The position numbers and the translations under genes are program-made. This document shows, piece by piece, positions 1-24,945 of a stretch of DNA of 24,945 nucleotides. The first letter of the stretch is position 1, and each line of letters begins with the position of its first letter. The DNA is from a virus. The notes below the pieces were generated by a model. It did not search any database, had not been told where the DNA came from, and was given only the letters and a program-made list of their open reading frames with translations. Where the stretch lies: the IMG/VR virus record IMGVR_UViG_3300020182_000177, positions 1 to 24,945 of that record, one strand, 5' to 3'.

Positions 1-227
1 CCAAGACAAACGAGAAGCAACTTGAGAATCTTATCTCAGGTTGGGATCGTGAGAAGATGGGTCTCGGTCATAACAAATGGGCGTTGTATAACTGCCTGAC
101 ACATTGGGCCACGCATACCAATGACCTCAAGTCGCCACAAATTGCACGTTATAATCGCGAGATAGCAATCAGCAATGCAATGAATCACAAACTGTTCACC
201 TCGATGGTAGGCGAGAACGTAATCTAG
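1..227 (+). CDS. DUF932-like phage protein, C-terminal fragment
   Basis: An open frame enters from the left edge (first full codon at position 3) and ends at TAG 225-227, giving 74 visible residues. It contains KWALYNCLTHWATH followed by SPQIARYNREIAISNAM and a short C-terminal tail. The 'YNxLTxWATH' block resembles the C-terminal part of the DUF932 family of phage and plasmid proteins, where a YNA(L/V)T(x)2A(x)H-like segment is usual. No catalytic function is established for that family, and it is often found near phage recombination genes, as here. The N-terminus lies outside the window, so length and start cannot be judged. The next gene begins 10 bp downstream with its own SD, so the two are probably co-transcribed. 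The family call rests on a short segment and is moderately secure; that the frame is coding is more secure. Confidence 0.6.
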   Translation, partial: KTNEKQLENLISGWDREKMGLGHNKWALYNCLTHWATHTNDLKSPQIARYNREIAISNAMNHKLFTSMVGENVI

Positions 228-237
228 GGAGAGCACA

Positions 238-444
238 ATGCGTATGTCACGACAACACTTTGAGTATCTAGCAGATACATTAGGGCCACTTGTACCGTGG
301 CCCACTCACCTTCATAGCATTGCAGATGAACTTGAGAAAACTAATCCAAAGTTTAATCGAGATAAGTTTATCCGCAGAGGCACAGCTGCATGGGAAGCTA
401 ACTATATAGCACCCGTCATTGATGATGAGATACCGTACCAATGA
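238..444 (+). CDS. small phage hypothetical protein (68 aa)
   Basis: ATG 238 follows GGGAGAG with 5-6 nt spacing. A second ATG two codons later (244) is also possible. The 68-residue product is soluble, mostly helical in appearance, rich in aromatic and charged residues (WPTHLHSIADELEKTNPKFN, then FIRRGTAAWEANY) and ends in an acidic tail. It has no membrane segment and no recognisable catalytic motif. I recall similar short 'FNRxKFxxxxxxAWE' proteins from many phage early regions, but no function is known to me. Its stop overlaps the next start as ATGA (441-444), so translational coupling is likely. Confidence 0.7.
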   Translation: MRMSRQHFEYLADTLGPLVPWPTHLHSIADELEKTNPKFNRDKFIRRGTAAWEANYIAPVIDDEIPYQ

Positions 445-626
445 GAACCTTAAAGCAAAAAGTAGCTTGCCCTGTATGCACAGGAGATGGCTTCATAGAA
501 GTAGAATCAATGCCTGCTCGTACATCTTATAACGATCTGCCCGAACCCTACTGTGAAGCAGAGACGTGTGAGAATTGCTCAGGTCACGGAGAAATCGAAG
601 TCGATGATGTTGACTTCGACGAATAG
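441..626 (+). CDS. small protein with two DnaJ-type CxxCxGxG zinc-binding motifs
   Basis: This 61-residue protein starts at an ATG that overlaps the previous stop (ATGA). It has two CxxCxGxG motifs, C10-x2-C13-x-G15-x-G17 and C43-x2-C46-x-G48-x-G50. These are the repeats of the DnaJ cysteine-rich domain, where paired motifs bind one zinc ion. The C-terminus is very acidic (DDVDFDE). A single zinc knuckle built from the two motifs is a reasonable inference. There is no J domain, so it is not a DnaJ co-chaperone. Such isolated DnaJ-like zinc motifs occur in small phage proteins of unknown role, possibly in protein or nucleic-acid binding. Coding status is well supported by the motif symmetry and the coupled start. 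Confidence 0.75.
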   Translation: MRTLKQKVACPVCTGDGFIEVESMPARTSYNDLPEPYCEAETCENCSGHGEIEVDDVDFDE

Positions 627-632
627 ATTGCT

Positions 633-642
633 GCATTAATGC
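633..642. promoter_or_regulatory. palindrome at the start of the HTH gene (possible operator)
   Basis: GCATTAATGC is a perfect 10-bp palindrome. With one G-T mismatch the symmetry extends outward to about 629-646, touching the start codon of the following HTH gene. The preceding gene ends at 626 and no convincing SD precedes the ATG at 646. An operator for one of the two HTH proteins encoded next is conceivable, but a short AT-rich palindrome can occur by chance. Confidence 0.25.
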
Positions 643-645
643 GGC

Positions 646-930
646 ATGAAATCGTATCTTGAAACAATAACTGAACAAGCGGAGACAGCCAATGTGTCTC
701 TGTTTGAAGCTTTTAGTCGCGCTAATATCCCACGTTCTACCTACTACAGAACCATAAAGAAAGATACGGAGTTGAGGTTTTATACTGCGCTGAGGATAAG
801 TTATGCCATCGAGCAAGTTAGACAAATACAAAACGCCGTTAAAAATACCAAAGAACTACGAGCTAATGGTGGAAATGTTGAGCGCCGCTCGATCAAAGCA
901 AAAGTTAAGTCAAGAAAAATTAGCTTATAA
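646..930 (+). CDS. small HTH DNA-binding protein (Cro/XRE-like)
   Basis: This 94-residue protein starts at ATG 646; an in-frame stop at 637-639 limits the start. Residues about 10-56 read as a helix-turn-helix: a helix ending near EAFSRANIPR, a recognition helix STYYRTIKKD, then ELRFYTALRISYAIE. The 'IPRSTYYR...ELRFxTAxxxxxAI' pattern is typical of small phage Cro-like regulators. The last 40 residues are basic and low in structure (KNTKELRANGG...RSIKAKVKSR). They are encoded in DNA that also encodes the start of the next HTH protein in another frame (803-930). No good SD is seen, so translation may depend on coupling or a leaderless-type start. The regulatory role is inferred; its target is unknown, the nearby palindrome at 633-642 being one candidate. 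Confidence 0.65.
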   Translation: MKSYLETITEQAETANVSLFEAFSRANIPRSTYYRTIKKDTELRFYTALRISYAIEQVRQIQNAVKNTKELRANGGNVERRSIKAKVKSRKISL

Positions 931-1051
931 AATAGGATGCACAGAATCCTTAATACACAAGTGGGAAACACACAAACGAATACCCTCTGGCTTTATGCTC
1001 AACTGTTGGTTGGATGCTTTAGGCTATGACATCACGATCACTAAAAGGTAA
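803..1051 (+). CDS. XRE-family HTH regulator
   Basis: The 82-residue form starts at ATG 803, preceded by GAGG at 7-9 nt. An alternative in-frame ATG at 866 would give a 61-residue protein that still keeps the whole domain. Residues about 24-76 are a classic HTH_3/XRE domain: SAARSKQKLSQEKLAYKIG (helices 1-2), CTESLIHKWETHKRIPSG (recognition helix and the following turn), FMLNCWLDALGYDI (last helix). This fold is that of cI/Cro repressors and small phage regulators. The gene overlaps the preceding HTH gene by 128 bp in the +1 relative frame and the next gene by 26 bp. A pair of same-strand overlapping HTH genes differs from the usual divergent cI/cro layout. Confidence 0.75.
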   Translation: MPSSKLDKYKTPLKIPKNYELMVEMLSAARSKQKLSQEKLAYKIGCTESLIHKWETHKRIPSGFMLNCWLDALGYDITITKR

Positions 1052-1301
1052 AGCAGCTATATGCGCAGCTTGCCAAGTGGCAACACATTTCTTTGTAGCA
1101 ATACTTAAAACAAACAGTGGTCGTTCAATGGAAAAGCACTGGTTCATTTGCATGAGTTGTTATGTGAATGACAAATGGCAAGAGCCAATCTCGAAGACAA
1201 AGCCAAACAAGAAACGATTAAAGAAACCTAGCGTCAAGCTACAGGCTGGCGCGTGGGAATCTAGCATCAAGCCAAACGTAAAGCCACCAACCGACTGGTA
1301 A
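1026..1301 (+). CDS. small zinc-ribbon-like protein
   Basis: The 91-residue product starts at ATG 1026 inside the end of the previous HTH gene (26-bp overlap) and stops at TAA 1299-1301. It has two CxxC pairs, C13-x2-C16 and C42-x2-C45, separated by 25 residues, with an aromatic-rich segment between and after them (HWFICMSCYVNDKW). This is consistent with a zinc-ribbon fold. The C-terminal half is strongly basic (KTKPNKKRLKKPSVK), suggesting nucleic-acid contact. I do not recognise the family. It lies directly upstream of the RuvC-like gene, whose SD begins at its stop codon, so the two are translationally linked. Confidence 0.6.
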   Translation: MTSRSLKGKAAICAACQVATHFFVAILKTNSGRSMEKHWFICMSCYVNDKWQEPISKTKPNKKRLKKPSVKLQAGAWESSIKPNVKPPTDW

Positions 1302-1311
1302 GGAGAATGAC

Positions 1312-1782
1312 ATGCTCATCTATGGAATCGACCCCGGATTTACAGGAGCAGTCAGCATCTACGAAACGGAAACGGACAGCTTAGTTATCTCCGATATTCC
1401 AGTAGTCAAATCCCCAAAGGGTAAGACATTAATTAACTTACCTGAGTTACTTTCAATCCTATCCAATCAGAAAAACAAGCCAGCCTTAGCTGTAATCGAG
1501 AGTGTAAATGCTATGCCTAATCAAGGTGTTAGCAGTACATTCAGATTCGGACAGGGCTTTGGTCAGCTAGAGATGGGGATCGTTGCGTCAAAGCTACCTA
1601 TAAAATATGTGACGCCACGTCAGTGGAAGAAATACTTTGACCTTTCAAGAGACAAGGGTGAAAGTAGAAGACTAGCGAAGCTCTGCTTCCCTAATTATGC
1701 ACACTATTTCAAGCGAGTTAAAGATGACGGACGAGCAGAAGCCGCACTCATTGGATTGTATGCAAAGGAAAACTTAATCTAA
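1312..1782 (+). CDS. RuvC-like Holliday-junction endonuclease
   Basis: The 156-residue length is normal for RuvC-like resolvases. AGGAG lies 6 nt before ATG 1312. Visible RNase H-fold motifs are GIDPGFTGA with D7, the first metal-binding aspartate; LAVIESVNAM with E63, the second acidic residue; and DDGRAEAALIGLY with D138/D139 and E143, the C-terminal acidic cluster. The GVSSTFRFGQGFGQ and YVTPRQWKKYF segments are typical of phage and poxvirus-type RuvC-like enzymes. These resolve four-way junctions or branched replication and recombination intermediates with metal-dependent nicks. It sits in an operon with a YqaJ exonuclease, an ERF annealase and an SSB-like protein, so a role in late recombination or in debranching DNA before packaging is likely. 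All expected acidic residues are present and I see no sign of inactivation. Confidence 0.9.
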   Translation: MLIYGIDPGFTGAVSIYETETDSLVISDIPVVKSPKGKTLINLPELLSILSNQKNKPALAVIESVNAMPNQGVSSTFRFGQGFGQLEMGIVASKLPIKYVTPRQWKKYFDLSRDKGESRRLAKLCFPNYAHYFKRVKDDGRAEAALIGLYAKENLI

Positions 1783-1792
1783 GGAGAACAAC
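1781..1792 (+). promoter_or_regulatory. repeated ribosome-binding cassette, copy 1
   Basis: AAGGAGAACAAC immediately precedes an ATG. The identical 12 bases plus ATG occur again before the YqaJ and ERF genes, so three genes in this block share a translation start region that looks duplicated or selected. SD to start spacing is 7 nt. Confidence 0.7.
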
Positions 1793-2008
1793 ATGACTGT
1801 TACACAGAAGAATGAAATCAAATCTCACCTCAAGATGGGCTTTAGAATTACAGCACTTGATGCACTGGATAAGTTCGGATGCTTTAGGCTCGCAGCACGA
1901 ATCAAGGAAATTAAAGAAGAAGGTATGGAAGTTGACAAAGTGATGGTCAAAACCATTAGCGGTACTCATATCGCACAGTATTACAGCCCATCGAAGGTAC
2001 GAACATGA
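1793..2008 (+). CDS. HTH_39-type small DNA-binding protein
   Basis: This 71-residue protein starts at ATG 1793 behind a strong SD (AAGGAG, 7 nt). Its core, HLKMGFRITALDALDKFG followed by CFRLAARIKEIKEEGMEV, matches the pattern 'L..G..IT.LDAL..FG..RLAARI..I...G' of the phage helix-turn-helix family PF14090 (HTH_39). Members are common small phage proteins beside recombination and replication genes; no precise role is known to me. The C-terminus (TISGTHIAQYYSPSK) fits the wing or tail seen in the family. The stop overlaps the next ATG (2005-2008). DNA binding is inferred from the family. The family call is fairly secure. Confidence 0.8.
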   Translation: MTVTQKNEIKSHLKMGFRITALDALDKFGCFRLAARIKEIKEEGMEVDKVMVKTISGTHIAQYYSPSKVRT

Positions 2009-2184
2009 GTCGCGCACATCCAATAGCTTATACGCTCAGAGTCGAAGGCATTATATTTAGGGACATTACGATTGTCTCTGACTCTCTTGCCAACGCAGAG
2101 CGCATAGCCAAAGAAGAATTTATAAATGAACTTAAAGGTGACGATCAAGTAGCAGTTACCCTTATGGATGTAGGTAAACCATGA
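2005..2184 (+). CDS. small hypothetical protein (59 aa)
   Basis: ATG 2005 overlaps the previous stop as ATGA, and the TGA at 2182-2184 overlaps the next ATG in the same way, so this frame fits exactly between two coupled genes. The 59-residue product has an N-terminal beta-like part (PIAYTLRVEGIIFRDITIV) and a helix SDSLANAERIAKEEFINELK, ending in QVAVTLMDVGKP. It looks like a compact alpha/beta mini-domain. I do not recognise a family. Double translational coupling and protein-like composition make it a real gene despite its size. Confidence 0.75.
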   Translation: MSRAHPIAYTLRVEGIIFRDITIVSDSLANAERIAKEEFINELKGDDQVAVTLMDVGKP

Positions 2185-2447
2185 CATATAAAACAACTAA
2201 GCTCAGTGATGCAGCAAGACCATCTGTATGGGATGCACATGTCAGTAAGGCAGCAAGCTCTCCTGTCATGGCCCGTGAGTACAAGAAGTCTGGCTATGTA
2301 TTAGACAGCGATAAGATTATTGCGCAGCGTATTCGTAATGGCGAAGCAGTAGGTGACACCTACCTTAGAGGCAAAACTAAAGAGCGCCTCAAGAAATTCC
2401 AACACCTCAGCGAAGAAGACTTTGAGAAGTACGGAAAGTACGAGTGA
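2181..2447 (+). CDS. hypothetical protein (88 aa)
   Basis: The start ATG 2181 is coupled to the upstream stop (ATGA). The product is soluble, charged and mainly helical, with an N-terminal SDAARPSVWDAHVSKAAS region, a middle YVLDSDKIIAQRIRNGEAV and a C-terminal KERLKKFQHLSEEDFEKYGK helix. It has no cysteine motif, membrane segment or catalytic signature that I recognise. The stop codon lies within a 26-nt near-palindrome (2439-2464), after which there is a 55-nt stretch before the exonuclease start. It is thus the last gene of a tightly coupled group. Confidence 0.7.
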   Translation: MTYKTTKLSDAARPSVWDAHVSKAASSPVMAREYKKSGYVLDSDKIIAQRIRNGEAVGDTYLRGKTKERLKKFQHLSEEDFEKYGKYE

Positions 2448-2464
2448 CGTAACGTCACTTCGTA
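2439..2464. promoter_or_regulatory. dyad symmetry over the stop codon upstream of the exonuclease gene
   Basis: GTGACGT-A-ACGTCAC is a perfect inverted repeat. Outside it TACGA on the left matches TCGTA on the right with one unpaired base. The loop of an RNA hairpin would be short and no T-run follows, so it does not look like an intrinsic terminator. A protein-binding operator governing the YqaJ/ERF genes is an alternative, given four HTH-type genes in the same block. I see no convincing -35/-10 pair nearby. Confidence 0.4.
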
Positions 2465-2507
2465 TTGCCCAAGTCGCACATAAGCGATAGGCTAGTATCA
2501 GATAACA

Positions 2508-2519
2508 AAGGAGAACAAC
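2508..2519 (+). promoter_or_regulatory. repeated ribosome-binding cassette, copy 2
   Basis: AAGGAGAACAAC directly before the YqaJ start codon, identical to the copies at 1781 and 3290. Confidence 0.7.
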
Positions 2520-3305
2520 ATGGAACGCAAGGGTTTCATAGGTGGTTCCGACTGCGTAAGAATAATGCAGGGGAACTGGCTGGAGTTATGGCAAGTTAAG
2601 ACTGGTAGGGTTGAGCCCGAAGATCTGTCTCGCAACATTGCTGTGCAGATGGGCGTTTACACTGAGGACTTTAATCTAGGGTGGTTTGCCAGTGAGTATG
2701 ACTGCACTCTGACATGGTTCCAGAAATCATTTGAAGAAGTGATTGGATCAGTCCCGGTTAAAGGTACAATAGATGCTGCCGTTGGTGACTCTATCGAGGA
2801 CTCTATTGTAGAGGCCAAGCACACCAACTCTTATAATACTTTGGATAAAGTTATCGAGTATTACATGCCGCAGCTACAGCTGTATATACATTTAGCTAAA
2901 GCTAACGGGGCTCACATCTCCGTTATCTTTGGCAACAACAAATGGGAGTCAGCATATGTCAAACGCAACGAAGAGTATTTCAATTCTATGTGGGCAGTGG
3001 TGTCGGATTTCTGGGGTTACGTGCTTCGCGATGAAGAGCCAGTTGGTAATAACCAGCCGATACAACTTAGCATTGACAAGGTGTCGGTGGACAACATGGT
3101 CAAGCGCAACGCCACAAGTGACAACCAATTTGTGGATGCCGCTATTACATACATAGAAAACGAAGCAGCAGCTAAGACATTTGAGTCAGCCAAAAAACAA
3201 ATCAAAGACATGGTTGGCGACAATGAACGTGAAGTTTACTGCGATCAACTCACAGCTAAACGTGACAAACGCGGAGCCATCCGCATAACAAGGAGAACAA
3301 CATGA
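2520..3305 (+). CDS. YqaJ-like phage exonuclease (PD-(D/E)XK nuclease)
   Basis: This 261-residue protein starts at ATG 2520 with a strong SD. The N-terminus RKGFIGGSDCVRIMQGNW is the YqaJ-type opening, followed by LELWQVKTGR. Candidate active-site residues are E49 (in GVYTEDFN), D85 (GTIDAAV) and E98-x-K100 (IVEAKHT), the last two forming the D...ExK core. The YMPQLQLYIHL helix (residues 115-125) is the usual YqaJ/lambda-Exo Q-containing helix. Such enzymes resect double-stranded ends 5' to 3', leaving single strands for an annealing protein. The C-terminal third is helical and basic, ending ITRRTT. The next gene, an ERF annealase, starts inside its stop (ATGA at 3302), the classic exonuclease plus annealase pair. 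All core residues are present. Confidence 0.88.
   Translation: MERKGFIGGSDCVRIMQGNWLELWQVKTGRVEPEDLSRNIAVQMGVYTEDFNLGWFASEYDCTLTWFQKSFEEVIGSVPVKGTIDAAVGDSIEDSIVEAKHTNSYNTLDKVIEYYMPQLQLYIHLAKANGAHISVIFGNNKWESAYVKRNEEYFNSMWAVVSDFWGYVLRDEEPVGNNQPIQLSIDKVSVDNMVKRNATSDNQFVDAAITYIENEAAAKTFESAKKQIKDMVGDNEREVYCDQLTAKRDKRGAIRITRRTT
3290..3301 (+). promoter_or_regulatory. repeated ribosome-binding cassette, copy 3 (inside exonuclease 3' end)
   Basis: AAGGAGAACAAC precedes the ERF ATG at 3302. Here the SD also encodes the last residues of the exonuclease (TRRTT), so the cassette is kept despite coding constraint. Confidence 0.65.
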
Positions 3306-3742
3306 GTGATACAGCAATCAAGGCGCTACTCAAAGCGCAGCAAGCTATGGAATCTGTAAAAAAAGATAGCGTGAACCCACACTTCAAGAACAGATACGCT
3401 TCTCTCGATGCAGTAATTGACGCTACGTTAAGCGTGTTCCAAGACAACGGGTTCGTAGTCATGCAGCCCTGTGGTCGTGACGAGCTGGGTGTGTATGTAG
3501 AAACAAAGCTACTTCACACCTCAGGAGAAGCCTTCTCAAGCAAGGTTTACCTAGTCTTGAGTAAACAGGACATGCAGGGCTTAGGCAGCGCTATAACATA
3601 CGCTAGACGCTACGGTTTGCTAGGTATGGCTTGCCTTGCAACAGAAGATGATGACGGCAACATAGCCGCCAAGCAATCGAGCGGTGTTCAAGTCACAAAG
3701 GGCTTAACGTCAGGAGATACATCCGCACCGAGTGGATGGTAA
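3302..3742 (+). CDS. ERF-family single-strand annealing protein
   Basis: This 146-residue protein is coupled to the exonuclease stop. ERF family hallmarks are visible: AIKALLKAQQAMESVKKDS, then NPHFKNRYASLDAVIDA (residues 25-41), GFVVMQP, LLHTSGE, and SKQDMQGLGSAITYARRYGL (87-106) followed by LGMACLATEDDDGN. The 'GSAxTYARRYxLxxxxxLxxEDDDGN' stretch is the most diagnostic segment of ERF (Essential Recombination Function, P22-type) annealases. These coat single strands exposed by the partner exonuclease and anneal complementary strands. The C-terminal tail (QSSGVQVTKGLTSGDTSAPSGW) is flexible, as usual. The protein is short but complete compared with P22 Erf, lacking the longer C-terminal domain. 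Confidence 0.92.
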   Translation: MSDTAIKALLKAQQAMESVKKDSVNPHFKNRYASLDAVIDATLSVFQDNGFVVMQPCGRDELGVYVETKLLHTSGEAFSSKVYLVLSKQDMQGLGSAITYARRYGLLGMACLATEDDDGNIAAKQSSGVQVTKGLTSGDTSAPSGW

Positions 3743-3868
3743 GAATTGCAGAGGGTTAAAGTAGTATGGGTTCCTATGCCCGGTTTCAACTATCTTTAAT
3801 TTTGCAGCATGAACGAGGTGGCATGTTCTGCGAACCGCCTCACTAACTTAATCAAAGGAGCCAGAAGC
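3743..3868 (+). promoter_or_regulatory. leader of the SSB-like gene with a hairpin and a 26-codon ORF
   Basis: This is the longest gap in the left operon. It holds an inverted repeat, GAGGTGG (3815-3821) against CCGCCTC (3835-3841), seven pairs including one G-U with a 13-nt loop and no T-run. A 26-codon frame runs from ATG 3766 to TAA 3844-3846 (it includes LQHERGGMFCEPPH) and ends just past the hairpin. A loose AGAGGG lies before its ATG. Either a leader peptide or an attenuator-like structure is possible. I see no strong promoter. Confidence 0.3.
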
Positions 3869-4240
3869 ATGGCAGAACAATACGACGACACTAACCGAGG
3901 CGCAGCCTTCACCCCATTCCCTACGCAGCAGATGATCCTGCAAGGCAAGCTCAACGTCGAGGGCGCAGATAAAAAGGTGATGCTGGTGCGCGACCAAACC
4001 CGTGATGGCAAGCAGATCATTGAGGTCTACGAAAAAGCAGGGACTTTCTTTGAGAACGATAAGAAAGGGAACGAGTCAGCTCCTGATTACAGCGGCCCAT
4101 TTGGTGACAGCAAACGCCTTGCGGGATGGAAGAAGATGAAAGATGGTAAACCTTATATGTCATTCCAAGTGAGCGACAAGATGTCGGGAAACGCAGCGCC
4201 AACAACCGACCCCTTGCAAGGTGATGACATACCGTTCTAG
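3869..4240 (+). CDS. ssb: SSB-like protein with DDIPF C-terminal tip
   Basis: I place the start at ATG 3869 because AAAGGAG lies 8 nt upstream. An in-frame ATG at 3809 would add 20 residues with no SD. The 123-residue protein begins EQYDDTNRGAAF and has a beta-rich middle (LQGKLNVEGADKKVMLVRD, KQIIEVYEKAGTFF, LAGWKKMKDGKPYMSFQVSD) of OB-like character. It ends LQGDDIPF. The DDIPF ending is the acidic tip by which bacterial SSB recruits partner proteins. Residues 81-103 also resemble the DUF736-type 'aWkk...kpYlsfkv' pattern. Together with the upstream exonuclease and annealase, this points to phage ssDNA binding during recombination or replication. The fold is inferred; the tip is directly visible. 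A strong terminator follows 25 bp after the stop. Confidence 0.75.
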   Translation: MAEQYDDTNRGAAFTPFPTQQMILQGKLNVEGADKKVMLVRDQTRDGKQIIEVYEKAGTFFENDKKGNESAPDYSGPFGDSKRLAGWKKMKDGKPYMSFQVSDKMSGNAAPTTDPLQGDDIPF

Positions 4241-4257
4241 AAAGGAGGTGTTCTCCT
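4241..4257 (+). other. orphan Shine-Dalgarno sequence folded in a small hairpin
   Basis: AAAGGAGGTG directly after the SSB-like stop codon contains AAGGAGGTG, a full complement to the 16S rRNA anti-SD core, yet no start codon follows at a usable distance. AGGAG (4243-4247) can pair with CTCCT (4253-4257) across a GTGTT loop. It lies just before the terminator at 4265. Confidence 0.45.
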
Positions 4258-4264
4258 ATCAACT

Positions 4265-4291
4265 GGTCAGCCTTCGGGCTGGCCTTTTTTT
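4265..4291 (+). terminator. intrinsic terminator after the recombination operon
   Basis: GGTCAGCC (4265-4272), loop TTCG (4273-4276), then GGCTGGCC (4277-4284), an eight-pair stem with one T-G pair, followed by seven T (4285-4291). The stable TTCG tetraloop and T-run make this a textbook rho-independent terminator on the + strand. It separates the recombination genes from the downstream DNA-binding gene. Confidence 0.92.
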
Positions 4292-4309
4292 AATTAACAA
4301 GAGGCGCAC

Positions 4310-4996
4310 ATGCAGAAGTCAGACATAAGCAAGTGTATCAACGCAGCGGAGATGGGACTAACTCAACGCGAAGCATCAACCCTACTTGATATACCATACG
4401 CAGACGTACAAGAATTAACTAAGAAGTATGGGATTAAATTTGTATGCCCAAGGAGAAAAGCAAATGAGAGAAGAAGGGAAGATCGCCTTAAACAGAGCCA
4501 AGCGTCTGCTGAAAACCATGGTGTTAATAGCGGACAGCAAGCAGCGCCACAACCTAAAGCAAGAACTAGAAGAAATAAAAGCACTAATCGAGATAGCGCA
4601 AAAAGAATAGACGAGATCTACAACAGCAAGCTACCAAGAGCAGAGAAGTATGAGCTTCTCTATGCAGAAGCATGGCGTAGCTTTGAGCAGAAGATGATCG
4701 ACCTGAAGATGCGACCAGCATTTCCTGAACAAAAAAAATACACACCTGAGACAGCAACAAGCGCTTCAATTAGAAAGCAGCGGGAACAATCTATAGCTAA
4801 GCGTCAAATGATAATGTCCTGCTTCAGTAAAAAACAAACTAGAGTAGCTGAAGATATAAACAGAGAAACTAAACTAGGACTCCGTATAGCTAGCCAGATG
4901 CTAGACCTTATGTACCGGGACGGAGTGCTTACTAGAGAACGAGTGCAGGTAGGCACTAATAAAAAGAACAGTGTCTATTATTACAGCAGAAAGTAA
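4310..4996 (+). CDS. two-domain HTH / winged-helix DNA-binding protein
   Basis: This 228-residue protein starts at ATG 4310 after AGAGG. Residues about 5-44 form an HTH: GLTQREASTLLDIPYADVQ, then a basic stretch. Residues 46-100 are a polar, Arg/Lys/Gln-rich linker. Residues 105-135 are helical (YELLYAEAWRSFEQKMIDL). Residues 165-228 resemble a winged helix: an N-terminal helix (RQMIMSCFSKKQTRVAEDIN), a recognition helix region TKLGLRIASQMLDLMYRDG and a beta wing VLTRERVQVG...SVYYYSRK. I infer transcriptional or replication control but do not recognise a named family. It is the last + strand gene before the convergent junction and lies beyond an intrinsic terminator, so it may have its own promoter or rely on read-through. 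Its linker coincides with a nested ORF in another frame (4464-4610). Confidence 0.7.
   Translation: MQKSDISKCINAAEMGLTQREASTLLDIPYADVQELTKKYGIKFVCPRRKANERRREDRLKQSQASAENHGVNSGQQAAPQPKARTRRNKSTNRDSAKRIDEIYNSKLPRAEKYELLYAEAWRSFEQKMIDLKMRPAFPEQKKYTPETATSASIRKQREQSIAKRQMIMSCFSKKQTRVAEDINRETKLGLRIASQMLDLMYRDGVLTRERVQVGTNKKNSVYYYSRK
4464..4610 (+). CDS. nested 48-residue coiled-coil-like protein (overprinted)
   Basis: This frame lies within the HTH gene, shifted by +1, opposite its linker (host-gene residues 52-100). ATG 4464 is preceded by AAGGAG with 8 nt spacing, a better SD than that of the enclosing gene. The product starts MREEGKIALNRAKRLLKTMV and continues LIADSKQRHNLKQELEEIKA to LIEIAQKE. 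That is a regular amphipathic helix with leucine/isoleucine spacing compatible with a coiled coil. The enclosing protein is low-complexity exactly here, which is what overprinting would produce. No homologue is known to me. The alternative is a chance ORF in purine-rich DNA. Confidence 0.45.
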   Translation: MREEGKIALNRAKRLLKTMVLIADSKQRHNLKQELEEIKALIEIAQKE

Positions 4997-5115
4997 TCGT
5001 GTGGGTGGTCGTTGATTTGAATGTTGGCACATTTGGTAGCAACGTCATCCGAGGTAAACAACCGCCATCCCCGTGGATAAGCTGATTTGTATTGCGATGA
5101 TAACCACCCACTCGA
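4997..5115. ncRNA. convergent-junction element with long terminal inverted repeat (candidate structured RNA)
   Basis: The 122-nt gap between the convergent gene blocks is bracketed by an inverted repeat: 4997-5009 (TCGTGTGGGTGGT) against 5103-5115 (ACCACCCACTCGA), 12 of 13 positions paired. Inside, CGTTG (5010-5014) can pair with CAACG (5040-5044). TCATC (5045-5049) can pair with GATGA (5096-5100), and ATCC/GGAT (5067-5070/5075-5078) forms a small hairpin. This gives a possible multi-branched fold closed by the long stem. There is no T-run, so it is not an ordinary intrinsic terminator. The strand of any transcript is unknown because the stem can form on both. It is not a tRNA. Confidence 0.4.
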
Positions 5116-5118
5116 ATC

Positions 5119-5574
5119 TTATACAGCTAACTCAAAGTGAGGTCCATCAATAAATGGCCTACGACCCTGCGATCTACGCAAATCAATGTAACTATTCATT
5201 GCGTCTTCCATGTTGCCCTCAGTGTACTGAGCAATGTTCGGCACAGACCAAGCTGCACCCCAACGAATAGGAACATCTACCTCACGCGCTGCCTCTGACA
5301 TAGCGTCAGCAATATCATCATAGAGATTGAGTTCCCATCTACCACCATCAACGTAAGCCATAAGATCAACAGCCAATCCATCAATATGCTTTGACTTCAT
5401 TGTTTGACTAGCACCCTTGGCAACAAGAGCCCTTTGCTCCTCGATTGTACGCACACCGCAGATCACAGAGAAGTCTTGTTGAGTTACATTAATAGCGTAC
5501 TTAACAACAGCAACCATACGTTCATCAACACCGATCAGCCTTTCAAGGCTGCGCTTACCTAACTTATAACTCAT
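5119..5574 (-). CDS. endolysin, M15-family L,D/D,D-peptidase
   Basis: The 151-residue single-domain enzyme has the VanY/M15 zinc motif SKHIDGLAVDL (H63 and D70, the SxHxxGxAxD signature) and the second motif DGPHFELAV (H146), plus FSVICGVRTIEEQRALVAKG before the zinc site and RWGAAW between. All three zinc ligands H, D, H are present. Such phage enzymes cut peptide bonds in peptidoglycan stem peptides. There is no signal peptide, so release through a holin is expected. The start overlaps the stop of the holin-like gene (ATGA, 5571-5574). It is the last gene of the late operon and abuts the convergent junction. I cannot tell which peptide bond is cut from sequence alone. Confidence 0.9.
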   Translation of the reverse strand: MSYKLGKRSLERLIGVDERMVAVVKYAINVTQQDFSVICGVRTIEEQRALVAKGASQTMKSKHIDGLAVDLMAYVDGGRWELNLYDDIADAMSEAAREVDVPIRWGAAWSVPNIAQYTEGNMEDAMNSYIDLRRSQGRRPFIDGPHFELAV

Positions 5575-5915
5575 TTCTTAAACCCTCTCATTGTACGAAC
5601 ACCAAAGCTTGCGGCTATACTAGCATAACAACTCCACTGAAACCACTGAGGCGCAGCTTCAATATTAGCGAAGCCCTCCTTCATATAGGGCTGGAGCGGA
5701 GGCACAAACGAACACACAATTATAGCTATGAAAGCTATAGTCCACGCCTCATCCTTCCATGAGTTGTTGCTTGCCTGTATCGCAGCTTGTTCCCAGCCAA
5801 TCTCACCAGTGGCAATCTTCATTTTTGTTTCTGCTTCTGCTTTCTTAACCGCAGTCTTACCATCAATGTAACTGGCAGCTAATCCACCAAGCGATCCTAT
5901 TATTTGACCAATCAT
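5571..5915 (-). CDS. holin (3TM / GTA-type holin family)
   Basis: This 114-residue protein has a weakly hydrophobic glycine-rich N-terminus (MIGQIIGSLGGLAASYIDG), a charged helical linker and two clear membrane segments at about 57-75 (AWTIAFIAIIVCSFVPPL) and 89-106 (PQWFQWSCYASIAASFG), ending in a basic tail TMRGFKK. The layout 'KDEaW...P...P.WF.W....i.ASFG.R' matches the 3TM holin family seen in tailed phages and gene transfer agents. Its place directly before the endolysin, with ATGA coupling on both sides, supports a role in making the inner-membrane lesion that times lysis. Confidence 0.8.
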   Translation of the reverse strand: MIGQIIGSLGGLAASYIDGKTAVKKAEAETKMKIATGEIGWEQAAIQASNNSWKDEAWTIAFIAIIVCSFVPPLQPYMKEGFANIEAAPQWFQWSCYASIAASFGVRTMRGFKK

Positions 5916-6211
5916 TTCTTAGCCCCCATTGCACTAAACCCAAAGAACGCAGCAACAAGGCCGCTGATTGCAATGAAATAAGTGGGGGCAATGTCAGCCA
6001 GCAACTGACCAGTAGTGTCATACCCCCAGATGTCAGCAGCCACGATGCCAACAGGATAGATTAGAAGGCCAAAGAGGGCGAACCAAGTCATGCGTAACTG
6101 AGCATCTCGCTTGTGGTCAGCGTCTTCCATGCGCAACCTACGGTCCTCGAGCATAAGCTCTCGCTCATCTGGATCAATCTTGCCGTTGCTGTTTAGATCG
6201 TACTCACTCAT
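5912..6211 (-). CDS. EF-hand-bearing two-TM membrane protein (lysis cassette)
   Basis: In this 99-residue protein, residues 5-16 (DLNSNGKIDPDE) match the canonical 12-residue EF-hand loop D-x-N-x-N-G-x-I-x-x-x-E, with D5, N7, N9, the carbonyl of K11 and E16 as expected calcium ligands. Then comes a charged helix (ERELMLEDRRLRMEDADHKR) and two membrane segments, about 42-60 and 73-95. A single EF-loop on a small membrane protein is compatible with calcium sensing or structural binding. The gene lies between the small lysis-region genes and the holin and overlaps the holin start by ATGA. It could be a second holin, an antiholin or a membrane accessory; sequence alone does not decide. Confidence 0.75.
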   Translation of the reverse strand: MSEYDLNSNGKIDPDERELMLEDRRLRMEDADHKRDAQLRMTWFALFGLLIYPVGIVAADIWGYDTTGQLLADIAPTYFIAISGLVAAFFGFSAMGAKK

Positions 6212-6326
6212 TGTTTAAACTCCTGGCATACGCTATCGCATAGTGCTTGTGGTGGCTTATTATAACAACTTTCCCATCTTTGTCATACACAACGTAATCA
6301 CCCTTCTTATTCTGGTATAACCTCAA
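6204..6326 (-). CDS. small hypothetical protein (28-40 aa)
   Basis: The frame ends at TGA 6204-6206, overlapping the next start by 8 nt. The longest form uses TTG 6324-6326 (40 residues). A GTG at 6288-6290 with AAGGG about 10 nt upstream would give 28 residues. The sequence reads KKGDYVVYDKDGKVVIISHH followed by KHYAIAYARSLNNE, a protein-like beta then helix pattern. No ATG is available. It fills the gap between two coupled genes, which supports it. I recognise no family. Confidence 0.45.
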   Translation of the reverse strand: MRLYQNKKGDYVVYDKDGKVVIISHHKHYAIAYARSLNNE

Positions 6327-6471
6327 AACAGTAGACCGTTGTTTGGCTCGTAGTTATCAAGACTTTTGCATCCTCAAGTGCTTCTTTGCACTCCATCTCA
6401 GTTGGAAATTGATTAAGCTGATAGTGCTCAATGTTATTATTTATAACTTGAAACCAAACTAAGAACCACAT
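6307..6471 (-). CDS. small hypothetical protein (54 aa)
   Basis: ATG 6469-6471 overlaps the preceding stop as TGATG, indicating coupling. The 54-residue product starts MWFLVWFQVINNNIEHYQLN, continues through FPTEMECKEALEDAKVLI and ends TTVYCFEVIPE. Two cysteines (C28, C48) flank a helix and a beta strand. This layout is typical of small phage beta-alpha-beta proteins; the N-terminus is hydrophobic but short for a membrane segment. No function is assigned. It is in the lysis-region gene run. Confidence 0.65.
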   Translation of the reverse strand: MWFLVWFQVINNNIEHYQLNQFPTEMECKEALEDAKVLITTSQTTVYCFEVIPE

Positions 6472-6944
6472 CACCACTTCCCCTGATAACGCCCAAGATA
6501 ATAGAAGCCTGTCACAATCCCAGCCGCAGCAATAGCAAATATAAAAGCGCCAAGAACAAAGTTAATAGCGTTGTCTATCATCTCTTGTTTTTTGTAAGCC
6601 TCTTCCTTGCGGATACGGCGCATCTCGCCCTCAATAGCGAGCACTTCCTCCCAAGCCGATGGTCCGTAAACCCATGATATGTGGTTTTTTATTTCACTTC
6701 TCATGGACTCCATCTTTTTCTTTTGAGCAAATATCTCAATAGCATTAGCGCTATTGTCAGACATCATTTTGTAGAACGGAGGGTTCTTTGTCTTGTCTTC
6801 AGCGTACTGAAAATCAGAAAAAGCGGAGCCCCATTTAGCTAGGGTTCCGCTCATTTCCTGTATGTCCTTACCAGCACTAATACCCTGCTTGAGAATATTG
6901 AAAGCCGATGTGGCTAGACCGACCGCTGTTACCGGGTCAATCAT
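6471..6944 (-). CDS. conserved phage membrane protein with C-terminal TM segment
   Basis: This 157-residue protein has a helical N-terminus MIDPVTAVGLATSAFNILKQ with the motif GKDIQEMSGTLAKW, a charged coiled-coil-like middle containing the fixed-looking block WVYGPSAWEEVL (91-102), a basic stretch and one membrane segment at about 127-150. I recall similar proteins as conserved hypotheticals in the late or lysis regions of aquatic podophages, with no proven role. The single TM preceded by a long cytoplasmic helical region resembles spanin- or holin-associated proteins, but this is speculation. It starts 4 nt after the upstream XhlA-like gene stops. Confidence 0.7.
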   Translation of the reverse strand: MIDPVTAVGLATSAFNILKQGISAGKDIQEMSGTLAKWGSAFSDFQYAEDKTKNPPFYKMMSDNSANAIEIFAQKKKMESMRSEIKNHISWVYGPSAWEEVLAIEGEMRRIRKEEAYKKQEMIDNAINFVLGAFIFAIAAAGIVTGFYYLGRYQGKW

Positions 6945-6948
6945 TTTG

Positions 6949-7143
6949 TCAGCCCATCTTGGTCAGCACAGCAACCAAGAGTGCAATGATAAAGCCTGTT
7001 GTCCCAATCATGATCGCTTCCATACGTTTGACACGACTAAACAGATCTTTGAATTGGATTCGCATTTCTGTTTGCATGGCAATCACCTCTTTCTCTAAGC
7101 CATCAATGCGCTCATGCGCGGAAGCCACTGTACGTTTATCCAT
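6949..7143 (-). CDS. XhlA-like holin-associated membrane protein
   Basis: The 64-residue protein has an N-terminal coiled coil (SAHERIDGLEKEVIAMQTEM) followed by FKDLFSRVKRMEA and one membrane segment (about 46-62, GTTGFIIALLVAVL) at the C-terminus. The 'hERIdxLE' start and single C-terminal TM are the layout of the haemolysin XhlA family (PF10779), which acts with holins in host lysis. It is the first gene of the lysis cassette, after the fibre chaperone. The family call rests on layout plus the HERI-LE motif. Confidence 0.65.
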   Translation of the reverse strand: MDKRTVASAHERIDGLEKEVIAMQTEMRIQFKDLFSRVKRMEAIMIGTTGFIIALLVAVLTKMG

Positions 7144-7153
7144 GTTTTATTCC

Positions 7154-7615
7154 TTACGGCTTAGTCGGCCAGTCGCTATCAGACAAATTTGGCCAGTTAG
7201 CATGGCTTGTTATATCACGAAGCGCTTGACGATGGCTAGTCATCGCCGCGTCCATAGTCACATCTGTAAGCGCAAAGTAATCAGTGTCAGCCAACAGCTC
7301 ATTACGTTTGTTGCGGTTATTTGTAGCAGCCTCTACATCGTTAGCTGCAATCTCTTCCGCACTTAGATCAACCACCGTGCGTGTCAGCACCCAGTCATTA
7401 CCACTTTGAGTTGGTGTTGTGGCTGTTGTGACTTTCTGTGTCAGCGGGTTATAGTCAGGCGCTGCCTCTGTTGTGACAGGCTTCATGCCGTATCGGCTCA
7501 TAACGTCTACTGAAACATTTCTTGGAAATGATACGTTACGATTGTCACGGCGCAACTGGCCCACTGAATATGGGTACTGAGCTACTGTTCCGTTTGTTAT
7601 TTTAACATAGTTCAT
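7154..7615 (-). CDS. tail fibre assembly chaperone-like protein
   Basis: This 153-residue protein has an SD GGAGG 7-8 nt before ATG 7615. The C-terminal third, RNELLADTDYFALTD followed by SHRQALRDITSHANWPNL and DSDWPTKP, matches the 'R..LL..TDw.al.D......w..YRqaLRDit....fP....WP..P' signature of phage tail-assembly chaperone domains (PF16778-like). The N-terminal part YVKITNGTVAQYPYSVGQLRRD is likewise typical. Such proteins assist folding or trimerisation of fibres, or are attached to them. Its place directly after the fibre-tip genes agrees with this. Confidence 0.8.
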   Translation of the reverse strand: MNYVKITNGTVAQYPYSVGQLRRDNRNVSFPRNVSVDVMSRYGMKPVTTEAAPDYNPLTQKVTTATTPTQSGNDWVLTRTVVDLSAEEIAANDVEAATNNRNKRNELLADTDYFALTDVTMDAAMTSHRQALRDITSHANWPNLSDSDWPTKP

Positions 7616-7625
7616 TTATTCCCTC

Positions 7626-8201
7626 CTAGGAAATGACATCTAAATAAAAGTTTAGTGTTCCTATCGTCGCGCCAGACCGCGCTTCATAATAGCTAAAGGT
7701 TGGGCTTGAACTTAAAGTAACCTCTGGACCCCGCAACCAAAAAGGCGTGTTAGGAAAGCCATCACCAGTTGTTTCTGCGTACAAATAAAAACTACCGTCT
7801 GCCGCGTCTGTTCGACCAGTGCCAGTGCTGGCAGTGCCGCCTGAGTCACGGCTAAATCGAGGGGAGGCACTAGCTGTTGTTGGGACTCCCATCCAATTTA
7901 CGCTATTGTAGTTGCTGGTTTCAGCACTACTTGTTACCCATCCTGTAGTGTTAGTTTCAAAGCTGTAGGAAGTTCCATCCACATCAATAGCGTCTAGCTG
8001 AATGTCTCCTGTGTAACTACTCCCACTAACGTAGTAAAAAACGGGCTTTACTGTAGCCCCCGCATAGGCGCTAATATCAACTGTGCGCTGAGACCAAGCA
8101 TTATTCACCCCAGATACTGAGTCTAAAGAGTCTGAAAGTCCCAACTCATAAAGAAGCTCACCCCTACTACTCAAGCCCATCATCATTGCTAGATTACTCA
8201 T
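7626..8201 (-). CDS. MAM-like / jelly-roll tail adhesin component
   Basis: The 191-residue, beta-rich and Ser/Thr/Gly-rich protein is coupled to the upstream fibre-tip gene by ATGA (8198-8201). The N-terminal half has AWSQRTVDISAYAGATVKPV and GDIQLDAIDVDG, a pattern of galactose-binding or jelly-roll-like phage adhesin domains. The C-terminal half has TDAADGSFYLYAETTGDG and the block LRGPEVTLSSSPTFSYYEAR SGATIGTLNFYLDV, close to the MAM domain pattern 'G.fyLyaE.........L.SP.......l.F.y...g...G.L.vyl'. The protein ends right after that last strand, so the MAM-like domain may be shortened. A role in host surface binding on the fibre tip is inferred from domain type and position. Confidence 0.65.
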   Translation of the reverse strand: MSNLAMMMGLSSRGELLYELGLSDSLDSVSGVNNAWSQRTVDISAYAGATVKPVFYYVSGSSYTGDIQLDAIDVDGTSYSFETNTTGWVTSSAETSNYNSVNWMGVPTTASASPRFSRDSGGTASTGTGRTDAADGSFYLYAETTGDGFPNTPFWLRGPEVTLSSSPTFSYYEARSGATIGTLNFYLDVIS

Positions 8202-8560
8202 GATACTGCATCTCCTGCTTGCTTAGCGTAGTAGGTAGTACCACCATCAATTGTTACGAATGTGTAAACATCCTTCTCGCTTGCTGCTGGTGCATCTGGG
8301 GCTATACCCCCTGACCATTTAACACTACTAGGCCATGTAATAGTGTAAGTGGACGCACCAATAATTTCTAACGCAAAGCTGCCAGCATTACCTGACACTG
8401 GCGGGTTGCTGAAGGTAAACGTGGTGCTAGCCGATAAGGTCTTGGTGAAGTAACTACCAGAAGACATATCTACATCACTGGCTGCTACTGCTGCACTACT
8501 CTGCAAATACCTAGTGGCACTCAACCCGTTCTTAATCTTAAAAGTTTTATCGTTAGCCAT
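8198..8560 (-). CDS. fibre-tip protein, minimal form without propeller
   Basis: The 120-residue protein has the N-terminal tag MANDKTFKIKNGLSATRYL, then the beta module MSSGSYFTKTLSASTTFTFS, FALEIIGASTYTITWPSSVK, WSGGIAPDAPAASEKDVYTF and TIDGGTTYYAK. The same tag and module occur in the two upstream genes, which additionally carry a five-repeat propeller. So this is the basic unit of a three-gene paralogous set. The tag may dock the protein to the fibre or baseplate and the module may trimerise or bind the receptor; both are inference. SD GGAG precedes the ATG. Confidence 0.75.
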   Translation of the reverse strand: MANDKTFKIKNGLSATRYLQSSAAVAASDVDMSSGSYFTKTLSASTTFTFSNPPVSGNAGSFALEIIGASTYTITWPSSVKWSGGIAPDAPAASEKDVYTFVTIDGGTTYYAKQAGDAVS

Positions 8561-8574
8561 GCTTCAATCTCCAC

Positions 8575-9747
8575 TTAGCTAAATGCAAAAACAGATGGAA
8601 CACCAAAGTATGTCGTGCCGCCATCGTCTGTTGTTATTGTGTACAGGTCTTTCTGACCACTTGCAGGGCTAGAAGGTGCTGTACCTCCTGCCCATTCAAT
8701 AGAAGAAGGCCATGTAATTGTAACGGTCGAAGAAGGTGTTATTTCTAGCTGAAACGTCTGCACATCACCCGGATTGCTGAAAGCATAATTTACGTTTGCG
8801 CTGGGCGTATGCGTGAAGTAGTTGCCTGTATGTATGTCGAAGGTGGCTGTGTTTACAGTGGAACCCGTGGAGTATTGGTAGATTTTGTCACCCGTGCTTC
8901 CCGCTATATACATTTTAGTATTATCATTGTTGAAGACTATGCTCAAAGGATTAGCATCTTGGGCAGATACTGAAAGTAAAATGTTGTCGTAAGAAGCTGT
9001 ACTTATGTCATAAGCTGTAGATAGAGAATACTGATAAATAGTTTTAGTGGTACTTCCAAGGTAATATAACTTAGTACCATCACCATTAAAGGCCACGCTC
9101 CTACCCGCGGTGTCCCTACTAGATGCGTCTAAGCTAGCATTGTCATACGAAGCTGTACTTATGTCATAAGCTGTAGATAAAGAGTACTGGAATATGGTGT
9201 CAGAGGACCAAGAGACCACATAAACCTTAGTGCCATCTGGCTTGAAGGTTACAGAGGAAGTACTCGTAGACTGAGTACCTACACTAAAGCTAACACTATC
9301 GTAGGAAATTGTACTTAGGTCATAAGCTGTAGATAAGGAGTACTGATAAATAATATTACCACTCCCAACTAAATACATTTTAGTACCATTATTGTTGAAG
9401 CTTATTTCTCTAGGCGAAATTTCTTGGCTAGATACACTAAAGCTAACACTATCATAACTTGCGCTACTAACATTAAAAGCCGCAGACAACGAATATTGAT
9501 ACACAGTGTCGCTTGATTCTCCCAATACATACATTTTAGTACCGTAGTTGTTAAAAATTACACTATTAGGAGTAGAATCTTCTGTGCTAACATTTTTAAA
9601 TATGCCGATAATTCCGTAAGACCATGTTGAGGCATCATCGGAAGAAACAGTTACGCTATCAGTAGCAGGGGCATCACCGATAGTAACTTTAGTGCTACCA
9701 CCAACTTCAATGGCGTTCTTTAAAACAAAGTCTTTATCGTTAGCCAT
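8575..9747 (-). CDS. fibre-tip protein with five-repeat beta-propeller inserted before the core module
   Basis: The 390-residue protein has tag MANDKDFVLKNAIEVGGSTK (1-20), then five repeats of 51-52 residues. Their GTKMY-type strands begin at about 69, 121, 172, 224 and 276 (last one NTKMY), each followed by a (T/I)(I/V)YQYSL strand and an (A/T)AYD(I/L)STASYD turn. After the propeller the core module is intact: FDIHTGNYFTHTPSANVNYA, FQLEITPSSTVTITWPSSIE, WAGGTAPSSP and DDGGTTYFG (303-382). The repeats look like WD40/YVTN-like propeller blades and are probably used for binding. Start is coupled to the upstream stop (TAATG at 9747). DNA of neighbouring repeats is partly identical over 31 bp. 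Confidence 0.8.
   Translation of the reverse strand: MANDKDFVLKNAIEVGGSTKVTIGDAPATDSVTVSSDDASTWSYGIIGIFKNVSTEDSTPNSVIFNNYGTKMYVLGESSDTVYQYSLSAAFNVSSASYDSVSFSVSSQEISPREISFNNNGTKMYLVGSGNIIYQYSLSTAYDLSTISYDSVSFSVGTQSTSTSSVTFKPDGTKVYVVSWSSDTIFQYSLSTAYDISTASYDNASLDASSRDTAGRSVAFNGDGTKLYYLGSTTKTIYQYSLSTAYDISTASYDNILLSVSAQDANPLSIVFNNDNTKMYIAGSTGDKIYQYSTGSTVNTATFDIHTGNYFTHTPSANVNYAFSNPGDVQTFQLEITPSSTVTITWPSSIEWAGGTAPSSPASGQKDLYTITTDDGGTTYFGVPSVFAFS
8993..9179 (-). repeat. identical 31-bp DNA segments between propeller repeats
   Basis: Positions 8993-9023 and 9149-9179 are identical on the + strand. They start GAAGCTGTACTTATGTC and continue through ATAAGCTGTAGATA. They are 156 bp (52 codons) apart, and a near copy lies a further ~156 bp on, near 9310-9335. 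Identity at the DNA level in diverged repeats suggests recent unit duplication or gene conversion. Confidence 0.75.
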
Positions 9748-10913
9748 TACTTAGCTCCATCTATTGCAAGCATTGCTTGGTAGGATGTACCACCGTCACG
9801 GGTACTGAACGCCAGAACGTCTGTTTCATTAGCTAAAGGGCTGTCTGGGGCTGTGCCACCGTTGAACTGTACGGCGCTGTTGTAAGTAATTGTATGTGCT
9901 CCACCGATATAAAACTGATGTACTGAATTAGTACTAAAAGAAGCTGCGTACAACTTTTTCCCATCAGAGCTAATTGCTATATTAGTAATATATGAAGTTG
10001 CGTCAGAAGGATCTAAGCTAACATTATTATAAGAGGCTGTGCTTAAATCAAATGCTGTCGTAAAAATATATTCATGTATTTCATCAGGGTATCCACTAAC
10101 ATACATTTTCGTACCATCGTCGTTAAATACCATTGACCTTGGCTGTCCCATTTCATTAAATACGTTGAGGCTATTAGTGCTATACGTAGCCGTGCTTAAA
10201 TCAAATGCTGTCGTAAGATTATATTCAAAAATACTATTATTTTGATCGCCAGCAAGAAAAAGCTTTGTGCCATTATTATTAAAATTGAAACCGAGTGGTG
10301 AGGTGTCTTGACTGCCTACAGTTCTGGTAACAGTATCATAACTTGCGGTGCTTACATCGAAATTTGTTGTTAAGGAATACTGATATATAGTGTCAGTATC
10401 AGTTCCAACTATGTACATTTTAGAACCGTCGTTATTAAACTTTACGTCTCGAGGTTGTCCATCTTCTGTGCCAACATTTTTAAATTTTTCATCATAGCTT
10501 GCGGTATTTATTTCATAAGGCGATGATAAACTATACTGATATACAGTGTCATTGACTATACCAACGGCATACATTTTGGTTCCATCAGGCTTAAATGTCA
10601 TACTCGACAAAGCGGAAACGGCAAGTTCATCACTTACATCAAAAGATTTATTGTCGTAGGAACCATTACCTAAATCGTACCCGGGGCCATCAATTGCTTC
10701 ACCTATAAAAACAGTTGCTTGGCTTATCGTCCCACTAGGTGCAGGGTTGCTAAAAGTTACTTCAATATCTGACGGCGCAGTAACTTCAAACACTGAACCA
10801 GTAGATAAGTCTAATGTAGCAACACCACCTGAAACAGTGACTGTACCAAAGCCCTCATGATAAGCCGTTGGCTGAATACCGTTCTTTACTTTAAAGTCTT
10901 TATTGTTTGACAT
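9747..10913 (-). CDS. fibre-tip protein with five-repeat beta-propeller inserted inside the core module
   Basis: The 388-residue protein has tag MSNNKDFKVKNGIQPTAYHE (1-20), then the first half of the core module (TLDLSTGSVFEVTAPSDIEV to ATVFIGEA, 33-73). Five repeats of 51-52 residues follow, with GTKMY-type strands near 111, 163, 215, 267 and 318. The second half of the module comes last (HTITYNSAVQFNGGTAPDSP, then TRDGGTSYQAML, 340-382). So the propeller splits the module, unlike in the downstream paralogue. The repeats show strands VYQYSLS, IYQYSLT, IFEYNLT, IHEYIFT and VHQFYIG. Expected location: distal part of the tail fibre, with receptor binding inferred. SD GAAAGGTG precedes the ATG. 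Confidence 0.8.
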   Translation of the reverse strand: MSNNKDFKVKNGIQPTAYHEGFGTVTVSGGVATLDLSTGSVFEVTAPSDIEVTFSNPAPSGTISQATVFIGEAIDGPGYDLGNGSYDNKSFDVSDELAVSALSSMTFKPDGTKMYAVGIVNDTVYQYSLSSPYEINTASYDEKFKNVGTEDGQPRDVKFNNDGSKMYIVGTDTDTIYQYSLTTNFDVSTASYDTVTRTVGSQDTSPLGFNFNNNGTKLFLAGDQNNSIFEYNLTTAFDLSTATYSTNSLNVFNEMGQPRSMVFNDDGTKMYVSGYPDEIHEYIFTTAFDLSTASYNNVSLDPSDATSYITNIAISSDGKKLYAASFSTNSVHQFYIGGAHTITYNSAVQFNGGTAPDSPLANETDVLAFSTRDGGTSYQAMLAIDGAK

Positions 10914-10940
10914 GGTTCACCTTTCCCCTTGTCAGAATAC

Positions 10941-12875
10941 TTAGGCTAAGATTACTGCGTTCACCGTAAAGTTAGTCGAGTTAGTTGATGCAGCAGTCGC
11001 CAGTATGCGCACATTGCCACCGCTAATATCAACGTCATAAGACGCAATAGCTGTGTTAGTGTTAACCTCACCATACTGCGTGGCAACGGCAGTTGTGCCA
11101 TCATGTGTTACAAGAAGCTTTGTAATCGTGCGTTCTGTCGCAACGGTGTCAGTCGCAATAACAGTGATTTCAACTCCCAAAGATGCAGACGCAGTATAAG
11201 TTGCAATCGCAGTCTCAGTGACACTTGTAGTTGTAGCAGTCTGAATATCACCGCTACCACCAATGGCCCCCCAAGCCCCGTCAGCGTATCCCTCAAAAGC
11301 AGCATCGTCGCTGTTGTAACGGAGCATCCCATTTGCAGGGGTTGGGCGTTGGGCTGTAGTGCCAGAGGGCAAGCTAATAGCTTCATCATTTGAAGAAAGA
11401 TCAACCGTAAATCCATTGCCATCTAAATCACCTCCAAGCTGCGGAGTGCTGTCTTCCGCAACAGAAGTAAGTCCGGGCGCAATGGTTTCCCAGCTTGTGC
11501 CGTTGTAATACTTGAGTAACGAGCTTGTCGTGTTAAATGCAAGATCCCCAGCATCAAGGCTAGTAGATGGGTCTGAACTTTCCACTCGGTAGCGTTCAGC
11601 AAAGGTATTAACATCCGTAATATTTGCGGCAACCGTAGTCACGTTAGCTGATATACCTGCAACCGTGGTTACATTGGCAGAAATACCAGCGACCGTTGTA
11701 ACATTCGCGCTTACCCCTGCAACCGAAGTAACGTCAGAGCTAATACCAGCAACCGCTCCAATGTCAGTTCCGTCTGCTGCAACAGTAGTAACATCTGCAC
11801 TAATACCTGACACAATAGCAACGTCAGAGCTTACACCAGCAACCGCAGTCACGTTAGCTGAGATTCCCGCAACAATCCCAATATCTGTTCCGTCAGCAGC
11901 GACTGTTGTAACGTCTGCGCTAATCCCAGCTACCGTAGAAACATTACCAGAAATTCCTGCAACCGTTGTAACGTCAGAAGTAACACCGGCAACGCTAGTT
12001 ACGTTAGCAGAAATCCCAGCAACCGAAGTAACATCACCCGAGACACCAGCAACAGTAGTTACATTGCTAGATATTCCAGCGACCGTAGTTATATTAGCGT
12101 CATTATTAGCGGCTGTGGTTACGTCTGAGCTGATTCCAGCAAGCGTTGTAACATCTGACGATATTCCAGACACTGTGGTTACGTTTGCTGATATACCAGC
12201 AACAGTAGTTACATTAGAGGAAACGCCTGAGACTGTAGTAATATCAGAAGATATTGGGCCTAACGTTGATATATGTGTACGAACATTATTTACGTTTGTA
12301 ATGGCATTAGTTGCAGTCGTACCGTCTTCAATATCTGCAAGCAAAGCAATGTCGGCGCTTACGTTTGAAAGGCTTTGAACATCTGCAATTTTAGGGCCAA
12401 CCTCTACGTTTCCTGACGTAGCATTGAAGCCAAGGACTGTGCCTTTTCGGTCATCTAGTAAGGGAAGGGTGTAAGAAGCTGTTGCGTCTGAATCCGCTGC
12501 TCGTATAGATCGAATGGATTTGTCTTGTACGTCTGCGGCTATAGCAACGATACGATCTAGCTCTGTATTAAGAGCGCTAATTTGGAAGGGTCCAGACGTT
12601 GGAAAGTCTGTTGTTCTTTCAAGTGGTATTTCTCTAGTAATAACTACAGTCGATCCGCCTGATGCACCAGTTACAGATATTAAGACTGAACCTGTAGTCC
12701 CGTTGCCACCTGTAGTAGTGTAATCTGTAGTTAAAGTCTTTAAAACACTGTCTACATATACATTCAAACTTTCTTCAGCAAAGAACTCAAACGGTACTGT
12801 AAACGTAGATTGAACTACACCCGCAGCTACCGAATAGGATATTCGCGGAGAGTTATCAGAAAGATTGATCGTCAT
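10941..12875 (-). CDS. tail fibre protein, T7 gp17-type N-terminus with decapeptide repeats
   Basis: The 644-residue protein has an N-terminal region of about 115 residues (RISYSVAAGVVQSTFTVPFE, NVYVDSVLK, TVVITREIPLERTTDFPTSG, LNTELDRIVAIAADVQD) that fits the T7 tail-fibre N-terminal domain (PF03906) attaching fibres to the tail. Residues 209-418 hold about 21 repeats of ten residues, consensus S(A/S)(N/D)VTTVAGI, likely a trimeric beta shaft. After that come fibre modules AGDLAFNTTSSLLKYYNGTS (W) and GMLRYNSDDAAFEGYADGAW, and a C-terminal beta domain ending in TNFTVNAVILA. SD AAGGA lies upstream of ATG 12875. The following genes encode tip proteins and a chaperone. It mediates host recognition by analogy with T7. 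Confidence 0.88.
   Translation of the reverse strand: MTINLSDNSPRISYSVAAGVVQSTFTVPFEFFAEESLNVYVDSVLKTLTTDYTTTGGNGTTGSVLISVTGASGGSTVVITREIPLERTTDFPTSGPFQISALNTELDRIVAIAADVQDKSIRSIRAADSDATASYTLPLLDDRKGTVLGFNATSGNVEVGPKIADVQSLSNVSADIALLADIEDGTTATNAITNVNNVRTHISTLGPISSDITTVSGVSSNVTTVAGISANVTTVSGISSDVTTLAGISSDVTTAANNDANITTVAGISSNVTTVAGVSGDVTSVAGISANVTSVAGVTSDVTTVAGISGNVSTVAGISADVTTVAADGTDIGIVAGISANVTAVAGVSSDVAIVSGISADVTTVAADGTDIGAVAGISSDVTSVAGVSANVTTVAGISANVTTVAGISANVTTVAANITDVNTFAERYRVESSDPSTSLDAGDLAFNTTSSLLKYYNGTSWETIAPGLTSVAEDSTPQLGGDLDGNGFTVDLSSNDEAISLPSGTTAQRPTPANGMLRYNSDDAAFEGYADGAWGAIGGSGDIQTATTTSVTETAIATYTASASLGVEITVIATDTVATERTITKLLVTHDGTTAVATQYGEVNTNTAIASYDVDISGGNVRILATAASTNSTNFTVNAVILA
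11622..12251 (-). repeat. 30-bp coding repeats (about 21 units) in the tail fibre
   Basis: Twenty-one consecutive 30-bp units encode the decapeptide S(A/S)(N/D)VTT(V)AGI. Most units are diverged at the DNA level but keep the period exactly. Two variants (AADGTDIG type) break the consensus at units 12-13 and 16-17, as a larger duplicated block of four units. This is coding sequence, not a CRISPR array: there are no unique spacers. Confidence 0.9.
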
Positions 12876-12894
12876 GTGGCGTTCCTTTTTTTAT

Positions 12895-12912
12895 CGACTA
12901 ACAAGCTAATCG
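12895..12912 (-). other. hairpin in the tail-fibre 5' untranslated region
   Basis: In the 55-nt gap upstream of the fibre gene, the - strand reads CGATTAGCTTGTTAGTCG, able to form a 6-pair stem (one G-U) with a 6-nt loop. An A-rich run and the SD follow rather than a T-run, so it is not an intrinsic terminator. A processing or translation-related structure is possible. Confidence 0.3.
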
Positions 12913-12930
12913 TGCTTTATCAACGCACAA

Positions 12931-15900
12931 TTAGTACCTGCCAAAACCAGATGGACCATCATCAAGTTCCGATTCTAACATTCGCGTCATTCTGTTAACA
13001 AAATCGTTCCACATCCAAAGATTGGAAAACGGCAATGCACGGATAAACTCTTTGCTACCCTCTCCAACATTACCTGTCAGCATATTAGCCATACCATTTG
13101 CATACTCCATGCCGATAGATGGGCCAGCACCAAGAAGACCTGTAATAGCATCCGATGTACTAGGCTCTTGTGGGTATCTAGGCTGTAAAGCACCGCCTGT
13201 AATGTTGGGGCCACCAAGGGCAAGGCTTGTACTCATTGCAGTATAGAAAAGATCTGAGTGCAGCGCAGCAACACCTGAGTAGTCAAAGGCTCTAGCAAAC
13301 TTATCTTGCGGAGAAAGCTCTACAAAGTCAGGAGTCTTTAACTCTAGTGACATATACCCAAGACCCATAGCAATTGCTGTCCCAAGAAAACGATTCTTTA
13401 ACTGACCATGACCGTAAGCTGCGAGAGTCTTATTAGTAGCAGCCAATGCGTAGCTATAGAACTGGAAGGGCATACCAAGTAAGCCGTTCTCTACTCTAGC
13501 GTAACCTGTGTACTTGCTGTCTTCTTTCATGCCAAATTTTCTAGCAACGTGCATAGGAATGTAAGCTACACCATCGGTAATAATTGGTTTATCAGCGGGC
13601 GTACCCATGAGAATAGTGTTAGCTATGCCAGAACTAAGAGCATTACGAAACGATTGAACAGTCTCAGGTGTAACCCTAGCCTGTTTTTCTATTTCAGCTA
13701 CAGCTAAATCATTAATTGCATTCTCATAATCAGCCAAACCCTTTTTAGTTCGCTTATCAAAGCCGAGAGATTTAGAAGAATGTATTGTGTGCATGATTTC
13801 GTGCATCTTAATAAAGGTCACATAGTCATCTGCCGTGTTTATAATTCCCGGCTTGATTGGTTTTACGCCCTCTACTCTAGGGTTTTCCCAACCACGATCC
13901 TGCCACATTACATCGCGTATATAGTCTTCATCTATGTAAACTTTATTTTCTGAAGCCCTGTAAAATGCTGGTTTATATCTTCCGCGCTTAGTGAAAGATT
14001 CCGTTGGACCCGTTACAATGTCAGCTGTAGTAGAAGGAAACTCAATTGTATCTACCCAAGCCTCAGTGTTAGCCATGTACATTCCAGCTTCAGACTTTTG
14101 CCAAGGCGCGTTAGCAATCTTACCTGCTGTTTCTAAATCAATACCGTATCGCAACAGGTATTCTTGCTCCATCTTAGAGGCTTTACCTTGAGCCCAGCGA
14201 ATAGAGTAATCAATGAGCGTATGGCTACGCATCATACCATCAAAGTCTTTAAAGATACGGGTGATAGGCGCTAATCCGTTGAGCGCGTAGAAAGCGTTCT
14301 TGCTCTTGTCCATGAAGTTAGAGCGCAATGGGTTATTACCCATGTCATCTACAAGACGCAGGTGAGAAGAGCCCATCAATATCTCTAGCGCTTCACCAGC
14401 AATCCTTGCCTCTTTGGCTCCCATCTTTAACTGAGAGTCAGATAGAACGCTAAACAAGCCTTTCATTGTCTTGCCTATACCGTGTTCCATCATAATCTTT
14501 GCTGGCTCTGAAATAGTAGATAGACCAGCTTTCCCAAGGTAGCCAAGCTGCGCAGCGGTACGAAGAACTTCAGCAGCTTTTTGATTCATAGCGTCTGGCT
14601 CACGGATAACAGTGCCAGCTACTCGATCATACATATGACGTATATCTTTAGCAGAAGCGTTTGCCTGATCCACTGTCATACCCGACTGAATCATCTCAGA
14701 CATCTTGTCATCAATTACATCATCAATTTCTTGACCGTCGAACTTTACTGAAAACTCATACTTAGCAGCAGTCCGGGCGGTGTATGCCTTCATAACAGAA
14801 ACAGGATTGCGATGCATGTAGTCGAGAACCAGCTTATTAGGTATATCAATCCCACGATGCTTTAGGTGCTTAGACTTGCCGTACCCAAAGCTAGCAACGT
14901 CCAAGTCAGTTACATCTCGCAAGCCAAGAATAGAATCCACTGCATCTGAAGCGCGTTTAGCAATTGCGCCTTCGTCAGTAGAAAAAGTTGTCTTAACATA
15001 CTTGCCCATATTGTTTCGACCATAACCCTCTGGATTATTTCTAAACCAATCAGCTAAAATGTTTTCTAACCCAGAGCGATCCTTTGCAATAGCGTCCTTG
15101 TCCCAATACCTCGGACGAAATATCTCTTCATTTGCAGGAACAGTAGGACCAGCAGCGTCAATGTCTTCAATGGTAGACTTGTGTTGATTTATTATATCTG
15201 AGTTTTTATCAACAATTCCTTTTAATCGAGTGTACTCAGGCGTTCCACGATAACGCTCAATGCTAGCGTTAATGTTGTCTACTTTCTTTTGACGAGCATC
15301 TATATCCCGAATATAAAAACTCTTATTGCCAATTAACCCCCTTTCACTTAGGCGGGATTCCCACTTGCTATAGAAGTTATTTAATGAATCCATAGCCTTA
15401 GCTTCAAAATCATTAGCTGGCTTCTGACCGCGCATTGCCTTCGAGTCAACTTCTGTTAACCAAGTCTCAAAGTCAGAGCGCTTATACATATAATCTAAAG
15501 GCTTAACTACGCCTGTTCCCTGAGACTCACCCCAGATTGACACAATTTCATCATATGCTTGCACCCATTCTCCATCACGCAGCTTAGCGTTTTGGAATAC
15601 TGAGTTTTTAATAGCAAAGCCTTTTTTGTTTGCCGCAAGCAAAATGCCAGCATCATTAGCAATATCAAGCATAGTTAGCTTAACGCTGTTAGGAACCTTT
15701 TCATCTTGAAGAACGCGTTTCATTGGCGTTGTTATAGATTTAAAAAGCCATGAATCGGTAAATGCACTGCTGGCAATAGATGGATCTATCTCTACACCAT
15801 CAAGAGGTTCAATTGCTTTACGCAAGTTGTCTATTTCAACTTCAACTTTTTGTATTGCGTTAGCTCTACGCGCTGCGGGTACAGATAAAGCGCCACCAAA

Positions 15901-16431
15901 TGCTGTGCCGAAAGCAAACGCAGATCCAACATTAATTGCTGTTTCAGATGTTGTAGCTAACGGATCAACGGGAGCTCGAATGGCCTCTTGAGCGCCTACA
16001 ACCGCAGCTGTCTGAAGCCCTGATTTAAGAGAGGTTGCCCCAAGCCCAACAAAACGTAATGGAACAGATATATAATTAACTGGATCAAACGCTTCAGAAA
16101 GAAATGATACCCCTAACCCAGACCTAGCATTTATATCTCTAGTTTTAAGACCTTCTCTAAGGCTGTTTACCTTGAAGTCCATGTGTTGCTGATTGATAGC
16201 TGACAGAAGAGAAGAACCATAAGGCTTCAAGTCTTCTGGTATATTTTCTCTAGCATTATAACCATCTTCGGGTAGTGGTGCTGATCCAAAAGTGTAGGTC
16301 TCCTTAATGAAATCTAACATTGGATTGTATTTGTATGCTAAAGAAGCCCCAACTGTTTCAGCAAAGTCTGGTGCAGAAATAGTTTCTCTTCCTACTTCTA
16401 TATCTGGTGCAAAACGCAAGCCGTTTTTCAT
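12931..16431 (-). CDS. gp16-like internal virion / DNA ejection protein with HEIMH metallopeptidase motif
   Basis: The 1166-residue protein starts at ATG 16431 with SD GGAGGTAAC spanning the end of the upstream gene. The N-terminal ~170 residues contain hydrophobic stretches (LQTAAVVGAQEAIRAPV, INVGSAFAFGTAFGGALSV) that could insert in the host membrane. The middle is helical and charged. At residues 877-881 is HEIMH, the HExxH zinc-peptidase motif, inside YVTFIKMHEIMHTIH, followed at 901-911 by DYENAINDLAV with E903 as a possible third ligand, reminiscent of gluzincin or ImmA/IrrE-type peptidases. The C-terminal part has further helices. Size, order (after gp14- and gp15-like, before the fibre) and context fit T7 gp16. 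A lytic transglycosylase domain as in T7 gp16 is not apparent. Peptidase activity is inferred. Confidence 0.75.
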   Translation of the reverse strand: MKNGLRFAPDIEVGRETISAPDFAETVGASLAYKYNPMLDFIKETYTFGSAPLPEDGYNARENIPEDLKPYGSSLLSAINQQHMDFKVNSLREGLKTRDINARSGLGVSFLSEAFDPVNYISVPLRFVGLGATSLKSGLQTAAVVGAQEAIRAPVDPLATTSETAINVGSAFAFGTAFGGALSVPAARRANAIQKVEVEIDNLRKAIEPLDGVEIDPSIASSAFTDSWLFKSITTPMKRVLQDEKVPNSVKLTMLDIANDAGILLAANKKGFAIKNSVFQNAKLRDGEWVQAYDEIVSIWGESQGTGVVKPLDYMYKRSDFETWLTEVDSKAMRGQKPANDFEAKAMDSLNNFYSKWESRLSERGLIGNKSFYIRDIDARQKKVDNINASIERYRGTPEYTRLKGIVDKNSDIINQHKSTIEDIDAAGPTVPANEEIFRPRYWDKDAIAKDRSGLENILADWFRNNPEGYGRNNMGKYVKTTFSTDEGAIAKRASDAVDSILGLRDVTDLDVASFGYGKSKHLKHRGIDIPNKLVLDYMHRNPVSVMKAYTARTAAKYEFSVKFDGQEIDDVIDDKMSEMIQSGMTVDQANASAKDIRHMYDRVAGTVIREPDAMNQKAAEVLRTAAQLGYLGKAGLSTISEPAKIMMEHGIGKTMKGLFSVLSDSQLKMGAKEARIAGEALEILMGSSHLRLVDDMGNNPLRSNFMDKSKNAFYALNGLAPITRIFKDFDGMMRSHTLIDYSIRWAQGKASKMEQEYLLRYGIDLETAGKIANAPWQKSEAGMYMANTEAWVDTIEFPSTTADIVTGPTESFTKRGRYKPAFYRASENKVYIDEDYIRDVMWQDRGWENPRVEGVKPIKPGIINTADDYVTFIKMHEIMHTIHSSKSLGFDKRTKKGLADYENAINDLAVAEIEKQARVTPETVQSFRNALSSGIANTILMGTPADKPIITDGVAYIPMHVARKFGMKEDSKYTGYARVENGLLGMPFQFYSYALAATNKTLAAYGHGQLKNRFLGTAIAMGLGYMSLELKTPDFVELSPQDKFARAFDYSGVAALHSDLFYTAMSTSLALGGPNITGGALQPRYPQEPSTSDAITGLLGAGPSIGMEYANGMANMLTGNVGEGSKEFIRALPFSNLWMWNDFVNRMTRMLESELDDGPSGFGRY

Positions 16432-16434
16432 AAC

Positions 16435-19400
16435 CTAGTTACCTCCGCTTCCAAAGGTAATGTTGCCTATCTCACTAAAACTTCTCATACCCGGTCTTTT
16501 CCGAACAGCCTCTAATACTGATTCTCTTGTATCTAAATCAGATTCGATTGCTGCGTTTCTGTCAATTAAGGCTTGCGCATCATAGTCAGCTAGCTCGCTT
16601 TCATCCCACATGGGTATGCCTTGCTCACCGTTGATGTCCATATAAAGAGGCACTAACGTATTGTTATCATCTACATAATATGCGTAGTATGCCACTCCAG
16701 TAGTAGCCTCATTAGGCACAAGGTAAACATCTTTTTGTCTAGGCTGATCGCCAACCGCTCTTGCAGTTACACCGGGAGTTAATTGTAAATCTAGATTTCC
16801 TTGAGCTGCTATGTTTGCTGGCACTTGAATTCGATCAGGGCTGCGAGTGGCATAACTTTTAAGCCTGTATCCAGCAGGGAGTTCAGACACAATTACATTT
16901 ATAAATGCGTCTCGCCTTTCTTCATTTGGAAATACCTTTTCAAGGCTATACATTGTTCTTGAAAGCTCACCAGCAGGAAAGCGGGGGTCTATAACGACTC
17001 TTGTTTTATGATAGTAAGTATCAACAAGCTCTTCAATTTTTGCTTTTACATCTTCCTCAGACCCTCCCATTCGCGCAAGGTATTCAGCTGCATCGGCAAG
17101 GTCTAATGCTATTATATCGCTTTTATATTCGCTTGCTATAAATTCTCTAGGAGTTTGATTTCCAAAAACTCTTTTTACGGCAAGGTTAGATTTGTCATCA
17201 TCTGCGCGTGCAATAAGTGTTAAGGCAATTTCACCAGCGTCTTTGCCAGTTACCTTCCTAACGCTAGCAATAGTTTGCAATAACGCGGTTTTTTTAGGGC
17301 TTATTGCAGCACCTTCCCCAGTGCCAAATCTGTTTACAAACACACCAGTTGACGTAAGGTCATTTGACAAAACAGAAAACAAATCAAGTAACGCATCAGC
17401 ACCGGGGGTTTCTAAACCTAAAGCAATATTTGACAAACCATCAATTAACTCTTGTGATGCAGTTGCCCTTAGAGAGTCAAACAACTGCGCTCTTCTTTCT
17501 TCCGTTGCGTAAGTTGAGGGATCGGTTAGCACAAAGCCAGCGTTAGCAAGCCTTTCGTTTTGGGCTGTTCTGTGATTTTTATTTGTTACACTCCCGCCGT
17601 TTACATTAAGTATATCTTGCACTTCTTGTTTTTTGCGTTGCTGCTCTATAATAGCTTCTTTTTTAGCAACCTTTTCTCTTACAGAGTTAACGTGATTACT
17701 AACGCCACTTATCTGATCGCTTGGAACAACCCCAAGAATAGAATCCCCAGCGGTAGTTACATGAGAACCAACTCCTGATTTTTCTTTTCCACCGCTTAAA
17801 ACATAAACAGAAAGACCATTTAATTCTTCAGAAGACATATTCCCTGCAACAATGTTGACCATGCCTTTTCCAGCCGCAGAGCGTAAACCATTAGATAAAG
17901 AAATGTAATCAGTGTCAGTAATATCACCGGAAGCCAACGCATTTTTTGCCTTTTCTTCAGCAGATAAAAGCGCTTCTAAATTATAAGCGCCGTTAAAAAA
18001 CTGTGTTGACACATCTTCAACCTCTATAAAAAGATTGGCGTTACTTATATTCCTGTCAATTCTATCTTGAACTTCGTTTTGAGTGCCTGAGAGAAGAGTG
18101 GAAACGTAATTTCTATCTTCGGTAGGATCATAAAGCCTAGTTTTTGTTAAAGCACCAATTGCTGATACTTGATTAGGGCTTAGTCTTGAGACGTTTTCTG
18201 GCGTGGGATTAAACAATGCAGTCTTTAAGGCTTCTATATTACCATCACTAGCCATGCCAAAAATAACTGAATCAAGCCCAGCCCTTCGAGAGTCTTGAAT
18301 AAACGCATTGTATTCGTCTTGACCTAATCCAGAGCGTCTTGCATTTTGAAGTTCAAGCACATTAGCTTCGTATGCTTTACTTGCAGCACTTATTGAGCCA
18401 GCAATAGCCTCGGGGGCTCCTGATGCCCAAGCCTCTGTAGCTGCAACAACATTACCAAAACGATCTGGAGCGATGCTAGCGTTTGCATATTCTATAGAAA
18501 AATTTAATATGCGAGCTTTAGCTCGAGCTTCTTGTTCAGCAACTTTTGCGGCGGTCACTGCATTAAGATTTGAAGAAACAACATTTGCCTGAGCAAGCAA
18601 GGCGCTTGTATTAGAGCGGTCAACATAACCAATGAAAGGCTCTAGTACCTCGAGTTGTTTCTTGGAAAGCAAGTCTCCACCAACCTTGCCTTGGCTCCCT
18701 ATGTAAACTCTCATTGATGCTTGCTGTATTGGTGTCGATTCTTGCAACGCTACCTGTATAGCCCCTGACATGGCCTGTGCGCCTAGTTCTGACCTTACCT
18801 TGTCCTCATACCCAGGCTTGTACAACTTTGCCCCTACGGCCTCCTGAGAGGCTTTCACGCGCTCTCTAATCATTAGCTCCGCAGCATTAATGTTACCCGA
18901 AGCCGCTTGGTCAAAAATTGTTTCAGCATATTCATCATTAGCTGTAGAAACATTAGCTGCTGCCGCTGCTCTTGCTTTAGTTCTAGCTACATCTGCCAAC
19001 TTAATTTTAGTTGACTTCATAATGTATGAACCAGAGTCCATGATTACATTTTTAAAACGATCATTAGCGCCTTTGGACATAGACCCAAGGAATGACTCAA
19101 ACATATTTTGATATTGCACAGGGTCTTCATATTTACTTGCAAGCTCTGCTGATTTAAGTCGTATATCTTTATCAATAGTGTCAACCAAACGCCGCTCAAC
19201 TACTCGCTCAAAAGCAGATGATGCAATGCTACCCATACCATCCATACTTGACAGCACTTCTGGCTTGCCAGTTTCTGGATCAAAAGATTTAAGCTCTTCT
19301 CCAGAAAACGATTGCGCTGCTTCTGCCCCAAACTTTTTAGCATTTATTTGTGCGCGCTCATAAAACTCTTGCCCGGCTCTATCAGCGAACCTTGAAATAG

Positions 19401-19488
19401 CATTACCCACATTCTGCTCGCCAGTGTCAAAGCTGCGAACACCAATGGGTTGGCTAAAGATTTTTCGTGTTTCGCGTATTACTGGCAT
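16435..19488 (-). CDS. gp15-like internal virion protein
   Basis: The 1017-residue protein begins MPVIRETRKIFSQPIGVRSF and has an overall helical, Ala/Ser/Glu/Lys-rich sequence with long coiled-coil-like sections (e.g. 110-240, 300-420) and no membrane segment. The C-terminal part includes DVYLVPNEATTGVAYYAYYV, a beta-like stretch before a charged tail. No enzymatic motif is seen. Its place between the gp14-like and gp16-like genes, and its size, fit the second of the three ejection proteins of T7-like phages (gp14, gp15, gp16), which form the periplasmic channel. The name is based on position and character rather than on clear sequence motifs. SD AAGGGTG precedes the ATG. Confidence 0.65.
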   Translation of the reverse strand: MPVIRETRKIFSQPIGVRSFDTGEQNVGNAISRFADRAGQEFYERAQINAKKFGAEAAQSFSGEELKSFDPETGKPEVLSSMDGMGSIASSAFERVVERRLVDTIDKDIRLKSAELASKYEDPVQYQNMFESFLGSMSKGANDRFKNVIMDSGSYIMKSTKIKLADVARTKARAAAAANVSTANDEYAETIFDQAASGNINAAELMIRERVKASQEAVGAKLYKPGYEDKVRSELGAQAMSGAIQVALQESTPIQQASMRVYIGSQGKVGGDLLSKKQLEVLEPFIGYVDRSNTSALLAQANVVSSNLNAVTAAKVAEQEARAKARILNFSIEYANASIAPDRFGNVVAATEAWASGAPEAIAGSISAASKAYEANVLELQNARRSGLGQDEYNAFIQDSRRAGLDSVIFGMASDGNIEALKTALFNPTPENVSRLSPNQVSAIGALTKTRLYDPTEDRNYVSTLLSGTQNEVQDRIDRNISNANLFIEVEDVSTQFFNGAYNLEALLSAEEKAKNALASGDITDTDYISLSNGLRSAAGKGMVNIVAGNMSSEELNGLSVYVLSGGKEKSGVGSHVTTAGDSILGVVPSDQISGVSNHVNSVREKVAKKEAIIEQQRKKQEVQDILNVNGGSVTNKNHRTAQNERLANAGFVLTDPSTYATEERRAQLFDSLRATASQELIDGLSNIALGLETPGADALLDLFSVLSNDLTSTGVFVNRFGTGEGAAISPKKTALLQTIASVRKVTGKDAGEIALTLIARADDDKSNLAVKRVFGNQTPREFIASEYKSDIIALDLADAAEYLARMGGSEEDVKAKIEELVDTYYHKTRVVIDPRFPAGELSRTMYSLEKVFPNEERRDAFINVIVSELPAGYRLKSYATRSPDRIQVPANIAAQGNLDLQLTPGVTARAVGDQPRQKDVYLVPNEATTGVAYYAYYVDDNNTLVPLYMDINGEQGIPMWDESELADYDAQALIDRNAAIESDLDTRESVLEAVRKRPGMRSFSEIGNITFGSGGN

Positions 19489-19506
19489 AGTTTACACCCT
19501 TGTTAA

Positions 19507-19971
19507 TTAAGGTTCTTTGATTGGCGTATATGTCTTCGCTACTTGTGAGCCCAGCTCAAAAAGTCTAGACATATTGTTGATTTGAGCAACAGAACGGGCG
19601 CTTGATCCACGCTGACGCTCGATCATAGCCGCAACACTTCTGCTGCTACTTTCCAGACCCGCTTGTCTTTGGCTTGTAGCTACATCGGCACTCATAGTTA
19701 GCTCTTGATTTTTTCTATACGCATCAAGACTAGAGCTTTCACCCCCGCCAAGTTGAAAAGAAAACTGAGCATTATTTGACGATCTTGCATAATCGTATTC
19801 ATAAATACGTTGATTCTGAATCTCGATAGCTTGAGCTTCTGCTAGCTTGCGATCAATTTCCATCTGCCTAGCTTGCCGCTCTGATTGAAGTTGCTGAGCT
19901 CTGGCTGCTTTATTAGATGCAGACATCCCAAGAAACGTAGACGTAGCTGCTAAGAAAATTGGTAGTCCCAT
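19507..19971 (-). CDS. gp14-like internal virion protein
   Basis: The 154-residue protein has a short hydrophobic N-terminus (MGLPIFLAATSTFLGMSAS) followed by helices rich in Gln, Ala and Arg (KAARAQQLQSERQARQMEID, RKLAEAQAIEIQNQR) and a Ser/Arg/Gln-rich C-terminal half (SQRQAGLESSSRSVAAMIER). This is the usual composition of gp14-type internal core proteins, which insert in the host outer membrane during ejection in T7. Its start overlaps the stop of the tail tubular B gene by one base (TAATG). Position between tail tubular B and the two large ejection proteins supports the call. Confidence 0.75.
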   Translation of the reverse strand: MGLPIFLAATSTFLGMSASNKAARAQQLQSERQARQMEIDRKLAEAQAIEIQNQRIYEYDYARSSNNAQFSFQLGGGESSSLDAYRKNQELTMSADVATSQRQAGLESSSRSVAAMIERQRGSSARSVAQINNMSRLFELGSQVAKTYTPIKEP

Positions 19972-22208
19972 TAGAAGGTTAACTCCGCTACTATACCATT
20001 AACTTGCAAGGCAAGTGGGGCAGATTGTGTTACTGTAATTTGTGGGTCTCTACTGTAACCCATTAGACGGAACTCTTTCTTGCCTGTAAAAGAGTTGACT
20101 TGCAATGAAAGGTCATCAGTTACATTTCTTAATACTAAGTTAGCGCCGTTTACTGTAGCAGACAGCGTGTTATTAAGATCAACTACTACACTACCTATAC
20201 GTCGAGGTGAGCCAGTTACAGGACCAGCGCCAGTAGCAATGTCTAAGGGGTTTGTTGTTAAGGTTACATCAAACTTTAAGCCGATCTCTACCTCAGTTAG
20301 ATTTGGATCAATGGCAGATACATCTATTTCTCCGTTAGCAACTGTAAACTCACCAACGTAATTGTTTCCATCTACAACATTAAGAACTGCACCGTTTTCG
20401 TAAAAATCAGATACATCGAAGACACCGCCTGTTCCAGTGTATAGGCTAGAAACATCTGTATTATATGCTTCGTCAAACTCACATATAGCAAACACTTCAA
20501 CATTATCACCCTGATCGTATATCACGCTGGCGAATACACGGTCATCAATGGTTACAGTAGAGTTAAAGAAGCCTTGAGTTGTAAACTCTGTCCATCCAGC
20601 GCGATCTTCACCTCGATTAGAGTTAAAGACCGAAACAGTTCCATTGTAATTTGTAACAAACACATAGCTTTCTGAGCGGCTCATAGCTCCATACATTGTG
20701 TTCATTTCAATGGGTGTTTTTATAAGATGGGAAGAAATAAGAGAAATTGGGTTTGCAACATACGCAGCTTCCGTATCAGCAAAAACGTACTCTCTAACAA
20801 TAGCTCCACCCTTTTGAACAAACAAAGTAGCACCGTCTAGCGCTTGAGGTCGAACAAAATCACAGCCAAATGGAGTTTGCCTCCGAACAATAATGTTTGT
20901 TGGCGTAATTGGCTGGTTGCTGAAAGCAGGAATGTACATTTCAGAAGTCGCTGTAAAAACCTGTAGGTCACGATTGGAAACTAAGTGACGTATCTGATTT
21001 ATCTCACCAACGCTTGCAGTCACATGAATAGCTTCGTCATCCTTTGCAACGCCAACATCAAAGTTATAATACTCTCCACTTTTGCTAAACCACATTGAAT
21101 CTGGTTGAGACAAAGTTCCGCCAAAAACTAAACGGTTTTGATGAAAAGTAACCGCACCCGGAAAGCCTCTAAGTGCAGAATATGACTGCTCTTCCCAAGA
21201 AGTTGTTGGTGCTTTCGTTGTAATCTTTGGAGTTCCACCGCCAATTTCAGAAGAATTAGCATTTGAACCCGCAGTCATAACAAACTTATTATCGTCTACA
21301 ATTTCAGCTACAGTTCTCGTGCCATTTATTTGACTATTTGCAATGCCCCCTACAGTACCAGCATGAGAAACAGTAATCGAATCATTAACAGACAGGCCAT
21401 GCTTGACCATTGTAACTTCAATATCTGCCTGACCTTCGGTTGTACTAAGGGAGTTAACGGGCAATCTAACTGTTAATATGTCAAGAATATTTGCAGTCGC
21501 TGATGTTGTACTTTGAACTGATACTATTTCAATTTCAGCCCCATGATAGCGAAGAGTAATTCCGTCATGAAGCCCAGTCGTGTCGAAATATGCGTCTGAG
21601 GTTGTCAAGGTAACACCATTACCCTGAGTGGCAGATACCTCTAGCGTAGTTCCTTGACGATGAAAATTATAATAAGGTTGATATATTTTAGTTAAATCAG
21701 ACCTAGCGTCAAAAACAAAAGGCTCCACTTGGAATGTGCTAAGCCCTGTACGAACAATTTGCTGAGGCGCAAATGTAAGATGACAAATAAACATAACGTC
21801 ACCAGCTTGAGCAAACGTGTACTCATGCAAAAACGTATCAGTAAATTTTAAAGCGTTGCCATTAATGTCTTGAGTCAGAGTGCTAACTAAATTTAACACG
21901 CCAGTTATTGGGTCAATAAAGAAAAACTTTATCTTCTGATGCTCAAGGGAAACTACATAACGCTCGTCATCGGAAAATATAAAAGGCAACAGCCGTGATT
22001 GCTGTGTCTTTGTAGAGTCTATAACAATGTCATTTCTGTAAACTGCTCTAAGGCCAGCCCTTTTAATGACACCACCCTCTGCGCGAAGAAAGAAGTTTTC
22101 AATACGCTGCGCTGAACCCGTGTAAACCGCTGAGTCGGTACGGGAGTACAAAGATGGGCTAACCTCTCCATAAGAGAAGTTAGTTACTGGGACTCGTACC
22201 TTCTGCAT
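19971..22208 (-). CDS. tail tubular protein B (gp12-like nozzle protein)
   Basis: The 745-residue protein begins MQKVRVPVTNFSYGEVSPSL, then YTGSAQRIENFFLRAEGGVI and KRAGLRAVYRNDIV, the N-terminal pattern 'N...GEvSp.l..R.D...Y......l.Nf......GGv..R.G' of phage tail tubular/nozzle proteins. The rest is beta-rich without enzymatic motifs, containing LRGFPGAVTFHQNRLVFGGT, typical of the family's central part. Length is close to that of T7 gp12 (about 790). It builds the hexameric nozzle at the tail tip with fibres attached above. It starts 1 bp into the gp11-like stop (TAATG), SD GAAAGG. Confidence 0.88.
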   Translation of the reverse strand: MQKVRVPVTNFSYGEVSPSLYSRTDSAVYTGSAQRIENFFLRAEGGVIKRAGLRAVYRNDIVIDSTKTQQSRLLPFIFSDDERYVVSLEHQKIKFFFIDPITGVLNLVSTLTQDINGNALKFTDTFLHEYTFAQAGDVMFICHLTFAPQQIVRTGLSTFQVEPFVFDARSDLTKIYQPYYNFHRQGTTLEVSATQGNGVTLTTSDAYFDTTGLHDGITLRYHGAEIEIVSVQSTTSATANILDILTVRLPVNSLSTTEGQADIEVTMVKHGLSVNDSITVSHAGTVGGIANSQINGTRTVAEIVDDNKFVMTAGSNANSSEIGGGTPKITTKAPTTSWEEQSYSALRGFPGAVTFHQNRLVFGGTLSQPDSMWFSKSGEYYNFDVGVAKDDEAIHVTASVGEINQIRHLVSNRDLQVFTATSEMYIPAFSNQPITPTNIIVRRQTPFGCDFVRPQALDGATLFVQKGGAIVREYVFADTEAAYVANPISLISSHLIKTPIEMNTMYGAMSRSESYVFVTNYNGTVSVFNSNRGEDRAGWTEFTTQGFFNSTVTIDDRVFASVIYDQGDNVEVFAICEFDEAYNTDVSSLYTGTGGVFDVSDFYENGAVLNVVDGNNYVGEFTVANGEIDVSAIDPNLTEVEIGLKFDVTLTTNPLDIATGAGPVTGSPRRIGSVVVDLNNTLSATVNGANLVLRNVTDDLSLQVNSFTGKKEFRLMGYSRDPQITVTQSAPLALQVNGIVAELTF

Positions 22209-22801
22209 TAGCTGCGCCTTTCAGCAATAAACCTTGATGTTGATAGTTTGCGAGTTGTTTGCTGCTGTGAGTCTAAAGTTCTAGCTCGCATCATTGTAAT
22301 TTGTGCTTGCTGACCCATTAGCTGAGCTAAGCTAGCATCTTGGGCTAAGGAAGAAGCAAAGATAGAAGCCAACTCAAACTGAACTGCCATTACAAAATAA
22401 GAAGGCCAGTCCTGTTCACTGGCCCTAAAGGTATAATCAAGAACTACCTCTGAGGTATTACTTGTATCGCAAAATATTTTGTTGCCATAAGTCTGATACT
22501 CAATGTTAAAATCATTAACAGTAACAGCATGAAGCATTAGGGAGTCAGATGGAACTTGATATGCGGCATCATACCGACCAGTAGGTTTTTCAGATAACCT
22601 GTTGAGAACTGATTGATTAGTAGCAAACCGCCAACGACAGTTTACTAATGATGATCGAGCTACATCCTCATACATGTTGGCTGCAACTAATGATTCATTT
22701 GTTCCATCCTCAAAAGAAGTAATGGGCTCTGCACCAATTAAGATGAGAGCTCGACTAGATACGTCAATCGGGGTGTTAGCAGAAGTGCTAAGAACAGCCA
22801 T
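22208..22801 (-). CDS. tail tubular protein A (gp11-like gatekeeper)
   Basis: The 197-residue protein contains ALILIGAEPITSFEDGTNES, MYEDVARSSLVNCRWRFAT and RYDAAYQVPSDSLMLHAV, the hallmark segments of the T7 gp11-like family (tail tubular A). These form the ring connecting the portal with the nozzle. Normal full length, SD GGAGG before ATG 22801. It is preceded by a terminator after the capsid gene and coupled to the tail tubular B gene. Confidence 0.9.
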   Translation of the reverse strand: MAVLSTSANTPIDVSSRALILIGAEPITSFEDGTNESLVAANMYEDVARSSLVNCRWRFATNQSVLNRLSEKPTGRYDAAYQVPSDSLMLHAVTVNDFNIEYQTYGNKIFCDTSNTSEVVLDYTFRASEQDWPSYFVMAVQFELASIFASSLAQDASLAQLMGQQAQITMMRARTLDSQQQTTRKLSTSRFIAERRS

Positions 22802-22820
22802 GTAAATCCTCCGAACAGAT

Positions 22821-22845
22821 AGAAAGGGGGGAGCTTTCTCCCCCC
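22821..22845 (-). terminator. strong intrinsic terminator after the capsid gene
   Basis: On the - strand, GGGGGGAG - AAAG - CTCCCCCC forms a perfect eight-pair GC-rich stem with a 4-nt loop, followed by TTTCT. It lies 8 nt beyond the capsid stop codon. The T tract is short, so partial termination is more likely than full. T7 has its main terminator at the same genomic place, just after gene 10. Confidence 0.8.
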
Positions 22846-22852
22846 GATCAAT

Positions 22853-23662
22853 TTAGTTGTTGTCCAGAACTTCGTAGACACCGTTGTCATCAATAACAAC
22901 AGAACCCATTGACATCATTGATGTGGCAAGGTGTGCAACCTTCTCAGGTACGTAGTTTACTTCGGTCTTAACGTCAGCGTTAACACCCAAGCCAACTGCT
23001 CGCATGTGGTAAGCAAAGTTTTTGCCACCAGCTACAGCAGACGTTGAGAAAATCTTGAAGCCCAAGAATTCTTTCATTGTCATGCCGCCAGCAAACGGAA
23101 GTTGCTGTGGACCTACATAGTCCGAAGAAGCAAACTCGTTAATGTTGAACAAGTCAGCAAAGCCAGCAGGGGACATAGCAAGATAACGCTGCCCGTCTTC
23201 TGGAATGTCAGCTGCGCCAAAAGTTTGGAACAATGTAAGCAAGTCAGCTTTACCCAGTGCGCCAGTTGTGTCAGCGATTTGAGTTGAGTTTGCACCCGCA
23301 TCCATTGCAGTGACAATGATTTCATCGGTCTTGCGACCCAATGCAGAAGCGGCTGATTCAGCAACGGCCTGACGCTCATTGATATTCATCTTCAACTCGT
23401 CGAGCTTGTCGATGTACTCAGCAGCGTAGAAGTCAGCCATTGTTGCTTCAACTGTGGTGTGCGCCAATTCCATAGTGCTCACGTTACCATTGCGTGATTT
23501 TGTGGAAGCCGCACCTGTGCCAATCTTCTGAAAGCGAGATACAGAAGCGGAAGTGTTTGTAGTCCGAATTGTATTGCGGAGTTTGGAACCCATGCGCTGA
23601 TAAGCAAGATGCACATCGGTTTCAAACTGTTTGATAAATGCTACGTCAATTGTGTTAGCCAT
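22853..23662 (-). CDS. major capsid protein (HK97-fold podophage type)
   Basis: The 269-residue protein begins MANTIDVAFIKQFETDVHLA YQRMGSKLRNTIR and has FYAAEYIDKLDELKMNINER, AASALGRKTDEIIVTAM, YLAMSPAGFADLFNINEFAS, FLGFKIFSTSAVAGG and GLGVNADVKTEVNYVPEKVA. These fit the conserved parts of podophage capsid proteins: N-arm and E-loop region, a P-domain helix and an A-domain segment. Shorter than T7 gp10 (345 or 398 residues) and probably without decoration. Strong SD AAAGGA with 8 nt spacing and a following terminator suggest high expression. It lies after the scaffold gene with the GNAT-like gene between. Confidence 0.88.
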   Translation of the reverse strand: MANTIDVAFIKQFETDVHLAYQRMGSKLRNTIRTTNTSASVSRFQKIGTGAASTKSRNGNVSTMELAHTTVEATMADFYAAEYIDKLDELKMNINERQAVAESAASALGRKTDEIIVTAMDAGANSTQIADTTGALGKADLLTLFQTFGAADIPEDGQRYLAMSPAGFADLFNINEFASSDYVGPQQLPFAGGMTMKEFLGFKIFSTSAVAGGKNFAYHMRAVGLGVNADVKTEVNYVPEKVAHLATSMMSMGSVVIDDNGVYEVLDNN

Positions 23663-23748
23663 TTGAACAGTCCTTTGTTTGAGTTCATTTAGTTTTGCAT
23701 CTTGGGTATCCGCTCAACATCCTCAACGAAGGTATCCTTTCGGGCTTC
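23663..23748 (-). promoter_or_regulatory. untranslated leader of the capsid gene
   Basis: This 86-nt leader contains, on the - strand, a hairpin CGAAAGG-ATA-CCTTCG (plus strand 23727-23742; six pairs, one bulge). It also has GGATACC repeated directly 26 nt apart, and GTTGAG twice within 15 nt. SD AAAGGA ends the leader. The longest intergenic space of the late operon sits before its most expressed gene, so promoter or processing signals are plausible, but I see no clear -10/-35 pair. Confidence 0.35.
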
Positions 23749-24273
23749 TCAGTGCATTACGGGCCTTGATAATTTATGTGAAACACTTTTTTCCATTGGA
23801 TTGCAACGCACAAATTCAACATATTTGTGATCACGGCGTTCAGAAATGCCTACAGCCTCAAAGCCAAGAGACGCAGCCCAATTAAGCATTATTGGAAAGT
23901 CAGATAATATAGACATGCAAAGCCATGGGTGTGTTTTATCAAAGAACCCAATTATCATTCGAGAGCCTATTACCAATAATCTAAGATTTTTCTTGACCTC
24001 ATTGGTGAACACGCAAAAGAACTGAGGTAATTCTATTGTAGAATCAAAGGCTAAACCCGTTACGCAAAGTATTGGGCCGTCCTTGCTCTTTACTACATAA
24101 ACCTCTGAGATCTCCATCATTTCTAAGATAGCTTCCTTTGGACTGTCATAGCCTAAGGAGTAAATATCACGCAAGCCTTCTGGCGGAAGGTTAAAGCATA
24201 TCTCTTCTACATGGTCATATCGCAACGGGGTCAAATAAAACTTGCCCCGCTGCATTATTTTTACATCATCCAT
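23749..24273 (-). CDS. GNAT-like protein resembling T7 gp13 (DUF2833-like)
   Basis: I choose ATG 24273 (174 residues), which overlaps the scaffold stop by 8 nt. An in-frame ATG at 24318 would overlap it by 53 nt. Visible features: KFYLTPLRYDHVEEICFNLP, a helix KEAILEMMEISEVYVVKS, a strand PILCVTGLAF, and the C-terminal IMLNWAASLGFEAVGISERR plus HKYVEFVRCNP. The 'W...LGFe' block preceded by a helix is that of GNAT-fold proteins and of T7 gp13-type DUF2833 proteins. In T7 gp13 follows gp12; here the gene sits between scaffold and capsid. A pantetheine-binding GxG motif is not obvious, so acetyltransferase activity is doubtful. An assembly role is inferred. Confidence 0.55.
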   Translation of the reverse strand: MDDVKIMQRGKFYLTPLRYDHVEEICFNLPPEGLRDIYSLGYDSPKEAILEMMEISEVYVVKSKDGPILCVTGLAFDSTIELPQFFCVFTNEVKKNLRLLVIGSRMIIGFFDKTHPWLCMSILSDFPIMLNWAASLGFEAVGISERRDHKYVEFVRCNPMEKSVSHKLSRPVMH

Positions 24274-24945
24274 AAAGTTTCTTAAATCCAGACTGAACTT
24301 GTTTAACGTAGTTGTCATCTCTTACGCGAGGATTCCAGTACCTTTCATCTCGCATCATTTCATTCAATGACGCTTCTGTTAGTGCATCTGCTGTTCCAGT
24401 TTCTACATTCATAGATGGTTCTTTCATAGCATTCATAATTGCTTCGAGGGCAAGTATCCCGTCAGCCCCTTCGCACATCCGCTCGATTGCTGGCATTGCA
24501 TCTTCTGGAAAGAATTTATTAGCAAACAAAGACGCAGCTTCAATTCTAGACCCTGCGTTTTCACCAAGTTGCTTGGCTTCTTCTTTAAGGTTAGGCTGCG
24601 GTGGCAAAGCGTTCATATACAACTCAAGGCCTCTTTGAAACTCTTCTTGATTGTACCCGCTTTCAAGACAATGATCTGCCCATTCTTTTAATGCGTCACT
24701 GGCAAGAGCTTCTTCCTCTTCAACAAAATCAGGCAACTCATATTCGCCAGATGTTGCTGGAACGCCTTCTTTTGGCTGGCTCATTTCTTCCTTTAGCCGA
24801 TCACGAATAGCATCTTCTTTCTCACCAATCTTAGACTCAAGACTTTTGTAAGCGCTTTCAAGATCTTCTGCCGTTTTGTATTTTCCAGCAAGCAACTCTT
24901 CACTAGCTTGAGCTTCTACTTCTGGTTGGGCATCTGTGCTTTCCG
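24266..24945 (-). CDS. capsid scaffolding/assembly protein (5' end outside window)
   Basis: The frame stays open to the right edge: upstream of LLAGKYKTAEDLESAYKSLE the visible codons read ESTDAQPEVEAQASEE, so the true start is beyond 24945 and 226 residues are visible. LAGKYKTAEDLESAYKSLES is the hallmark N-terminal helix of podophage capsid assembly (scaffold) proteins, followed by acidic, Glu/Gln-rich helices. The last part, VRDDNYVKQVQSGFKKLYG, is the basic C-terminal helix typical of scaffolds, expected to bind the capsid protein. It acts inside the procapsid and is released before or during packaging. The gene order scaffold then capsid agrees. The portal gene is expected upstream. Confidence 0.85.
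   Translation of the reverse strand, partial: ESTDAQPEVEAQASEELLAGKYKTAEDLESAYKSLESKIGEKEDAIRDRLKEEMSQPKEGVPATSGEYELPDFVEEEEALASDALKEWADHCLESGYNQEEFQRGLELYMNALPPQPNLKEEAKQLGENAGSRIEAASLFANKFFPEDAMPAIERMCEGADGILALEAIMNAMKEPSMNVETGTADALTEASLNEMMRDERYWNPRVRDDNYVKQVQSGFKKLYG

Follow-up and report, generated by a model that had tools for sequence, protein, structure and literature searches.

Three adjacent genes of a marine podovirus-like phage, here called A, B and C, together with a neighboring 191-aa gene probably form a modular receptor-binding array with cassette exchange, located next to a tail fibre gene. The stretch of DNA analysed (the window) comprises 24,945 nucleotides, positions 1 to 24,945 of the IMG/VR virus record IMGVR_UViG_3300020182_000177; the relevant features are collected in Table 1. 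In the proposed mechanism, the four genes would be consecutive members of one adhesin array, and A, B and C would be copies of one scaffold that consists of a short docking tag and a beta-sandwich-like module. This scaffold would have two fixed acceptor sites, slot 1 between the tag and the module and slot 2 in a module hairpin, each either empty or holding a self-contained cassette with its two ends close together, and the fourth gene would display the same cassettes behind another constant tag. Over evolutionary time, recombination would add and remove cassettes and shift them from one slot to the other, and the array would show several different binding surfaces at once. An earlier note on this DNA had given the extent of the system as 8198-10913, which took in A, B and C and missed the fourth array member at 7626-8201.

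The N-terminal tags of the three proteins (MSNNKDFKVKN in A, MANDKDFVLKN in B and MANDKTFKIKN in C) are unstructured in the AlphaFold2 (AF2) models, with pLDDT of ~42-47, so that the suggestion that the tag docks the protein is a guess. Downstream of the tag, C matches B (46% over 111 aa, E 3e-30) and aligns to two separate segments of A, 1-61 (E 2e-11) and 289-385 (E 2e-14), from which it follows that the module of A is split. Half-module profiles (E <= 1e-11) place the first half at residues 32-70 in A, 302-339 in B and 28-69 in C, and the second half at 339-385, 340-383 and 70-118, respectively. The claim of the earlier note that the three genes share a tag and a beta module is thus borne out by module homology far above chance, as are the three arrangements it described: C lacks an insert, with half 1 abutting half 2; B carries five repeats in slot 1, ahead of contiguous module halves; and in A the five repeats lie within one module hairpin (slot 2). 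The modules of A and B have the same DSSP strand order, strand for strand, in the AF2 models, and the PHROG 9017 tail fiber protein profile matches the module in both C (E 9.5e-15) and B (E 6.6e-7); comparison of the module with solved structures detected no relative at E < 0.2. Chance similarity of the module is ruled out by the profile E-values and by a relative, recognizable at the DNA level, that shows the scaffold with and without the insert. Circular permutation instead of insertion is ruled out as well, half 1 preceding half 2 in every architecture counted. The module profile also weakly matches pairs of propeller blades (11-24 bits), which probably reflects composition, not homology.

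Table 1. Features of the array and the adjacent genes, in coordinates of the window
Feature	Position	Strand	Remarks
Gene A, 388 aa: tag and split module, its halves separated by a five-bladed propeller (slot 2)	9747..10913	-	array position 1
A, N-terminal tag MSNNKDFKVKNG	10878..10913	-	common to B and C
A, module half 1, residues 32-72	10698..10820	-	profile match E 5e-12; AF2 strands 31-35, 41-46, 50-55, 64-72
A, slot-2 propeller (predicted), residues 78-336: closing strand 85-92 and five blades	9906..10682	-	
A, module half 2, residues 339-385, ends DGGTSY	9759..9899	-	profile match E 9e-20
Gene B, 390 aa: tag, five-bladed propeller (slot 1), intact module	8575..9747	-	array position 2
B, slot-1 propeller (predicted), ~residues 47-294	8866..9609	-	
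B, intact module, residues 302-383	8599..8844	-	profile matches E 6e-17, 3e-22
Gene C, 120 aa: empty scaffold (tag and module)	8198..8560	-	array position 3; PHROG 9017 tail fiber protein E 1e-14
C, empty slot 2, between residues 69/70 (EIIGA / STYTITW)	8353..8354	-	relative L005 has a propeller here
Fourth array gene, 191 aa: second tag MSNLAMMMGL and free-standing MAM-like cassette	7626..8201	-	
Phage_tail_APC / tail fibre assembly chaperone gene, closes the array	7154..7615	-	PF16778 E 4e-9; PHROG 4912; conserved order
Tail fibre gene, 644 aa, immediately upstream of the array	10941..12875	-	PHROG tail fiber matches; pelagiphage tail fibre matches
31-bp stretch in B blade 4, same as in B blade 3 (9149-9179)	8993..9023	-	identical DNA

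In the AF2 models of A and B (pLDDT 90 and 88, respectively), the inserts are predicted as closed five-bladed propellers with four strands per blade and, in the ring of A, an N-terminal closing strand. This fold, anticipated in the earlier note, is also indicated by Foldseek and by the Pfam Lactonase profile (PF10282), which scores above the curated cut-off of 21.7 bits in A (38.3) and B (26.1); SGL and Lactonase matches were found in 34 and 30 of the 37 relatives of A. The Pfam matches are to generic propeller repeats. Lactonase is seven-bladed, and both the AF2 models and the blade counts give five blades for A and B. The repeat cores, at residues 111, 163, 215, 267 and 318 of A and 69, 121, 172, 224 and 276 of B, have the spacing of 51-52 residues reported earlier. 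Throughout the family, blades come in multiples of five (212 groups of five and 20 of ten), which shows that the constraint of a closed ring is kept, and a closed propeller with ends that meet is a natural unit for insertion in a hairpin. The exact 31-bp identity between neighboring repeats was recovered too; however, the ongoing unit exchange that the earlier note read from it finds little backing in the window. Blades 3 and 4 of B are only 71% identical in DNA over the in-register stretch, so that the 31-bp match alone is no proof of recent exchange, and their codon identity (0.71, n=21) falls inside the spread of the other pairs. Across the family, nucleotide identity reaches at least 0.8 in 8-10% of blade pairs from the same propeller, compared with 0.8% between loci; in this family-wide comparison, blade adjacency adds little to DNA identity.

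All four states of the scaffold, with neither slot, only slot 1, only slot 2 or both slots occupied, are represented among ~240 related viral loci. Written as slot 1/slot 2, with P for propeller, the counts are empty/empty 44, P/empty 32, empty/P 35, P/P 53, MAM/empty 7, MAM/P 2, empty/DUF7483 7, P/DUF7483 4, DUF7483/empty 4 and DUF7483/P 1, and, the loci having been gathered by similarity to the queries, do not represent an unbiased census. Two unrelated domains stand in for the propeller, namely DUF7483, present in both slots, and a MAM-like domain, seen in slot 1. The two insertion positions on one scaffold that had been proposed from the window are general in the family. The search for relatives with other inserts, which the earlier note had suggested, accordingly yielded propeller, DUF7483, MAM-like, both-slot and empty forms. 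Inserts vary little in length: slot-2 propellers measure 253-278 aa and DUF7483 inserts 310-334 aa, against ~0 for an empty slot. An assembly artefact is ruled out by the presence of in-frame inserts in dozens of independent contigs. The MAM-like cassette matches a scavenger receptor SR-C-like chain (E 0.006), which hints at a MAM-type jelly roll; DUF7483 showed no relative among solved structures at E < 0.2. Literature searches returned no paper on DUF7483 and nothing relevant on marine phage tail propellers.

Cassettes have been interchanged in the course of evolution. At the DNA level, a gene of locus L005 (2955-4100) matches C at 87% over nt 1-206 and at 85% over nt 238-360, the two segments being separated by a propeller at the hairpin. 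On the scaffold tree, which rests on 91 columns only and is weakly resolved, occupancy changes 22-28 times, with at least 11 changes forced for slot 2 and at least 8 for slot 1; these parsimony counts are possibly inflated by recombination within the scaffold. On the propeller tree, the slot label requires 46 changes, compared with 55.6 for shuffled labels, and well-supported branches demand no fewer than 5 changes of slot. The nearest propeller relatives sit in the other slot at up to 73% identity; at identity of at least 80%, the nearest neighbors share the slot in 32 of 32 cases, which implies that slot changes are infrequent on short time scales. This retention of the slot, together with the poor resolution of the propeller tree (93 of the 163 inner branches are open and 8 are well supported), would fit a scenario in which slot-1 and slot-2 propellers descend vertically from two old, separate insertions and their apparent mixing is noise caused by fast evolution of the repeats and conversion between blades. 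We regard that scenario as very unlikely, given the changes forced on both trees, the cross-slot pairs and the likewise presence of DUF7483 in both slots. For the movement of cassettes between slots, recombination is the presumed mechanism.

Variability of the propellers is concentrated on one face: mean entropy is 2.86 in the BC loop, 2.23 in the DA loop and 2.28 in strand A, versus 1.30 in AB and 1.18 in CD. Columns that are at least 80% conserved over 166 propellers correspond to framework residues that repeat across the blades (F, DGTK, Y, LSTA, D, STAS). As each of the conserved residues is present in most or all blades, conservation does not single out a catalytic site, and among the 166 propellers, there is no blade-specific conserved polar (catalytic) residue. 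The hypervariability of one face and the lack of a conserved catalytic residue make binding of a host-surface ligand the most likely role of the propeller, with contact through the BC loops, the DA loops and the first part of strand A. Depolymerases are common among phage tail proteins, and together with the Lactonase and SGL matches in A, B and the relatives of A, this could suggest that the propellers are lactonase- or depolymerase-like enzymes that degrade host surface polymers and are positioned by the scaffold. Such an activity is improbable, considering that the matches are generic, that a catalytic site needs a polar residue conserved in one blade only, and that channel-side positions are among the most variable. 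Alternatively, the inserts might be structural spacers or tail decorations without a specific ligand, in line with the frequency of empty scaffolds (44 proteins) and their good conservation (C shows 88% identity to its relatives), which indicate that a given gene can do without the insert. The concentration of diversity on one propeller face and the competition of unrelated folds for the same slots make this, too, an unlikely explanation.

The order fibre - scaffold - scaffold - scaffold - fourth-tag gene - chaperone is conserved in relatives, and it is this gene order that suggests a fibre-tip location of A, B and C. The 82 arrays show 65 distinct fillings, a much greater variation than in the surrounding chaperone and empty-scaffold genes and another point against mere spacers. 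Relatives of the fourth gene contain a propeller, DUF7483 or an Lcl_C lectin-like domain behind the same second tag. Tentatively, one might go further and envisage a dedicated system for diversification of host recognition that generates a combinatorial adhesin repertoire, a combination of proposals that we consider doubtful as a whole. Under this proposal, the conserved tag, module and linker sequences would serve as homology handles for swaps of propeller, DUF7483 and MAM-like cassettes; these swaps would take place among seven acceptor positions of one genome, of which the three scaffolds contribute two slots apiece and the fourth gene the seventh; and cassettes would also be swapped with a pool shared with other phages.

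If the domains grip host cells, as they probably do, swapping of parts would let the virus change its host. Adhesins of abundant marine phages are annotated as ‘hypothetical’, which makes the host range of these phages difficult to predict; with its two acceptor sites and shared cassettes, a fixed scaffold provides a grammar by which adhesins can be recognized and compared. It also makes testable the notion that retargeting of phages proceeds through swaps of whole binding domains at pre-adapted slots and not through point mutations.

Several known systems resemble the array in part. The closest isolate match of A, gp51 of Lentibacter phage ICBM2 (AYP28110.1, hypothetical protein; 38% over 93% of A, and E 7e-40 by fold), sits in a variable tail-fibre region (PMC6775973); in contrast to the three-scaffold array, gp51 exists in one copy with a dedicated chaperone gene behind it, and this pair is one of a series of such adhesin-chaperone pairs. 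Receptor-binding proteins of phages are also known for domain shuffling, with mosaic exchange of host-recognition domains (PMC10684548); here, the exchange takes place at two fixed acceptor sites of a scaffold present in several copies, and one of these sites lies within a folded module. The receptor-binding protein of phi11 (φ11; Gp45, PF21311 Phage_RBD_prop) contains a five-bladed propeller, a coiled-coil stem and a tower (PMC4901313). The propellers of A and B are predicted to share with it the five blades, the four strands per blade and the N-terminal closing strand; they differ in being inserted in a beta-module, apparently without stem or tower, the monomer AF2 models of A and B containing no stem helices. 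PF21311 does not match A, B or 36 relatives, and the one sub-threshold match (E 0.026) is in L082. In evolved Dit and Tal proteins of siphophages, carbohydrate-binding modules are inserted in loops (PMC7291167). As in evolved Dit, a tail beta-scaffold here takes one or two putative binding domains in loops and exists in decorated and bare forms, the domain in the module hairpin of A being evident from profiles, the AF2 model and the comparison with L005. In contrast to evolved Dit, the scaffold is ~90 aa long, is repeated in tandem as three paralogues or more, offers one slot at a terminal and one at an internal position, and accommodates no fewer than three unrelated folds, of which DUF7483 and the propeller both occur in either slot; the Dit family (Dit belt/galectin core) is absent from the Pfam and PHROG matches of A, B and C. 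The array is a member of neither group, and it appears to work like evolved Dits and the φ11 receptor-binding protein.

Three consecutive genes of the window, referred to here as A, B and C (array positions 1, 2 and 3), lie on the minus strand, have the lengths described in an earlier note and, as it also claimed, share an N-terminal tag and a β-module. This scaffold offers two places for inserts: slot 1, between tag and module, and slot 2, in a hairpin inside the module. C aligns to B as one continuous block (46% over 111 aa, E 3e-30) and to A in two pieces with the insert of A in between; the module is interrupted in A and whole in B, and C is insert-free. When the module was divided at its hairpin (C residues 69/70), the profile of either half gave one clean match apiece in A, B and C. 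Five repeats of 51-52 residues lie in each insert, and the exact 31-bp match reported previously was recovered. The start/stop codon overlaps between A and B and between C and the fourth array gene suggest translational coupling of the array.

Features of the window and of related loci (numbered L), in nucleotides unless marked aa
Feature	Locus	Position	Strand	Remark
A	window	9747-10913	minus	388 aa
B	window	8575-9747	minus	390 aa
C	window	8198-8560	minus	120 aa
Fourth array gene	window	7626-8201	minus	191 aa
A/B overlap	window	9747		one shared base
C/fourth gene overlap	window	8198-8201		
Exact 31-bp match	window	8993-9023 = 9149-9179		
Tail fibre	window	10941-12875		
A, four-strand blades (AF2)	window	aa 102-146, 154-198, 206-250, 257-300		
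A, fifth blade (AF2)	window	aa 309-335, 85-92		three strands plus completing strand 85-92 (read from strand list)
B, closing strand (AF2)	window	aa 50-52		less certain
A, module strands (AF2)	window	aa 31-35, 41-46, 50-55, 64-72; after insert 342-344, 348-350, 364-371, 378-387		
B, module strands (AF2)	window	aa 295-304, 310-313, 318-324, 330-336, 344-345, 350-352, 366-373, 380-389		
Filled C relative	L005	2955-4100		propeller of about 262 aa
Filled C relative	L115	2984-4141		second example
Fourth-gene cassette	L115	4141-5172		different propeller, LVIVD repeats (PF08309)
Fourth-gene cassette	L079	1236-1886		like Lcl C-terminal domain (PF07603, E 6e-8, just below cut-off); possibly lectin-like
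Fifteen-blade protein	L096	541-4809		1423 aa; three separate groups of five

The propeller fold proposed for the repeats is supported by AF2 models of B and A, built with family alignments of 29 and 37 sequences (mean pLDDT 88 and 90, respectively), in which the predicted propeller of A is a closed ring of five blades and B has blades as in A. Foldseek matches include WD40, YVTN and lactonase propellers (E about 1e-10 to 1e-12), the top viral match being gp51 of Lentibacter phage ICBM2 (E 7e-40). The modules of A and B, compared by strand order and sequence, have identical strand order.

The search for metagenomic relatives with other inserts comprised six IMG/VR scans, which yielded about 240 distinct loci once overlaps were removed. 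Few architectures occur among the 278 open reading frames (deduplicated at 100% identity) that are complete and contain the two halves of the module: both slots empty in 44, a propeller in slot 1 only in 32, in slot 2 only in 35 and in both in 53. A MAM-like domain was also found in slot 1, and DUF7483 (PF24299, E down to 1e-64) in either slot; in about 60 other proteins the module is terminal, behind different N-terminal parts. Blade number is quantised, with 212 propeller groups of five, 20 of ten and 16 others, mostly fours and threes, which are likely to reflect missed or cut blades. A small group of the proteins carries ten blades in slot 2. In bacterial genomes, where hardly any propeller of this blade family comes with the module, 37 of 46 are groups of five; the family is common in Pelagibacteraceae and other marine bacteria (L317-L395), the phage module being nearly always absent. 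DUF7483 proteins occur in 62 records of a phage collection, many from phages infecting Pelagibacter, and their annotations range from hypothetical through "SPRY domain" to "SprT-like protease" (MT375525.1), which is probably a misnomer.

One gene occurs in empty and filled versions. The L005 gene occupies the array position of C and matches its DNA (87% over nt 1-206, 85% over nt 238-360), but carries a propeller between ...EVTGA and ATITYPASVKW. In L198 and L197 the gene at this position has both slots filled, slot 1 by a MAM-like domain and slot 2 by a propeller. Had there been two old insertions, slot labels would be expected to cluster on the propeller tree. Both propeller and scaffold trees are weakly resolved, so change counts are indicative: 46 slot changes on the propeller tree versus 55.6 with shuffled labels, at least 5 of them forced by well-supported branches alone, and, on the scaffold tree, at least 28 occupancy changes by parsimony (11 forced) for slot 2 and 22 (8 forced) for slot 1. 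The nearest propeller relative lies in the other slot for 58/131 below 65% identity, 6/19 at 65-80% and 0/32 at 80% or more. This fits recurrent, though not rapid, exchange.

The array order is conserved: tail fibre, positions 1, 2 and 3, fourth gene, Phage_tail_APC chaperone. In the window, one propeller fills slot 2 of A and another slot 1 of B, C is empty and the fourth gene carries a MAM-like cassette. A different constant tag (MSNLAMMMGL...) opens the fourth gene; the cassette behind it is, depending on the locus, a propeller, DUF7483, MAM-like, an LVIVD-propeller or Lcl_C lectin-like. In 82 arrays sharing no identical proteins, 65 distinct fillings were counted, a number that overstates the true configurations because some arrays are cut by contig ends. 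In Lentibacter phage ICBM2 (L180, MF431616.1), putative adhesin and tail assembly chaperone genes alternate three times.

By mean entropy over 1277 distinct blades, the most variable parts are the BC loop (2.86 bits), strand A (2.28) and the DA loop (2.23); the AB (1.30) and CD (1.18) loops vary least. A propeller has its BC and DA loops on one face and its AB and CD loops on the opposite one, so variation is concentrated at a single face and around the channel. Columns with at least 80% conservation recur from blade to blade, and none of them holds a polar residue conserved in one blade only. At the sequence level this favours a putative binding surface under diversification rather than a conserved enzyme.

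The suggestion of ongoing unit exchange is weakly supported in the window. Blade DNA is more alike within one propeller than between loci: identity of at least 0.8 is reached by 10% of adjacent and 8% of non-adjacent pairs within a propeller, 5% between propellers of one locus and 0.8% between loci, which at family level supports homogenisation or duplication of blade units. In the window itself, repeat-by-repeat comparison revealed such likeness in B blades 3 and 4 only, and it is not striking.

The window belongs to an IMG/VR virus record, and its capsid protein has its nearest counterpart among named phages in Pelagibacter phage EXVC031P Hodr (52%); no comparable array of adhesin-sized genes was found among the annotated genes beside the presumed fibre gene of that phage. 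The fibre gene of the window matches pelagiphage and roseophage tail fibres. Short repeats (ANVTTVAGIS...) follow one another over a long stretch in its middle and are also present in pelagiphage, cyanophage and roseophage fibres.

The portions of the literature on related phage systems that were consulted contain no description of this scaffold. Gp45 of phi11 is a receptor-binding protein with a five-bladed propeller (PMC4901313), and evolved Dits are tail proteins whose loops hold one or two carbohydrate-binding modules (PMC7291167). The latter are, within these sources, the closest known principle to the scaffold of A, B and C.
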